DNA of 64,000 bases from Rhodococcus tukisamuensis NBRC 100609. Lineage in GTDB: Bacteria > Actinomycetota > Actinomycetes > Mycobacteriales > Mycobacteriaceae. The position numbers and the translations under genes were made by a program. The notes under the pieces were generated by a model. That model was not told where the DNA came from, ran no database searches, and saw only the letters and a program-made list of their open reading frames with translations. Shown here piece after piece: positions 1-64,000 of this stretch (positions within the stretch are counted from its first letter, which is position 1; every line of letters starts with the position of its first letter). The DNA lies in NCBI RefSeq assembly GCF_001894985.1, contig NZ_BCXG01000006.1, positions 124,001-188,000 of the forward strand, in the 5' to 3' direction.

Positions 1-1
1 C

Positions 2-1105
2 TACTGGGTGCTCACCCGGCATGCGGACGTGTTCGCCGCCGCCCGCGACCACGAGACCTTCTCCTCCGCGGACGGGCTGACCACGCAGTACGGCGAGCTG
101 GACAAGATCGGCATGCGTGACAACCCGCCGCTGGTGATGCAGGACCCGCCGCAGCACACGGACTTCCGGCGCCTCGTCGCGCGCGGGTTCACCCCGCGGC
201 AGGTCAACTCCGTCGAGCCGGAGGTGCGTGAGTTCGTGGTCGAGCGCCTCGAGGGGCTGCGTGCGGCCGGCGGCGGCGACATCGTCACCACGCTGTTCAA
301 GCCGCTGCCGAGCATGGTGGTCGCGCACTACCTGGGTGTACCGGCCGAGGACCGTGACCGGTTCGACGGCTGGACCGACTCGATCGTCGCGGCCACCGCT
401 ACCGGCGACACCCTCGACGCGGCGGCCGCCGTGGGAGACCTGATGGGCTACTTCGGCGGCCTGATCGAGCGTCGACGCGCCGAGTGCGCGGCCGGGCAGG
501 CCGGGGACGACACCATCTCGCACCTGGTGGACGCCGGGGTCGGCGCGGACGGCGACATCTCCGGGCTGCTGTCCATCCTCGGGTTCGCGTTCACCATGGT
601 CACCGGCGGCAACGACACCACCACCGGGATGCTGGGCGGCGCCGTCCAGTTGCTGACCCAGCGGCCCGACCAGCGCGCGCTGCTGCTCGAGGACCCATCC
701 CGGATCTCCGACGCCGTCGAGGAGTTGCTGCGTCTCACCTCGCCCGTGCAGGGGCTGGCCCGCACCAGCACCCGGGACGTGACTGTCGATGTCGACGGCC
801 GCGGCGTCACCATCCCGGCGGGCCGTAAGGTACTGCTGGTCTACGGGTCTGCCAACCGCGACCCGCGTGCCTACGGTCCGGATGCGGAGGAGTTCGACGT
901 GCTGCGTGCCCCGCGTCAGATCATGACCTTCAGCCACGGCAGCCACCACTGCCTCGGTGCGGCCGCCGCCCGCATGCAGGCCCGGGTCGCGCTCGAGGAA
1001 CTGCTGAGCCGGTACCCCGACTTCACCGTCGACATCGACGCCGTCGAGTACGCGCCCGGCAACTACGTGCGCAGGCCCACCCACGTGCCGTTCTCGGTGA
1101 GCTGA
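2..1105 (+). CDS. Cytochrome P450 (5' end cut by window edge)
   Basis: Haem-thiolate monooxygenase of the soluble bacterial type; substrate unknown. The reading frame is open to the window edge (Tyr-Trp precede the first possible GTG at 8, as in the usual YWVLTRHADV stretch), so the N-terminus lies upstream. Visible hallmarks: I-helix oxygen-binding motif GGNDTTTG, the ExxR pair in EELLRL, and the haem loop FSHGSHHCLG with the proximal Cys. The C-terminus is complete. Its TGA overlaps the ATG of the following TetR gene (TGATG), so the two are translationally coupled and the regulator probably controls this operon. Ferredoxin or reductase partners are not in the window. Family is certain, subfamily not assigned. 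Confidence 0.93.
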   Translation, partial: YWVLTRHADVFAAARDHETFSSADGLTTQYGELDKIGMRDNPPLVMQDPPQHTDFRRLVARGFTPRQVNSVEPEVREFVVERLEGLRAAGGGDIVTTLFKPLPSMVVAHYLGVPAEDRDRFDGWTDSIVAATATGDTLDAAAAVGDLMGYFGGLIERRRAECAAGQAGDDTISHLVDAGVGADGDISGLLSILGFAFTMVTGGNDTTTGMLGGAVQLLTQRPDQRALLLEDPSRISDAVEELLRLTSPVQGLARTSTRDVTVDVDGRGVTIPAGRKVLLVYGSANRDPRAYGPDAEEFDVLRAPRQIMTFSHGSHHCLGAAAARMQARVALEELLSRYPDFTVDIDAVEYAPGNYVRRPTHVPFSVS

Positions 1106-1695
1106 TGGCCGGCCCCGACGCCCCCGCCCCGCCGTGGCTGCGCGAGGAGCGCAGCGAGATCGCGGCGGAACGGATCCTCGACGCCGCCGCGGAGCTCTTC
1201 GTCCGTCGGGGCGTCGCGACCACCGGTATGGCCGAGGTCGCGAAGGCGGCGGGGTGCTCGCGGGCGACGCTGTACCGGTACTTCGACAACCGCCGGTCGT
1301 TGCACCTGGCGTTCGTGCACCGGGAGGCTCGGCGGCTGGGGGAGCAACTGTCGACGCAGGTCGCCGACATCACGGACCCGCGTCGACGCGTCGTGGAGGC
1401 GACGCTCGGCGCGGTCCGTGCGGTGCGGCGGACGCCGACCCTGGCCGCCTGGTTCGGGCTCGGCGACGCGGGCATCGCCTCCGAACTGGCCGGCACCTCG
1501 GAGGTCATCGAGGTGCTGGGGACGGCCTTCCTGGCCGACGCCGGGCTCGGCGACCACGCGGAGGTCTCGCGCCGGGCCCGCTGGCTGGTCCGGGTGATCG
1601 TCTCGCTGCTCACCGTGCCCGGCGCGGACGAGGCCGACGAGCGCGCCATGATCGAGCAGTTCCTGGTCCCGGTGCTGCTGGCGCCGCCCGCCTGA
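1105..1695 (+). CDS. TetR/AcrR-family transcriptional regulator
   Basis: DNA-binding repressor of about 196 residues. The N-terminal third is a TetR helix-turn-helix (IAAERILDAAAELFVRRGV, then GMAEVAKAAGCSRATLYRYF), followed by a helical ligand-binding domain with no recognisable ligand signature. The start ATG overlaps the P450 stop codon, which fixes the start and shows co-translation with the P450. A P450 plus a coupled TetR protein suggests substrate-responsive control, but the ligand and operator (upstream of the P450, outside the window) cannot be seen. The gene converges on the VIT transporter with 22 bp between them. Confidence 0.9.
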   Translation: MAGPDAPAPPWLREERSEIAAERILDAAAELFVRRGVATTGMAEVAKAAGCSRATLYRYFDNRRSLHLAFVHREARRLGEQLSTQVADITDPRRRVVEATLGAVRAVRRTPTLAAWFGLGDAGIASELAGTSEVIEVLGTAFLADAGLGDHAEVSRRARWLVRVIVSLLTVPGADEADERAMIEQFLVPVLLAPPA

Positions 1696-1707
1696 CGGCG
1701 ACGCCGG

Positions 1708-1726
1708 GCCCTCCAAGCTAGAGGGC
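1708..1726. terminator. Bidirectional hairpin between convergent TetR and VIT genes
   Basis: GCCCTC (1708-1713) pairs perfectly with GAGGGC (1721-1726) around a 7-nt loop. The right arm lies inside the 3' end of the VIT gene and the loop contains its stop codon. There is no long T run, as is usual in high-GC actinobacteria. The position between convergent stop codons supports a shared terminator. Confidence 0.5.
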
Positions 1727-2458
1727 GACGCCGCCGACCAGTTGCCCGATGCCGTACGTGACGGCCATCGCGAGCGCGCCGCCCAGCACCACCCGCGCCA
1801 CCGCCCGGCCGCGGTCGGATCCGCCGAGCCGGGCGCTGACGCTGCCGGTGAGCGCCAGCGCGACCAGCACCGCCACCACCGTGACCGGGATCCGCGCCGT
1901 GGGCGGCGTGAGGAGCACCGCGATCAGCGGCAGCAGCGCGCCCAGCGTGAACGAGACCGCCGAGGACGCGGCGGCCTGCCAGGGGTTGGTGAGCTCGTCG
2001 GGGTTGATGCCCAGCTCGACCTCCGCGTGGGCGGCGAAGGCGTCGTGCGCGGTCAGTTCCTCGGCCACCGTGCGCGCGGTCGCGGGGGACAGGCCCTTTG
2101 CCTCGTAGAGCCCGGTGAGCTCGGCGAGTTCCTGCTCGGGGGTCTCGGCCAGTTCGGCCTGCTCCTTCGCCAGCAGCGCCCGCTCGGTGTCGCGTTGGGT
2201 GCTCACCGAGACGTACTCGCCGAGCGCCATCGACACCGCGCCGGCGGCGAGCCCGGCAATGCCGGCGGTGAGGATCGACCCGCGGTCGGTGGTCGCGGCG
2301 GCGACACCGACCACCAGGCCGGCCGTCGAGACGATGCCGTCGTTGGCGCCGAGGACCCCGGCCCGCAGCCAGTTCAGCTTGGCGTAGAGGCCCTGGCCGT
2401 GCGGTTCGGCGTCGTGGGGTTCTGGGGCGGTCGACACGTCCCCCGAGTCGGTGCTCAT
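1718..2458 (-). CDS. VIT1/CCC1-family transporter
   Basis: Integral membrane protein of 246 residues in the family of vacuolar iron/manganese transporters (VIT1/CCC1). Seen: the family motif GANDGIVSTAGLVVGV after a short hydrophilic N-terminus, a second helix pair (AGLAAGAVSMALGEYVSVSTQ), a charged cytoplasmic stretch rich in Glu (KEQAELAETPEQELAELTGLYEAKG) that corresponds to the metal-binding region of the family, then three C-terminal hydrophobic helices. Bacterial members are thought to export or buffer Fe2+ or Mn2+; the metal here is inferred only. Transcribed alone, divergently from the MepB-like gene. Confidence 0.9.
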   Translation of the reverse strand: MSTDSGDVSTAPEPHDAEPHGQGLYAKLNWLRAGVLGANDGIVSTAGLVVGVAAATTDRGSILTAGIAGLAAGAVSMALGEYVSVSTQRDTERALLAKEQAELAETPEQELAELTGLYEAKGLSPATARTVAEELTAHDAFAAHAEVELGINPDELTNPWQAAASSAVSFTLGALLPLIAVLLTPPTARIPVTVVAVLVALALTGSVSARLGGSDRGRAVARVVLGGALAMAVTYGIGQLVGGVAL

Positions 2459-2579
2459 GGCCGGAACGCTAGTGGCTGCGAGGGGCCGCTACCAGCAATG
2501 CAAGGCTGTCCGAAGTGGTCGGGCGCGGCGCCCCGCCACCGGCGCCCAGCGCGTCGACGAGCACGAAACGAGGACGACC

Positions 2580-3128
2580 ATGACCGACCCCGCCGGGCGC
2601 GAGAACTCGAATCCGGCGTCCTGGCCCGGGGTTCACGCCGACCTGCTGGCGGCGAGGACGCGGCTGTACGACCCCTGCGGGTTCACCTGTTCGCGGCCGG
2701 TGCCCGAGCCGGAGAGTGCGGCGTACGGGGCGCACGAGTTCACCCTCGACGGCCGGGCGGTCAGGTACCGCGTCGCCAGGATCACTCCGACGAAGGTCGG
2801 GCAGTTCGTGACGCTGTGGAAGCGGCCCGGCCCGGGTCCCATCGCACCCTTCGACGCCGCCGACCCCGTCGACCTGTTCGTCGTCAGCTGCCGCGACGGC
2901 GATCACTTCGGTCAGTTCGTGTTCGCCCGTGAGGTCCTGCGCGAGCGCGGCGTGCTCTCGCGAGCCGGCGAGGGCGGCAAGCTGGCGATCCGCGTCTACC
3001 CGCCGTGGGTGACGACGAGCAGTCGCCAGGCCGGCACCACGCAGGCCTGGCAGCTGGAGCACTTCCTGCCGATTCCCGGAGGCCACCCGGTCGACGCCGC
3101 GCGGGCGCGGGCGCTGCACCGCGCGTAG
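2580..3128 (+). CDS. MepB family protein
   Basis: Protein of 182 residues of the MepB family, named after the third gene of the staphylococcal mepRAB operon; biochemical function unknown. Recognised by the conserved run VGQFVTLWKR, PFDAADPVDLFVV, GQFVFAREVL, LAIRVYPPW and WQLEHF. The ATG at 2580 is chosen because it follows a purine-rich AACGAGGACG ribosome-binding region; the frame is open further upstream but that extension overlaps the divergent VIT promoter and lacks family similarity. The gene stops with TAG, but the same frame continues with a protein-like 43-codon stretch (see next entry), so the present C-terminus may be truncated. No neighbouring regulator is evident. Confidence 0.75.
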   Translation: MTDPAGRENSNPASWPGVHADLLAARTRLYDPCGFTCSRPVPEPESAAYGAHEFTLDGRAVRYRVARITPTKVGQFVTLWKRPGPGPIAPFDAADPVDLFVVSCRDGDHFGQFVFAREVLRERGVLSRAGEGGKLAIRVYPPWVTTSSRQAGTTQAWQLEHFLPIPGGHPVDAARARALHRA

Positions 3129-6430
<3,302 letters not shown>

Positions 6431-6453
<23 letters not shown>

Positions 6454-6964
6454 GTCGGCGGCCGAGGTGCGGGTGCTCAACGCGGTGCAGGGCACGGTCG
6501 GTGCCCGGCCCGGCGTGATCGCCGCCGCCCGTGGCATGTCCCACTTCGGTGAGCACGCGCTCGGCTGGGTCGCGATCGCCGGTGTCGGCGCCGTCGTCGA
6601 CCCCCGTCGTCGCCGCCAGTGGGCCGGTGTCGCGGTCGGCGCGGTCGGCGCGCACGCGGCGTCCATCGTGATCAAGCGTGTCGTCCGCCGGGCCCGCCCG
6701 AACGACCCCTCGGTGCAGGTCAACGTGTCGACGCCGAGCAAGCTGAGCTTTCCGTCGTCGCACGCGACGTCGACGACGGCCGCCGCGGTACTCCTCGGTC
6801 GTCTGACCGGTCTACCCTTGCCCGCGGTGCTGGTGCCTCCGATGCTGCTCTCGCGGCTCGTTCTCGGCGTGCACTACCCGACCGATGTGCTCGCCGGATC
6901 CGCCCTGGGCGCAGCCTCGGCCGCAGTGGTTCTGCGTGCCGAAAAGAAGTTTGGAGAGAAATGA
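6431..6964 (+). CDS. PAP2-type phosphatase, decaprenylphosphoryl-5-phosphoribose phosphatase candidate
   Basis: Membrane phosphatase of 177 residues, counterpart of Rv3807c, proposed to dephosphorylate decaprenylphosphoryl-5-phosphoribose (the UbiA product) to decaprenylphosphoryl-ribose, the DprE1 substrate. All three PAP2 motifs are visible: KRVVRRARPNDP, FPSSHATST (PSSH instead of the commoner PSGH) and SRLVLGVHYPTDVLAG. Hydrophobic helices surround the motifs. The GTG start lies within the last codons of glfT2 behind an AGGAGAGG-like site, and its stop overlaps the ubiA start, so it is translated as part of the operon. The physiological substrate is inferred from position and from the mycobacterial gene. 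Confidence 0.88.
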
Positions 6965-7866
6965 GCGAGGAGCCGTCCGAGGTCGCCGGGCCCCCCAAGA
7001 CGTTGCTGGGAGGGATCGTCAAGGCGGTCCGCCCCCGGCAGTGGGTCAAGAACGTCCTGGTGCTGGCCGCGCCGCTGGCGGCCGGGTCCGTCACCGAGGT
7101 CGACGTGCTCGTGCCGGTGGCGTTGGCGTTCGTCGTGTTCTGCATGGCGGCGTCCGGCATCTACCTCGTCAACGACGCGATGGACGTGGAGGCGGACCGG
7201 GCGCACCCGACCAAGCGCTTCCGCCCGATCGCCGCCGGCGTGCTGCCGGTCAACCTCGCCTACGCGATGGCCGTCGTGCTGCTGGTCGGCGCGATCGGCA
7301 TCTCGTTCCTGGCGAACTGGCAGCTCGCGCTGGTGATGGGCGTCTACATCGCCATCCAGCTCGCGTACTGCTTCGGCCTCAAGCACCAGGCCGTGCTCGA
7401 CATCTGCATCGTGTCCTCGGGCTTCCTGCTGCGCGCGATCGCCGGTGGTGTGGCCGCCGAGATCCCGCTCTCGCAGTGGTTCCTGCTGATCATGGCCTTC
7501 GGCTCGCTGTTCATGGCGGCGGGCAAGCGCTACGCGGAACTGCAGTTGGCCGAGCGCACCGGCGCCAAGATCCGTAAGTCCCTCGAGTACTACACCGGCA
7601 CCTACCTGCGTTTCGTGTGGACGCTGTCCGCAACGGCCGTGGTGATCTGCTACGGACTGTGGGCCTTCGAGCGGGACCAGGCGAACGGCACCAACTGGTT
7701 CGCGATCTCGATGATCCCGTTCACCATCGCGATCCTGCGCTACGCCGTGGACGTCGACGGCGGCGAGGCCGGCGAGCCGGAGGAGATCGCGCTGGGCGAC
7801 CGGGTGCTGCAGTTCCTCGCGCTGGCCTGGATCGGAGCGGTGGGTGTCGCTGTCTACCTCGCCTGA
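6961..7866 (+). CDS. ubiA: Decaprenyl-phosphate phosphoribosyltransferase (DPPR synthase)
   Basis: UbiA-superfamily membrane enzyme of 301 residues (Rv3806c type) that joins phosphoribosyl pyrophosphate to decaprenyl phosphate, the committed step to the arabinose donor DPA. Seen: KAVRPRQWVKNVLVLAAPL at the N-terminus, the first Asp-rich motif NDAMDVEADRAHPTKRFRPI in the loop after helix 2, and the second conserved block LKHQAVLDICIVSSGFLLRAIAGG, spread over about eight or nine hydrophobic helices. The ATG overlaps the phosphatase stop (ATGA) with a GGAGAG site just before it. The 3' end overlaps aftB by 23 nt. Ethambutol resistance maps to this gene in M. tuberculosis. Confidence 0.95.
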   Translation: MSEEPSEVAGPPKTLLGGIVKAVRPRQWVKNVLVLAAPLAAGSVTEVDVLVPVALAFVVFCMAASGIYLVNDAMDVEADRAHPTKRFRPIAAGVLPVNLAYAMAVVLLVGAIGISFLANWQLALVMGVYIAIQLAYCFGLKHQAVLDICIVSSGFLLRAIAGGVAAEIPLSQWFLLIMAFGSLFMAAGKRYAELQLAERTGAKIRKSLEYYTGTYLRFVWTLSATAVVICYGLWAFERDQANGTNWFAISMIPFTIAILRYAVDVDGGEAGEPEEIALGDRVLQFLALAWIGAVGVAVYLA

Positions 7867-9784
7867 CACCGCACGTTCCGCGGGGTCCGCGGCGGCCGGC
7901 CACCCCGCCGACCAGCCGCTGCCGAGGTCTCTGACCCGGTGGGTGTACCTGGGCGGGGTCGCGCTGACCGCTGCCCTCTTCTTCTGGGGCGCCTGGCAGC
8001 GTCGGTGGATCGCCGACGACGGCCTGATCGTGCTGCGGACGGTGCGGAACCTGCTGGCGGGCAACGGGCCGGTGTTCAACGCCGGCGAGCGGGTGGAGGC
8101 CAACACCAGCACCGTGTGGACGTACCTGGTCTACGCCTTCGGTTGGTTGACCGAGATCCGGCTCGAGTACGTGGTGCTCACGCTGGCCCTGGTCCTCTCC
8201 GGTGCCGCGATCGCGTTGGGCATGCTGGGCGCCGGTTCTCTCTGGAACAACCGGGCCGGGGCACTGGGCCGGTCCACCCTGCTGCTGCCCGCCGGTGCCC
8301 TCGCCTACATCGCGGTCCCGCCCGCCCGTGACTTCGCCACCTCCGGGCTCGAGACCTGCCTGGTCATCTTCTGGATCTCGCTGGTGTGGCTGCTGCTGGT
8401 GCAGTGGTCGCAGCGGGAGCCGACCACCGTTCGGGTGCTGGTGCTCGCCTTCGTCGCCGGGCTGGGGCCACTGGTCCGCCCCGAGATGGTGATCGTGGCC
8501 GGTCTGGCCCTGCTGATGATCTTCCTCACACCGGGCAGCTGGCAGCGGCGCGCCTCGATCGTCGCGGTCGCCGGCGCACTGCCGGTCGGCTACCAGATCT
8601 GGCGGATGGGCTACTACGCCCTGCCCTACCCCAACACCGCCGTCTCCAAGGACGCGGGCGGCGCCAAGTGGTCGCAGGGCTTCGCCTACCTGTGGAACCT
8701 CGTGGGCCCGTACTGGTTGTGGCTGCCGCTGCTGGTGGTCGGCGGCTACGTCGGCTGGGTGCTGCTCGGCCGCAAGGTTTCGCCCGCAGACAGTGAGGAC
8801 AAAGCGTCGGCAGGCCCGACGGGCGTCCGTGTCCCGCTGACTCAGCGGCTGCACACGCCCACCGCCGTGGTTGCCCTCATGCTGGGTGCCGGCCTGTTGC
8901 TGGCTGTCTACTCGGTGCGCGTCGGCGGCGACTTCATGCACGGCCGGGTCCTGCTGCCCGCGCTCTTCTGCCTGATCCTGCCGATCGCGGTCCTGCCGGT
9001 TCGGGTACCCGCCCGCGGGCAGTGGGGCAGGACCCCGGCGACCGCCTTGTTCGCGGCCGGGTCGCTGGCCTGGCTCGCGACGGTCGTGTGGGCGATCTCG
9101 GTGTCCACTGTGACCGGCATGCCGAACGGCACCGTCGTCGGCAAGTCCGGCATCGTCGACGAGCGCGCCTTCTACATACTCAACACCGGTCACGAGCACC
9201 CGATCCGGTCCGAGGACTACCTCGACTACCCGCGGATGCGCGCGATGGTCGAGGCGATCGCGAACACCCCGGACGGTGGGGTGCTGCTGCCGGCCGCCGC
9301 GTACACCTACTGGGACGTGGTGCCGCCGCCGGCGCCGATCCCGGAGGGTGGCGTCGGCCACGTTGTCTACTTCCTGAACCTGGGCATGACGAGCATGAAC
9401 GTCGGCCTCGACGTCCGGGTGCTGGACCAGATGGGGCTGGCGTACCCGCTGGCCGCCCACACCGAGCGCCTCGACGACGGCCGGATCGGTCACGACAAGG
9501 CCCTCTACCCGGACTGGGTGATCGCGGACACCGGGATGGTGGACGTGCATCCCTGGCTGCCCTGGTACCTCGACGAGGACTGGGTGCGGCAGGCGAAGGT
9601 CGCGCTGACCTGTCCGGAAACCGAGGAGCTGCTGCAGTCGTCCCGGGGCGAGTTGACCCGGCCACTGTTCGTCCGGAACCTGAAGAAGGCCTTCGACTAT
9701 GCGGGGTACAGATTCGACCGCGTCCCGGAGTACGAGATCGAGCGGTGTGGGCTCACGCCACCGCCGCCGGTAGAGCCCAGGTAG
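7844..9784 (+). CDS. aftB: Terminal beta-(1->2) arabinofuranosyltransferase AftB
   Basis: GT-C membrane glycosyltransferase of 646 residues adding the terminal beta-1,2 arabinose that carries mycolic acids, using DPA on the periplasmic side. Seen: first helix followed by the GT-C acidic motif WIADDGLIVLRTVRNLLAGNGPVFN, family sequence GERVEANTSTVWTY, about ten hydrophobic segments, then a C-terminal soluble periplasmic part (NGTVVGKSGIVDERAFYILNTGHEHPIR onwards). The GTG start is inside ubiA, the usual overlap. Followed by 267 bp of non-coding DNA, so the glf-to-aftB block is one operon. Corresponds to Rv3805c. Confidence 0.95.
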   Translation: MSLSTSPDTARSAGSAAAGHPADQPLPRSLTRWVYLGGVALTAALFFWGAWQRRWIADDGLIVLRTVRNLLAGNGPVFNAGERVEANTSTVWTYLVYAFGWLTEIRLEYVVLTLALVLSGAAIALGMLGAGSLWNNRAGALGRSTLLLPAGALAYIAVPPARDFATSGLETCLVIFWISLVWLLLVQWSQREPTTVRVLVLAFVAGLGPLVRPEMVIVAGLALLMIFLTPGSWQRRASIVAVAGALPVGYQIWRMGYYALPYPNTAVSKDAGGAKWSQGFAYLWNLVGPYWLWLPLLVVGGYVGWVLLGRKVSPADSEDKASAGPTGVRVPLTQRLHTPTAVVALMLGAGLLLAVYSVRVGGDFMHGRVLLPALFCLILPIAVLPVRVPARGQWGRTPATALFAAGSLAWLATVVWAISVSTVTGMPNGTVVGKSGIVDERAFYILNTGHEHPIRSEDYLDYPRMRAMVEAIANTPDGGVLLPAAAYTYWDVVPPPAPIPEGGVGHVVYFLNLGMTSMNVGLDVRVLDQMGLAYPLAAHTERLDDGRIGHDKALYPDWVIADTGMVDVHPWLPWYLDEDWVRQAKVALTCPETEELLQSSRGELTRPLFVRNLKKAFDYAGYRFDRVPEYEIERCGLTPPPPVEPR

Positions 9785-10051
9785 AGGTGATCGTGCACGG
9801 CGAATTTATCTCGTTTGTGTAACGATGGGTCCTCGTGGGCCGATGAAATGAGAGTGTGCAACGCGGTCACAGACAGCCACAGCGGCTCTGTTGTCAGAGT
9901 CGGTTCGGTGACATACAGTCCACCGAGCGCAGTGTGACCTTGAGCAGTACCACTGCCGTTTTCACATGTGTGGGGACGGAATGACGTGGCCGACGCCGAT
10001 CGCCGTGCCGCCGCTGGCGGGCACCGCAGTAAAAGAAAGAGAGCAATATTC
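9785..10051 (+). promoter_or_regulatory. Promoter region of the first mycolyltransferase with a 9-mer repeat site
   Basis: Non-coding stretch with locally lower GC than its surroundings. It holds two adjoining imperfect 9-mers at 9866-9883 (GTCACAGAC then AGCCACAGC). A related pair (GTCACAGCG AGTCACCCG) occurs before the second mycolyltransferase. The pattern resembles the GTCACAGCG-like direct repeats recalled for MtrA in M. tuberculosis. A purine-rich ribosome-binding site (AAGAAAGAGAG, 10033-10043) precedes the ATG at 10052. No clear -10/-35 pair could be assigned. Confidence 0.4.
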
Positions 10052-11050
10052 ATGCGTATAGGCAGACCGAGGTTCTCTGAACGCCTCAAGCGACGCGTTC
10101 TCGGCCTGTCGGCCGCGGCGCTCGTCCTGCCCCTAGCCGCTGGTATTGCGGGTACCGCTGTCGCAGGCGCCGCACCGATCACGCACCGCGCCCCTTCGGG
10201 CGGATTCGAAGAGGTGATGGTCCCGTCCTCGATGGGCCCCATCAAGGTCCAGATCCAGTGGGCGGCCCGCGGTGGCGACGCTGCGCTGTACCTGCTCGAC
10301 GGTCTGCGCGCCCGCGACGACCGCAACGCCTGGACGTTCGAGACCAACGCGCTCGACCAGTACCGGAACGACAACATCACCCTGGTGATGCCGGTCGGCG
10401 GCCAGTCCAGCTTCTACACCGACTGGATGGCGCCGTCGAACTTCAACGGCCAGGAGGTCACCTACAAGTGGGAGACCTTCCTCACGAAGGAACTGCCGGA
10501 CTACCTCGCCACGCGCGGCGTCTCGCGGACCAACAACGGCGTGCTCGGCCTGTCGATGGGTGGCTCCGCCGCCCTGACCCTGGCCGCATACCACCGCGAC
10601 CAGTTCAAGTTCGCGGGCTCGCTCTCGGGCTACCTGAACATCTCGGCGCCGGGCATGCGTGAGGCCATCCGCGTCGCGATGCTCGACGCCGGCCGCTTCA
10701 ACGTGGACTCCATGTGGGGCCCGCCGTGGAGCAAGTCGTGGCTGCGCAACGACCCGTTCGTCTTCGCGCCGAAGCTCAAGGACCTGTCGATGTACGTGTC
10801 CTCGGCCAGCGGCCTGCCCGGTCAGTACGACCACCCGAGCAAGGCGATCGACTACTACAACACCGCCAACGGCATGGCGCTCGAGGCGCTGGCGCTGGCG
10901 AACAGCCGGGCTTTCCAGGTCCGCCTGGCCACCCTCGGGATCCCGGCGACGTACAGCTTCCCGTCCAACGGAACCCACTCGTGGCCGTACTGGTCCGCCG
11001 AGCTGTTCAAGGCCCGGGGCCAGATCCTGGACGCCCTGAACGCCCGGTGA
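10052..11050 (+). CDS. Secreted mycolyltransferase, antigen 85 type
   Basis: Trehalose-mycolate:arabinan/trehalose mycolyltransferase acting outside the membrane. 332 residues from the ATG at 10052, chosen for its upstream AAGAGAG site and because it begins a standard signal peptide (MRIGRPRF, Arg-rich, then a LGLSAAALVLPLAAG core and AGA-AP cleavage site). Alpha/beta-hydrolase features: YLLDGLRARDD, PVGGQSSFYTDW oxyanion region, nucleophile Ser168 in GLSMGGSAA, and His309 in GTHSWPYW. Position equals fbpA (Rv3804c); which of the two copies is the main Ag85 cannot be told. Followed by a strong terminator, so it has its own transcription unit. Confidence 0.93.
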   Translation: MRIGRPRFSERLKRRVLGLSAAALVLPLAAGIAGTAVAGAAPITHRAPSGGFEEVMVPSSMGPIKVQIQWAARGGDAALYLLDGLRARDDRNAWTFETNALDQYRNDNITLVMPVGGQSSFYTDWMAPSNFNGQEVTYKWETFLTKELPDYLATRGVSRTNNGVLGLSMGGSAALTLAAYHRDQFKFAGSLSGYLNISAPGMREAIRVAMLDAGRFNVDSMWGPPWSKSWLRNDPFVFAPKLKDLSMYVSSASGLPGQYDHPSKAIDYYNTANGMALEALALANSRAFQVRLATLGIPATYSFPSNGTHSWPYWSAELFKARGQILDALNAR

Positions 11051-11080
11051 CCGGGTTCGTCCCAGCACTGTGACTTGATG

Positions 11081-11120
11081 ATGCCGCCTCACCCGACCTA
11101 CCGGCCGTGTGGGGCGGCAT
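11081..11120 (+). terminator. Intrinsic terminator after the first mycolyltransferase
   Basis: ATGCCGCCTCAC (11081-11092) pairs with GTGGGGCGGCAT (11109-11120) over 12 positions with one G-T wobble and a 16-nt loop. It is followed by TGTCGTTTTC. Placed 30 nt after the stop codon. Confidence 0.65.
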
Positions 11121-11164
11121 TGTCGTTTTCCGGAAGCTGAACCGAAGTAACAATTGCACCACCG

Positions 11165-11182
11165 GTCACAGCGAGTCACCCG
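11165..11182 (+). promoter_or_regulatory. 9-mer direct-repeat site before the second mycolyltransferase
   Basis: Two abutting 9-mers, GTCACAGCG (11165-11173) and AGTCACCCG (11174-11182), matching in type the site before the first mycolyltransferase. A GTAACA box occurs about 20 nt upstream. Candidate response-regulator (MtrA-like) site; assignment is inference. Confidence 0.35.
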
Positions 11183-11325
11183 GCTCGGCCGTTCGCCGAC
11201 GTGTAGAAAGAATCACGAGCGGCTGGCGTCCACGTGTGGCGTTGCCCGGGCCGGGGGTTGACCGAGATCCGAGTGTCGAGCCGATGAGCAGTGTGGCCGA
11301 AGAGCAGAAAGTGAGTCACCGTCAG

Positions 11326-13461
11326 ATGCGACCAGCACTGAGGAAGCCGGGCTTCGGGCCCGAGGGGACGGCGTCTGGCAGGACTCGTCGCGGACGCGCC
11401 CTGGGGCTGCTCGCGGCCGTGTTGGTGCTGCCGACCGCCGCCGGGCTCACCACCGTGGCAAACGCGGCCCCCGCCGACACCACCACGACGACCACGACTT
11501 CCGCGGCGCCGACCACCACGGACTCCGACGACGAGGTCCTGGCCCCGGTCGACAAGACGACGGTCGCCGAGACGACCAAGCCGAAGGCCACCACCGCGCC
11601 GAAGGCCACGACCACGGCGAAGGTCACCACCACCACGGCGGCGCCGACGACCACGACCACCACGACCGAGGCGCCGACCACGACCACGGAGGCCCCAGCC
11701 CCACCGCCGCGTGCCGCGACAGCCCGGTCCGCCCCGGCCCCGAACCAGTCGATCCCCGGGGTCTCCAAGGTGCAGTGGATCACTGACCGCCGGGTGGCCC
11801 TGTGGGTCGACTCCCCGGCGATGGGCTCGCCCTTCCAGGTGCAGGTGCTGCTCGCGCGTGACTGGAATGCCAAGCCCGACGCGACCTTCCCGGCGCTGTA
11901 CATGCTCGACGGCCTGCGCGCGCGGGACGACGAGAGCGGCTGGACCATCGAGACGGACGCCGCGAGCTTCTTCGCGGACAAGAACGTCAACGTGATCCTG
12001 CCCGTCGGCGGCGAGTCCAGCTTCTACGCCGACTGGCTGGCGCCGGACAAGGGCAAGTTCTACCAGCTCGAGACGTTCCTGACGAAGGAGCTCCCGCCGG
12101 TCCTGGAGAACAGCCTGCGGACCACGGACACCCGTGGCGTGATCGGCCTGTCCATGGGCGGCACCTCCGCCATGTCGCTCACCGCACGCAACCCCGGCTT
12201 CTTCAAGTTCGCCGGGTCCTTCTCCGGCTACCTGAGCACCACCTCGCTGGGCATGCCGCAGGCGCTGAGGTACGCGATGGACAACGCGGGTGGTTACAAC
12301 GTCGACAAGATGTGGGGCGCGCCGAGCAACCCGGCCTGGGCCGCGCACGACCCGTACGTGAACGCGGACAAGCTCAAGGGCGTGAGTCTCTACATCTCCA
12401 GCGGCAGCGGCATGACCGGTCCCTACGACCAGCCGTCGGGCATCCCCGGGGTCTCCACCAACTACGCGGGCATGGGCCTCGAGATCCTGTCGCGGCTCAC
12501 CTCGCAGAACTTCGCGACCAAGCTGAACAAGCTCGGCATCCCGGCGCAGGTGAACTACCGTCCGTCCGGAACCCACTCGTGGCCGTACTGGCAGTTCGAG
12601 ATGCACCAGGCGTGGCCGCAGGTGGCCAACACGCTCGGTGTCCCGGTGGACGCCCCGGCGTGCGCGCCCGGCGGCGCCATCGCGCCCGTCGCGAACGCCA
12701 ACCCGTGGCTCGGTGGCTGTGTCACCGGCGAGTACGGCGTGCCCGGCGGCGTCGCGCAGGACTTCCGCAACGGCCGGATCTTCTTCTCCGGCGGCACCGG
12801 CGCCCAGGTGGTGGCCGGCATGATCGGCGGCGCCTACCAGGCCATAGGCGGCCCCGGCGGTCCGCTCGGTATGCCCACCACCAGCGAGACCGGCACCCCG
12901 GACGGCCGCGGCCGGTACAACCACTTCCAGGCCGGCTCGATCTACTGGACCCCGCAGACCGGTGCACACGCGGTCCGCGGCGCCATCAGGGACGAGTGGG
13001 CCAAGCAGGGCTGGGAGGGCGGTCCGCTCCGGTACCCGTCGGCCGACGAGATCAACACCCCCGGCAAGGACGGCGCGGTGCAGGGCTTCGAGATCGGGGC
13101 CATGTACTGGAGCCCGGCCAACGGCGCCAACGCCGTGCAGGGCCTGATCATGGAGAAGTACGGCTCGATGGGCTACGAGAACAGCTGGCTCGGCTTCCCC
13201 AAGACCAGTGAGATCCCCGTCAAGGACTTCGGCCGCTTCAACGCGTTCGACGGCGGCAACATCTACTGGTCGCCGCTCAGCGGTGCCTGGTCGGTCAGGA
13301 ACGGGCCGGTCTTCGACGCCTGGAAGAGCCAGGGCTACGAGAACGGTCGACTCGGCTTCCCGATCGGTGACGCGCGCGACATCCCCGGCGGGGTCCAGCA
13401 GGACTTCCAGGGCGGCAGCATCACCACGGCCGGCGACCGGGGCGACCTCCACTTCCGCTAG
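11326..13461 (+). CDS. Mycolyltransferase with Thr/Pro linker and C-terminal LGFP repeats
   Basis: Secreted modular protein of 711 residues. Order: Arg-rich n-region and signal peptide (LGLLAAVLVLPTAAGLTTVANAA), a low-complexity Thr/Ala/Pro linker to about residue 130, an antigen-85-type catalytic domain (nucleophile Ser276 in GLSMGGTSA; His in GTHSWPYW), then about 190 residues of LGFP-type repeats (WLGF, GGPLGMPTT, NSWLGFPKTSEI, NGRLGFPIGD). LGFP repeats bind the wall in corynebacterial PS1/Cop1, so this enzyme is probably wall-anchored. The ATG at 11326 gives the most usual signal peptide; in-frame GTG 11311 and ATG 11284 are alternatives. Occupies the fbpD (Rv3803c) position but is over twice as long. 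Confidence 0.92.
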   Translation: MRPALRKPGFGPEGTASGRTRRGRALGLLAAVLVLPTAAGLTTVANAAPADTTTTTTTSAAPTTTDSDDEVLAPVDKTTVAETTKPKATTAPKATTTAKVTTTTAAPTTTTTTTEAPTTTTEAPAPPPRAATARSAPAPNQSIPGVSKVQWITDRRVALWVDSPAMGSPFQVQVLLARDWNAKPDATFPALYMLDGLRARDDESGWTIETDAASFFADKNVNVILPVGGESSFYADWLAPDKGKFYQLETFLTKELPPVLENSLRTTDTRGVIGLSMGGTSAMSLTARNPGFFKFAGSFSGYLSTTSLGMPQALRYAMDNAGGYNVDKMWGAPSNPAWAAHDPYVNADKLKGVSLYISSGSGMTGPYDQPSGIPGVSTNYAGMGLEILSRLTSQNFATKLNKLGIPAQVNYRPSGTHSWPYWQFEMHQAWPQVANTLGVPVDAPACAPGGAIAPVANANPWLGGCVTGEYGVPGGVAQDFRNGRIFFSGGTGAQVVAGMIGGAYQAIGGPGGPLGMPTTSETGTPDGRGRYNHFQAGSIYWTPQTGAHAVRGAIRDEWAKQGWEGGPLRYPSADEINTPGKDGAVQGFEIGAMYWSPANGANAVQGLIMEKYGSMGYENSWLGFPKTSEIPVKDFGRFNAFDGGNIYWSPLSGAWSVRNGPVFDAWKSQGYENGRLGFPIGDARDIPGGVQQDFQGGSITTAGDRGDLHFR

Positions 13462-13471
13462 ATCACCAGGC

Positions 13472-13512
13472 AGCGGGTCGGGACCGGCGTTCGTCTCCGG
13501 TCCCGACCCGCT
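13472..13512 (+). terminator. Perfect 16-bp hairpin terminator
   Basis: AGCGGGTCGGGACCGG (13472-13487) and its exact reverse complement (13497-13512) flank a 9-nt loop, followed by GTTGT. It starts about 10 nt after the stop of the LGFP mycolyltransferase. Among the strongest hairpins in the window. Confidence 0.75.
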
Positions 13513-13593
13513 GTTGTCGGTACGCTCGATTCCGATTCGCACGGCAGCCGAACGCGGCGGCCACCACCCCGACCCCGAGGACTGACACAGACA

Positions 13594-14139
13594 ATGCTCG
13601 ATTCCACGCGTAAGCCCCTGGCGCGGGCCCTGGCCCTCGGCGCGATGCTGGCGGTCTCCGTCGGCGTGCTCGCGGGCTGCGGCAGCGACGACTCGACGGC
13701 GAGCAGCACCCCCACCCTGACGACCGCCCAGTCGCCCGGGTCGGCGACGGTGCCGCCGCTCAAGACCGACATCGAGGTGCCGCCGTACACGCCGCCCGCA
13801 GTCGCCGCGACCGCGCCGCCGGAGACTCCGGAGCCGGTGCCCAGCGGCTTCCCCGGTCCCACGGAGGCCCCCGCGGTCGACGAGCGGGGTCAGGAGTTCC
13901 TCGACGCGCTCAAGGCCGGCGGCGTGACGCCCGCCGAGGGCGGCGACATCGCCATCTCGACCGCGAACTACATCTGCTCGGCGCAGGCCGCCAACCGGCC
14001 GGCCGACGAGGTCACCGCGTACGTGACCGGCATGGCGGGCGTCGAGGCCGGGATGACCGGCGCGACCGTGACGCCGGAGGAGGCGGCGAAGGCTGCCGGG
14101 GTCTACATCGCCGCCGCGACCAAGACGTACTGCAAGTAG
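13594..14139 (+). CDS. DUF732 lipoprotein
   Basis: Exported lipoprotein of 181 residues, function unknown. Seen: signal peptide with lipobox LAGC (Cys29), a disordered Ser/Thr/Pro-rich spacer to about residue 95, and a small C-terminal helical domain (EFLDALKAGGV, TANYICSAQAANRP, AAGVYIAAATKTYCK) with two Cys, typical of DUF732 proteins common in mycolate actinobacteria. It sits alone between the LGFP mycolyltransferase and the cutinase-like gene, 6 bp before the latter, so the two are probably co-transcribed. M. tuberculosis has no gene at this spot, so it is an insertion relative to that order. Confidence 0.8.
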   Translation: MLDSTRKPLARALALGAMLAVSVGVLAGCGSDDSTASSTPTLTTAQSPGSATVPPLKTDIEVPPYTPPAVAATAPPETPEPVPSGFPGPTEAPAVDERGQEFLDALKAGGVTPAEGGDIAISTANYICSAQAANRPADEVTAYVTGMAGVEAGMTGATVTPEEAAKAAGVYIAAATKTYCK

Positions 14140-14145
14140 TCGACG

Positions 14146-15126
14146 ATGGGCGCCGCGAGGAAGAGCCGGAAGTCGGCCGGGAGCCGGATGCTGCGACTGC
14201 TGGTCGTGGTCATCGTGGGGCTCCTGGTCGCCCTCGCGGCGCTGGTGGCCTGGTACCTGCTGGCCGGCCGGGTTCCGTCGCCGCCGCCCGGACCGCCGGC
14301 GCCGCCGGAACGGCCCAGCGCGCAGCCGGCGTCCTGTCCCGACGTGCAGGTGGTGTCGATCCCCGGCACCTGGGAGTCCAGCTCCGTGGACGACCCGTTC
14401 AACCCGACGGCCAACCCGGCCTCGCTGATGCTCAACGTCACCCGCCCGCTGGAGGCCGAGTTCCCCGGTCAGCGCGCGCAGGTCTACACGGTTCCGTACG
14501 TGGCGCAGTTCTCGAACCCGGTGGCGCTGCCGCCGGACGGCCAGATCTCGTACAACAAGAGCCGCGGCGAGGGCACGGCGAAGGCCTCCGAGGTGATGGC
14601 GTCGATGCACGCCGAGTGCCCGCTGACCAGCTTCGTGCTGATGGGGTTCTCGCAGGGTGCGGTCATCGCAGGTGACCTCGCGGCGAGTATCGGGGCCGGT
14701 AACGGCCCGGTCCCGCAGGACCTGGTGCTGGGCGTCGGGGTGATCGCCGACGGCAGGCGCGACCCGGCGGCCGCCCCGACGATCGGCCCGCCGGTGGCCG
14801 GTGTCGGCGCGGAGCTCTCGTTGGCGGGGCTGAAGGTGCCGGGCATCACCATGACCGGCCCCCGGCCCGGCGGATTCGGTGCGCTGGCCGACCGGGTGGT
14901 GCAGATTTGTGCGCCCACCGACGGCATCTGCGACGCCCCGCCGAACGCGTTCAAGCCGGGCAACATGCTCGCGAGCCTGGCTCGGATCGGGGAGTACGTG
15001 AACAATCCCGTCCACGCCCTCTACAACACCTTCGTGGTGGATCAAAGCGGCACCACGGCCACGGTCTGGATGACAGACTGGGCCGCCGACAAGGTGCGAT
15101 CCGCGCCGACCCCCGCGCACGATTAG
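14146..15126 (+). CDS. Cutinase-like envelope lipase/thioesterase (Culp6 type)
   Basis: Serine esterase of the cutinase family in the position of the essential Rv3802c, which has phospholipase/thioesterase activity and is tied to mycolate synthesis. 326 residues: a basic N-terminus, one membrane-spanning segment (LLVVVIVGLLVALAALVAWYLL), a Pro-rich spacer, then the catalytic domain with GFSQGAVIAGDLA (nucleophile Ser169) and the C-terminal Cys-containing block VVQICAPTDGICD with the acid; the His follows in NNPVHALY. The uncleaved-looking N-terminal anchor suggests membrane attachment facing the periplasm. Confidence 0.88.
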   Translation: MGAARKSRKSAGSRMLRLLVVVIVGLLVALAALVAWYLLAGRVPSPPPGPPAPPERPSAQPASCPDVQVVSIPGTWESSSVDDPFNPTANPASLMLNVTRPLEAEFPGQRAQVYTVPYVAQFSNPVALPPDGQISYNKSRGEGTAKASEVMASMHAECPLTSFVLMGFSQGAVIAGDLAASIGAGNGPVPQDLVLGVGVIADGRRDPAAAPTIGPPVAGVGAELSLAGLKVPGITMTGPRPGGFGALADRVVQICAPTDGICDAPPNAFKPGNMLASLARIGEYVNNPVHALYNTFVVDQSGTTATVWMTDWAADKVRSAPTPAHD

Positions 15127-15225
15127 CGACCGGGGGACACGGACCCGATAGAGTGACCAGTCGGCCACCTGCCACGGCCAGGCCTGGCCCCCGCCGTTCT
15201 GCCCAGTCTTCAGGAGAAGTGATCG

Positions 15226-16218
15226 ATGAGTTCCGCCGACGCCGCTGCGCCGCGCAAGTTCCGGTTCGCCGCGGGCGGTGAGGGCAACGCCGAGGAGGGC
15301 GGGGCCCGCCGATTCGTCAAGCTGGCGCAGAAGGCCGAGGAACTCGGCTACGACAGCTTCATGATTCCCGACCACCTGGGCAACCAGGTCGGGCCGATTG
15401 CCGCGCTCGGCGCGCTCGCCGTCGCCACGGACAAGATCCGCATCGGAACCGCGGTGCTCGCAAACGGTTTCCGTCACCCCGCCGTCCTGGCCAAGGACGC
15501 CGCGACCATCGACGTGCTCTCTGGTGGACGGCTGGAACTGGGCATCGGCGCGGGCTGGATGAAGGAAGAGTTCGACAAGGGCGGCATCGCCTACGACAGC
15601 CCCGGCGTGCGCATCGCCAAGCTGGAGGAGACGCTGCAGATCCTGGACACCCTGCTGCGTGGTCAGGAGTGCAACTTCCAGGGCAAGTACTTCCAGATCA
15701 ACGGGCTCAAGGGCAGCCCGCGGCCGCGTCAGGGCCCGCGCCCGCCGATCGTGGTCGGCGGCGGCGGCCCGAAGATGCTCGCGTTGGCGGCCAAGTACGC
15801 CGACATCATCTCGGTGGCCGCCCCGAGCAACAAGGAAGGCAAGATGCTGCTGTCCGGCATCACCATGGAGGCCACCGCCGCCCGGGTGGACAAGATCCGG
15901 GAGGCGGCCGGCGACCGGTTCGACGACATCGAGCTGAACTGGACGATCACCACCATCGTGCCGACCGACGATCGGGAGGCGATGGCGGAGATGGCGCTGG
16001 CCGCCCTGGACAACGGCTACCCGCCGAACATCGAGGTCGACGTGAGGCTCACCGTCGAGGACATCCTGAATTCGCCGTACCTGGCATTCGGCAGTTACGA
16101 GGAAATTGCCGACCAGATTCGCGCGGTTCGCGCCCGTACCTCGATGTCTTACGTCGGCATCTTCCCGACGCAGATGGAAGCCTTCGCGCCAGTTATCGCC
16201 GAGCTCAAGGGCGAGTGA
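15226..16218 (+). CDS. LLM-class F420-dependent oxidoreductase (TIGR03621 type)
   Basis: Luciferase-like TIM-barrel oxidoreductase of 330 residues, probably F420-dependent. Seen: N-terminal KFRFAAGGEGN, EELGYDSFMIPDHLGNQVGPIAALGALA (F420/LLM signature), IRIGTAVLANGFRHPAVLAKDAATIDVLSGGRLELGIGAGWMKEEF, and PPIVVGGGGPKMLALAAKYADIISV. Cytosolic, no signal peptide. An AGGAGAAG site precedes the ATG. It interrupts the otherwise conserved culp6-fadD32 order. F420 enzymes are known to oxidise hydroxymycolates in mycobacteria, so a mycolate-related role is possible; substrate not deducible. Confidence 0.85.
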   Translation: MSSADAAAPRKFRFAAGGEGNAEEGGARRFVKLAQKAEELGYDSFMIPDHLGNQVGPIAALGALAVATDKIRIGTAVLANGFRHPAVLAKDAATIDVLSGGRLELGIGAGWMKEEFDKGGIAYDSPGVRIAKLEETLQILDTLLRGQECNFQGKYFQINGLKGSPRPRQGPRPPIVVGGGGPKMLALAAKYADIISVAAPSNKEGKMLLSGITMEATAARVDKIREAAGDRFDDIELNWTITTIVPTDDREAMAEMALAALDNGYPPNIEVDVRLTVEDILNSPYLAFGSYEEIADQIRAVRARTSMSYVGIFPTQMEAFAPVIAELKGE

Positions 16219-16282
16219 GCAGATTCGCCCTCGCACCGCGCGGTGTCTGTAACATGCTGTTGGTTTGGACTACGAACCGATT

Positions 16283-16294
16283 CGTTACCGTTAC
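16283..16294 (+). promoter_or_regulatory. Tandem CGTTAC repeat in the fadD32 promoter region
   Basis: CGTTAC is repeated without gap (16283-16294; complement GTAACG GTAACG) inside the 188-nt region before fadD32. A GGAGGAGAAG ribosome-binding site stands just before the ATG at 16407. The repeat could be an operator or response-regulator half-site pair; this is a sequence observation only. Confidence 0.3.
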
Positions 16295-16406
16295 GAGATA
16301 TGCGAAACAACCAGTAGAGACGATTGCACGATCCCCCCGCGGCCCGTGGGGATGAGCCTGTCGGGACCACGTCGCACCGAGGGCTTGCCTTGGAGGAGAA
16401 GAAGGT

Positions 16407-18296
16407 ATGAACCAGCAATTCGATGACTACATCGACGAAGACGGTCAGATCAGGATGATGCCTGGCAGTACCCTCGTCGACCACGTCGAACGGCACACCC
16501 GGGAAAACTCGGACGAGCTGGCATACCGCTACATCGACTACTCCCGCGAGCGCGACGGTGAGGTCCAGGAGCTCACCTGGGATCAGTTCGGCCACCGTCT
16601 CCGCGCGGTCGCGGCCCGTCTGCAGCAGGTCACCGAGCCCGGTCAGCGAGTGGCCATCCTGGCCCCGCAGGGCCTCGACTACGTCGTCTCCTTCTTCGCT
16701 GCCATGCACGCGGGCACTATCGCGGTGCCGCTGTTCGACCCGGACGAGCCCGGTCACGGAGACCGTCTCTACGCCGTCCTCGGCGACTGCAAGCCGTCGG
16801 CGATCCTCACCGCGACCCAGTCGGCCGCGGGCGTGCGCCAGCTGTTCCGTCACCTGCCCGCGGCGGAACGGCCGCGGATCATCGCCGTCGACGCGATCCC
16901 GGACACCGTCGGCGAGACCTGGGTCTACCCGGAGATCGACCTCGACGACATCGCCTACCTGCAGTACACCTCGGGCTCGACCCGGGTGCCCGCGGGCGTG
17001 GAGATCACCCACCGCGCGGTGGGCACCAACGCGCTGCAGATGGTCGACGCCATCGAACTGACCACCGACTCCCGCGGCGTCACCTGGCTGCCGCTGTTCC
17101 ACGACATGGGGCTGCTCACGGTGATCCTGCCGGCGCTGGGCGGCAAGTACATCACCATCATGAGCCCGCGCGCCTTCGTGGCGCGTCCCTACCGCTGGAT
17201 CAAGGAACTCGCCGCCATCACCGACGGCGCGGGCACCTTCGCCGCGGCACCGAACTTCGCGTTCGAGCACGCCGCCGCCCGCGGCCTGCCCAAGGACGGC
17301 GAGAGCCTCGACCTGAGCAACGTCATCGGCCTGATCAACGGCAGCGAGCCGGTGACCACCTCGTCGATGCGCAAGTTCAACGACGCGTTCGGTCCGTACG
17401 GACTGCCCAAGACCGCGATCAAGCCGTCCTACGGCATGGCCGAGGCGACGCTGTTCGTCTCCTCCACCAAGCACAGCGACGAGGCCAAGGTCATCTACGT
17501 CGACCGCGACGAGCTGAACCGCGGTCGCATGGTGAAGGTCGACGCCGGCGCCCCGGGTGCCATCGCCCAGGTGTCCTGCGGCTACGTCGCGCGCAGCCAG
17601 TGGGCCGCGATCGTCGACGCCGAGACCGGCGGCGAACTGCCCGACGATCACGTCGGCGAGATCTGGCTGCACGGCAAGAACATGGGCAAGGGCTACTGGG
17701 GCCGTCCCGAGGAGACCGAGCAGACCTTCCACAACCGGCTCTCCTCCACGCTCGACGGGGGCAGCCACGCCGCCGGCGCGCCCGACGACGCGACCTGGAT
17801 GCGCACCGGCGACTACGGCGTCTACGTCGACGGCGAGCTGTACATCACCGGTCGCGTCAAGGACCTGGTGATCGTCGACGGCCGGAACCACTACCCGCAG
17901 GACCTCGAGGCGACGGCCCAGGAGGCCAGCACCGCGCTGCGCCCCGGCTTCGTCGCGGCGTTCGCGGTTCCCGCCAACCAGCTCCCCAAGGAGGTGTTCG
18001 AGGCCGGCGCCGGCGGACTCACCTTCGACGAGGACGACGCGTCCGAGCAGCTGGTGCTCGTCGCGGAGCGGGCACCGGGCGCCGGCAAGGCGGAGCAGGG
18101 CCCGATCGCGGACGCGGTCCGGGCCGCGATCTCCACCCGCCACGGCGTCACGGCGCGCGACATCCTGCTGGTGCCCGCGGGGTCGATCCCGCGTACCTCC
18201 AGCGGCAAGATCGCACGGCGGGCCTGCAAGGCCGCGTACATCGAGGGCACCCTGCGCGGCGGATACACGCAGACAGCCTTCCCCGACAGCGTGTGA
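16407..18296 (+). CDS. fadD32: Long-chain fatty-acyl-AMP ligase FadD32
   Basis: Activates the C50-C60 meromycolic acid as acyl-AMP and loads it on the N-terminal carrier domain of Pks13. 629 residues. Seen: adenylation P-loop [31 protein letters not shown], the FAAL-type NPxxxF region ([15 protein letters not shown]), [13 protein letters not shown], and [38 protein letters not shown] near the C-terminal domain, ending with the catalytic Lys region [13 protein letters not shown]. Strong ribosome-binding site. Next gene pks13 starts 36 nt later; the trio fadD32-pks13-accD4 forms the mycolic condensation module. Confidence 0.97.
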
Positions 18297-18332
18297 CTTC
18301 CAGTTCCTTCCCGACGGGTAGCGTGATGAGTG

Positions 18333-21300
18333 ATGGCTGAAACAGAGATGACAGTCGCGCAGCTGCGCGAATGGCTACGGAACTGGGTGGCCGAGGCCAC
18401 CGGGCAACCGGTGAGTCAGATCTCCGACGATCGTCCGATGGAGGAGTTCGGGCTGTCGTCCCGCGACGCCGTCGCGCTGTCCGGCGAGATCGAGGAGCTG
18501 GTCGGCATCACGCTGGCCGCCACCGTCGTCTACCAGCACCCGACCATCGCCTCGCTGGCCACCCTGATCGTCGAGGGTGAGCCGGAGGTCGCGGACGTCG
18601 CCGAGGATGCTTCGTACTACGCGATCAAGGACACCTCGCAGTCGCACGACATCGCGATCGTCGGCATGTCCACGCGGTTCCCCGGGACCGGACAGACACC
18701 CGACGAGATGTGGCAGCTGCTCATCGAGGGCCGGGATGCCGTCACCGAACTGCCCGAGGGCCGCTGGAACGAGTTCGCCGCGGACCCGATGGTCGCGGAC
18801 GCCATCGCGAAGGCCAACACCAAGGGCGGCTACCTCGACGACGTGAAGGGCTTCGACGCGGAGTTCTTCGCGCTGTCGCCGCTCGAGGTCAAGAACGTCG
18901 ACCCGCAGCAGCGCCTGGCGATGGAGCTGACCTGGGAGGCGCTCGAGCACGCCCGGATCCCGGCCAGCGGGCTCAAGGGCGAGCAGGTCGGCGTGTTCAT
19001 CGGCAGCTCCGCGAACGACTACCAGCTGCTCGCTGTCAGCGACCCGGTGCACGCGCACCCGTACGCGCTGACCGGCACCTCGACCGCGATCGTCGCGAAC
19101 CGCGTCTCCTACTTCTTCGACTTCCGCGGCCCGTCCGTGGCGCTGGACACCGCGTGCTCGTCGTCGCTGGTGGCGGTGCACCAGGCGGTGCAGTCGCTGC
19201 GCTCCGGCGAGTCCGACCTGGCCCTGGCCGGCGGAGTCAACATGCTGGTCGCGCCCGCCGCGAGCCTCGGTTTCAACGAGATCGGGATGTTCGCCGCGGA
19301 CGGCAAGATCAAGGCGTTCTCCTCCGACGCGAACGGCATCGTGCGCGCCGAGGGCGGCGGCCTGGTCGTGCTCAAGCGGCTCGAGGACGCCGAACGCGAC
19401 GGCGACACGGTGCTCGCGGTGATCGCGGGCAGCGCGGTCAACCAGGACGGCCGCTCCAACGGCATGCTCGCCCCGAACCCCGACGCGCAGGCCGCCGTGC
19501 TGCGGCAGGCGTACCGGGACGCCGGCATCGCCCCGTCCGGCGTCGACTACATCGAGGCGCACGGCACCGGCACCATCCTCGGCGACCCGATCGAGGCGGA
19601 CGCCCTCGGTCGCGTGGTCGGCCGGGGTCGCGACGCCGACAAGCCGGCGCTGCTCGGTTCCGCGAAGACGAACTTCGGCCACCTCGAGGCCGCGGCGGGC
19701 GCCGCCGGCCTGATCAAGGTCGTACTGGCGATGCGCGAGGACAAGCTCCCCGCCTCCCTGAACTATGCGGGACCCAACCCGTACATCGACTTCGACAAGG
19801 CGCACCTCCAGGTGATCCCCGAGGCCACCGACTGGCCGCGGTACACCGGCCACGCCGTCGCGGGCGTCTCCGGCTTCGGCTTCGGCGGCACCAACGCGCA
19901 CGTGGTGGTTCGCGAGTACGAGGCGGCTGCGCCGCCGATGAGCACTCCTGGTGGCCAGGACGACCAGAACGACGCGCAGGCGACGGAGTCGCTCGACGTC
20001 GTGGCCGAGGCCGCCGGCGTGCTCGCCGACGCCGCCGAGTCGATGGGCATCGAGCCCGTCGCCGCCGAGTCGGTCGACGCGGAGCCGATGCCGGTGCTGC
20101 TCGCCGTCTCCGCCGCGCTGCCCTCGCGCCGCCGTCGGGCCGCCGCGGACCTGGCCGACTGGCTCGAGACCGAGGAAGGCAGCACCACCGAGCTCGCCGA
20201 CCTGGGCCGCGCGCTGGCCCGCCGCAACCACGGCCGTTCGCGCGCCGTCGTGCTGGCCTGCACCCGCGCCGAGGCCATCACCGGCCTGCGGGCCGTCGCC
20301 GCGGGCAAGCCCGGTCAGGGCGTGTTCTCCGCGGACGCGCCCGCCACCAACGGTCCGGTCTGGGTGTTCTCGGGCTTCGGCTCGCAGCACCGCAAGATGG
20401 CCAAGCAGCTCTACCTGAACAACGCCGTGTTCCGGAAGGCGGTCGACGAGGTCGACGAGCTGATCGAGTACGAGGCCGGCTACAAGATGGCCGAGAAGTT
20501 CCTCGACGACTCGGTCGACTACGACGTCGAGACTTCGCAGGTCGGCATCTTCACCATCCAGATCGGGCTGGCCGCGGTGCTCCGCCACCACGGTGCCGAC
20601 GCGGATGCCGCAGTCGGGCACTCGATGGGTGAGGCCGCCGCGGCGTACGTCACCGGCGGGCTCGCGCTCGAGGACGCGGTCCGCGTCATCACCGCCCGGT
20701 CGCGGCTGATGGGCGAGGGCGAGTCGGTGCTCTCCGGCGACGACATCCGCCTCATGGCGCTCGTCGAGTACAGCGCCGCCGAGATCGAGTCCGTCCTCGG
20801 CGACTTCCCGCATCTCGAGGTCTGCGTGTACGCGGCCCCGACGCACACTGTGATCGGCGGACCGCAGCCCGAGGTGGAGGCCATCGTGGCCCGCGCCGAG
20901 GCGGAGCAGAAGCTCGGCCGGATCCTGCAGACCAAGGGCGCCAGCCATACCTCGCAGGTGGACCCGATCCTCGGCGAGCTGGCCGCGGAGCTGGCCGGCA
21001 TCGAGCCGCACAAGCTGACGGCCGGGCTGTACTCCTCGGTGGACAAGGAGACCTTCTACCGCGCGGGTCACGACCCGGTGCACCAGGTCGAGTACTGGAC
21101 CAAGGGCATGCGCCACAGCGTGTACTTCACCAACGCGGTGCGGATGGCGGTCGACGCCGGGCACACCACGTTCGTGGAGCTGGCACCGAACCCGGCCACG
21201 CTGATGTCGGTGGCGGCGACCGCGTTCGACGCGGGTCTGCACGACGCGCAGCTGATCCCGACCCTCAAGCGCAAGGAGGACGAGCAGCTGGGCGTCCTCA

Positions 21301-23330
21301 CCGCGCTGGCGCAGCTCTACGTGCACGGCCACAAGGTGGACCTGCCGTCGCTGTTCGAGGCCGGCGCCTTCGCCAACCCGCCGCGGACCGCGTTCCTGCG
21401 CAAGGAGCACTGGCTCGACATCCGGATCGGTGCGTCCGGCAGCGGTCGCCCGCCCGGCGCGCACGTGGCGCTGCCCGACGGCCGGCACGTCTGGGAGGTC
21501 GCGGCGGACGCCGTCACCGACCTGAACGAGCTGGTCACCGCGGCCGCGGCGCAGGTGCTCGCGGACGTCACGCTGACGGCCGCCGTCACGCACGGCGAGC
21601 TGCCGGCGTCCGGAACCCTGACCACCACGCTGAATCGGCACCCAGGCGGTGCGTCGCTGCAGGTGCACGGCAAGCAGGGTGCGGATTTCGCGCTGCTGCT
21701 CGACGCCGTCGTCACCTCCGGCGAGGCGCTGCCCGAGCTCGTGGTCGCCGCGCCGGCCGAGCGGTCCAGCTCGCCGATGGAGGAGCTGCCCGCCGTCGAG
21801 GAGTCGTTCGGGGACCGTTGGGACCCGGAGAGCGGCCAGAGGCTCGAGGACCGGTTGGCGCTGATCGTCGCCGAGTCCATGGGGTATTCGCCCGAGGACC
21901 TGCCCGCGGAGATCCCGCTGATCGAGCTGGGCCTGGACTCGCTGATGGCGGTGCGGATCAAGAACCGCGTCGAGTACGAGTTCGACATCCCGCAGCTGCA
22001 GCTGCAGGCGGTGCGCGACGCGAACCTGCGCGAGGTGGAGAAGTACCTGCGCTACGCGATCGAGAACCGTGAGGAGGTCGCGGCGCTCGCCGAGCAGCAG
22101 CGTCGCGACAAGGAGGCCGAGGCCGAGGCCGAGCTCGCCGCCGCCTCCACCGCTCTCGATTCCGCGCTGGCGGACGAGACCACCAGCCCCGTCGCCGAGG
22201 CCGAGGAGATCGTCGCCGAGGCGGAGCAGGACGAGTCGGACGGGGAGATCAACGTCCCGCCGCGCGATGCCGCCGAGCGCCTGACGTTCGCCACCTGGGC
22301 GGTGGTGACCGGCAAGTCCGCCAAGGGCATCTTCAACATCCTCCCGGTGCTGGACGACGACACCGCGGAGAAGCTGGCCGCGAGACTGACCGAGCGGGCC
22401 GGCGGCGAGGTGAGCTTCGACGACGTCCTCGACTCCGAGACCGTCGAGCAGCTCGCCGAGAAGGTGCGCGAGCACCTCGAGGACGGCGTCAAGATCGAGG
22501 GGCTGGTGCGAACCCTGCGCGAGCGCCCCGAAGGTTCCACTGCCGTACCGGTCTTCGTGTTCCACCCGGCCGGCGGGTCCACCGTCGCCTACGAGCCGTT
22601 GCTCAGGCGACTGCCCGCGGGCACCCCGATGTACGGCTTCGAGCGCACCGAGGGCTCGATCGAGGTGCGGGCGGCGGAGTACCTGCCGCTGATCAAGGAG
22701 ATCCAGGGCGACGGCCCGTACGTGCTGTACGGCTGGTCGCTCGGCGGCGTCCTGTCCTACGCGGTCGGCAAGATGCTGCGCGAGGAGGGCAAGGACGTCC
22801 GGATCATCGGCCTGATCGACACGGTCATGGCGGGCGAGGAGGTCGAGGAGACCCCCGAGGAGATCCGCAAGCGCTGGCAGCGGTACGCCGCGTTCGCGAA
22901 GAAGACGTACAACGTCGACGCCCCGCTGCCGTACGACAAGCTGGCCGCCGCCGAATCCGACGAGGAGCAGATCCAGCTCCTCATGGAGCTGCTGAAGATG
23001 AGCGGCGCGAAGATCCCGGGCGGGATCATCAAGCACCAGCGCACCTCGTGGCTGGACAACCGGGCACTTCAGACGGCGAAGCCTGACAAGTACGACGGGG
23101 ACGTGGTGCTGTACCTGGCGGACCGGTACCACGACGACGCGATCGCGCTCGAGCCTGCGTTCGGGACGCGTGCACCCGACGGAGGCTGGGGGAAGGTCGC
23201 CTCGAATCTGGAGATCATCCACGTCGGCGGCGATCACATCCAGATCGTCGACGAGCCGTACATTGCCAAGGTGGGGGCTGACCTGACCAAGAAGCTGGCC
23301 CTGATCGAGGCCGAGAACCGGAGCAACTGA
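18333..23330 (+). CDS. pks13: Polyketide synthase Pks13 (mycolic acid condensase)
   Basis: Joins the meromycoloyl chain and carboxylated alpha-chain to give the beta-keto mycolate and hands it to trehalose. 1665 residues. Domains in order: N-terminal carrier (Ser43 in FGLSSRDAV), ketosynthase (Cys275 in DTACSSSLVA, HGTGTILGDPIEA, KTNFGHLEAAAG), acyltransferase (Ser764 in GHSMGEAAAAY), second carrier (Ser1203 in LGLDSLMAV), an Ala/Glu-rich linker near 1240-1310, and thioesterase (Ser1469 in YGWSLGGVL, His1635 in VGGDHIQIV). No reductive domains, as expected. ATG 18333 chosen for family length. Its stop abuts the accD4 start. Confidence 0.98.
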   Translation: MAETEMTVAQLREWLRNWVAEATGQPVSQISDDRPMEEFGLSSRDAVALSGEIEELVGITLAATVVYQHPTIASLATLIVEGEPEVADVAEDASYYAIKDTSQSHDIAIVGMSTRFPGTGQTPDEMWQLLIEGRDAVTELPEGRWNEFAADPMVADAIAKANTKGGYLDDVKGFDAEFFALSPLEVKNVDPQQRLAMELTWEALEHARIPASGLKGEQVGVFIGSSANDYQLLAVSDPVHAHPYALTGTSTAIVANRVSYFFDFRGPSVALDTACSSSLVAVHQAVQSLRSGESDLALAGGVNMLVAPAASLGFNEIGMFAADGKIKAFSSDANGIVRAEGGGLVVLKRLEDAERDGDTVLAVIAGSAVNQDGRSNGMLAPNPDAQAAVLRQAYRDAGIAPSGVDYIEAHGTGTILGDPIEADALGRVVGRGRDADKPALLGSAKTNFGHLEAAAGAAGLIKVVLAMREDKLPASLNYAGPNPYIDFDKAHLQVIPEATDWPRYTGHAVAGVSGFGFGGTNAHVVVREYEAAAPPMSTPGGQDDQNDAQATESLDVVAEAAGVLADAAESMGIEPVAAESVDAEPMPVLLAVSAALPSRRRRAAADLADWLETEEGSTTELADLGRALARRNHGRSRAVVLACTRAEAITGLRAVAAGKPGQGVFSADAPATNGPVWVFSGFGSQHRKMAKQLYLNNAVFRKAVDEVDELIEYEAGYKMAEKFLDDSVDYDVETSQVGIFTIQIGLAAVLRHHGADADAAVGHSMGEAAAAYVTGGLALEDAVRVITARSRLMGEGESVLSGDDIRLMALVEYSAAEIESVLGDFPHLEVCVYAAPTHTVIGGPQPEVEAIVARAEAEQKLGRILQTKGASHTSQVDPILGELAAELAGIEPHKLTAGLYSSVDKETFYRAGHDPVHQVEYWTKGMRHSVYFTNAVRMAVDAGHTTFVELAPNPATLMSVAATAFDAGLHDAQLIPTLKRKEDEQLGVLTALAQLYVHGHKVDLPSLFEAGAFANPPRTAFLRKEHWLDIRIGASGSGRPPGAHVALPDGRHVWEVAADAVTDLNELVTAAAAQVLADVTLTAAVTHGELPASGTLTTTLNRHPGGASLQVHGKQGADFALLLDAVVTSGEALPELVVAAPAERSSSPMEELPAVEESFGDRWDPESGQRLEDRLALIVAESMGYSPEDLPAEIPLIELGLDSLMAVRIKNRVEYEFDIPQLQLQAVRDANLREVEKYLRYAIENREEVAALAEQQRRDKEAEAEAELAAASTALDSALADETTSPVAEAEEIVAEAEQDESDGEINVPPRDAAERLTFATWAVVTGKSAKGIFNILPVLDDDTAEKLAARLTERAGGEVSFDDVLDSETVEQLAEKVREHLEDGVKIEGLVRTLRERPEGSTAVPVFVFHPAGGSTVAYEPLLRRLPAGTPMYGFERTEGSIEVRAAEYLPLIKEIQGDGPYVLYGWSLGGVLSYAVGKMLREEGKDVRIIGLIDTVMAGEEVEETPEEIRKRWQRYAAFAKKTYNVDAPLPYDKLAAAESDEEQIQLLMELLKMSGAKIPGGIIKHQRTSWLDNRALQTAKPDKYDGDVVLYLADRYHDDAIALEPAFGTRAPDGGWGKVASNLEIIHVGGDHIQIVDEPYIAKVGADLTKKLALIEAENRSN

Positions 23331-24872
23331 GTGACCACCACCGCAGACAAGCTGGCGGAACTTCGCGAGAAGCTGGAGCTGTCGAAGGCCCCGGGCAACC
23401 CGAAGGCCATCGCGCGGCGCGCGGAGAAGGGCCTGCCCACTCCGCGCGAACGCATCGACATGCTGCTCGACCCGGGCAGCTTCGTCGAGGTCGGCCAGCT
23501 CGCCCGGATGGCGGGCGATCCCGCCAACCCGTACGGCGACGGCGTCGTCACCGGGCACGGCACCGTCGAGGGCCGGCCCGTCGCGGTGTTCGCGCACGAC
23601 CAGACCGTCTTCGGCGGCGCGGCCGGCGAGATCTTCGGCCGCAAGGTCTCCGCGATCCTCGACTTCGCAATGAAGATCGGCTGCCCCGTCGTCGGCATCA
23701 ACGAGTCCGCCGGCGCCCGCGTCCAGGACGCCGTCGCGTCGGTGGCCTGGTACGCGGAGATGGGCCGGCGTCACGAGCCGCTGTCCGGGCTGTGCCCGCA
23801 GATCTCGATCATTCTCGGCAAGTGCGCCGGTGGAGCCGTCTACGCGCCGATCAACACGGACGTCGTGATCGCGACCGAAGAGTCGTACATGTTTGTCACC
23901 GGTCCGGACGTCATCAAGTCCGTGACCGGCGAGGACGTCAGCCTCGATGATCTGGGCGGCGCCCGCAAGCAGGCCGAGTACGGCAACGTGCACCACGTCG
24001 CGCCGGACGAGAAGGCAGCGTTCGAGTACGCGCGCAAGTACCTGAGCTTCATGCCGTCCAGCTGCACCGAGCAGCCCCCGATCGTCAACCCCGGTCTCGA
24101 GCCGGAGATCACCGAAGACGACCTCTCGCTCGACACGTTCATGCCGGACGCCGACAACTCCGGCTACGACATGCACGACGTGCTGCTGAAGATCTTCGAC
24201 GATGGCGACTTCCACGAGGTCCGCAGCCAGACCGCGCAGAACATCATCACCGGCTTCGCTCGGGTCGACGGCCGTCCGGTGGGCGTGGTCGCGAACCAGC
24301 CGATGCACCTCTCCGGCGCGCTGGACGCGGCGGCGTCGGACAAGGCCGCGCACTTCGTGCAGGTCTGCGACGCGTACAACATCCCGCTGGTGCTGGTCGT
24401 GGACACTCCGGGCTTCCTGCCGGGCGTCGAGCAGGAGAAGATCGGCGTCATCAAGCGCGGTGGCCGGTTCCTGTTCGCCTACGTCTCGGCGACCGTGCCG
24501 AAGGTGACCGTCGTGGTCCGCAAGTCCTACGGCGGCGGCTACGCGGTGATGGGTTCCAAGCAGCTCGGCGCCGACGTGAACTTCGCCTGGCCGACCGCCC
24601 GTATCGCGGTGATGGGCGCGGAGAGCGCGGTCGCGGTGATCGGCCGCAGGCAGATCGAGGCGGCCGGCGAGAACGCCCCCGCCGTCCGACGGGAGCTGAT
24701 CAACTTCTACAACGAGCACGTCGCGACCCCGTACGTCGCGGCCGAGCGCGGCTACATCGACGCGGTGATCGACCCGTCGACCACCCGCCTCGAGATCCGC
24801 AAGGCGCTGACGCTGCTGCGCGGCAAGACGGTCGCCAAGAACCCGCGGAAGCATGCGCTGATCCCGTTCTGA
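23331..24872 (+). CDS. accD4: Acyl-CoA carboxylase carboxyltransferase subunit AccD4
   Basis: Beta subunit that carboxylates the C24-C26 acyl-CoA, giving the 2-carboxyacyl-CoA extender used by Pks13; works with AccA3, AccD5 and AccE, none in this window. 513 residues. Seen: biotin-side oxyanion Gly pairs in [15 protein letters not shown] and in [15 protein letters not shown]-like [16 protein letters not shown], the [15 protein letters not shown] block, and the C-terminal half [22 protein letters not shown] and [22 protein letters not shown] start immediately after the pks13 TGA. The gene converges on the emb operon, with the inverted-repeat element in between. Confidence 0.96.
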
Positions 24873-24876
24873 CCGT

Positions 24877-25431
24877 CCCGCCCGTTCTCCTCCCCAATGT
24901 CACATTGGTTGCCCACAGGGTCCCCAATGTGACATTGGGGAACGGGAGTCGATTTCCCAGGCCATCGCGACGGAGTCGATCCAACCGTCCGGCCTCGCGA
25001 TGAAGCTGCCTGTGCCGGTTTCGATCTCACAATTGTGGACCATCGGCGGCAGACCGCTGCGCCGGTAGAGTTGCTGCGCTGCGATCTCGGCGACGGAGTG
25101 GGCGTCGGCCGCGAGTTCACGCAGAACCGATCGTGGCAGCGCGGTGCCGCGCCGCGACCCCTCGGCAAGTTCGATCGCCAGTTCCTCGACCGAGGTGTCG
25201 CCCCGCTGGATGACTTCGCTGAGCAGCGCCCGGCAGGCATCCCTTCGTCGCAAGCGGCGCGCGACGTCCAGCACGGCTCGGGTGACCGGTGCGCAGCGGA
25301 GCGAGCCTCGGGAATCCGGACCTGTGGACAACCGTCCGTCCCGCGCCAGGATCCAGCCCGGCCAGATCCCCAATGTCACATTGGGGACCCTGTGGGTAAC
25401 CAATGTGACATTGGGGAGGAGAACGGGCGGG
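24877..25431. repeat. 65-bp terminal inverted repeats made of palindromes, framing a gene fragment
   Basis: Left arm 24877-24941 and right arm 25367-25431 are reverse complements at 64 of 65 positions. Each arm contains two copies of the palindromic core CCAATGT-S-ACATTGG: 24894-24908 and 24921-24941 on the left, 25367-25387 and 25400-25414 on the right. The inner copy of each arm is a perfect 10-bp-arm palindrome with a one-base centre. Between the arms lies a decayed gene. The right arm ends one base before the emb stop codon. It may act as terminator of two convergent operons, a palindromic repeat family, or a small mobile element. No target duplication was recognised. Confidence 0.85.
24942..25366 (-). 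pseudogene. Fragment of a DUF559/AbiEi-like nuclease-fold gene
   Basis: On the - strand the frame reads a protein-like stretch of about 125 residues (DVARRLRRRDACRALLSEVI, RRGTALPRSVLREL, AQQLYRRSGLPPMVHN, FIARPDGWIDSVAMAWEIDS) that resembles the middle and late part of actinobacterial proteins with a C-terminal DUF559 restriction-endonuclease-like domain. The expected start and N-terminal part are missing and the C-terminus stops where the left palindromic arm begins, just after the E-x-DS strand. The open frame only gains apparent start and stop codons inside the repeats. Called a pseudogene; family call is by eye. Confidence 0.55.
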
Positions 25432-28400
25432 CTAGTAGACCCGCATCATCCCGGGGTTCCAGAAGCCGGACCGGGTGACCTCGCTGGTGTCGATGGTCGC
25501 GGCGGTGGCGTCGGGGAAGAACCGGTTGTACCGCTCGAGCGCGCCCCAGTCCCGGCCCCAGTCGTCCTTGAGGTAGGTGGGCACGGTCGACGGCTCGGCC
25601 AGCATCTCGGTCCAGCCGCGCGGTCCGCCGTTCTCCTGCGACTGCCAGGTGTCGGTGGAGCTCACCGCCAGCGGGCGGTCCGGCTTGATCCGGTAGTTGG
25701 GCATCTCGGCGACGCCGTACAGGTGGTCGAACGGACGCTGGCAGGGGAACTGCAGCCCGACCGCCCAGTCCAGGAGCACCGGCTGGGTGGAACCGACGAA
25801 GTCGTTGAGCGTCTGCAGCTGCGGCACCCGCGGCGGGGTGAACGCGAGCCACTGGTCGCCGGTGAGGTTCGGGTCGTGCGCGAGCACCCGCACCACGTTG
25901 GTCTCCGCGGGCAGCTCGTCGAGCGGGATCCGCAGGTTCCGCCAGGACGGCGCGGGCCCGATGTCCTTGGGCAGGTAGGTGCCCAGCGCGGTGACAGCGC
26001 CGCCGGCGTCACGGTGTCCGTACTCGAGCAGCAGCGACTGCCCGTAGGTGAACTCGCCGTCCTTGGTCTCCGACCAGATCCGACCGGCCGCGGTGACGAC
26101 CACGAGCGGGGCGTCCTCGGTGCGCTCGGGCAGCTGGTACCAGCTGGTGGTGACCTTCGCGGGTTCCTGCACGCCCGGCTGGTAGCTGCCCAGGACCGGG
26201 GTGGTCGCCGGGTCCAGGCCGAACGGGAGCTTCGCGGTGCTGCCGTTGACGCCCTGTGCGCCGGTGCCGCCGGAGGTGCCGGCGTTGGAGCCGGTGGCGA
26301 AGTTGGCGCCGACCGACTGCGAGTCGGTGTTCGACTGTCCGGGCTTGACCTCGGTGTAGTCCGCGGTCAGGTCCTCCGGCACGCCGTTGGGGCTGAAGCC
26401 CGTCGGGGCGACGCCGGCCAGCGGGTCTTTCGGGTCGGTCGGCGGCTGCGCCGGGTCGAGCACCGGCTGCAGGCGTCCGGCGTTCGGGTCGGCCTCCGTG
26501 AGCACGTCGGTGGCCAGCCCACAGCTCGAGCCGGTGACGGCGTCGACGTTGGAGCGGGCCAGCGAGTACGCCGGGTACTGCGCGACCGCGCCCTTGGCGA
26601 GGGAGAGGATCTCGAAGAGCACCATCGCCGCGGCGACCACGGTCAGCGGCATCGCCGCGAACTTCTTGATCCGCCGGCCCTTCTCGGTGGAGGCCTTCAC
26701 CTCGGTGCCGATGAAGTCCTCGCGGAAGTACTGCCAGCCCACCAGGAGGATCGCCGCCACGAACAGCGCGAGCAGCGCGGTGTTGAGCTCGAAGCCGGCG
26801 AGCGAGACGGTCTTGTCGAACCACGGGATGCCGTAGCTCGAGACGTACCACCAGCCGTTGATGCCGGAGAACGAGAACGCGAGCACCAGCAGCAGCCCGG
26901 CCGCGAACATGGTGCGGTTACGGCGCGAGCGCAGCGCGCTGGCCGACACCGCGACCGCGGTCAACGCGGCCAGCGAACCGGCGATGCCCGCGTACACACC
27001 GAAGTGGTGGGTCCACTTGGTGGGGTTGAACATCATGAAGAAGATCGTTCCGAACACCACGCCCAGCAGCCGCCAGGACGGGCCGACGGCCGCGCCGGGA
27101 ATCCGCTTGCGGCGCAACAGCACGAACAGCGTGGTGAACAGGCACAGCATCATCACCAGGAAGGCGAAGCGGCGCGAGACCGAACCGTCGACGGTCTGCA
27201 CGAACAGGTAGTAGTACCGGAGGAACTCCTCGTACCAGTTCATGTTCGGGCCGATCAGGGTGCGCACCCGGGTGGCCTCGCGGACCCCGGCGAAGGTCTG
27301 GTCGGCGAACACCGCGACCAGCACCACCGTGCCGGCGGCCATCAGCGGCGCGAGCAGCGGCCACAGCCCCACCTCGCGGTGGCGGCGGACCAGGATCCGC
27401 AGCATCGGCCGGGCGCCGGCGAGCAGCGCGGCCACACACATCAGGCCGGTCGGGGCGGCGCCGAGGGAGAACGCGGCGATCACGATGGCGACGGCGGCCG
27501 GCAGCAGGCGTCCGGTGGCGATGGACCGCTCCACCGAGCACCAGGTCAGCAGGGCGCCGAGGGCCACGATCGGTTCGGGGCGCAGGCCGTTGTTGTAGGG
27601 CATCCAGAACGCGAGGAACACCAGTGCGCCGGTCCAGACGGCGGCCTGACTGTGCCGCACCGCCCGCCCGAGGCGCGGGATCACCTCGCGGCTGATCACC
27701 ATCCAGCAGAGGATTCCGGCGAGCAGCGCCGGCAGTCGCATCCACGGGCTGGCGGTGGAGATCTTCGCCATCGCGGCGAGCACCTCGTAGTACCAGCCGA
27801 ACGGCGCCTCGGGGACACCGAACCAGCGGAAGTAGTTCGCCATGTAGCCGGCGTGCTCGGACGCGCGGGCCATGGTCAGCAGGTAGCCGTCGTCGGCGGT
27901 GTTGGCGCCGATGAAGTGCCAGAGCACCAGGGCCGCGGTGACGGTCGCGTCGATGGGCCGGAAGCGCCACCAGCGGGCAGGCAGGAAGCGTCTGTGCACT
28001 CGACCGTCGGTGCCGTCGAGGCGACCCAGCGCGACCAGGGAGGAGATGGTCAGCAGCACGGCCAGCACCATCGCGGCCAGCTTCACGAACGTCGGCGACG
28101 AGGTGAACCGGCTGTCGATGTTCGCGGTGAAGGTCAGGTCGGACGGCGCCGCGCCGTCGAGGCTGGAGAAGACGCCGACCAGCTGCGGGCGCAGGTCGCC
28201 GGTGAGGGTGCCGGTCGCCGGCTGCCCGTCGACGGTGAGGCCCTCGAACGTGGCGGTGGTCTGGTCGATGTCCGAGACGATGGTCAGCGCGGAACAGCCG
28301 CCGGACGCGACGGCGTCGCGCGGCGCGGTGGCGACCACCACGTTGCGGTCGAGGACGTCGACGGTGCTCTCGGTGACCCGGACGAACATCGCGTTCAGCG

Positions 28401-28731
28401 ACGCCTCGGAGCCCTGCGGCGGCGCGGTGGCCAGCAGCAGTCCGCCCGACGCCGGCAGGTCCCGGACGAGCCGGCACGGCACGCTGGCCTGCAGATCGAT
28501 GGGCACCTGTGCCATCAGCGGTGCGTCGACGTTGCCGATCACCCCGGCCTGCGGCCAGTTCAGGGCCGCCGCGGTCTGCTTGACGGGCAGGAACGGCGTC
28601 GCGACCGCGAGCACGAACCCGAGCAGTCCGGTGACAATCGCGATGAGCCGGGCGGTCCGGTACTTCGCGCGCATGTCCACGGAGGTCGATATTGCGGGCG
28701 GGCGAGGGGGAGCTGTCACGGCTTCGGGCAC
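25432..28731 (-). CDS. embB: Arabinosyltransferase, EmbB-like
   Basis: GT-C membrane arabinosyltransferase of 1099 residues, building arabinan from DPA; ethambutol target family. Seen: N-terminal periplasmic beta domain after helix 1, the catalytic acidic pair in GANTADDGYLLTMAR (the Met equals the M306 ethambutol-resistance position), HAGYMANYFRWFGVPEAPFGWYYE, PYNNGLRPEPIVALGALLTW, RYYYLFVQTVDGSVSRRF (closer to EmbB than to the other paralogue), and the carbohydrate-binding C-terminal half ending SGFWNPGMMRVY. Start taken as GTG 28731; no clear ribosome-binding site, and an internal ATG at codon 20 is possible. Second of two tandem emb genes. Confidence 0.88.
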   Translation of the reverse strand: MPEAVTAPPRPPAISTSVDMRAKYRTARLIAIVTGLLGFVLAVATPFLPVKQTAAALNWPQAGVIGNVDAPLMAQVPIDLQASVPCRLVRDLPASGGLLLATAPPQGSEASLNAMFVRVTESTVDVLDRNVVVATAPRDAVASGGCSALTIVSDIDQTTATFEGLTVDGQPATGTLTGDLRPQLVGVFSSLDGAAPSDLTFTANIDSRFTSSPTFVKLAAMVLAVLLTISSLVALGRLDGTDGRVHRRFLPARWWRFRPIDATVTAALVLWHFIGANTADDGYLLTMARASEHAGYMANYFRWFGVPEAPFGWYYEVLAAMAKISTASPWMRLPALLAGILCWMVISREVIPRLGRAVRHSQAAVWTGALVFLAFWMPYNNGLRPEPIVALGALLTWCSVERSIATGRLLPAAVAIVIAAFSLGAAPTGLMCVAALLAGARPMLRILVRRHREVGLWPLLAPLMAAGTVVLVAVFADQTFAGVREATRVRTLIGPNMNWYEEFLRYYYLFVQTVDGSVSRRFAFLVMMLCLFTTLFVLLRRKRIPGAAVGPSWRLLGVVFGTIFFMMFNPTKWTHHFGVYAGIAGSLAALTAVAVSASALRSRRNRTMFAAGLLLVLAFSFSGINGWWYVSSYGIPWFDKTVSLAGFELNTALLALFVAAILLVGWQYFREDFIGTEVKASTEKGRRIKKFAAMPLTVVAAAMVLFEILSLAKGAVAQYPAYSLARSNVDAVTGSSCGLATDVLTEADPNAGRLQPVLDPAQPPTDPKDPLAGVAPTGFSPNGVPEDLTADYTEVKPGQSNTDSQSVGANFATGSNAGTSGGTGAQGVNGSTAKLPFGLDPATTPVLGSYQPGVQEPAKVTTSWYQLPERTEDAPLVVVTAAGRIWSETKDGEFTYGQSLLLEYGHRDAGGAVTALGTYLPKDIGPAPSWRNLRIPLDELPAETNVVRVLAHDPNLTGDQWLAFTPPRVPQLQTLNDFVGSTQPVLLDWAVGLQFPCQRPFDHLYGVAEMPNYRIKPDRPLAVSSTDTWQSQENGGPRGWTEMLAEPSTVPTYLKDDWGRDWGALERYNRFFPDATAATIDTSEVTRSGFWNPGMMRVY

Positions 28732-28798
28732 GATTGACGATGGTATGCGAGCGGCCGTGGTGGATCACACCGCGTCGGGATTGTCCGATATCGCGATC

Positions 28799-28836
28799 GC
28801 GGGTGCGGGCGCCCGTGTACGGGGGCCCGCACCCGC
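28799..28836 (-). terminator. Long GC hairpin between the two emb genes
   Basis: GCGGGTGCGGGC (28799-28810) pairs perfectly with GCCCGCACCCGC (28825-28836), and the 14-nt loop can pair further (CCCGT with ACGGG). It stands 15 nt after the first emb gene's stop and before the second gene's start, with no T run. It could reduce read-through (attenuation) or protect the upstream message. Confidence 0.5.
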
Positions 28837-28850
28837 GTTCGCGGTCCCGG

Positions 28851-31800
28851 TCAGCGAGCGGCGAGCGGCCCCGGGCTCCACAGTCCGGACCGCGTGACCG
28901 GCTCGGTGTCGACCTGTCCGGTCACCGCGGCGGGGTCGAGCGGGGTGTACTTCTCCAGCGAACCCCAGTCCCGCGCCCAGTCCTTGTTCAGGTAGCTCGG
29001 CATGGTCCGCGACGTCAGCAGCAGATCGATCCAGCCGAGCGGGCCGCCGCCGATCTTGTCCTGCCAGCCGTTGGTGGAGTCCGCGCCCACCCGGTCGGGC
29101 AGGATCCGGTACTCCGGCACCTCGGCGACGCCGTACTCGTGCGCGAACGGGCGCTGGCAGGGGAACGACAGCCCGACCGACCAGTCCAGCAGCACCGGCG
29201 CGGTGGTCCCGACCACCTCGTTCAGCGTCTGCAGCTGCGGTACCCGCGGCGGCGTCACGGCCAGCCACTGCTTCGGGGTGAGGTCGCGGTCGTCCGCGAC
29301 CAGCCGGACGGCGTCCGCGTCGGCGGGGATGTCCGCCGTCGGCACCCTCAGGTTCCGCCAGGACGGCGACGGCCCGATGTCGATCGGGGCGACGCGGCCG
29401 CGTACCTCCACCTGGCCGTCGTCCGTGCGGGTGCCGTACTCGACGGCGAGGTCCTGACCGGGGGTGACCACACCGTCCTTGTCGACCGAACGGATCCGGC
29501 CGGCGGCGGTGACCACGAGGATCGGTGCGGCGTCGCTGCGCTGTGACTCTGACCCGGCTGCGCCGGAGTGCGGCAGGCCGTACCAGTCGGAGATCAGCTG
29601 CGCGGGCACCTGCTCGCCGACCTGGTAGCTGCCGAGAACCGGGGTGCGCGCGGGGTCGAGGCCGAACGGCAGCGCCACGGAGCTGCCGTTGACGCCGGTG
29701 GCGCCGGTGCCGCCGCCGGTGCCCGCGGCCGTGCCGGTGGTGGTCGTCGTCGTGGTCGAGTCGAGCGAGTTGGCGCCGCCTGCGCCCTTGTTCTCCGCGT
29801 CCGCGGTGAGGTCGACGGGCACGCCGTTGGGGGTGAAGCCCTTCGCCTCCTCGCCGCCGAGCGGGTCGGGTGCGCCGGAGAGGGCGCTGAGCATCCCGAC
29901 GTTGGCGTCCGGCTCGATCAGCACGTCGTCGGCGAGGGCGCAGGTGTCGCCGGTGAGGGTGTCGAAGTTCGACCGGGCCACGGAGTACGCCGGGTACTGC
30001 GCGACCGCGCCCTTGGCGAGCGAGAGCACCTCGAAGAGCACGACGAAGGCCGCCGCCAGGGTCAGCGGGGAGTCGAGCAGCGCCCGCCAGCCGTGGGTGG
30101 GCACCGGCCGTTCCTCCGCGAGGTACGGCTGACGCAGGTGCTGCCAGCCGGCCAGCAGCAGCGCCAGCACCGACAACACGAGCAGGCCGTTGGCGAAGCT
30201 GTTGCCGCCGATGGACGGCGGCTTGTCCCACCACGGCACGCCGTAGCTGGACACGTACCACCAGCCGTTGGAACCGGAGAAGGCCATGGACAGCAGGAAC
30301 AGCACGGCGGCCGCGAACAGGGTGCGGTTGCGGCGCGAGCGCAGGGTGGCGGCGGCGACGGCCACCGCGGCCAGGGCGGCGACCGAGCCGGCGATGCCGG
30401 CGTAGACACCGAAGTGGTGCGTCCACTTGGTGGGCGTGAACATCATCAGCAACAGCGAGCCGACGATGATGCCGAGGATCCGCCGGGACGGTCCGGCGGC
30501 GGTGCCCGCGATGCGACCGCCGCGGCGCAGCATCATCATCCCGCACACCACCACCGACAGGATCATCACGAACACGCCGAACCGGCGGGCCAGCGAGCCG
30601 TCGGGGGAGACGTTCATCAGCGCGTCGTACCGGTGGTACTCGTCGAACCACTGGACGTTGGGGCCGACCGCGGACCGCACCCGGGTGGACTCGAGCACGG
30701 TGGCGAGGGTCTGGTCGGCGAAGATCACGATCAGCACCACCAGGCCGGCGGCGCCGATCGGCGCGAGCAGGGGCAGCCAGCCGACCTGCCGGGCGCGGGT
30801 GACGGCGATCTGCACGAGCGGCCGCGCGCCCACGATCAGGGCGGCGACGGCGATCAGCCCGGTCGGCCCCGCGGCCAGGGAGAACGCCGCGATCAGCACG
30901 CCGACGGCGGCGGGCAGCAGCCGTCCGGTGGCGATCGCCCGCTCGATCGAGCACCAGGTCAGCAGCGCGCCGAGGGCGATGATCGGTTCCGGGCGCAGGC
31001 CGTTGTTGTAGGGCAACCAGAACGAGAGGAACACCAGTCCGGCGGTCCACAGGGCGATCCGGTTGTGCCGCACCGCCCGGCCGAGTCGGGGGATCACCTC
31101 CCGGCTGACCACCATCCAGCACAGGATGGCGGCGATCAGGGCCGGCAGTCGCATCCAGGTGCTGGCGGTGCCGACCTTGGTCATCAGCGTGAGCACGTCG
31201 TAGTACCAGCCGAACGGGGCCTCGGGGACGCCGAACCAGCGGAAGTAGTTGGCCATGTACCCGGCCTGCTCCGAGGCCCGGGCCATGTTGAGCAGGTAGC
31301 CGTCGTCGGAGGTGTTGGCGCCGATGAAGTGCCAGAGCACGAGCACGCCCGCGACCAGCGCGTCGACGCCGGTGAAGGTCCACCAGTGCCGCGGCAGGAA
31401 GCGCCGGGCCCGACGGCCGTCGACGCTGTCGAGGCGGTGCAGGGCCAGCAGCGCGAGCGCGGTCGCGAGGACGCCGACGATCATCGCGAGCAGCTTGAAC
31501 ACCGTCGGACTGGAGGAGAAGCGGGAGTCGATGTCGGCGTGCACCGCGAGGCCGGCGGGGGCGGCGCCCTGCAGGTCGGAGAAGACGCCGACCATCTGCG
31601 GGCGCAGGTCGCCGGGCAGGTCCACGCTGGTGGCCCCGTCGGCGGCGTCCGCGTCGGCGTCGGGCAGGCCGGCGAAGGTCACGGTGGTGTGCGTGGCGTC
31701 CGAGTGCACGACGATGGCGCTGCACCCGCCGAGTTCGGCGAGCGGCGCGGAGATCAGCTGGGTGTTGCGCAGGATCACCTGCACGGTCCGGTCGGGTTCG

Positions 31801-32159
31801 GACCCGACCTTCACCACCAGCCCGGCGAGCTCGGCGTCGGCGGACTGCTTCGGCACGGTCGAGAGGAGGTTGCCGCCGTCGGGCAGCGTCGCGGCCGTCG
31901 CGCAGGGCAGGTGCACGTCCAGGCTGATCGGCTCGTAACTGACCAGCGGGGCATCGATGCTGGTCAGGGTGCCGTTCTGCGGCCAGGAGATGGTGGCCTG
32001 CTGCTGCGTCACGGGCAGCAGCGGGGTGAGTACCGCCAGGACCAGGCCCACCAGCCCGGCGACGACTGCGATCAGTCGTGCGGTGCGGAGGGCGGAGCGG
32101 TCCGGGGCGGGCGGTGCCCCCGGGTTTGTCACTGTGGGGGTCTCAGGCTCGGCGGGCAC
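28851..32159 (-). CDS. emb: Arabinosyltransferase, Emb family (first copy)
   Basis: Emb-family GT-C enzyme of 1102 residues. Same architecture as its neighbour: helix 1, periplasmic beta domain, catalytic pair in [57 protein letters not shown], helices to about residue 680, and a C-terminal carbohydrate-binding region ending [12 protein letters not shown]. The equivalent of the RYYYL...DG block reads [18 protein letters not shown], unlike EmbB, so this is the EmbA/EmbC-type partner; which one cannot be settled without alignment. The central membrane part is strikingly similar to the second copy. First gene of the emb operon, preceded by the terminator of the small gene. Confidence 0.88.
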   Translation of the reverse strand: [1102 protein letters not shown]

Positions 32160-32216
32160 AAGGTCCGATCGTATGGGATGCCGCGCCGGAGTCAGGCCGA
32201 GGCGAGCCGGGGCCGG

Positions 32217-32264
32217 GGACGCGGGTCAGGGCCGATGCGAGGGAGCGGGCTCTGACCCGCGTCC
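32217..32264 (-). terminator. 13-bp hairpin terminator after the 45-aa gene
   Basis: GGACGCGGGTCAG (32217-32229) and CTGACCCGCGTCC (32252-32264) are exact reverse complements with a 22-nt loop. In - strand direction it begins 8 nt after the small gene's stop, separating it from the emb operon. Confidence 0.65.
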
Positions 32265-32271
32265 GCCGAGA

Positions 32272-32409
32272 TCAGGAGTCGAAGTTGAATCCGCCGCCGC
32301 CACCGGCGCCGCCGGTCGCGCCGCCGCCCGCATTGCCGGTCGAGCCGGCGCCGAGGTCGCCGCCGAGCATCGCCGAGATCAGGGCCGAGAAGATTGCGGA
32401 GAAGGACAT
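32272..32409 (-). CDS. Small 45-residue glycine-rich protein
   Basis: Unrecognised small protein. The first 15 residues (MSFSAIFSALISAML) form an amphipathic helix with Phe/Ile/Leu/Met on one face and Ser/Ala on the other; the rest is Gly/Ala/Thr/Ser rich and ends GGGGGFNFDS. Evidence that it is real: a consensus AGGAG 6 nt before the ATG, a strong hairpin 8 nt after the stop, a 6-bp hairpin in the leader (32442-32457), and its own spacing from both neighbours. Size and position beside envelope genes recall the tiny mycolate-layer porin peptides (PorA/PorH) of corynebacteria, but no sequence match is claimed. Confidence 0.7.
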   Translation of the reverse strand: MSFSAIFSALISAMLGGDLGAGSTGNAGGGATGGAGGGGGFNFDS

Positions 32410-32522
32410 AGGCGCTCCTGCATGTCACGTGATCGTTGGTCGACACCGGCTGGTGTCTGAGGCCATTGGACCGAGTGGCGACGGCCGGAGTCGACGGATC
32501 GACCGCAAGTTAGGGGCCGATT

Positions 32523-32545
32523 AGGGGGCAGTCGGACATCCCCCT
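32523..32545 (-). terminator. Hairpin after the polytopic membrane protein
   Basis: AGGGGG (32523-32528) pairs with CCCCCT (32540-32545) around an 11-nt loop, 45 nt beyond the stop of the membrane protein at 32590. The surrounding stretch repeats TTAGGGG (32510-32516 and 32521-32527 region), which could instead be a regulatory site for the downstream small gene. Confidence 0.35.
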
Positions 32546-32589
32546 GTCCCTATTTCTTCCCCTAGCGGGTGGGGTGGGGAGGCCAGGGG

Positions 32590-34386
32590 TCACCGGGTGC
32601 CGGCGACCAGGCCGCGGACGTCCCAGACCCAGACGTCGCCGGCCTGGTGGCCGGGGTCGCCGAGCAGTCGCTGGACGGTCTGACGCAGCGCGGCCTCGTT
32701 GCTGCCGTGCGGCAGGACCATCACGTCCGCCCGCCAGAACTGCAGGTCGGCGACGGCCTGCCTGCGTTCCGCGTCGGTCACCGTGGGCACCACGCCGGTC
32801 TTCTGGGTCTGCGCCAGCAGCAGCGCGGTCCGGCGGTCGTCGGGCCCGTACTTGGCTTTCTTCTCGGGGCCGACCGGGCCGACGAAGTAGCCGCCCGCCA
32901 GGGGGAAGCCGAAGTCGGCTTCGATCTGCCAGGTCAGGGCGCGGGCGTCCTCGGGCCGGGGCAGCGGGACGGTGACGACCGAGCCGGAGGAGACGTAGTC
33001 GCGCCAGGTGCCGTCGGCGAAGAACTCCGGGGCCGGGGCCCGGTCGACGGAGGGCAGCGGCGTCGGGGTGAGGGGCAGCAGCGCGACCAGCAGGAGCAGC
33101 AGCCACGGCACGAGGGCGGCGCGCTGCCGCAGGGCCCGCTCGGTGGCCAGCGCCAGCAGTACCGCGATCGCGGGGATCGCGCCCATCGCGAACCGCGTCT
33201 CGAGCACGGACTCGAGCAGCGGCACCCGCTCGAGCCAGCTCCAGGGCAGGTCGATCCCGGTGCCGTCGCGGCCGACCGTCAGCTCGGCACCGAGGGAGAG
33301 CAGGCACATGACCGCGGTGGTGATCGCCGCCGCCCGGGCCGTCGGCGAGCGTCGCAGCCAGACCGCGGCGCCGGTGACCAGCGCGAGCAGCGGCCAGCCG
33401 AAGTAGGCGTTGTGCTCGGTGGCGTTGATGGCGACGTCCTGGCCCGGGCTGAGCTGTCCGCCGACGGACTGGGCGGGGAACTGCAGCAGCGCCTTGAGGT
33501 CGTTGCCCATCGGCCCGTGGTCGATGAACTCGTAGCTCTGCGGCCCGAAGAACTGCCACCACAGCGGGATCGCGGTGATCGCGAGCGCGATCGCGGCGGC
33601 GACCAGCAGGGGTTTGAGTGCGGTCCGGATCGTGGGCAGCGCCTGGCGGGGGTGGGCGGCGAGGTACGACACGGTGAAGACGCCGAAGCCGATCGCGAGG
33701 ATCAGCAGGGGTTCCTCGCCGAGCAGGATCTGCGCCGCGACCAGCACGCCGAGCAGGACGGTGGTGCGTGGGCCGGCACCGCGGGCCAGGGCGACCACGC
33801 AGGCCAGGATCAGCGGCAACAGGCCCATGGCGACGAAGTTGGGGTGGCCGTTGGCGTGCGAGATCATCGCGGGGGCGAATCCGCAGAACAGGCCGCCGAT
33901 CACCGCCGCCGCCGTCGACTCGACGACGTACCGGGACAGCAGCCAGTACCAGGCGAAGGCGGTGCCGGCGAGCCCGGCGGTGAGGACCAGCGTCCAGGTG
34001 AAGGTCGGGCCGAACAGCAGGGTGACGGGTGCGAGCGGCAGGCTGACACCGAACATGGCCGTGTTGGCCATCAGGTTCACGCCCTGTGGGTAGTTCTGCA
34101 GCACGGTGCCGAGCGGATTCTGGAACTGGGTGACTGAGTGCGCGGCGACGGCGAAGAACCATTCCCACATTCGCTGGTCCTGGCCGCTGCCGACGAGGTA
34201 GCCGCTGGTCGGTGAGCGCCACTGCTGTTCCAGGACGTACACCGCGACCGCGGTGAACCCGAGCGCCGCGAGGAGGTCCGGCCTGCGCAGGCGCAGACGG
34301 CTGGGTGCCGGGGCGGCCGCGGTGGTGGCCGGCGTGAGGGTCGACGGCTCCGGGGTCAGATCGCCTGTTGTCTGCACCGAAGTCAT
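32590..34386 (-). CDS. Polytopic membrane protein, GT-C/YfhO-like, function unknown
   Basis: 598 residues with a disordered Thr/Pro/Ala N-terminus, then about 11-12 hydrophobic helices and a short soluble C-terminal domain (GPEKKAKYGPDDRRTALLLAQTQKTG onwards). The first periplasmic loop holds polar conserved-looking residues SGQDQRMWEWFFAVAAHSV and NPLGTVLQNYPQGVNLMAN, the place where GT-C enzymes carry their catalytic Asp. This fits a lipid-linked-sugar glycosyltransferase of unknown specificity. ATG 34386 has AGGAG 5 nt upstream. It lies between the emb operon and the accessory block, on the same strand as emb, so an arabinan or lipoglycan role is plausible but unproven. Confidence 0.7.
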   Translation of the reverse strand: MTSVQTTGDLTPEPSTLTPATTAAAPAPSRLRLRRPDLLAALGFTAVAVYVLEQQWRSPTSGYLVGSGQDQRMWEWFFAVAAHSVTQFQNPLGTVLQNYPQGVNLMANTAMFGVSLPLAPVTLLFGPTFTWTLVLTAGLAGTAFAWYWLLSRYVVESTAAAVIGGLFCGFAPAMISHANGHPNFVAMGLLPLILACVVALARGAGPRTTVLLGVLVAAQILLGEEPLLILAIGFGVFTVSYLAAHPRQALPTIRTALKPLLVAAAIALAITAIPLWWQFFGPQSYEFIDHGPMGNDLKALLQFPAQSVGGQLSPGQDVAINATEHNAYFGWPLLALVTGAAVWLRRSPTARAAAITTAVMCLLSLGAELTVGRDGTGIDLPWSWLERVPLLESVLETRFAMGAIPAIAVLLALATERALRQRAALVPWLLLLLVALLPLTPTPLPSVDRAPAPEFFADGTWRDYVSSGSVVTVPLPRPEDARALTWQIEADFGFPLAGGYFVGPVGPEKKAKYGPDDRRTALLLAQTQKTGVVPTVTDAERRQAVADLQFWRADVMVLPHGSNEAALRQTVQRLLGDPGHQAGDVWVWDVRGLVAGTR

Positions 34387-34489
34387 CCACGCTCCTGTCC
34401 GAGATTGCGCCCACGACGCTCGCGGGACCCGTTGACGGTACGGGCGAACCCTGTGGGCTGTCTGTGTCAGGTCCGGTGGGCGGTCCGCG

Positions 34490-34759
34490 TCAGGATGCGG
34501 CCTCGCGCTCCGGCGACGGGACGGCGAGCGCCTCGGCCACGCGGTCCAGCGACAGCCCGAGCACCTCGGCCACGGCGGCGATGGTGAAGAAGGCCGGTGT
34601 CGCGATTCGGCCGGTCTCGATCTTGCGCAGCGTCTCGACGGAGATCCCGGCGGTTAGCGCGACTTCGACCATGCTGGCCCCGCCGCGGGCCTCGCGCAGC
34701 AGTTCGCCGAGTCGTCGGCCCCGTTCGAGTTCCTCCGCCGTGAGCGGTACGCGCACCAT
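34490..34759 (-). CDS. XRE-family helix-turn-helix regulator
   Basis: Small DNA-binding protein of 89 residues made of little more than one Cro/CI-type HTH: GRRLGELLREARGGASMVEVALTAGISVETLRKIETGR and IAAVAEVLGLSLDRVAEAL. The ATG at 34759 has no ribosome-binding site; a TACTAT box ends 7 nt before it, so the message is probably leaderless. It is divergent from map with a 36-bp intergenic region containing a palindrome and a direct repeat, a natural place for autoregulation and co-control of map. The frame continues open upstream on the - strand, but that is antisense to map and not protein-like. Confidence 0.85.
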   Translation of the reverse strand: MVRVPLTAEELERGRRLGELLREARGGASMVEVALTAGISVETLRKIETGRIATPAFFTIAAVAEVLGLSLDRVAEALAVPSPEREAAS

Positions 34760-34765
34760 GGTGCC

Positions 34766-34788
34766 TATAGTAATACCGGTATAGTTAT
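34766..34788. promoter_or_regulatory. Overlapping divergent promoters and operator of XRE and map
   Basis: Contains the perfect palindrome ATACCGGTAT (34773-34782) set between the direct repeats TATAGTAAT (34766-34774) and TATAGTTAT (34780-34788). On the + strand TATAGT (34780-34785) lies 10 nt before the map ATG; on the - strand TACTAT lies 7 nt before the XRE ATG. Both transcripts would be leaderless, and a repressor bound at the palindrome would cover both -10 boxes. Confidence 0.55.
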
Positions 34789-34795
34789 TGGTCTG

Positions 34796-35593
34796 ATGGT
34801 TGTCGACGGGAAGGCGCTGAAACGGATGGTCGAGATCAAGACCGAGGGCGAGGTGAGCTCGATGAGGGCCGCGGGCCGGGTGGTCGCGGAGGCGTTGGCC
34901 GCGGCCCGGGGGGTGGCGGAGGTGGGGGTTCGCGTGAGCGAACTCGATGCGGCCGCGGCGGCGGTGATCCGGGCGGCCGGCGGAACCCCTGCCTTCCTCG
35001 GCTACCACCCCGACTGGGCCCCGAGCCCGTTTCCCGGCGTCGTGTGTGCGAGCGTGAACGATGCTGTGGTACACGGGATTCCGTCCGACTACCGGCTGGC
35101 CGACGGTGACCTGGTGAGTCTGGACTGCGGCGCCCACCTCGACGGCTGGTGCGGCGACTCGGCCGTCAGCTTCGTCGTGGGCGCCGCCGATCCCGAGGAC
35201 CTGCGGCTGATCGCGGCAACCGAGGAGGCGCTGGCCCGGGGTATCGAGGCCGCGCGGGTGGGGAACCGGATCGGCGACATCGCCGAGGCCATCGGGAGCT
35301 TCGCCCGGTCGCGGGGGTACGGCGTGCTCGCGGACCACGGCGGTCACGGGATCGGTCGGGCCATGCACGAGGAACCGCACGTGCCGAACGAGGGCAGGGC
35401 CGGTCGTGGCATGAAGCTGCGTGCCGGAATGGTGCTCGCACTGGAACCGATGCTCATCCGCGGCGGCAGCGACGACTACCGACACGACCGGGACGGGTGG
35501 ACGCTGCGGACGCTCGGCGGGGAGCGGGCGGCGCACAGCGAGCACACGGTCGCGATCACGGCGGACGGCCCACTGGTGCTGACGGCCGCGTGA
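34796..35593 (+). CDS. map: Type I methionine aminopeptidase
   Basis: Metal-dependent removal of N-terminal Met from nascent proteins. 265 residues. All five metal ligands are visible: Asp in LDCGAHLDGWCGDSA (two Asp), His in GHGIGRAMHEEPHVPN, Glu in ALEPMLI, Glu in HSEHTVAI; the substrate His is in VVHGIP. ATG 34796 is used because of the close -10 box; ATG 34826 (MVEIKTEGE) is an alternative that would match the shorter family N-terminus. The genome likely has another housekeeping copy next to secY; this one is a lone copy under an XRE regulator, which is unusual for a housekeeping enzyme. Followed by a strong terminator. Confidence 0.93.
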   Translation: MVVDGKALKRMVEIKTEGEVSSMRAAGRVVAEALAAARGVAEVGVRVSELDAAAAAVIRAAGGTPAFLGYHPDWAPSPFPGVVCASVNDAVVHGIPSDYRLADGDLVSLDCGAHLDGWCGDSAVSFVVGAADPEDLRLIAATEEALARGIEAARVGNRIGDIAEAIGSFARSRGYGVLADHGGHGIGRAMHEEPHVPNEGRAGRGMKLRAGMVLALEPMLIRGGSDDYRHDRDGWTLRTLGGERAAHSEHTVAITADGPLVLTAA

Positions 35594-35606
35594 CGCGGCG
35601 CAGACC

Positions 35607-35637
35607 GGTTGCGGCCGAGTGTGTCTCGGCCACAACC
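35607..35637. terminator. Bidirectional terminator between map and the HNH gene
   Basis: GGTTGCGGCCGAG (35607-35619) pairs with CTCGGCCACAACC (35625-35637), 12 of 13 positions, with a 5-nt loop. It is located between the convergent stop codons (35593 and 35675). Confidence 0.65.
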
Positions 35638-35674
35638 CGCCCGGTTGTGGGTGAGTGTTCAGGCCTGTGCCTGG

Positions 35675-37117
35675 TCAGACTCCGTGGATCTCGCGCCGGT
35701 TGTGAGCCGGCCGTGGTCTTCGCAACGGGTCCACCCACGCCGGGGGTGTGAACCAAGGATGGCCATCCGATTCGATCTGCACTGCCCAGTGGTTCTTGTG
35801 GATCATCGTGTGGTGCTTCTTGCACAGCAGCACCAGGTTCGACAGGGCGGTGGGGCCGCCGTCGCTCCAGTGCCGGACATGGTGGGCGTCAGTCCAGGCG
35901 GCGGGTCGGCCGCAGCCGGGGAAGGCGCATCCGCAGTCCCTGGCCACCAGTGCTTTCCGCAGTCTCGGGGAGATGATGCGGGTGGTTCGGCCCACGTCGA
36001 GTGGGTTGCCGCCCCGGTCGACGAAGACAGGGGTGACCTGGGCGTCGCAGGAGATGCGGGCGGCGACGGCGGCGGAAATCGGGCCGGCCCAGGGCATGGT
36101 GGCGTGGCGGCGTCGGCGGTAGTGCCGCGGTGGCCTGATGTCGGCGCAGCCGGCGCAGTGTTCGCCGCCGACTGGGCCGGTTGCGTTGTCGGAGTGGTAC
36201 TCCCAGCCGTGACGGTCCCAGGCCCCGGTCGCAGGGATCTGTGCTGTCGCGGACACCGCGTCGCGTAGTGCGTCGACGTCGATCGTGACGGTGACGTGCG
36301 GGCGTTCGCCGCCTTCCTTCGGGCCGCGGGCGTTGTCGAGGTGTCCGCGGATGATCTGGGTGAAGGCGTCGGCGTTGCGCTTGGAGGCGGTGCGGGGATC
36401 GCGGATCGGGTTGCCGTCCTCGTCCGTGCTGGGGTGCGGCTTGGACAGGCCGGACAGCGCGGTCTGGATGGCTTCGCCGGACTCGGCGTCGAAGCTGCCC
36501 TTCACGAGCATCCGCCCGCCCAGGGTGGTGGAGGCATGGAACTCGTTGAGTTCCGGGTTCTCTGCGTCCGAGGGGAGGTCGTTGTCGCGTTCGAAGTAGA
36601 TGTCCATCTCGCGGGCCCGCTTACGGAGCTGTGCGGGGTCTTCGACGCGGGCGGCGATGAGCAGGTATGCCTCGCAGTCGTCGGCCCGGGCACTGTCGGG
36701 GTCGGGGTGTTCCCAGTCGGTTCCATCGGGAGCCGGGTCGATGCGGAAGTCCTTGGTGAGCTTGGCGAGGCGGGCGAGGAAGTTGACGATCACCTGCACG
36801 TGGCCCAGTTCGATCCGACCGGCGTCCAACAGCCCGGCCATCTGTGGGTGCAGCGGGAGCTCGCGGGAAAGGCGGACGATCCGCGCGGCGTGGGCGGGGT
36901 GCATCCGGGTGACGCCGGCCAGCCAGGAGGTGGTGTCGGCGGCGCCGGCATGTTCGGGCAGGCACCTTTGATCGGCCTCGTGCACCAACCTGACGAGTAG
37001 CGCCTCACGTGCACGGATGTCCTGGACGAGCTCCGGTACCGCCGCCAGGATCTCGGTTTCGTCGAGTCGCCATGCCTCGACCCCGGCGGGGTCGGTGAGC
37101 ATGGCGTCGAGTTTCAT
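35675..37117 (-). CDS. DUF222/HNH endonuclease domain protein (13E12 type)
   Basis: 480-residue protein of the abundant actinobacterial 13E12-repeat family. N-terminal DUF222 helical region (LVHEADQRCLPEHAGAADTTSWLAGVTRMHPAHAARIVRLSREL, GHVQVIVNFLARL), then the C-terminal HNH nuclease with zinc-type Cys pairs: GCAFPGCGRPAAWTDAHHVRHWSDGGPTALSNLVLLCKKHH. Members are often multi-copy and associated with mobile genes; true function is unknown. Its presence supports the view that this stretch is accessory. ATG start (MKLDAML) follows a lower-GC leader containing the inverted repeat ATCGAAT/ATTCGAT (37122-37150 region). Confidence 0.88.
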   Translation of the reverse strand: MKLDAMLTDPAGVEAWRLDETEILAAVPELVQDIRAREALLVRLVHEADQRCLPEHAGAADTTSWLAGVTRMHPAHAARIVRLSRELPLHPQMAGLLDAGRIELGHVQVIVNFLARLAKLTKDFRIDPAPDGTDWEHPDPDSARADDCEAYLLIAARVEDPAQLRKRAREMDIYFERDNDLPSDAENPELNEFHASTTLGGRMLVKGSFDAESGEAIQTALSGLSKPHPSTDEDGNPIRDPRTASKRNADAFTQIIRGHLDNARGPKEGGERPHVTVTIDVDALRDAVSATAQIPATGAWDRHGWEYHSDNATGPVGGEHCAGCADIRPPRHYRRRRHATMPWAGPISAAVAARISCDAQVTPVFVDRGGNPLDVGRTTRIISPRLRKALVARDCGCAFPGCGRPAAWTDAHHVRHWSDGGPTALSNLVLLCKKHHTMIHKNHWAVQIESDGHPWFTPPAWVDPLRRPRPAHNRREIHGV

Positions 37118-37192
37118 ACATCGAATTCTACTCGCACGCGTATTCGATCACAATTATGTTTCGCCTGGTGAACGGCCTTCGGCCTGTCGGTG

Positions 37193-37218
37193 CTTTCGGT
37201 TGCTCTGGCAACCAAAAG
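37193..37218. repeat. Intergenic hairpin, copy A of a dispersed repeat
   Basis: CTTTCGGTTGC (37193-37203) pairs with GCAACCAAAAG (37208-37218), 10 of 11 positions, with the tetraloop TCTG. It lies just beyond the alpha/beta hydrolase stop (- strand) and probably ends that transcript. The same core (CTTTC-GGTTGCTC then ACCAAAA-G) recurs on the - strand near 52233-52273. Confidence 0.6.
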
Positions 37219-37241
37219 TACTCACAAGAGCCGGCGGCGCC

Positions 37242-38033
37242 TCAGTGCCCGGCGCCGAAGAACTCGGACAGCACGGGCGCCAGGACCTCCGGCGTCACGT
37301 CGTGGAAGCCCCCGTCGACGATGCCCATGCCCGCGCCGGGAACCACCTCGGCGACCGCCGCGGCGGCCTCGCGCAGCCAGGGCGGACTCCCGGCGCTGGC
37401 CAGCGCCAGGGTCGGGACGGAGATCGTCGCCAGCCGCTCACGCGGCATGGCGCCGCTCTCGACCACCAGCGCGTCGTAGAGCAGGGTGTGCGCGATCGCC
37501 TTCATCGGCACCCAGGCCGGCGACTGCCTGATCGACGGGACCGCCTCGGCCGGGACCCCGACCGCCTCGGTCATGAACAGTTCCACGGCGTCGCCGCGTC
37601 GCCCCGCCGCGGTGAGCTCGGCGAGCCGGGTGAGGTAGTCGTCTGACGTCCGCGGGCCGTCGGAGTACGGCGGCTCGAACACGGCGAGCCGCGCGACCGG
37701 CAGTCCCGCCGCGGCGGCCTCGAGGGCCAGCACCGCGCCGGAGGACAGGCCGTAGACGTGCGTCGGCCGGCCGATGTCGTCGAGGATCGCGGCCAGGTCC
37801 TCGATCTCGCGTTCCGGCGCGTACGGCGCGGTGTCGCCGCTCGACCCGCGTCCGCGTCGGTCGTAGGCGATGGTGGTGAACTCCGACGCGAGCGCCGCGG
37901 CCAGCGGGCCGGCCGTCCGCCGGTCGTTGAACGCGCCGCCGACGATCAGTGCAGGTGGGCCGTCGCCGGAACGCTCGTACGCGATGACGGTGCCGTCGGC
38001 GGAGGTGACCTGGTGGGAGGTGACTGTGGCCAT
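37242..38033 (-). CDS. Alpha/beta-hydrolase
   Basis: Cytosolic hydrolase of 263 residues. Seen: N-terminal strand with VTSADGTVIAYERSGDGPPALIVGGAFNDRRT, YDRRGRGSSGDT, the nucleophile elbow GLSSGAVLALEAAA (Ser), LASAGSPPW, and the C-terminal His in GGFHDVTPE. ATG 38033 follows GAAGG; longer upstream extensions run antisense to the sigma factor gene. It is divergent from the ECF sigma factor with 144 bp between, containing an inverted repeat, so joint control is possible. Substrate unknown. Confidence 0.88.
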   Translation of the reverse strand: MATVTSHQVTSADGTVIAYERSGDGPPALIVGGAFNDRRTAGPLAAALASEFTTIAYDRRGRGSSGDTAPYAPEREIEDLAAILDDIGRPTHVYGLSSGAVLALEAAAAGLPVARLAVFEPPYSDGPRTSDDYLTRLAELTAAGRRGDAVELFMTEAVGVPAEAVPSIRQSPAWVPMKAIAHTLLYDALVVESGAMPRERLATISVPTLALASAGSPPWLREAAAAVAEVVPGAGMGIVDGGFHDVTPEVLAPVLSEFFGAGH

Positions 38034-38077
38034 GACCTTCCCCTTCCCGGGGTGGACGGATCGGAGGTCTCTTCCCA

Positions 38078-38146
38078 GTACAGACCATCGGGTGCCGGTG
38101 AATCCATCGATCACCGATGAGTTTCGAATTCGCCGAGGGTCTGTAC
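38078..38146. promoter_or_regulatory. Inverted repeat in the hydrolase/sigma divergent promoter
   Basis: GTACAGACC (38078-38086) and GGTCTGTAC (38138-38146) are perfect inverted 9-mers 51 bp apart, bracketing the space between the two start codons. They could be paired operator half-sites; no regulator is assigned. Confidence 0.35.
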
Positions 38147-38177
38147 CTGCATGGGAATCCAAGGAAATGTGTGCGCC

Positions 38178-39164
38178 ATGACTGAGAGCGCGGTTCGTGG
38201 GGACTTTGCACCGTTGGCGGAGCCGTACCGGCGTGAGCTGCTCGCGCACTGTTACCGGATGTCCGGGTCGGTGCACGACGCGGAGGACCTGGTGCAGGAG
38301 ACCTACCTGAAGGCGTGGCGCGCCTACGAGAAGTTCGAGGGCCGCTCGTCGCTGCGTACCTGGCTGTACCGGATCGCGACGACCACCTGCCTCACCGCGC
38401 TCGAGAGCAAGGGCCGGCGCCCGCTGCCCACGGGGCTGGGCGCGCCGAGCTCCGACCCGGCCGACGACCTCGTCACCCAGGACGAGGTGCCGTGGCTCGA
38501 ACCGATTCCGGACACCCTGGTCGATATGTCCTCCAACGATCCGGCGGTGGCCGCAACCTCCAAGGAGACCATCCGCCTCGCCCTGATCGCCGCGCTGCAG
38601 CACCTGCCGCCGAAGCAGCGCGCGGTGCTGATCCTGCGCGAGGTGCTGGCCTGGCCGGCGGCCGACGTCGCCGAGCTGCTCGGGACCACCACCGCGGGGG
38701 TGAACAGCGCGCTGCAACGGGCCCGCGCGCAGATCGACCGGGCGGCGCCGAGCGAGGACGCCGTGCAGGAACCGGTCGGGCCCGATCAGCGCGAGCTGCT
38801 CGACCGGTACCTGTCGGCATTCGAGCGGTACGACATGGCCGCGCTGAAGGAGCTGTTCACCCAGGACGCGGTCTGGGAGATGCCGCCGTTCGTCGGCTGG
38901 TACCAGGGTCCGGACGCGATCCGGACGCTCATCGAGAACAACTGCCCGGCAAAGGGTCCCGGCGACATGAAGCTGATCTCGACGGTGTCGAACGGGCAGC
39001 CGGCGTTCGCGATGTACATGCGCGACGCCGACGGCGCCTACCCCGCGTTCCAGCTGCAGGTGGTCTCCCTCGGCCCGTCCGGGATCGGCCACGTGACGGC
39101 GTTCTTCGACACTTCGCTGTTCGAGAAGTTCGGTCTGCCGGCAGTCCTGCCGGCGGGGTCGTGA
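38178..39164 (+). CDS. ECF RNA polymerase sigma factor with SnoaL-like C-terminal domain (SigG/TIGR02960 type)
   Basis: Alternative sigma factor of 328 residues. Sigma-2: CYRMSGSVHDAEDLVQETYLKAWRAYEKFEGRSSLRTWLYRIATTTCL; sigma-4: ALQHLPPKQRAVLILREVLAWPAADVAELLGTTTAGVNSALQRAR. After about residue 200 a SnoaL/NTF2-like domain follows (LDRYLSAFERYDMAALKELFTQDAVWEMPPF, GWYQGPDAIRTLI), the layout of the SigG/TIGR02960 group whose activity is thought to be governed by this domain instead of an anti-sigma factor. No anti-sigma gene is adjacent, consistent with that. ATG 38178 follows AAGGAAA. Its stop overlaps the start of the TIGR03086 gene. Confidence 0.9.
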   Translation: MTESAVRGDFAPLAEPYRRELLAHCYRMSGSVHDAEDLVQETYLKAWRAYEKFEGRSSLRTWLYRIATTTCLTALESKGRRPLPTGLGAPSSDPADDLVTQDEVPWLEPIPDTLVDMSSNDPAVAATSKETIRLALIAALQHLPPKQRAVLILREVLAWPAADVAELLGTTTAGVNSALQRARAQIDRAAPSEDAVQEPVGPDQRELLDRYLSAFERYDMAALKELFTQDAVWEMPPFVGWYQGPDAIRTLIENNCPAKGPGDMKLISTVSNGQPAFAMYMRDADGAYPAFQLQVVSLGPSGIGHVTAFFDTSLFEKFGLPAVLPAGS

Positions 39165-39769
39165 CGGTCAGCCGCCGGGTCGCCTGGCCGGTCGCCGATC
39201 CGGTCGCGCTGCTCGAGCGGGCGATCAGTTACGCGCTCGGCAGCCTGCAACTGGTGACGGCGCAGGACATGTCGGCCCCGACGCCGTGCCGGGAATGGAA
39301 CCTGCGGGAGTTGTTGGCGCACATGAACGACGCGCTCGAGGCGTTGCAGGAGGCCGTCGACGACCGGGTGGTGGCGCTCGTGCCGGACGAGGGCCCGCCC
39401 AACATCTCATCCGATCCCGTTGCCGCCCTGCGGGATCGGGCTTGCCACCTGCTCGGCTCGTGGACCGGGTCAGCCGATCCCGCTCCCATCCGGATCGGCG
39501 AGGTGCCGGTGCTGTCGGACATCGTGCCCTCCGCGGGGGCGCTCGAGGTCGCGGTGCACGGGTGGGACGTGTCGGTGGCGTGCGGGAACCCCCGGCCGAT
39601 ACCGGCCGCCCTTGCAGACGAATTACTCTCCTGTGCAGCGCTGTTCGTCACCGATGCGGACCGGCCTGCCCGCTTCGGGGTACCGGTGGAGTCGGCGCGA
39701 GACGCTGGCCCGGGGGACCGGTTGCTGGCTTTCCTGGGCCGGGATCCGAGCGGCCGGGGCACGCGCTAG
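39161..39769 (+). CDS. TIGR03086-family DinB-like metal-binding protein
   Basis: 202-residue protein of the DinB/mycothiol-dependent maleylpyruvate isomerase-like superfamily. Seen: LLERAISYALGSLQLVTAQDMSAPTPCREWNLRELLAHMND with the first metal His, and EVAVHGWDVSVA with further His. Function of TIGR03086 proteins is unknown; a thiol-transfer role with mycothiol is suggested for relatives. GTG 39161 overlaps the sigma factor stop (GTGA), so it is translated with it. Its TAG stop is part of the CTAG target site of the IS481-type element inserted directly downstream; the insertion left the protein intact. Confidence 0.85.
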   Translation: MTVSRRVAWPVADPVALLERAISYALGSLQLVTAQDMSAPTPCREWNLRELLAHMNDALEALQEAVDDRVVALVPDEGPPNISSDPVAALRDRACHLLGSWTGSADPAPIRIGEVPVLSDIVPSAGALEVAVHGWDVSVACGNPRPIPAALADELLSCAALFVTDADRPARFGVPVESARDAGPGDRLLAFLGRDPSGRGTR

Positions 39770-39818
39770 CTGTACCCGGCCAGGACGTTGGTAGCAGGCG
39801 TGTCGGCTTGATGTGAAG

Positions 39819-39873
39819 AGAACCTCCGGTTGAGGTGTGGCTTGTCGAAGGCCCGCATCCCACCGGAGGTTCT
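39819..39873 (+). promoter_or_regulatory. Hairpin hiding the transposase ribosome-binding site
   Basis: AGAACCTCCGGT (39819-39830) is the exact reverse complement of ACCGGAGGTTCT (39862-39873), which contains the GGAGG site for the GTG at 39875. In a transcript entering from outside, the 12-bp stem would block translation; a transcript starting inside the loop or later would be free. Same logic as the protected ribosome-binding sites of IS10 and IS50. Confidence 0.6.
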
Positions 39874-39874
39874 C

Positions 39875-40834
39875 GTGTCCCACCGTAATGCCCGCACCAC
39901 GTATCTCGGGAGAAAGCTCATCGTCGAGCGCCACCGGGACGGCTGGCCCAAAGCCCATATCGCCAGCGCAATGGGAGTTTCCCGCAAATGCGTCTCCACG
40001 TGGGTGACCCGCTACGAGACCGAGGGAGAGGCAGGGTTGCACGATCGGTCCTCACGCCCGCACACGATGCCGACCCGAACCGCGACCACAGTCGAGACCC
40101 GGATCGTCGAACTACGCATGCGTGAACGACGCGGACCGGACTGGCTCGCAGCCGAACTCGGGGTGCCGGCCCGCACCGTCTCCCGAGTCCTACGACGACA
40201 CCAGGTGCCGTACCTGGCCGACTGCGACCCGTTGACCGGCGAGGTGATCCGCTCGTCGAAGACCACCGCAGTGCGCTACGAACGCCAGCGGCCCGGCGAG
40301 CTGGTGCACATGGACGTCAAGAAGCTCGGCCGGATCCCCGACGGCGGCGGATGGCGTGCCCGCGGCAGGGAGCACGCGGAGCGGGACTACTCGACAAAGG
40401 TTGGGTTCGACTACGTTCACTCGCTGGTCGACGATCACTCCAGGCTCGCCTACTCGGAGGTCCTGCCGGACGAGAAAGGCGCCACCTGTGCTGGTTTCCT
40501 GTCCCGCGCGATCGACTACTTCGCCGGCCACGGCATCACCAGGATCGAACGGCTGATGACCGACAACGCCTGGGCCTACCGGTGGTCGTTGCGCGCGGTG
40601 TGCGCCGAGCACGGCATCCGACAGAAGTTCATCAAACCGCACTGCCCCTGGCAGAACGGCAAGGTCGAACGACTGAACCGCACCCTGCAGACCGAGTGGG
40701 CCTACCGGCAGGTGTTCACCACCAACGCCGAGCGCACCGCCGCGCTTGCACCCTGGATCGAGTACTACAACACTCGACGACGCCACGGCGCACTCGGAGG
40801 CCTGCCGCCGATCAGCCGGCTGTCACCAACCTGA
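39875..40834 (+). CDS. IS481-family transposase
   Basis: DDE transposase of 319 residues. N-terminal helix-turn-helix (RKLIVERHRDGWPKAHIASAMGVSRKCVSTWVTRY), second HTH (GPDWLAAELGVPARTVSRVLRRH), then the integrase core: first Asp in ELVHMDVKKLGRIP, second in RLMTDNAWAY, Glu in CPWQNGKVERLNRTLQTEWAY, and the C-terminal YNTRRRHGALGGLPPISRL. GTG 39875 is chosen for its GGAGG site 5 nt upstream. No frameshift, unlike IS3 elements. Full length for the family. Confidence 0.94.
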   Translation: MSHRNARTTYLGRKLIVERHRDGWPKAHIASAMGVSRKCVSTWVTRYETEGEAGLHDRSSRPHTMPTRTATTVETRIVELRMRERRGPDWLAAELGVPARTVSRVLRRHQVPYLADCDPLTGEVIRSSKTTAVRYERQRPGELVHMDVKKLGRIPDGGGWRARGREHAERDYSTKVGFDYVHSLVDDHSRLAYSEVLPDEKGATCAGFLSRAIDYFAGHGITRIERLMTDNAWAYRWSLRAVCAEHGIRQKFIKPHCPWQNGKVERLNRTLQTEWAYRQVFTTNAERTAALAPWIEYYNTRRRHGALGGLPPISRLSPT

Positions 40835-40886
40835 TGGCCGGGTACAGCTAGCCCGCGCCCGACCCGTACCCGGTTGGTTGCCTGCG

Positions 40887-42116
40887 CTAGCGCGCCGCCG
40901 CGATCGCCCGCAACACCTCGAACGTCTCCTGCTCGTCCTGTTCGGTCCCGTAGTCGCTGAGCTTGACGATGACGGTGCGAGTGGTCGGGTCCACGTAGGT
41001 GTACTGGCCGTACACCCCGACCGCGGAGAGGTCGGCGCCGTCGCCGCCGGTGGGGTGCCACCACTGCGCCGAGTAGCCCCACTTGGACACCGGGTGCTGG
41101 GCGGGGGTGCTGATCCGCGAGATCCACGCCGCCGGAACGACTTGCGTGTCGCCGACGCGGCCGCCGTCGAGGACGAGCTGCCCGACCTTTGCGAAGTCGC
41201 GGGCGGTGGCGTTGATGCAGCAGAACGCCTTCTCCTGTCCGCCGTCGCGGTCGAGGTTCCAGGTCGCGTCGTCTTCCGCGCCGATCGGGCCCCACAGGTC
41301 GTGGGTGAGCAGGTCGGTCAGCGGCCTGCCCTCGACGCGGGCGAGCACCTGGCCGAGGAGTTGGGTGTCGACGCTGCGGTAGTCGCCCTTGCTGCCGGGC
41401 GTGAACTGCACACTGCGGTGGTCGCGGACGAACGCGTCGAGGTCACCCGTGAGGTACATCCGGGCGGTGCCGGTGAGGGGGAAGTACGGGTTGTAGTTCT
41501 CCGATACGTCGGCGCCCGATGTCATGTCCAGCAGGTCCCGCACCGTGATGGCGTCGTAGTCGCCGCCGCCGGCCAGCTCCGGCAGCACGTCGACCAGTCG
41601 GTCGTCCTCGCTCAGTTTGCCGGCGTCGATCGCCCGGCCGATCAGCAGCGAGACCACCGACTTCGCCATCGACCAGGATGCCAGCCGGGTCGTGGGCTCG
41701 ACCCCGTCGCGGTACCACTCGTGGGTGAGCGCGCCGTCGCGCAGCACCAGGAAGGCGTTCGTCTTGGTGGTGTCGAGGAATTCGGCGACCGGGATCTGCT
41801 TGCCCTTCCACGGCACCGCCCCGGGCAGTGCGGCCTCGTGCACGGGCAGCGGTCGCGGGTCGGTGGCGGGCACGGACCGGGCCGGGTAGAGCGACCCCTG
41901 GGTCGACGGCGCAGCGGTGAGCAGCCGGGCCAGAGTGGGCGGCGCGGGGATGTCGAGCGCGGCGGTCGCGGCGTAGGACCCGGCGATCAGCACCGCGAGG
42001 GTCAGCGGGACTGCGATTGCCGTCCGGGTCAGTATTCGCCTGCGCCGGGTCGGCCTGTCGGAACTCGGCTGCTCGGAGGTGGGGCGGGCGTCGGTAGCGG
42101 TGCTGGGCTCGGTCAT
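40887..42116 (-). CDS. Beta-lactamase-fold serine hydrolase
   Basis: 409-residue enzyme of the class C beta-lactamase/DD-peptidase/6-aminohexanoate-dimer-hydrolase group. N-terminus cytosolic and disordered, one membrane helix (LTRTAIAVPLTLAVLIAGSYAATAAL), then the extracytoplasmic domain: SxxK in SWSMAKSVVSLLIG, DLLDMTSGADVSENY, the Tyr motif YRSVDTQLLGQVL, and a KTG-like region replaced by GYSAQWWHPT. Two adjacent Cys (AFCCIN). Likely membrane-anchored esterase or amidase; substrate unknown. The TetR gene lies 49 nt upstream on the same strand, so both form one unit. Confidence 0.85.
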   Translation of the reverse strand: MTEPSTATDARPTSEQPSSDRPTRRRRILTRTAIAVPLTLAVLIAGSYAATAALDIPAPPTLARLLTAAPSTQGSLYPARSVPATDPRPLPVHEAALPGAVPWKGKQIPVAEFLDTTKTNAFLVLRDGALTHEWYRDGVEPTTRLASWSMAKSVVSLLIGRAIDAGKLSEDDRLVDVLPELAGGGDYDAITVRDLLDMTSGADVSENYNPYFPLTGTARMYLTGDLDAFVRDHRSVQFTPGSKGDYRSVDTQLLGQVLARVEGRPLTDLLTHDLWGPIGAEDDATWNLDRDGGQEKAFCCINATARDFAKVGQLVLDGGRVGDTQVVPAAWISRISTPAQHPVSKWGYSAQWWHPTGGDGADLSAVGVYGQYTYVDPTTRTVIVKLSDYGTEQDEQETFEVLRAIAAAR

Positions 42117-42165
42117 GCGCGGGTGTTCCTCGATCTCCGGTGCGGTCGGTCGCGGGTAGTGGCGG

Positions 42166-42840
42166 TCATCCGGCGGTGGCCCGGGCGCGGGTGTCGACGG
42201 CGGCCCAGAACGCCTCGATCATGGTGTCGAGCACCATGTCCGGGCTCACCTCGGCCAGGGCGCGAGCGGACGAGGCGATCGCCGGGTAGCGGGCAGGGTC
42301 CGCGCCCGCGTACTCGCTGAGCCAGGCGCGCTCGTCGGCGTCCCGAATTGTGTCCGGCAGTACCGCCCAGCCGGCCTGCATGCCGGCAAATGCCAATACG
42401 CTGTCGGCCAGCATCCGTTGGTAGCGAACGACATCCGCGTCGCCGAGGCCGAGCTCGGCGAGCGAGGTGAGCATCGTCTCGACGAGGGCGAACTCGCCCG
42501 GGCCCCGGGTGGTGCGCGGTGCTACCGCGGCGCCCACGTAGGGGTGCTCGGTGAACACCGCGACCACCGCGTGCGCGAGGTGCTCCATGCGCTGTTTCGG
42601 CCCGAGCCCGGTCGGGACGCGGTCGCGGGCCATCGTGAGCAGCCGGTCGCCAACGGCTCGCAGGAGCGCGTCCTTGTCGGAGAAATGGCGCCACACCGCG
42701 GACCGGTCCACTCCCAGTTCCTCGCCGAGTGCGCGCCCGGTCAGCCCGTCGGGGCGGCCCCGTGCGGCAATCCGCACCGCCGCCTCCACGATGATCTCCG
42801 GCGTCAGCCGGATCGCGCGACGCGAACCGTCGTCGGCCAT
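42166..42840 (-). CDS. TetR-family regulator
   Basis: 224 residues. N-terminal HTH: LTPEIIVEAAVRIAARG then LTGRALGEELGVDRSAVWRHFSDKDALLRAVGDRLL, with a TetR_C-like helical domain after it. The start ATG lies about 30 nt from a perfect palindrome with an additional half-site, the probable autoregulatory operator. Immediately downstream is the beta-lactamase-fold hydrolase, the likely target of regulation. Effector unknown. Confidence 0.88.
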   Translation of the reverse strand: MADDGSRRAIRLTPEIIVEAAVRIAARGRPDGLTGRALGEELGVDRSAVWRHFSDKDALLRAVGDRLLTMARDRVPTGLGPKQRMEHLAHAVVAVFTEHPYVGAAVAPRTTRGPGEFALVETMLTSLAELGLGDADVVRYQRMLADSVLAFAGMQAGWAVLPDTIRDADERAWLSEYAGADPARYPAIASSARALAEVSPDMVLDTMIEAFWAAVDTRARATAG

Positions 42841-42860
42841 CGTGCACCCCGTCCCGAATC

Positions 42861-42890
42861 TGTCATCAGTGTTGTCATCAATGATGACAA
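42861..42890. promoter_or_regulatory. Operator of the TetR gene
   Basis: TTGTCATCA (42872-42880) and TGATGACAA (42882-42890) form a perfect palindrome around one base, and a third half-site TGTCATCA stands at 42861-42868. It is 21-50 bp upstream of the TetR start, the usual place for an autoregulated TetR operator. Confidence 0.6.
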
Positions 42891-42928
42891 GCCGGGTGCG
42901 ACCGCGGGGGCGAATCGGTGAAATGGGG

Positions 42929-43480
42929 CTACGCGGCGCCGTCCCAGGCGAACCGGGCGAACGGCTCGTCCAGATGTGCCCCCGTCATCCGGTTGGCGAA
43001 GGTGGACAGGGTGTACGTGCCGACGCCGAGCACGACCTCGAGTGCCTGCCTGGTGCTGAAACCGACGTCGAGGAAGGCGCGCATCCGGGCGTCGTCCACC
43101 GCGCCCGCACTGTCGAGCACGGCCAGGGTGAACTGTCGCAGCGCCTCGAGCCGTGGGTCGTCGAGCGGCCGACGCTCGCGCAGCGCGGCGGTGAGCTCGG
43201 GCGAGGCCCCGTCGCGGGTGAGGCCGGCCGAGTGCAGGGCGACGCAGAGGTGGCACTCGTTTCGGGTTGCGATCGCGAAGACCACCACCTCCCGTTCGAG
43301 GTGGGTCAGCGTGCTGCGCTCGAACAAGGCGTTTGCGCGGGCGAACGCCTGCATCAGCTCCGGCGACTCGGCCATCAACGCGCTCGCGGCGGGCAGGAAC
43401 CCGAACTGCTGCTCGATCGCCGCCATGATCGGCCGGGCGGCGGCGGGGGCGGTTTCGGCGGTGTGTGCGGTGAAGGTCAT
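42929..43480 (-). CDS. Carboxymuconolactone-decarboxylase/AhpD-like protein
   Basis: 183-residue all-helical protein of the CMD/AhpD superfamily. The redox-type motif ECHLCVALHSAGL (Cys-x-x-Cys-x-x-x-His) is intact, as in alkylhydroperoxidase-like members, preceded by LTHLEREVVVFAIATRN. It could act as a thiol peroxidase; substrate unknown. ATG 43480 has AGGAAG 6 nt upstream. Divergent from a MarR regulator with an 81-bp intergenic region carrying repeated GGTTGTC boxes, so it is the probable target of that regulator, typical for redox-sensing MarR proteins. Confidence 0.87.
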   Translation of the reverse strand: MTFTAHTAETAPAAARPIMAAIEQQFGFLPAASALMAESPELMQAFARANALFERSTLTHLEREVVVFAIATRNECHLCVALHSAGLTRDGASPELTAALRERRPLDDPRLEALRQFTLAVLDSAGAVDDARMRAFLDVGFSTRQALEVVLGVGTYTLSTFANRMTGAHLDEPFARFAWDGAA

Positions 43481-43502
43481 GGGGCTTCCTTCGGATAAGA
43501 TA

Positions 43503-43539
43503 GACAATGTGGTTGTCCAAAACAGTAAACCTGGTTGTC
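43503..43539. promoter_or_regulatory. MarR operator candidate
   Basis: GACAA (43503-43507) and TTGTC (43512-43516) form an inverted repeat, and TGGTTGTC is directly repeated at 43510-43517 and 43532-43539, exactly 22 bp apart (two helix turns). The boxes cover the AT-richer spot between the divergent CMD-like and MarR genes. Confidence 0.45.
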
Positions 43540-43561
43540 GATATGGCGCAAGGGGTGCCGC

Positions 43562-44032
43562 ATGAGTGAGCGCGAGAGCCCGGGCTACGAGCTGCCCCTC
43601 CTGCTGTTCTCCGGGTTCCGGTCGTTGATCGACGAGACGCATCGTCGGCTCGCCGCGCAGGGCCATCCGGAGATGCGGCCGGCTCACGGATTCGCGATGC
43701 AGGCGATCGGCGTCGAGGGCGCCAGCGCCAGCGAGGTGGGGCGTCGGCTCGGCGTCTCCAAGCAGGCCGCGGGCAAGACCGTCGACCGACTGGAGGCGAT
43801 GGGATACGTTTCCCGGCAACCTGATCCGTCCGATGCGCGCGCCAAGACGGTGGTCCTCACCGAGCGCGGGCTGGACAGCCTGCGCCGCTCCGCCGTCATC
43901 TTCGAGGAGCTGCAGTCCGAATGGGCAGCGGCAATCGGGACGGACCGGCTGCGGGCGCTCGAGTCCGACCTGCGCACCGTCACCGGCGGCCAGGGTCTTC
44001 GGCTCGACGCGCAGGCCTGGTTCGGCGGCTAG
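43562..44032 (+). CDS. MarR-family regulator
   Basis: 156 residues. Winged HTH: GVEGASASEVGRRLGVSKQAAGKTVDRLEAMGYVSRQPDPSDARAKTVVLTERG, the canonical recognition helix and wing with the DxR wing tip. No Cys, so direct thiol sensing of the OhrR type is unlikely. ATG 43562 has AAGGGG 6 nt upstream, preferred over an in-frame upstream start. Divergent from the CMD/AhpD-like gene, which it probably represses. Confidence 0.88.
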   Translation: MSERESPGYELPLLLFSGFRSLIDETHRRLAAQGHPEMRPAHGFAMQAIGVEGASASEVGRRLGVSKQAAGKTVDRLEAMGYVSRQPDPSDARAKTVVLTERGLDSLRRSAVIFEELQSEWAAAIGTDRLRALESDLRTVTGGQGLRLDAQAWFGG

Positions 44033-44048
44033 TGGGCCGACGGCACAC

Positions 44049-44618
44049 TCAGTCCCCGTAGAACCCGGCCGGGTCGACCTCGGTCAGGACGATCCAGTTC
44101 GATTCCGGGCTCGCCGCCTCGGCCGAACGGCCGCCGTTCTGCCGCAGCGCGACCGCGACCGCCGGTTCCTCGTCCACCTTCCGGACCAGGCCGTACAGCA
44201 CCGCGAGGTGGTGCACGCACGGGCGCCGGCGGCCGGTGCACCCGCAGGTCGCCGCGTGCTCGGCGATCGGGGGCGCTACCGCGATGTCCTTGGCCAGCAG
44301 GTCGGCGACCAGGGCGTCGGGCAGTTCGCCGGCGGACACGCGGCGGTCCCGGGCGCCGGCCCGGTCGAGCAGCCGACGCACCGCGGCGGCTTCCTTCGTC
44401 GTCCACACCGGCACCTCCAGGGCCACAGGGAAGCTCTTGCCGCGGACGGTCACCTCGGCCCGGATTCGCCCGGCCCTGACCTCCGCCAGGTGCACCGCTC
44501 CGTTGCGGGCGAGGGAACGGGCCTGGGGGAGGGCCGGATTCGGGGCGGATGCGGCCGTCGACTCGACGGTCCGCAACCACGCCCGGCCCCACGCGGTGAC
44601 CCCGAACTCCGTGCTCAT
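44049..44618 (-). CDS. SWIM zinc-finger protein
   Basis: 189-residue protein with a SWIM motif Cys-x-Cys-x(n)-Cys-x-His (CGCTGRRRPCVHHLAVLYG) near residue 120-140, a putative nucleic-acid or protein-binding zinc site. N-terminal part (TAWGRAWLRTVE, VRGKSFPVALEVPVW) matches the usual partner of bacterial SNF2 ATPases. Its ATG overlaps the stop of the SNF2 gene (ATGA), so the two proteins are made together and probably work as a complex. Process unknown. Confidence 0.87.
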   Translation of the reverse strand: MSTEFGVTAWGRAWLRTVESTAASAPNPALPQARSLARNGAVHLAEVRAGRIRAEVTVRGKSFPVALEVPVWTTKEAAAVRRLLDRAGARDRRVSAGELPDALVADLLAKDIAVAPPIAEHAATCGCTGRRRPCVHHLAVLYGLVRKVDEEPAVAVALRQNGGRSAEAASPESNWIVLTEVDPAGFYGD

Positions 44619-46495
44619 CAGCAGACTCCGATCGCGTCGAGGTCGAGCAGGGCACGCAGCTCGGTGTCGGGGAGATCGGCCAGTGCCGCCTCGGTGGTTC
44701 CCGTGACCGACTCGGCCAGAGCGCGTTTCGACTCGTGCATGGCAGCGATGTGGTCTTCGATGGTGCCACCGGTGACGAGGGTGTACACGTTGACGGTCCG
44801 CCGCTGACCGATCCGGTGCGCCCGGTCGGTGGCCTGGGCCTCCACGGCCGGGTTCCACCACCGGTCGTAGTGCAGCACATGACTGGCCCGGGTCAGGTTG
44901 AGCCCGAACCCGGCCGCTCGCAGGCTGAGGATCAGGACGGGCGCGGCGTCCGGCCCGGTCTGGAAGTCGTCGACCAGCCGGTCGCGCCGCTCCACGCTCA
45001 GGCCGCCGTGCAGGAACGGGATCGTCCCCGCGCCCAGCTCGGCGGTCAGGTGCGTCGAGAGCAGCTCGCCCATGCCCCGGTACTGGGTGAACACCAGCGC
45101 CCGGTCGCCGTCCGCGACGATCTCCGCAAGCATTTCGGTTGCGCGGTCGAACTTTCCGGACCGCCCGACCAGTTTGCCGCTGTCGCCACCCGGGCCGGCC
45201 TGCGCCGGGTGGTTGCACACCTGCTTGAGCGTCGTCAGCAGGGCCAGGACGTTGCCGCGCCGGGCGATGCCGCTGCCCAGGCCGGAGGCGAACGCGTCCG
45301 CGACGGCGGCGCGGTACAGCCGGGTCTGCTCGTCGGTCAGCGTGCACGCCACCGTCGAGAACTGTTTCGGCGGCAGCTCGGTCGCGACCTGGGACTTGGT
45401 GCGGCGCAACACGTACGGCCCGACGACGGTGGCGAGTCGCTCCGCAGCGGTGCGCGAGCGGCCCGACTCGATGGGCGTCGCGAACCGCTGCCGGAACCGC
45501 GCCCGGGTGCCGAGCACGGCGGGGTTGGTGACGTGGAGGAGTGACCACAGCTCCTCGAGCCGGTTCTCGACCGGGGTGCCGGTCATCGCGACCTTCACCG
45601 TCGCGGGCAGTCGGGCGGCGGCCTTCGCGGCGAGCGACGTCGGGTTCTTGATCTGCTGGGCCTCGTCGAGCACCACGCAGTCCCACGCGACGGCGGTCAG
45701 CTCGTCCGCGTCGGTGCGCAGGACGCTGTAGCTGGTGAGCACCACCGCGGCGTCCGGCACGGTCGCCGGCAACCCGCGGCTCGCGCCGTGGTGCACCACC
45801 ACCGGCAGGTCGGGGGCGAAGCGGCCCAGCTCGCGTCGCCAGTTGCCGATCACCGAGGTCGGGCACACCACCAGGTGCGGCCCGGACCCGGCGCGGGTGG
45901 CCAGCAGCGAGATGGCCTGCAGCGTCTTTCCCAGCCCCATCTCGTCGGCGAGGATGCCGCCGCCCTCACCGGCCAGCGCGCGCAGCCAGGTGACACCGTG
46001 AATCTGGTAGGGCCGCAACGTCACCCGAATCCCGGCGGCGGCCAGCTCGCGGCCGGTGCCGGCCGCGGCGGCGAACTGACGCAGCGTCGAGGCCGCCGTC
46101 CCGACCGCGGTCTCGTCCCCGCGCAGGCAGGCGTGCGCCGCGGTCGGCATCGTCCGCGCCAGCTCCGCCCAGGCCGCGTCGTCGTCCCGGCCGAGCAGCA
46201 GTGCGGCCCGGTGCCACGCCCGCACCGACGCGCCGACCTGGTCCGCGCCGACGTCCAGGCGTCGCAGCGCGGGCAGCACGGCCGACAGGTCCGCCGCCCG
46301 AACCCCCACCGTCCGCGGGGCGACCGTGGCGCCGTCGACCGGGACCGCGAGCCGGCACGTGGTGGCGCTCCCCGGCGGGAGACCGAGCGCGGTCAGCGCC
46401 GACTCGACGTCCGCCACGCCCCACCACGCGAGGGTCGCGAGGGCGGGGACGAAGGTGGCCTGCAGGCGTCCGGGGCCCGCGCTCGACTCGCTCAT
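44618..46495 (-). CDS. SNF2-family ATPase/helicase
   Basis: 625-residue SWI2/SNF2 superfamily ATPase. Motifs: Q-type start IHGVTWLRALAGEGGGILADEMGLGKTLQ (Walker A GLGKT), DEAQQIKN box, GTPVENRLEELWSL, C-terminal lobe ALVFTQYRGMGELL, LSLRAAGFGLNLTRASHVLHYDRWWNPAVEAQATDRAHRIGQ. The N-terminal region before the ATPase is about 160 residues, shorter than in the roughly 1000-residue mycobacterial HelZ type. A DNA-remodelling or repair role is assumed from the family. Coupled with the SWIM gene. Confidence 0.92.
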   Translation of the reverse strand: MSESSAGPGRLQATFVPALATLAWWGVADVESALTALGLPPGSATTCRLAVPVDGATVAPRTVGVRAADLSAVLPALRRLDVGADQVGASVRAWHRAALLLGRDDDAAWAELARTMPTAAHACLRGDETAVGTAASTLRQFAAAAGTGRELAAAGIRVTLRPYQIHGVTWLRALAGEGGGILADEMGLGKTLQAISLLATRAGSGPHLVVCPTSVIGNWRRELGRFAPDLPVVVHHGASRGLPATVPDAAVVLTSYSVLRTDADELTAVAWDCVVLDEAQQIKNPTSLAAKAAARLPATVKVAMTGTPVENRLEELWSLLHVTNPAVLGTRARFRQRFATPIESGRSRTAAERLATVVGPYVLRRTKSQVATELPPKQFSTVACTLTDEQTRLYRAAVADAFASGLGSGIARRGNVLALLTTLKQVCNHPAQAGPGGDSGKLVGRSGKFDRATEMLAEIVADGDRALVFTQYRGMGELLSTHLTAELGAGTIPFLHGGLSVERRDRLVDDFQTGPDAAPVLILSLRAAGFGLNLTRASHVLHYDRWWNPAVEAQATDRAHRIGQRRTVNVYTLVTGGTIEDHIAAMHESKRALAESVTGTTEAALADLPDTELRALLDLDAIGVC

Positions 46496-46704
46496 GTCCG
46501 CCGAGGCTAGCCGTCAGGCGTTCTCCACCGCCAATGAGAAGTGGGTCAGAAGCCGCAGATCAGGTGTGGTTTTCCCGACATTGACGGGTCTAGGATCGTG
46601 CGTCTCTGACGCGGCGGCGATGAGTTTCTGCAGCCGTGTGGGTCTACCTGGTATGCGCCTCCCGTACCCCGCGTGAGGCCCACGAGGACGAGACGGAGCC
46701 CGCC

Positions 46705-47142
46705 ATGACCATCACCCCGCACACCACGTCCGCCCCCGCCGCCACGACAGCCGACGCCGTCACGCCGCGGCAGCGCCTGGCCGGCCGGATCGCCACCGGA
46801 CTGGTCGTGGTCTTCCTGCTGTTCGACTCGGTCACGCACGTTCTGAACGTGGAGCAGGTGCGCACCGCGATGGCGGACCTCGGCTTCGATCCCGGGCTCA
46901 ACCGGGTCTTCGGCGTCGTGCTGCTGGCCTGCCTGGCGCTCTACCTCGCGCCGGTCACCTCGATGCTCGGCGCGGTCCTGCTGACCGGGTACCTGGGCGG
47001 CGCTGTCGCCACCAACCTGCTCACCGAGCAGCCGATCCTGAGCACCACGCTGTTCCCGATCTACACCGGGATCCTGGTGTGGGGCGGGCTGTACCTGCGC
47101 GACGCCCGGGTCCGCTCGGTCATGCCGCTGCTGCGCGGCTAG
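46705..47142 (+). CDS. DoxX-like membrane protein
   Basis: 145 residues, four predicted membrane helices (LAGRIATGLVVVFLLFDSVTHV, FGVVLLACLALYLAP, SMLGAVLLTGYLGGAVATNLL, TLFPIYTGILVWGGLYLRD) in the DoxX/DUF4267-like fold. The tyrosine/leucine pattern TGYLGGAVATN is typical. ATG 46705 follows CGGAG at 7 nt; an upstream in-frame start would add an unlikely hydrophilic piece. Function unknown. Convergent with the ABC importer, sharing a 20-bp perfect terminator. Confidence 0.82.
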   Translation: MTITPHTTSAPAATTADAVTPRQRLAGRIATGLVVVFLLFDSVTHVLNVEQVRTAMADLGFDPGLNRVFGVVLLACLALYLAPVTSMLGAVLLTGYLGGAVATNLLTEQPILSTTLFPIYTGILVWGGLYLRDARVRSVMPLLRG

Positions 47143-47157
47143 TCAGGCAGCTCCGCT

Positions 47158-47204
47158 GCTCGTGCGCGGTTGACGGGTCAGAGCCCCGTCAACCGCGCAC
47201 GAGC
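47158..47204. terminator. 20-bp perfect bidirectional terminator
   Basis: A 20-nt arm (47158-47177, starting GCTCGTGCGCGG) has its exact reverse complement at 47185-47204, with a 7-nt loop. It begins 15 nt after the DoxX-like stop and its right arm encodes the last residues and stop of the ABC ATPase. Strongest hairpin in the window. Confidence 0.8.
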
Positions 47205-48001
47205 GCGTCAGCGCCTTCGCCCGCCCCGCACAGCACCACCATCGGACGCCCCGTTCGTGGATGGGGTTGCACCAGGGCGTCGAGGCCGTAGACGTCCGCC
47301 AGCAGTTCGGCGGTGAGTACCGACTCCGTCGGACCCTCGGTGACGACCCGGCCGTCGCGCAGCACCACGAGGTGATCGCAGTACATGGCGGCCAGGTTCA
47401 GGTCGTGCATCGCGGCGACAGTGGTTAGCCCGCGGGCCCGGATCAGTTCGAGCAGTTCCAGCGACGCCGAGACGTCGAGGTGGTTGGTGGGCTCGTCCAG
47501 CAGCAGCACGCAGGGGCGCTGCGCGAAGGCGCGGGCCAGCTGGGTCTTCTGCTTCTCGCCGCCGGACAGGCTCTGCCACAACCGGTGTCGCAGGCCGGTG
47601 ATTCCGGCCGTCGCGAGGCAGTCGGTGACCAGTTCACCCGTGCCGAGCGCGGCGGGGCGGGCCCAGCCGCCACGGTGCGGGATGGCACCGAGTTCGACGA
47701 TCTGTTCCACCGTCAGGTCCAGTTCGGTGGCCGAATGCTGTTCCACCAGTGCGACGGTGCGGGCGAACTCGCGCCGGTGCATCGCGGTCGCCGGGACGTC
47801 GCCGATCAGCACCCGTCCGCTGTCGGGACGTTCGAGCCGGGCGATGGTCGACAGCAGCGACGTCTTGCCCGATCCGTTCGGCCCGATCAGCCCGGTGACC
47901 CGCCTGGCCGGGGCCGTGCACGACACGCGGTCGAGGATCCGCGTGCCGCCGGCGGACCAGGTGATGTCCTCGACCCGGATCTCCGGAGAGTGGTGCGTCA
48001 T
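47189..48001 (-). CDS. ABC importer ATPase (FecE/BtuD type)
   Basis: 270 residues. Walker A LIGPNGSGKTSLL, Q-loop VALVEQHSATELDLTVEQIV, signature LSGGEKQKTQLARAFA, Walker B VLLLDEPTNHLDV, H-loop AAMHDLN. Type II (siderophore/B12) importer ATPase. The ATG overlaps the permease stop. The gene set SBP-permease-ATPase belongs to the group often annotated as an F420-0 transporter, but the cobalamin riboswitch upstream argues for a corrinoid (see findings). The C-terminal residues LVRG and the stop are encoded in the shared terminator. Confidence 0.92.
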   Translation of the reverse strand: MTHHSPEIRVEDITWSAGGTRILDRVSCTAPARRVTGLIGPNGSGKTSLLSTIARLERPDSGRVLIGDVPATAMHRREFARTVALVEQHSATELDLTVEQIVELGAIPHRGGWARPAALGTGELVTDCLATAGITGLRHRLWQSLSGGEKQKTQLARAFAQRPCVLLLDEPTNHLDVSASLELLELIRARGLTTVAAMHDLNLAAMYCDHLVVLRDGRVVTEGPTESVLTAELLADVYGLDALVQPHPRTGRPMVVLCGAGEGADALVRG

Positions 48002-49056
48002 GAGGTGGCTCCCCGTCGTCGGAGCAGCCACACGAACGCCGGCACCCCGACGACGGCGGTGACGATACTGATCGGCAGTTCCCGCCCGGGCATGACCGTG
48101 CGGGCGGCGATGTCGGCCCACACCAGCAACAGGGCGCCCACCAGAGCGACCACCGGGAGCAGGCGCGCGTGCAGCGGCCCGACGAGCATCCGGGCCGCGT
48201 GCGGCACCACGAGTCCGACGAAGCCGATGATGCCGGCCTGCGCCACCAGCGCCGCCGTGCACAGTGACGCCACCACGTACAGCACCCAGCGCGACCGCTC
48301 GACGTTGGTGCCGAGGCTCGCGGCGGCACGCTCACCGAACGCGAACGAGTCCAGTACCCGGCCGTAGGCCAGGAAGATCGTCATCGTCGCGGCGACGACG
48401 ACGAGGATGCCGACCAGACCCGACCAGCGCACGCCGGCCACCGAGCCGAGGGTCCAGTTCAGCACCCGGTGGGCGGAGTCGCGGTCGCCGAACAGCACCA
48501 ACGCCGACGTCAGCGCCGCGGCCAACTGCCCCACCGCGATACCGGCGAGGACGAGTCGACCGGGCAGCAGCGCCCCGGACCGGGACGTCGCGATGACGAA
48601 CACCAGCAGCAGGCTCCCGAGGGCACCGAGGAATGCTGCGGACGAGACGGCGCCGAATCCCAAGGCGCCCACCGCACTCGCGCCGGTCGTCAGCGCCAGG
48701 ACCGCACCCAACGACGCGCCCCCGGACATGCCGAGCAGATAGGGGTCGGCCAGCTGGTTGCCGGTCAGCGACTGCAGCACCGCGCCGCACAGGGCGAGCC
48801 CCGCGCCGATCGCCGCGGCCGCCAGCACCCGCGGCATCCGCAGGTCCACGACGATGTGGGTGGTGAGCAGATCAGTGCCCGGGCCGATGCCGAGGCGTCC
48901 GGCGATCGACTCGACGACCGTGCCGATCGACAGGTCGGCCGCGCCGATCGCGACCCCGGCTGCGCAGCTCACCACGAGCAGCGCGACCAGGATCACCGAC
49001 CAGCCGGTGCTGGTCGCCGCGGCTACCCGGGCCGGCACCCGGGTCGTCGGACTCAT
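47998..49056 (-). CDS. ABC importer permease (FecCD/BtuC type)
   Basis: 352 residues with about ten hydrophobic helices. FecCD signatures: RMPRVLAAAAIGAGLALCGAVLQSLTGNQLADPYLLGMSGGASLGAVLAL, GSVAGVRWSGL, and the ATPase-coupling region AGIIGFVGLVVPHAARMLVGPLHARLLP. ATG 49056 overlaps the substrate-binding-protein stop (ATGA). Forms a homodimeric channel in this family. Part of the same riboswitch-controlled operon. Confidence 0.93.
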   Translation of the reverse strand: MSPTTRVPARVAAATSTGWSVILVALLVVSCAAGVAIGAADLSIGTVVESIAGRLGIGPGTDLLTTHIVVDLRMPRVLAAAAIGAGLALCGAVLQSLTGNQLADPYLLGMSGGASLGAVLALTTGASAVGALGFGAVSSAAFLGALGSLLLVFVIATSRSGALLPGRLVLAGIAVGQLAAALTSALVLFGDRDSAHRVLNWTLGSVAGVRWSGLVGILVVVAATMTIFLAYGRVLDSFAFGERAAASLGTNVERSRWVLYVVASLCTAALVAQAGIIGFVGLVVPHAARMLVGPLHARLLPVVALVGALLLVWADIAARTVMPGRELPISIVTAVVGVPAFVWLLRRRGATS

Positions 49057-50027
49057 GCCCCGTTGCCGCCCAGCTGCTTGGCGACCAGGCTCGCGCCCTC
49101 GATGGTGCGCGGTCCCGGCGTGCTCGCCGAGAACGGGACCACGACGAACGCGTCGTCGCGCACGGCCTTCAGATCCTTCAGGGCCGGGTCGCTCCGCATG
49201 TAGTTCTTCTTCTCCTCGGCCGTGTCCCACGACGCGTCAGCGAGGACGATGACGTCGGGGTTCGCGGCCAGCACCGTCTCCCAGCTGCCGTCGAGCCACG
49301 CGCCGTTGGCATTCGCGAAGATGTTGGTGCCGCCGACCGCATCGATGATCAGCTGCGGTCCGCCGGCGTTGCCGCCGACGTGCGGGGTGTCGGTGTTGCT
49401 GTCGTACCAGAAGATGCTCTTGCCCTTCGCGGGCGCCGCGGCCTCGATGCCGCTGAGGGTCTCGCGCATCTGCGCGACGACGGCGTCGGCCTCGGACTCG
49501 CGGCCGAACAGGGTCCCGTGGTCGGTGATCTCGGTGCCGATCGAATCCCAGGACACGGCGGGACGGGTCGACTTGTCCTTGCAGCCGAACGGAGAGACGT
49601 AGGTGGCGACACCGAGGGCGTCGAACGACTCGTGCGAGCCGACGGCCTTGTCGTCGAACGCGCTCGAGTACGACGCGAGCACCAGGTCGGGCTTGACCTC
49701 GAGCAGGGCCTCGCGGCTCGGGTAGTCCTTCTCGTCGAGCGCCGGGACCTGTGCGTAGGCGGAGGCCCACTGCGGTGCGATGGTGTCGTCGAGGTAGGCC
49801 GTGCCGGCCATCCGGTCCTGGGCGCCGATCGACAGCGCCGTCTCGGTGGCGCCCTGGTTGAGGGTGACGCCGCGCTCGGCGGGTCCGTCGAGGGTGACGG
49901 CGCGACCGCAGTTCTGCAGGGAGATCGCAGCGGTGTCGCCGTCGGAGTCCGACGACCCGCCACACGCGGACAGGGTGAGGGCGGCAGCGATCGACAGTGC
50001 CGTGGAGGAGATGACCCGGGGGGACAT
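49053..50027 (-). CDS. ABC importer substrate-binding lipoprotein (corrinoid candidate)
   Basis: 324-residue class III binding protein. From ATG 50027: signal peptide MSPRVISSTALSIAAALTLSAC with lipobox Cys22, then two lobes (GATETALSIGAQDRMAGTAYLDD, YPSREALLEVKPDLVLASYSSAF, KSIFWYDSNTDTPHVGGNAGGPQLIIDAVGGTNIF, ANPDVIVLADASW). The WYDSxTDTPxVG block is typical of proteins annotated as F420-0 binding. Start is uncertain: TTG 50063 has a GGAAGG site 9 nt upstream that falls in a small hairpin just after the riboswitch, and ATG 50096 is also in frame. First gene of the importer operon. Confidence 0.88.
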   Translation of the reverse strand: MSPRVISSTALSIAAALTLSACGGSSDSDGDTAAISLQNCGRAVTLDGPAERGVTLNQGATETALSIGAQDRMAGTAYLDDTIAPQWASAYAQVPALDEKDYPSREALLEVKPDLVLASYSSAFDDKAVGSHESFDALGVATYVSPFGCKDKSTRPAVSWDSIGTEITDHGTLFGRESEADAVVAQMRETLSGIEAAAPAKGKSIFWYDSNTDTPHVGGNAGGPQLIIDAVGGTNIFANANGAWLDGSWETVLAANPDVIVLADASWDTAEEKKNYMRSDPALKDLKAVRDDAFVVVPFSASTPGPRTIEGASLVAKQLGGNGA

Positions 50028-50105
50028 ACGCGAGCGAGCTCGCGACGAAACGAGGGTGCGCAAAGCGACCCGCCTTCCATGACTCGTGGAAAACATCAGG
50101 GCTGC

Positions 50106-50267
50106 GTCACGGCCGGTCTCCTGGCTTCGCAGGGATAGCCGGCGACCGCACCTTCCCAGATGCCTGCGCACCCAGTGGTCGGAGCTCGAGCCCCAAGCGG
50201 TCGACGTACCTGCTCACAGTGGCGAGTACCGCGCCGGTTTCACACCGGACTTCCCGAACACCGTGAC
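50106..50267 (-). ncRNA. Cobalamin (adenosylcobalamin-type) riboswitch
   Basis: On the - strand, P1 is closed by GTCACGG (complement of 50261-50267) and CCGTGAC (complement of 50106-50112). Inside come the conserved core GGGAAGTCCGGTGTGAAACC, the hallmark GCCACTG (50217-50223) after CGGTACTC, a GGGAAGG later on, and the 3' AAGCCAGGAGACCGGCC box (50111-50129). These are the hallmarks of cobalamin riboswitches. Downstream, TTCCA...TGGAA (about 50075-50092) can form a stem overlapping the GGAAGG site, suggesting translational control of the importer. Only 12 nt separate it from the aftA stop. Confidence 0.9.
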
Positions 50268-50279
50268 GACAAGTGGACC

Positions 50280-52229
50280 CTAACCGACGCGGGTGACCAC
50301 CACGAAAGGCCCGACCTCGGTGACCGAGAACCGCGGGTCCTCGAACAGCTTCTCCGGGAACGTCACGGTGTAGCGGCGCACGTTCGGGTCGTTCGGGTAC
50401 ACGTCCTCCGCGAGGCGCAGGGTGTACCCGTCGTCGGACTGCCGGAAGACGAACGTGTCGGGGCCGCGCAGGCCGGTCGCGTCCATCGCCTCGATCAGCT
50501 CGTCCGGGGTCTGCAGTTCCGTCCAGGACTCGATGTAGGCGGCCCGCTTGTCGAACTGCGCCAACGGGTTTGCGTAGTGCGAGGTGAGCCCCTGGAACCC
50601 GAAGTACGGGTAGAAGCTCAGGAAGCTGGTGTCGGCGGTGAGCACCACGGTGTCGGACCGCGGGCCGGGGCGCTGCGCCTGGATCGCCTCGTCCACCGCC
50701 GCGTAGTAGGCGGCGGCGCCCGGCGGACGCTGGTCCGCGCGCACCCCGTCGCCGTCCGTGTCGGTGTAGGCGATGGTGATCTCCGGCGCCAGCAGGTGCG
50801 GGATGGACTGGGCGAACGCGACCGCGCCGAGCGCGCCCACCGCCACCACCGCGGCCTTGACCCGGGGGTTCTCGCTGGTCGCTAGGATCAGCCAGCGGGC
50901 GAAGTCGACGAAGCCGAAAACACCTGCGGCGCCGAGCAACACGATGAGCACCGGCTCGAGCCGGAAGGACAGCAGGGTGGTGCCGACCGCCGTCGCCGCC
51001 ATCGACATCAGGACCCACAGGTACGCCGCGACCACGCCGAGGCCCAGCGCCTGCGCGCGCCGCGAGGAGGCGGCGCGACCGGCCAGCCACACCGTGCCGA
51101 GCAGGCACAGCGCCCCGGTCAGGTCGCCGTCGAACATCGGCAGCGGCAGGTCCGCGCCGGCCTCGGGCAGGTAGTGGGTGGCGGAGCCGGTGCCCGACAG
51201 CGTGCCGGTTCGCAGCGCGCTGAGGAACGGCAGCCACACGATCAGCGCGATCAGGCCGGAGATCACTCCGGCCGCGGCCAGGCGCACCAGCGGGCCGAGG
51301 GCCGCCCGCCACGATCCCTGCGCGCGGACTGCGAGACCCGCCGCGACCAGGGCCATCACCGTCACCGCGAAGGCCGCGTAGCCCAGGTAGAGCGTGTAGA
51401 AGGTGGCGGCGAGGCCGAGGAACAGTCCGGTGCCCACGACGGCGCCCCACCCGCCGGACCCGGTCTCCCCGGGCCGGTAGAGCCCGCCCCACGCCAGCAG
51501 CAGCACCGGCGGCAGCAGCACCACCAGGATCGCGCTGTAGGCCTCGGGCGAGGCGTACCCGACCGTCAGCGCAGTCGTCGCGATCGTGGCCAGCACGGCG
51601 AGGTCGGCGCGGATCAGCCTGGACCACAACACGAGTGCGATCACCGACGCCACCGCGAGCGACGCGATCGCGTACGGCTTGAATGCCTCCCAGCCGTCCA
51701 TGCCGAGCAGGTTCGCGACCCGCCCGCCGAACCAGAACCAGCCGGCCGGGTAGAACGACGGCAGGTCCGCGTAGGTCATGTCCTTCAGGGCCGCGGTGTC
51801 CGTCATCCGGGTGAGGAACTCGGTGCGGAACTCCTGGTCCACCGAGACGCCGTGCAGGTACAGCTTGGTGGCGGCCAGCGGCATGCCGAGGGTGACGGTG
51901 ACGAACCCGGACACCCCGGCCCAGGACAGCACCCTCGCCACGCTGGTCGCGCGGCGTCGGCGCAGCAGCCACACCGACAGCGCCAGCACCGACAGCGTGA
52001 GGACCTGGCCGACCGTGGTCAGCGCGCGGGTGACGTTGGAGGAGTTGAACGCCGGCCACTGGACCGCCGAGAAGGCGACCAGTCCGACGGCGGCGACGAC
52101 CACCGCAACGAGCGCCGCCAGCACCATCTCCCCGGCGGCGGACGCGGCCCGGCGAGCGGGCTGGACGTGGCTGGGGGAGACGGGGCTGGCGGCGGTGGTC
52201 GTCACGACTCGAGAGTTTAGGCGTTGCAC
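50280..52229 (-). CDS. aftA: Galactan 5-O-arabinofuranosyltransferase AftA
   Basis: GT-C membrane enzyme of 649 residues that places the first arabinose on galactan (Rv3792). Recognised by long family-specific stretches: WPAFNSSNVTRALTTVGQV, GMPLAATKLYLHGVSVDQEFRTEFLTRMTDTAALKDMTY with the catalytic DQEF/RTE region, FYPAGWFWFGGR, LSFRLEPVLIVLLGAAGVFGF, and the C-terminal ITIAYTDTDGDG, FQGLTSHYANPLAQFDKRA, YTLRLAEDVYPNDPNVRRYTV. Start is GTG 52229 or GTG 52205; neither has a clear ribosome-binding site. Third gene of the dprE1-dprE2-aftA unit, separated from dprE2 by a hairpin repeat. In mycobacteria it adjoins emb; here about 18 kb separates them. Confidence 0.96.
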   Translation of the reverse strand: MQRLNSRVVTTTAASPVSPSHVQPARRAASAAGEMVLAALVAVVVAAVGLVAFSAVQWPAFNSSNVTRALTTVGQVLTLSVLALSVWLLRRRRATSVARVLSWAGVSGFVTVTLGMPLAATKLYLHGVSVDQEFRTEFLTRMTDTAALKDMTYADLPSFYPAGWFWFGGRVANLLGMDGWEAFKPYAIASLAVASVIALVLWSRLIRADLAVLATIATTALTVGYASPEAYSAILVVLLPPVLLLAWGGLYRPGETGSGGWGAVVGTGLFLGLAATFYTLYLGYAAFAVTVMALVAAGLAVRAQGSWRAALGPLVRLAAAGVISGLIALIVWLPFLSALRTGTLSGTGSATHYLPEAGADLPLPMFDGDLTGALCLLGTVWLAGRAASSRRAQALGLGVVAAYLWVLMSMAATAVGTTLLSFRLEPVLIVLLGAAGVFGFVDFARWLILATSENPRVKAAVVAVGALGAVAFAQSIPHLLAPEITIAYTDTDGDGVRADQRPPGAAAYYAAVDEAIQAQRPGPRSDTVVLTADTSFLSFYPYFGFQGLTSHYANPLAQFDKRAAYIESWTELQTPDELIEAMDATGLRGPDTFVFRQSDDGYTLRLAEDVYPNDPNVRRYTVTFPEKLFEDPRFSVTEVGPFVVVTRVG

Positions 52230-52232
52230 AGC

Positions 52233-52273
52233 TGTGCGCTTTTTGGTACTTGGAGCAACCAGAAAGGCGCACA
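52233..52273. repeat. Intergenic hairpin, copy B of the dispersed repeat
   Basis: TGTGCGCTTTTTGGT (52233-52247) and ACCAGAAAGGCGCACA (52258-52273) form a stem of about 15 bp with one bulge. Read on the - strand the core CTTTCTGGTTGCTC then ACCAAAAAG matches copy A at 37193-37218. A second small hairpin, GGCGGC/GCCGCC (52274-52288), overlaps the dprE2 stop. Both lie between dprE2 and the aftA start and could attenuate or end transcription. Confidence 0.6.
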
Positions 52274-52287
52274 GGCGGCGGAGCCGC

Positions 52288-53049
52288 CTAGATCGGCAGC
52301 TTGCGGAAGACCGCCCGCGGCACGTGGCGCAGCGCCATCATCACGAAGCGCCAGGGACCGGGGGTCCAGACGATCTCCTTGCCCTTGTCGGACGCGGCGA
52401 CGGCGAGCGTGGCGACGATGTCCTTGTTCACCGTCAGCGGGGCCTCCTTGACGTGGGCGCTGAACTGGGTGCGCACCATGCCGGGACGGACCACCGTCAC
52501 CCGCGGGCCGAACTTGGCCAGGGCCTCGCCCAGGCCGAGGTAGAAGCCGTCGAGGCCGGCCTTGGTGGAGCCGTAGACGAAGTTGGCACGCTTGACGCGC
52601 TCGCCGGCCACCGAGGACATCGCGATGATGCGCCCGAAGCCCTGCGCCTTCATCTTCTCGCCGACCAGCACGCCGACCGATACAGCGGCGGTGTAGTTGA
52701 CGTTGGCCACCAGCACTGCCTTGCGCTGGTTCTGCCACAGCTCCTCGGCGTCGCCGTCCAGGCCGAAGGCGACGATCGCGACGTCGACGTCGCCCTTCTG
52801 CCAGGCCTCGTCGATCACCTTGGGGTGGCTGTCGGTGTCCACGGCGTCGAAGTCGATCACGTCGACCTCGGTGGCGCCCTTGGCCTTCAGCTGCGCGACC
52901 GCGCCGTCACGGCCCGGGTCGCCGGGCAGCGCGGCCAGGATCACCCGCACCGGAGCCTTCTTCAGGTACTCCTCGCAGATGGCCAGGCCGATCTCGGAGG
53001 TGCCGCCGAGGAGCAGGAGCGTCTGGGGGTTACCCACGGCGTTGATCAC
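52288..53049 (-). CDS. dprE2: Decaprenylphosphoryl-2-keto-beta-D-erythro-pentose reductase
   Basis: NADH-dependent short-chain dehydrogenase, second half of the DPR-to-DPA epimerisation with DprE1. 253 residues (254 in M. tuberculosis). Seen: [22 protein letters not shown] (cofactor loop), [40 protein letters not shown], catalytic [26 protein letters not shown] with Ser, Tyr and Lys, and the conserved C-terminus [23 protein letters not shown] 53049 overlaps the dprE1 stop (GTGA), giving coupled translation of the two partner enzymes. Confidence 0.97.
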
Positions 53050-54494
53050 AGTTCCAACCTTCTGGACATATCGGAGGCGAAAACGCCTGTGGGGTCGTAC
53101 TTCCGGCGGGTCGCGATCCACTCGTCGATCCGCGGGTACATGGCGTGGAAGGTCTCGGCGGTCGCGCGCGAGTCCTTGGCCGTGTACAGCCGGCCGCCGA
53201 ACTCGAGCACGCGCTTGTCGAGTTCGGTGACCAGCTCGTTCAGGCCTGCCTTGATCGGGAAGTCCATGGCGACATTCCAGCCCGCCATCGGGAAGCTGAG
53301 CGGTGCATTGTTGCCCGGTCCGAACAGCTTGAACACGTTGAGTGCCGAGTGGTGGCCCGACGCCTGGATGTGCCGAATGATGCTCTTGAACTCTTCGAGG
53401 GCCTCGGTGGGCACCAGGAACTGGTACTGGAGGAAGCCCTTCGAGCCGTACGCGCGGTTCCACTCACCGAGGAGATCGAGCGGGTGGTAGAACTGCGTCA
53501 GGTTCTGGACCTTGCCGGTGTAGTTCCCGCCCATCCGGTAGTACAACTCGCCGATGGCGCTGGCCGACAGCTTGTTCATCAGGCCGTTCGGGAACACGTC
53601 GGGGACGGTCATCAGCTGCGGGGCGTCGAACTTCAACGGGTCCTTCTGCAGCTTCTTCGGCAGCTCGTCGAACTTCGCGAGCGAGCCGCGGGTGATCGTT
53701 GCGCGACCCAGCTTCGGCGGCGCACTGACCACGTCGAACCAGGCGCTCGAGTACGTGTAGTTGTCCTCGGTGCCGTCCTGGTGCGCGGCGACCGTCTCTT
53801 CGAGACTCTCGGTCCGGATGCCGTCGTTGATGAAGTACGCCGTCTCGGTGGGCGTCATGCTGATGGTCGCGCGCAGGATGATGCCGGTCAGGCCGTTGCC
53901 GCCGATCGTCGCCCAGAACAGCGCGCCCTTGGGGTCGTTGCGACCGCCCTTCGGCGTCAGCTTGCGCACCTGCCCGTCTGCGGTCAGCAGGTCCAGCGAC
54001 ACCACGTGGTTGCCGAAGCTGCCCTCACTGTGGTGGTTCTTGCCGTGGATGTCGGAGCCGATGGCGCCGCCGATGGTGACCTGGCGGGTGCCCGGCAGCA
54101 CCGGGACCCACAGGCCGAACGGCAGGGCCGCCCGCATCAGCTGGTCGAGGCTCACACCGGCGTCGACGTCCACCAGCGCGGTGTCGCGGTCGATGCGGTG
54201 AATGCGGTTGAGGGCATTCATGTCGATGACCAGGCCGCCCGCGTTCTGGGCCGGGTCGCCGTAGGAGCGGCCGAGGCCCCGGGCGATGACGCCGCGGCGC
54301 AGGTGGCTGGGCTTGCCGTCGTTGCGCTCGGCGACCTGGGCGACTGCGGACGCGATCACCTCGACGTCGGGGGTGGAGAGCACCTCGGCCGTCGTCGGCG
54401 CGGTGCGTCCCCATCCGGTGAGGGTGCGGGTCTGGGTGGGGAGAGGCTGCGGCTGTACTACGTCGGCCGGCGTCTCTTCAGCTGTCGTGGACAT
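53046..54494 (-). CDS. dprE1: Decaprenylphosphoryl-beta-D-ribose 2'-oxidase
   Basis: FAD oxidase (VAO family) that oxidises DPR to the 2-keto form; target of benzothiazinones. 482 residues from ATG 54494. Seen: FAD-binding [50 protein letters not shown], catalytic Lys in [22 protein letters not shown]-terminus [12 protein letters not shown]. At the site of the drug-binding Cys387 (M. tuberculosis GWNICVDFP) this protein reads GWNVAMDFP: Ala409. The start has a TAGCCT box 8 nt upstream and no ribosome-binding site, so it is probably leaderless. First gene of dprE1-dprE2-aftA. Confidence 0.97.
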
Positions 54495-54580
54495 CGGTGT
54501 AGAGGCTACCTGGCGGTAGCGACGGCAGCCCGTGTCGATGCGCACATGTGGCCACCGCTACTGCGCCCCGGGTCCCGCGC

Positions 54581-54637
54581 CGAGTGTGCAGATCCGCCCG
54601 CCGCCACCCGGCGTCTGTCCCGGAACCTGCACACTCG
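54581..54637. promoter_or_regulatory. Inverted repeat in the dprE1-gtrA divergent promoter region
   Basis: CGAGTGTGCAG (54581-54591) and CTGCACACTCG (54627-54637) are perfect inverted 11-mers 35 bp apart within the 180-bp region between the two start codons. On the + strand a TACCCT box (54663-54668) ends 6 nt before the gtrA GTG. The repeat could be an operator pair or a large hairpin. Confidence 0.4.
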
Positions 54638-54674
54638 TCGGGGGCGGCGTCCGCGGGTCGCTTACCCTCGACCG

Positions 54675-55145
54675 GTGTCCGGTACCCCCCATGCCCCCGA
54701 GCCGCGCCTGCCGCTCCCCGTCGAGTTGCCGCTGGTGGACGAGCCCGGCGGCACCGACGTCGACCTCAAGACGCAGCTCGTCCGGTTCGTGCTCACCGGT
54801 GCGCTGTCCGCGGTCCTCGACTTCACGATCACGATCCTGCTGCAGAACGGCCTGGGGGTGCCGCGTGCGGCCGCGAAGTCGGTGGGCTTCGTCCTCGGGA
54901 CGACGACGGCCTACCTGATCAATCGCCGGTGGACGTTCAACGCCCCGCCGAGCCGCGCGCGCTTCGCGGCCGTGGTGGCGTTGTACGCGGTGACGTTCGC
55001 GGTCCAGGTCGGCCTGTACTCGGTGTTCGGACAGATCTGGCCGGACACCCTGCTCTACGACGCCCTCGCCTTCGTCATCGCCCAGGGCACCGCGACGGTG
55101 ATCAACTTCGTGGTCCAGCGCGCGGTCATCTTCAAGATCCACTGA
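54675..55145 (+). CDS. GtrA-family membrane protein (Rv3789-like)
   Basis: 156-residue protein with four membrane helices: LKTQLVRFVLTGALSAVLDFTITILL, AKSVGFVLGTTTAYLINRRWTF, FAAVVALYAVTFAVQVGLYSVF and YDALAFVIAQGTATVINFVVQRAVIF. GtrA proteins move or position polyprenyl-phosphate sugars. The mycobacterial neighbour of dprE1, Rv3789, has been proposed both as a DPA flippase and as an anchor for GlfT1; the exact role is unsettled. GTG 54675 is taken, with a short hydrophilic N-terminal extension relative to Rv3789. Divergent from dprE1. Confidence 0.88.
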   Translation: MSGTPHAPEPRLPLPVELPLVDEPGGTDVDLKTQLVRFVLTGALSAVLDFTITILLQNGLGVPRAAAKSVGFVLGTTTAYLINRRWTFNAPPSRARFAAVVALYAVTFAVQVGLYSVFGQIWPDTLLYDALAFVIAQGTATVINFVVQRAVIFKIH

Positions 55146-55151
55146 CCCCGC

Positions 55152-56273
55152 TCAGGGCGGACCGGCCCCGAGCACCAGCGACGCGGTCCGGGCCGCTCCG
55201 GTGGCGTCCACCCAGCCGATCTCGACGCGGTCGCCGGGATGCCGGGCGGTCATCTCGTAGGTGAGGTCCGACGCGGACCGGATCGGGGTGCCGGACCACG
55301 AGGTGATCAGGTCGTCGGACCTGATCCCGGCCTGCTCGGCGGGGGAGCCGAACCCCACGGCCACCACCCGCGCGCCGTCCTGCAGGGTGGGGGAGTTGGT
55401 CACCGCGATGCCCAGGAACGGGGTCGGCCCGACGTGCACGGTCCCGCCGGTCCGGCCCTCCCGGACCTGTCCGGCGACGCCCATCGCGTCGTCGATGGGA
55501 ATGGCGTACGAGGTGATGCCCGTGTGGTCGGCGGCGGGCGCGTCGGGACGGTTGTCCGGGTTGCCCGCGGTGCTGACCCCGACCACCCGCCCGGCGGCGT
55601 CGACCAGCGGCCCGCCGGAGTCGCCGGGACGCACGTCGGCGTCCACCTCGATCATCCCGGTCAGTCGGTTGCGGGACCCGTCGCCGGAGCTGCGGGCGGT
55701 CACCGACTCGTTCAGCCCGGTGACGCGACCCGGCGACGCGACCGGGAGACCGGCACCTTCCGCGTTGCCGATCGCGGTCACCGGGTCGTGCAGTCGGAGC
55801 CCGGTGGAGTCGCCGAGGGTCGCGACGGGCAGCCCTTCCGCCGCCCCGAGCCGCAGCACCGCGACGTCCCGGAAGGTGTCGTAGCCGAGCACCTCCGCGT
55901 CGTAGCTGCGCCCGGTGGCCATCGCGGTCGCGCTGACGTCGACGGCGCCGTCGACGACGTGGTGGTTGGTGAGCACCAGGCCGTCCTCGGACAGCACGAT
56001 GCCGGTGCCCGCGGTGCTCTTCAGCCCGGTGCTGGAGGTGACGGTGACGATGGTCGGCACCACCCGGGCCGCGAGTTCCTCCGGGCTCAGCGGGGCGGGC
56101 GCCGGCGTCGAGACCTCGGGGGTCGCGACCACGGTGGGGCGCGGGGGCTCGGTGTCCAGCCGGGTGCCGACGAGGGCGAGCGCGACCGCGGCGAGGGCGG
56201 CCAGCAGCAGTCGGAGTCCACGTCGGTGTCGCGGCCGACGTCGCGCTGTCCTGTCCGTCTCCACATCCGCCAT
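55152..56273 (-). CDS. HtrA-like trypsin-type serine protease with PDZ domain
   Basis: 373 residues, one N-terminal membrane anchor (LRLLLAALAAVALALVGTRL) after a basic cytosolic tail, then a Pro-rich stem and the protease: His in LVLTNHHVVDGA, Asp in YDTFRDVAVLRLG, Ser in VRPGDSGGPLVDAAGRVVGV. A PDZ domain follows (PFLGIAVTN, GARVVAVGFGSPAEQAGIRSDDLITSWSGTPIRSASDL). A membrane-tethered periplasmic quality-control protease is the likely role. ATG 56273 preferred; GTG 56279 is in frame just upstream. Convergent with gtrA, 6 bp apart. Confidence 0.92.
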   Translation of the reverse strand: MADVETDRTARRRPRHRRGLRLLLAALAAVALALVGTRLDTEPPRPTVVATPEVSTPAPAPLSPEELAARVVPTIVTVTSSTGLKSTAGTGIVLSEDGLVLTNHHVVDGAVDVSATAMATGRSYDAEVLGYDTFRDVAVLRLGAAEGLPVATLGDSTGLRLHDPVTAIGNAEGAGLPVASPGRVTGLNESVTARSSGDGSRNRLTGMIEVDADVRPGDSGGPLVDAAGRVVGVSTAGNPDNRPDAPAADHTGITSYAIPIDDAMGVAGQVREGRTGGTVHVGPTPFLGIAVTNSPTLQDGARVVAVGFGSPAEQAGIRSDDLITSWSGTPIRSASDLTYEMTARHPGDRVEIGWVDATGAARTASLVLGAGPP

Positions 56274-56578
56274 ACACACCCGGCATCCTGCGGCGGGGCC
56301 GCCCGATAGATCACGCGCAGTGGTGAATCTGAATTTACGACGTTTCGGGGCCGCGGGTCGGGTGATTGCCGGGGCCCGCCAACGCCAGGCCGGGGACCGC
56401 CGGGTCGCGGGAACCGGGCTTTGGTTCCGTCACCTCGGGTCCGATTGCGGACGCGGAACGGGCACGCCGACTATCGGTGAATTGCGGGCGGCCTCGCCCG
56501 GACACCGGTACCGTCACGTCCGCAACACCCATTCACTGAGAGTTCGCTCGCACCTTACTTGTTGAGAAGGAGCACTCC
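56274..56578. promoter_or_regulatory. Divergent upstream region of protease and pentapeptide genes
   Basis: About 300 bp without a gene. It contains a small perfect hairpin (GTCCG ATTG CGGAC) nested inside GTTCCG/CGGAAC near 56422-56462. A GAAGGAG ribosome-binding site lies 6 nt before the ATG at 56579. No clear promoter boxes or small ORF were found. Confidence 0.35.
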
Positions 56579-57202
56579 ATGAACGCTGTTCGCCGGGCCG
56601 CGACGGTCAGGATTTTCGCAGGCGCCGCCACCTTCGCCGCACTGTCGACGGGTTACGCGGGCGCCGGACTCGCGAATGCCGACCCGGTGAGTGACCTGGT
56701 GAGCGCGCACACCGCCGCAGTCGCGGCCGGACCCTCCTGCGCGGAGGCCGGACTGGCCGATGTCGCGGTGCTGGTCCGGTCCGTGGCGCAGGACGTCGCC
56801 GAGGTTTTGCTGCCCTGTCGCGACGTGGCCGGCAGCCTGGGCTCGGGCAGTGCCGGATCCTCCGGGGGCGGTAGCAGTTTCGGGTCCAACAACGTCGGCC
56901 CGGACAACACCGGCTCCTACAACGCCGGCTCCAACAACACCGGCTCGCACAACGTCGGGTGGGCGAACACCGGCTCGGCCAACGTCGGCTCGGCGAACAC
57001 CGGTTCCGGCAACGTCGGGTCGGCGAACACCGGTTCCGGCAACGTCGGGTCGGCCAACACCGGTTCCGGCAACGTGGGCTCGGTCAACACGGGGTCGCTG
57101 AACACCGGGTTCGCGAACACCGGGTCGGCCACCGACGGCTCGATGACCACCGGAATCGGCTCGGTCGGCGTCGGATCCACCGGTATCGGCACGATGAGCT
57201 GA
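56579..57202 (+). CDS. Secreted pentapeptide-repeat protein, MPTR-like
   Basis: 207 residues. Signal peptide MNAVRRAATVRIFAGAATFA... with cleavage near LANA-DP; a short helical region with two Cys (residues 53 and 80); then about 20 tandem pentapeptides of pattern x-x-N-x-G (SANTG, SGNVG, SANVG), the last five degenerate (SMTTG, IGSVG). The Asn-x-Gly repeat is that of mycobacterial PPE-MPTR proteins, but no PPE domain is present. Expected fold is a right-handed quadrilateral beta-helix. DNA is repetitive too (30-bp units near 56996-57085). AAGGAG precedes the ATG. Function unknown; likely surface-exposed. Ends Met-Ser-stop in a shared palindrome with the next gene. Confidence 0.8.
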   Translation: MNAVRRAATVRIFAGAATFAALSTGYAGAGLANADPVSDLVSAHTAAVAAGPSCAEAGLADVAVLVRSVAQDVAEVLLPCRDVAGSLGSGSAGSSGGGSSFGSNNVGPDNTGSYNAGSNNTGSHNVGWANTGSANVGSANTGSGNVGSANTGSGNVGSANTGSGNVGSVNTGSLNTGFANTGSATDGSMTTGIGSVGVGSTGIGTMS

Positions 57203-57216
57203 CGGGCTCAGCTCAT
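57194..57216. terminator. Palindrome spanning both stop codons of convergent genes
   Basis: ATGAGCTGA (57194-57202) and TCAGCTCAT (57208-57216) are perfect reverse complements with a 5-nt loop, CGGGC. Each arm encodes Met-Ser-stop of one gene, so both proteins end in MS. It serves as a compact bidirectional hairpin. Confidence 0.55.
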
Positions 57217-58038
57217 GCGGTGGCGCAGCACCATGTACACGGCGCGGCGCATGAACGAGGTGCCCAGTGCCTTGGCGTTGCCGACCCGCACATCCGTCGC
57301 GGACAGCAGTCCCGGTTCGGCCGCGCGCAGCGCCTCGTGGAATGCCGCCGCCTGGGACGCCTGCTGGCGTGCGAGCCGCACGCTCCACTGGCCGGCGTTG
57401 ATGCGGAACGATGCCAGCGGGCGGGGTATCGCGACGACGTCGCCGTGCAGTGCGACGCCGATGTAGGTGGCCTCGTCGATCAGGTACGGGTTGGCGTCGT
57501 CCCACCAGCCGATCTTCTCGAGCACGGCGCGCCGCATCAGCACCGAGCCCGGCTCGCCGAAGATGTTCGCCCCGGCGGTCACGGCCCGCCGGGCGGCGAC
57601 CCGTCCGCTCACCGGTCCGGACAGACCGGCCAGGCCGCGGGCGGCGAGCACCGTCTTGCCCGCCGCGTCGACCAGGGTGCGCTGCGAGGCGACCAGGACC
57701 GCGTCGGGATGCTCGTCGAACGCCGCCACCTGCTCGGCCAGGCAGGTCGGGAAGATTGTGTCGTCGCCGCACACCAGTTTGAGCAGGTCGCCGTTCGCGG
57801 CCTGGCTCACGCGGTCCCAGTTGGCCTTGGCGCCGCCGCCCGCGGGGGTGTGCAGGATCGTGACGCGGGGGTCGTCGGCGTACGGGGCGAGGGCGGCGAG
57901 GGTGCCGTCGCTCGACGCGTGGTCGGCGATGATCAGCTCGAAGTCCTCGAAGGTCTGTCCGAGGATCGAGTCGATGGTTTCGGCGATGTATTCGGCGTTG
58001 TTGTACGCCGGAACAACGACGGAGACCCGAGGCGTCAT
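57208..58038 (-). CDS. Family 2 glycosyltransferase
   Basis: 276-residue GT-A fold enzyme, no membrane helices. Seen: VSVVVPAYNNAEYIAETIDSILGQTFEDFELIIADHASSDGT, the metal-binding DxD replaced by a CGDDTIFP acidic run, GEPGSVLMRRAVLEKIGWWDDANPYLIDEATYI. Sugar and acceptor unknown; it is not GlfT1 (no matching signatures). Start ATG 58038 overlaps the following GtrA gene's stop, so GT2 and GtrA are a translationally coupled pair, suggesting transfer of a polyprenyl-linked sugar. Close to the rhamnose genes. Confidence 0.88.
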   Translation of the reverse strand: MTPRVSVVVPAYNNAEYIAETIDSILGQTFEDFELIIADHASSDGTLAALAPYADDPRVTILHTPAGGGAKANWDRVSQAANGDLLKLVCGDDTIFPTCLAEQVAAFDEHPDAVLVASQRTLVDAAGKTVLAARGLAGLSGPVSGRVAARRAVTAGANIFGEPGSVLMRRAVLEKIGWWDDANPYLIDEATYIGVALHGDVVAIPRPLASFRINAGQWSVRLARQQASQAAAFHEALRAAEPGLLSATDVRVGNAKALGTSFMRRAVYMVLRHRMS

Positions 58039-58544
58039 GCGGAACCTGACCTTTTCTTTCTACTGAAGGAGAAATCTCGATACCCGAAGAAGCTCGCGGT
58101 CGCGGTCACCGCGGTGATCGCGATCTGCGCCGGGATCGGGGGGAATCCGAACACCGACACCGCCAGCGTCATCAGGGCCATGTTGATCGCGAAGGCGCCG
58201 AAGTTGACCACGACGAACCGCCACAGGTCCCGCAGCAGGTGCCCGCGGACGCGGAACACCAGGTAGCGGTACATCGCGAACGCGCACAGCACGTTGCACA
58301 GGTATCCCGCGACGATTGCGAAGTGGTAGCCGAGCTGGTCGCCGAGGGCGAGCTGCCAGACGATGAACCAGGCCGTGCCGAGCGCCGTGTTGAACCCGCC
58401 GACCAGCAGGAAGGCCAGCCCCTGGTTGTTCACCAGCCGCATCAGCGGTCCCGCACCGCCCGACATGCCCGCGGGCGGGGTCGCTTCGGTGTTGCCCGAA
58501 CTCGGGTCGTGGGGACCGCGGTCGGTCAACTGGTGGTCCTTCAT
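58035..58544 (-). CDS. GtrA-family membrane protein
   Basis: 169 residues with a 35-residue hydrophilic N-terminus and four membrane helices (GLAFLLVGGFNTALGTAWFIVWQLAL, HFAIVAGYLCNVLCAFAMYRYLVF, LWRFVVVNFGAFAINMALMTLAVSVF, IAITAVTATASFFGYRDFSF). Family role is translocation or presentation of polyprenyl-phosphate sugars. Second GtrA protein in the window and clearly diverged from the one at 54675. Coupled to the GT2 gene by an ATGA overlap, its likely functional partner. Confidence 0.88.
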   Translation of the reverse strand: MKDHQLTDRGPHDPSSGNTEATPPAGMSGGAGPLMRLVNNQGLAFLLVGGFNTALGTAWFIVWQLALGDQLGYHFAIVAGYLCNVLCAFAMYRYLVFRVRGHLLRDLWRFVVVNFGAFAINMALMTLAVSVFGFPPIPAQIAITAVTATASFFGYRDFSFSRKKRSGSA

Positions 58545-58577
58545 CGCTGTGGTGCTGCCCGTTTGCTCCGGTGAACC

Positions 58578-59183
58578 CTACCCGAGGGGTTGGGCACCGG
58601 CTCCGAACCGTGGCAGTAGCCCGGCCTCGAGTGCGGCGGCGAGCGAGGGTGCCGCCGCGTCCTTGTCGGAGAGCCGGAACTCGAGCTCGGCCCCGTCCCG
58701 GCCCACGGTGGGCCAGTCGATGCCGACCTCGGGATCGAGCGGGTCGATGCCGTGCTCGCGACCCGGCGCGTACCCGGTCGAGCACAGGTAGACGACGGTC
58801 GAGTCGTCCTCGAGCGAGAGGAAGGCGTGTCCGAGCCCCTCGCTGAGGAACACCGCGCGGCGATCGACGTCGTCGAGCAGGACGGCGTCCCACACGCCGA
58901 ACGTCGGCGACCCGGCCCGCAGGTCCACCGCGACGTCGAGGACCGCGCCGCGCACGCAGGTCACGTACTTGGCCTGGCCGGGCGGCACGTCCGCGAAGTG
59001 GACGCCGCGCAGCACGCCGGCCGCGGAGACGGAGCAGTTGGCCTGCTGCAGGTCGAGGGTGCGGCCGGTGGCCTCGGTGAACGTCGGGTCCCGGAACCAC
59101 TCCAGGAACACGCCGCGGTCGTCACCGAACTGCTGCGGGGTGAACTCCCATGCGCCCGGCACTTTCAGTTCGCGAAACTGCAT
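58578..59183 (-). CDS. rmlC: dTDP-4-dehydrorhamnose 3,5-epimerase
   Basis: 201-residue cupin, third step of dTDP-L-rhamnose synthesis; rhamnose forms the linker between peptidoglycan and galactan. Seen: GDDRGVFLEWFRD, QQANCSVSAAGVLRGVHFADVPPGQAKYVTCVRGAVLDVAVDLR with the catalytic His (GVHF), EGLGHAFLSLEDDSTVVYLCSTGYAPGREHGIDPLDPEVGIDW with the catalytic Tyr and substrate pocket. ATG 59183, 3 bp after the rmlA stop, so the two genes form an operon. rmlD, the last step, is not in the window. Confidence 0.95.
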   Translation of the reverse strand: MQFRELKVPGAWEFTPQQFGDDRGVFLEWFRDPTFTEATGRTLDLQQANCSVSAAGVLRGVHFADVPPGQAKYVTCVRGAVLDVAVDLRAGSPTFGVWDAVLLDDVDRRAVFLSEGLGHAFLSLEDDSTVVYLCSTGYAPGREHGIDPLDPEVGIDWPTVGRDGAELEFRLSDKDAAAPSLAAALEAGLLPRFGAGAQPLG

Positions 59184-59186
59184 TAC

Positions 59187-60062
59187 TCACCAATCCTTGC
59201 CGCGGTCGAGCAGACCGAGCAGATAGTTGCCGTATCCGGACTTGACCAGCGCCTCGGCCCGCACCCGCAGCTCGTCGTCGGTGATGAAGCCCCGCCGCCA
59301 GGCCACCTCCTCGGGCGCTCCGATCTTCAGCCCCTGCCGCTCCTCGATGGTGCGGACGTAGTTCGAGGCGTCGAGCAACGAGTCGAAGGTGCCGGTGTCG
59401 AGCCAGGCGGTACCGCGGGGCAGCACCTCGACCTGCAGCCGACCGGCCTCGAGGTAGGCGCGGTTGACGTCGGTGATCTCGTACTCGCCGCGCGCCGAGG
59501 GCGACAGGTCGCGAGCGATCGACACCACGTCGTTGTCGTAGAAGTACAGCCCCGGAACCGCGTAGTTGGAGCGCGGCTGCTGGGGCTTCTCCTCCAGCGA
59601 GATCGCGCGACCCCCACGGTCGAACTCGATCACGCCGTACGCGGTCGGGTCGGCGACCCAGTACGCGAACACCGCGCCGCCCTCGATCTCCTCGAACCGG
59701 GTCAACCGGGTACCCAGACCCGGGCCGTAGAAGATGTTGTCGCCGAGCACCAGCGCGGCGGAGTCCGAACCGATGTGCTCGGCGCCCAGCACGAAGGCCT
59801 GCGCGAGCCCGTTGGGCTCGGCCTGCACCTGGTAGGTGAGGCTGACGCCGAAGCGTGACCCGTCCCCGAGCAGCCGCTGGAACTGCTCGGCGTCCTCGGG
59901 GGTGGTGATCACCAGGATGTCCCGGATGCCGGCCAGCATCAGCGTCGACAGCGGGTAGTAGATCATCGGCTTGTCGAACACCGGCACCAACTGCTTGCTG
60001 ACCCCGAGCGTGATCGGATGCAGCCGGGACCCGGTTCCACCGGCCAGAATGATTCCGCGCAT
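59187..60062 (-). CDS. rmlA: Glucose-1-phosphate thymidylyltransferase
   Basis: First step of dTDP-rhamnose synthesis. 291 residues. Seen: nucleotide-binding signature [80 protein letters not shown], catalytic Asp in [51 protein letters not shown], and [28 protein letters not shown]. Divergent from rmlB with 62 bp between start codons; transcribed toward rmlC. Confidence 0.96.
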
Positions 60063-60064
60063 AG

Positions 60065-61150
<1,086 letters not shown>

Positions 61151-61169
61151 GCGCGACGGACCGAACTGA

Positions 61170-62102
61170 CTACCGGCCGAGCGAACGCCGGGTCGCTTCC
61201 AGGGTGGCCGCGATGCCGGCCGGCAGCGTGCGGTACGACCGGCGGTCGAGTTCCGGCCAGACCGTCGAGCGCAACCGCAGGTCCCCGGACTGGACGTTGG
61301 CGAGCGGCGACGACGCGAGCACGACGGTCGGCTTGCGCCGGAACACGGTGCGGCAGGCGCCGAGCAGGGCGCCGATGGTGGTGCTCTGGCCCGACGCGAA
61401 GATCTTCGTGACCCGCTCGCCGGGCCGGGACTGCGCGAGGTCGAGGGCGTCGGCGACCATCTCGGCCGCGTCGGTGACGAACAGGTAGTCGCGCATCGTG
61501 TCCATCGGAACGTAGATCGAGATCGGTGCCGACACCAGGTAGCCGCGACACAGGTGCGAGATGAGTCCCTGGGGTTTGGTCAGGTTCTGGCCGGGGCCGT
61601 ACAGGTTCGCGAACCGCCCCACCACGACGGACGCCCCGGCGTCGGCCCCGAAGCGGTGCATCAGCCGCTCCGCCACCAGCTTCGCGCGGCCGTAGTCGCC
61701 GAGCGGCACCGGGTCGGTGTCCTCGGTGTGCGGCGCTCCGGACGAGCCGGCGTAGACCCCGCCCGCGGAGGACGCGTGCAGCACCACGCCGGGTGCCGCG
61801 CGGCCGCGGGTGATCCTGGCGATCTCGTCCAGCACGTCGGACACGACCGCATTCTCCGCGGCGAACTCGTCGGCGGTCGTACCGTTCACGCCGACACCAG
61901 CGCACCAGACCAGTCGCCACGGCCCGCCGTCGGCCGAGTCGATCACCCGCTGCGCGTCCGCGAAGAGCACCCGCCTGGCGAGGTCGCCGTCGTGCCATGG
62001 GACCCGGCTCGTCTCGACCCGTTCGCCCCGACGTTCGAGCTCGCGGATGACGGCGCCGCCCAGCAGGCCGCCGCCGCCCACGACCCAGGTCGGGGTGGCC
62101 AT
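61170..62102 (-). CDS. NAD-dependent epimerase/dehydratase family protein
   Basis: 310-residue extended SDR. Seen: N-terminal VVGGGGLLGGAVIRELERRGE (cofactor loop), VWCAGVGVNGTTADEF, SSAGGVYAGSSGAPHTED, YGRAKLVAERLMHRFG (YxxxK), VVVGRFANLYGPGQNLTKPQGLISHLC and MDTMRDYLFVTDAAEMVADAL. Probably acts on a nucleotide or lipid-linked sugar; substrate not deducible. It precedes nothing on its strand but follows the membrane-anchored GT2 gene by 1 bp, so the two are an operon, likely for decorating a wall polysaccharide. Confidence 0.88.
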   Translation of the reverse strand: MATPTWVVGGGGLLGGAVIRELERRGERVETSRVPWHDGDLARRVLFADAQRVIDSADGGPWRLVWCAGVGVNGTTADEFAAENAVVSDVLDEIARITRGRAAPGVVLHASSAGGVYAGSSGAPHTEDTDPVPLGDYGRAKLVAERLMHRFGADAGASVVVGRFANLYGPGQNLTKPQGLISHLCRGYLVSAPISIYVPMDTMRDYLFVTDAAEMVADALDLAQSRPGERVTKIFASGQSTTIGALLGACRTVFRRKPTVVLASSPLANVQSGDLRLRSTVWPELDRRSYRTLPAGIAATLEATRRSLGR

Positions 62103-62103
62103 C

Positions 62104-63153
62104 TCAGTCGCCCGCAGGTTTGGATCGATGATCGTCGGGTGCCGGCTCGGCGCGGCCGAGCGGACCCGCCGCCGGATCGCCGACGATCAGGTACGGCGGC
62201 TTGCCCATCGCGGTCTTGACGTTGACACCGACGTACTCGGCGATGACTCCGAGGGAGAACAGGATGGCACCCATGCCGAACAGCAGGACCACCATCGTCG
62301 AGGCCCAGCCCCGGACCTCGCTGGCGACGTCGAAGAACATGTACGAGACCAGCACGTACAGCACCAGCGCCAGGCCGAGTGCGGCGAACAGCACGCCGAT
62401 CAAGCTGACCAGTCGCAGGCCCTTGGTCCCGCTGGAGAGCACCATTCGCCAGAAGTGTGAGAGCAGGCTGCGCAGGTGGTATCCGGAGCGTCGGCCCTGC
62501 TCGGCGCGCAGTGCCACCGGACTGGTCGTCACGTCTCCCGCGATCCAGCCGAGTGCGACGTCGAGGTAGGCCTCCGACCCCGCATACGCCGCCACCGAAC
62601 GGCCGACCTCGCCGAGGACCAGCCGGAAGCTCTGGAAGCTGCGGGTGTTGTCACCGGAGAGGGCGCGCGCGATGAGCCACTTCGACCCGCGGGAGGCGGC
62701 GTTGCGCAGCAGTCCGTGCGGCGCGGCGTTCGTCGGGCGTGCGTAGACGACGGTGGCCTGCTCGTCGAGTGCGGTGTCGAGGAGGCCGCCGATTGCGGCC
62801 GGGTCGTGCTGCCCGTCCTCGTCCATGGTGACGATCCACTCGCCCCCGCTCGACGCCATGCCGGCCAGGGTCGCGGGATGCTGGCCGAAGTTCCGGCTCA
62901 GCCAGATCGGCCTGACGAAGTCGTGCTCGGCCGCGAGCTGCCGGATGACCGCCGCCGAGTCGTCCGGGCCGTGGTCGAAGACGAGCAGGACCTCCTCGAC
63001 GACCATCGGCCGGCCTGCCGGGGTGAATCGGGTCGTCGTCCACGGCAGGATCTCGTCGATCAGGTCGCGCAGTGTCTGGGCGCCCTGGTACACCGGCACC
63101 ACGACGGACATTCGGTGCGGCGCCACCGTGGGTCGGGCGTCATCGGAGGTCAC
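62104..63153 (-). CDS. Membrane-anchored family 2 glycosyltransferase (GtrB/DPM-like)
   Basis: 349 residues. Catalytic GT-A domain (MSVVVPVYQGAQTLRDLIDEI, IWLSRNFGQHPATLAGMASSGGEWIVTMDEDGQHDPAAI with DxDGQHDP) and two C-terminal membrane helices (LRLVSLIGVLFAALGLALVLYVLVSYMF, MVVLLFGMGAILFSLGVIAEYVGV), the layout of enzymes that load sugars on polyprenyl phosphate. The start is taken at GTG 63153 because TAAACT lies 8 nt upstream; GTG 63192 would add 13 residues. Sugar unknown; with the adjacent epimerase and GtrA proteins it may form a lipid-linked sugar pathway. Confidence 0.85.
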   Translation of the reverse strand: MTSDDARPTVAPHRMSVVVPVYQGAQTLRDLIDEILPWTTTRFTPAGRPMVVEEVLLVFDHGPDDSAAVIRQLAAEHDFVRPIWLSRNFGQHPATLAGMASSGGEWIVTMDEDGQHDPAAIGGLLDTALDEQATVVYARPTNAAPHGLLRNAASRGSKWLIARALSGDNTRSFQSFRLVLGEVGRSVAAYAGSEAYLDVALGWIAGDVTTSPVALRAEQGRRSGYHLRSLLSHFWRMVLSSGTKGLRLVSLIGVLFAALGLALVLYVLVSYMFFDVASEVRGWASTMVVLLFGMGAILFSLGVIAEYVGVNVKTAMGKPPYLIVGDPAAGPLGRAEPAPDDHRSKPAGD

Positions 63154-63256
63154 GGGCTGCGAGTTTACGCGGGCGGCACTGAGCGACTGCACACGATCCT
63201 GCGCGCGCTGCGTGTTTCCGCGCTCATTTCGGCGGATGGTCTCGCGGCCGTCCGCG

Positions 63257-64000
63257 TCACGCCGCGACGGCGGCGGGATCCCGAGTGGCCGGGCCCGCGC
63301 GGCGCGAACGCAGGAAGTGCACCTCGAGGACGGCGAGGCCGAGAAGGCCGAGGCCGATGCCGGCGAGACCGATCGATCTTCCGGGCGGTGTCCAGGTCAG
63401 GTTCAGCGTCCCGTCGACGGTACCGGCGGGGACGTCGACGGCGACGAAGATGCCGTCCACGGCGTAGGTCCCGACTGGTTCACCGTTCAGCGTTGCCGAG
63501 TACCCGGGCCAGTCCAACCGCGCGAAGACCACCCGGCCGCCGTCGGGTGAACTGACGTTCACCGAGCTGGTCGCATCGGTCTCGGCGACGCTCCGCGCGG
63601 TCACGCCCTCCGCGTTCGCGACACGTCCGTTTCGGTGGGATATGGGCCCGTCGATGCGCTCGAGCACGTATGCGAAGTCCGCGACATGTGGGTTCTCGGG
63701 GTACTGCGTCCACTTCCAGCCGGGCGGCGCCGGGTTGGAGTCCGCATCCGGGTACTGGGCCCTCTGCAGGATCACGCGGTCGATCAACATGAGGTCGACA
63801 TAGGTCCTGCCGGTCGTCGGCTCGGTGGCGAAGGCGTCAAACACGCTGTCGTAGCAGGTCGAACCGTCGTACTCCATGCACAACCTGTCCCCGAACTCCT
63901 CGAACCCGATGGAGGTGTAGGCGTTGACATAGCTGAGGTCGAGTAACTTGGCGTAATTTCCCCAGGTCAGGGTGCTCCAGGTGGCGTCCAGCGTCAGGTT
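63257..64000 (-). CDS. C-terminal part of a large membrane protein (cut by window edge)
   Basis: At least 247 residues; the frame is open to the window edge, so the N-terminal, presumably multi-helix part lies outside. The visible part is an extracytoplasmic domain (NYAKLLDLSYVNAYTSIGFEEF, VDLMLIDRVILQRAQYP, VVFARLDWPGYSATLNGEPVG, FVAVDVPAGTVDGTLNLTW) followed by one last membrane helix (GLAGIGLGLLGLAVLEVHF) and a short basic tail. The beta-rich end plus final helix resembles YfhO/GT-C-type membrane glycosyltransferases. Position near rml and GT2 genes suggests polysaccharide synthesis. No catalytic motif is visible in this part. Confidence 0.65.
   Translation of the reverse strand, partial: NLTLDATWSTLTWGNYAKLLDLSYVNAYTSIGFEEFGDRLCMEYDGSTCYDSVFDAFATEPTTGRTYVDLMLIDRVILQRAQYPDADSNPAPPGWKWTQYPENPHVADFAYVLERIDGPISHRNGRVANAEGVTARSVAETDATSSVNVSSPDGGRVVFARLDWPGYSATLNGEPVGTYAVDGIFVAVDVPAGTVDGTLNLTWTPPGRSIGLAGIGLGLLGLAVLEVHFLRSRRAGPATRDPAAVAA

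Follow-up and report, generated by a model that had tools for sequence, protein, structure and literature searches.

A decayed nuclease-like gene between paired palindromes in Rhodococcus tukisamuensis points to an undescribed gene-and-repeat system

Why should a piece of a gene lie between two almost identical inverted arms, exactly where two convergent genes come to an end? The question is raised by a 64,000-nucleotide stretch of the genome of Rhodococcus tukisamuensis NBRC 100609 (contig NZ_BCXG01000006.1, positions 124,001 to 188,000; hereafter the window). Here we compare this junction with its counterparts in five congeners, follow the repeats through the genome and the genus, and follow relatives of the enclosed gene through the order. 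The association between the gene and its bracketing repeats points to an undescribed gene-and-repeat system.

Table 1. Positions in the window of the gene remnant, the paired palindromes and the adjoining genes
Feature	Coordinates	Strand	Detail
Carboxyltransferase gene, flanking	23331..24872	+	Pfam Carboxyl_trans 4.9e-153
Outer flank, left arm	24877..24890	.	Also present in right arm
Left double-palindrome element	24891..24941	.	Palindromes 24894-24908 and 24924-24938, pitch 30
AbiEi-like/DUF559-like gene remnant	24945..25319	-	tblastn: residues 134-258 of 332-aa G004 homologue
Right double-palindrome element	25367..25417	.	Palindromes 25370-25384 and 25400-25414, pitch 30
Outer flank, right arm	25418..25431	.	
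Arabinosyltransferase gene, flanking, convergent	25432..28731	-	Pfam Arabinose_trans 6.4e-220

The junction in the window and in congeners

The two arms (24877-24941 and 25367-25431) are complementary at 64 of 65 positions, lie 425 bp apart and each contain two CCAATGTSACATTGG palindromes of 15 bp, as the original prediction had stated and recomputation bears out. The pitch of the two palindromes is exactly 30 bp in each arm. Once extended by a repeat finder, they reach 70 nt, 96% complementary and 415 nt apart. The left arm begins 4 bp past the stop of the carboxyltransferase gene, the right arm directly adjoins the stop codon of the arabinosyltransferase gene, and the gap between these convergent stops consists of both arms and the gene remnant. 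We take the two genes to be accD4 and emb, the conventional names already used for them in the original prediction. At positions 25432-32159, two genes of arabinosyltransferase type, with 1099 and 1102 codons, stand in tandem (the Pfam test covered the first one only), and a GC-rich long hairpin lies between them at 28792-28843.

Each arm folds into a single long hairpin of -43 to -49 kcal/mol (four window sequences folded). Compared with dinucleotide shuffles, these four arm-covering sequences have folding z-scores between -5.6 and -8.2. In the genome of 5.49 Mb, the exact 15-mer was counted 11 times and the reversed control pattern not once; given these counts and the folding scores, the palindrome is not a product of chance. 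The window region contains no U tract after the hairpins, and we therefore reject a classic U-tract terminator. A known RNA family is rejected as well, since the only matches were to microRNA precursor families, far below the gathering score. We also reject a phage or plasmid origin: the 63-bp element found no match in either collection (E <= 0.01), and no viral relative of the protein was found.

The remnant is 77% identical to the G004 protein (96 of 125 residues by tblastn). It is missing both the N-terminal part of the protein and, at the C terminus, the end of the nuclease region. It had been described as cut exactly at the arms. This holds on the left, where homology begins 0-3 bp from the arm (at 24942 by profile, 24945 by tblastn), and fails on the right, where it stops about 45 bp short (25319-25322 versus 25367).

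Comparison of the accD4-emb junction among congeners gave a mixed picture. In three of the five (G001, G004 and G005) the gene is intact, with 322-353 codons, and has on either side a double palindrome that is unlike those of the window in sequence. The other two (G002 and G003) have a different gene, presumably dienelactone-hydrolase-like, and no element was found at their junction. Because intact bracketed orthologues occupy the same site in three of five congeners, the enclosed gene is a resident of the junction rather than captured cargo. The window genome has the repeats and lacks an intact close homologue, and we saw no intact gene that carries the window's own bracket sequence. We interpret the window junction as an eroded copy of a gene-plus-repeat cassette, in which the gene decayed and the repeats remain.

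The near-identity of the arms, for which gene conversion had been suggested, fits local conversion or inverted copying. Both arms of the window have the same 14-bp outer flank, unlike the G004 arms, whose outer flanks are not alike; this suggests that one side was copied onto the other.

A dispersed repeat family and the genes that it brackets

The alternative raised in the original prediction, a palindromic repeat family, is borne out by the search for the core and arm sequences. The own genome has 38 near-matches to the palindrome (<=2 mismatches), and 32 of them form 16 pairs exactly 30 bp apart, both pairs at the window junction included; the unit is thus a doublet, not a singlet. Four of the remaining near-matches sit in pairs 29 or 32 bp apart (G000:C5:150930/150959 and G000:C4:122981/123013, respectively), the palindrome at C3:133436 has a partner at 30 bp with 3 mismatches, and one further near-match has no partner. 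The exact 15-mer is absent from 60 relatives. The looser pair pattern ATGTSACAT-N21-ATGTSACAT (<=3 mismatches) is present in all six genus genomes (27, 11, 3, 3, 21 and 4 matches, the counts of 27 and 21 taking in related cores such as ATGTCGCAT), with every control at 0.

The pitch also emerges without reference to sequence. A scan of 422 kb of the window and relatives for two near-palindromes whose arms also pair mutually returned ten cases at pitch 30 and four at all 27 other pitches combined. Of the ten, six belong to the accD4-emb junction, and some stretches were picked on element-bearing contigs, so that the density describes a non-random sample while the comparison between pitches is fair. 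The palindrome sequences vary (CCAATGTSACATTGG, TGAATGGSCCATTCA, TGATGGGAACCATCA, TGAACGGWCCGTTCA and others) and the pitch is constant.

Under a crude gene caller, the 21 own-genome elements outside the window fall between convergent genes in 13 cases, between co-directional genes in 8 and between divergent genes in none, mostly 15-50 bp past a stop codon. By eye, the ends of the own ATGTSACAT family read TCC...GGA. The family is unevenly spread, since a strict scan of 400 kb of own-genome contig C1 found no double palindrome at pitch 30. A hairpin with GATGTCACA/TGTGACATC arms on the same contig (L252:2560-2617) resembles a decayed family member.

Elements can persist for a long time, because four of those in the own genome still have a counterpart at the same G004 junction; their movement is therefore slow or past. 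Other junctions carry an element in one of these two genomes alone (L070 in the own genome, L292 in G004). At the junction on own contig C12, G001 has a TGAAGG...CCTTCA double palindrome (by eye) and G005 has none. In G001, the linker of a polyketide synthase, presumably pks13-like, contains two in-frame double palindromes of the TGAGGGGAACCCTCG family (L093:10815-10859 and 10950-10994). They are absent from the window genome, G002, G003 and G004, a related stretch occurs in the G005 linker (by eye), and from this distribution they look like insertions.

All five intact close homologues of the gene found in the genus, among them second copies elsewhere in G001 and G004, are bracketed on both sides by pitch-30 double palindromes. 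Left and right brackets resemble each other and differ from locus to locus. Searched with a profile of these five proteins (E <= 1e-25), 122 out of 397 genomes from the order contained relatives, and we studied 74 loci, namely the five of the genus and 69 better-scoring ones among the matches listed. Within 400 bp of the gene, strict matches number 56 at pitch 30 and 8 at the other 25 pitches together; farther out (202 kb) the corresponding numbers are 1 and 5. At a relaxed threshold 32 loci have elements on both sides, 20 on one side and 22 on neither, with hits in 4 of 146 control windows; at the strict threshold the numbers are 19, 18 and 37, with 1 of 146. Eight neighbouring pitches bracket at most three loci each on both sides. 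After deduplication at 75% identity 46 loci remain, of which 20, 13 and 13 (relaxed) or 13, 8 and 25 (strict) have elements on both sides, one side and neither. The association of gene and pitch-30 element is thus a plain observation.

So is the matching of left and right elements. Across the 32 bracketed loci, left and right 45-mers agree at 40.1 of 45 positions within a locus versus 22.9 between loci, and none of 2000 permutations reached the observed within-locus identity. The cassettes are 1113-1320 bp long, with room for one gene only, and the distance from the upstream element to the start of the protein match is 72-145 bp in all but one of the 32.

Many element-free loci bear a long upstream hairpin with non-palindromic arms (23 loci inspected). 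Near-perfect long hairpins upstream of the gene at L338, L342, L361, L315, L319, L348 and L352 have an apical GGGAC...GTCCC-like part in common and are perhaps a second element type. At L308 and L337 each bracket is a tandem of two long hairpins.

Over 44 loci, the similarity of the proteins correlates with that of their arms (Mantel r 0.47, 0 of 1000 permutations). Arms are shared at 27/30 in 16 of the 19 protein pairs that are more than 80% identical and in 1 of 872 pairs below 55%. Part of this sharing reflects descent, because gene and bracket are inherited together.

The protein itself appears to combine two regions. Based on profile matches, the intact product of about 320-350 codons would have an N-terminal AbiEi-like DNA-binding region and a C-terminal PD-(D/E)XK nuclease region of DUF559/MTES_1575 type. 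The PADLOC AbiEi model PDLC02249 matches 35 of 37 homologues (E <= 0.1, best 3.9e-15), and Pfam matches at the same threshold are AbiEi_4 in 11, AbiEi_1 in 4, MTES_1575 in 3 and DUF559 in 1. Alignment by hhalign with six distant MTES_1575/DUF559-bearing homologues gave a probability of 98.8 over residues 52-313. Of 74 sequences, 73, 66, 72 and 73 retain the respective residues of the motif D244...E255-x-D257...H262, and the nuclease part is therefore probably active. Among PDB sequences, a profile search returned nothing under E 0.5. According to the excerpts of PMC7319586, AbiEi proteins bind two inverted repeats with a protein-specific fixed spacing, and by analogy such paired-repeat binding would be the natural reading of the 30-bp pitch.

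If the bracketed genes maintain the dispersed repeats, bracket families should also be dispersed families, and the genomes examined differ in this respect. The single G040 gene listed has a bracket, GCATGGYSRCCATGC-N15-GCATGGYSRCCATGC, that had not been met at other loci beforehand. As predicted, this bracket (<=3 mismatches) has many matches in G040 (142, with 0 in the control; the figure counts both copies at the bracket and some array matches that overlap). It has none in the 17 other genomes searched, all of which have relatives of the gene, a copy number specific to the genome in the one genome tested. The 50 best-listed G040 copies have exact arms and variable loops. Although the pattern leaves the apical positions free, 64 of 78 apical pairs in 13 distinct copies are still paired. 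The ends of 15 copies read roughly GGYC...GRCC (by eye), and for 11 of the 15 the 3' end of a gene is at most 18 bp away.

Other results oppose a strict matching of gene and repeats. The ATGTSACAT-core family of G004, mostly with CTG...CAG ends and the sole dispersed family counted genome-wide there, is unlike both G004 brackets. A 400-kb sample of G108 yielded 19 elements, of which one is in a coding region and two overlap; eight of the 19 agree with a G108 bracket at >=27/30 arm bases. The other 11 have no such match within G108, and the best agreement of the sample with brackets outside that genus is 24/30. A 400-kb sample of G027 shows no enrichment of pitch 30, and the bracket family of its gene copy L336 was not found in it; the single element listed is unlike that bracket and, by eye, like the weak element of L306, the other gene copy in this genome.

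Explanations for the association

Mobilisation of the repeats by the protein that they bracket appears to be the likeliest mechanism. An intact cassette would consist of one gene of about 320-350 codons between two near-identical elements, each made up of two 15-bp near-palindromes with a pitch of exactly 30 bp, which jointly form one long hairpin, with copies scattered over the genome, often just past stop codons. The AbiEi-like region would bind both palindromes as a fixed-spaced pair, the nuclease would cut the element, in its hairpin, cruciform or duplex form, or the DNA next to it, and the element would then be copied to other sites by repair or replication. The gene would stay put and be inherited mostly vertically, as reported for RAYT genes. 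At the window junction, where erosion is observed, the repeats would have outlasted the gene and local conversion would have made the arms alike; the repeats may also serve, in a secondary role, as bidirectional terminators. We consider this model as a whole, with an eroded copy of the cassette at the window junction, rather probable. The protein is likely to bind the palindrome pairs, to cut DNA, and to spread or maintain the repeats.

Three other explanations must be weighed against the cassette model. The original prediction first offered a small non-autonomous mobile unit, in effect a MITE with 65-bp terminal inverted repeats and a captured piece of a gene, and near-identical inverted arms around a gene fragment do have this appearance. 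Counter to this, the 555-bp unit occurs whole only once in the genome, all other matches being arms alone, and 15 G040 copies include none with a target-site duplication of lengths 2-8. Since orthologues with intact genes and brackets also occupy this junction in three of five congeners, we reject capture, and a MITE-like unit is very improbable. The same prediction offered a double terminator. The elements could be bidirectional terminators of convergent genes that insulate the gene between them, their likeness due to local conversion or a shared termination factor. Their preference for convergent gene ends, the strength of the window hairpins and the closeness of G040 copies to gene ends all suit termination, and bidirectional intrinsic terminators free of a U tract share the hairpins near stop codons between convergent genes. 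The window hairpins, however, lack a U tract, and the many long gene-end hairpins in the 400 kb of C1 include no pitch-30 double palindrome in the strict scan. Termination also has no need of a 30-bp pitch, of palindromic arms with a genome-specific sequence (the 142 G040 matches) or of a tie to one gene family. A terminator role, perhaps secondary, is possible; as the whole explanation it is unlikely.

The third explanation keeps the protein and dispenses with copying. It would be a sequence-specific factor that binds or marks its own chromosome, and the dispersed pairs would be selected sites (a regulon, a roadblock or a titration that restrains the nuclease). The AbiEi-like N-terminal region and the paired-repeat binding of AbiEi (PMC7319586, in excerpt) argue for this, as do the exact arms and varying loops of the 50 best-listed G040 copies, and the position of the upstream element would suit autoregulation. 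Arguing against it, the G040 apical loops keep a pairing that duplex sites would not need, and the polyketide synthase elements of G001, missing in four of five other genus members, look like insertions. We regard selected sites without copying as quite unlikely, and return to the cassette model and its relation to known systems.

The closest likeness is to REPIN-RAYT systems, or REPtrons (TnpA-REP, IS200/IS605-related), which the excerpts of PMC3116915, PMC6006769, PMC3733652 and PMC8049555 describe mainly from Gram-negative bacteria. There, too, these excerpts describe an enzyme gene with short palindromic repeats on its flanks, a flanking repeat family dispersed in intergenic DNA of the same genome, an inverted doublet of the repeat that forms a hairpin, and a single-copy, vertically inherited gene with gene-specific repeat families. 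The REPIN-RAYT enzyme is a Y1 HUH transposase, in contrast to the AbiEi-like and PD-(D/E)XK-like protein here. Y1_Tnp (PF01797) was found in none of the six genus genomes and in 5 of 14 control genomes, and no Pfam match to it occurs among 37 homologues of the protein. No GTAG/CGTC tetranucleotide foot was seen by eye in the own family or the 15 G040 copies. Each arm here is near-palindromic with a pitch of exactly 30 bp, whereas one REPIN class, as excerpted, has 71 bp between 16-mers. Because the six genus genomes lack a Y1 transposase, we reject a RAYT-driven REPIN for the genus: the system works like REPIN-RAYT and is not a member. We see an even chance that it is an actinobacterial, non-homologous counterpart, in which a nuclease recognises and copies 30-bp-pitch pairs, co-evolves with them and persists bracketed by them, the window junction being the end stage after loss of the gene.

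The N-terminal region, with its AbiEi profile matches and the fixed-spacing repeat binding reported in the same excerpts of PMC7319586, also recalls AbiE type IV toxin-antitoxin systems. Unlike in the AbiEi antitoxin, the C-terminus is nuclease-like, and the repeats are dispersed beyond the promoter. An AbiE system also has an adjacent gene for the AbiEii nucleotidyltransferase toxin; the bracket here has room for one gene, and five gene maps show the genes that lie outside it. Actinobacterial DUF559/MTES_1575 proteins share the hhalign similarity and the conserved D...E-x-D...H motif, but none of seven distant homologues (24-30% identity, DUF559-bearing type) is bracketed by the elements. Among the titles and opening abstract lines of the open-access matches listed, none ties AbiEi or DUF559 proteins to dispersed palindromes, which is weak evidence of novelty, and six core sequences were printed nowhere in the open-access PMC literature searched.

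Many Gram-negative genomes have REP and REPIN repeats together with a dedicated enzyme, which raises the question how populations of such repeats persist. If the cassette model is true, there would be a second system, based on a nuclease of unrelated type, in a group that reportedly has no REP-type transposases (PMC6006769, in excerpt). The excerpt gives the Actinobacteridae only subclass 1.1 (IS200 type) of this transposase family, and the system described here may fill this gap. One could then ask which traits such systems have in common, among them the doublet as unit, the hairpin, the bracketing, the matching of gene and repeats and the loss of the gene. It would also give unnamed AbiEi/DUF559-type proteins a candidate function, help explain the palindrome pairs between convergent genes in these genomes, and provide, in a single protein, a candidate for sequence-specific recognition of DNA, with its target to be read off the flanks of its own gene.

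Related palindromes and tandem arrays

A scan of named genomes for the AATG core yielded at least 119 stretches, and the 80 examined are mostly from Amycolatopsis and relatives, a few distant hits of the scan being probably due to chance. No relative of the protein was found in these 80 loci (tblastn, E <= 0.1). One stretch from Amycolatopsis palatopharyngis (L177:3967-4131) has six similar palindromes in a row, arrayed with a pitch of 30 bp, from which it follows that the repeat unit is able to form longer tandem arrays. A stretch of G040 (G040:C2:1526161-1526265) resembles this array.
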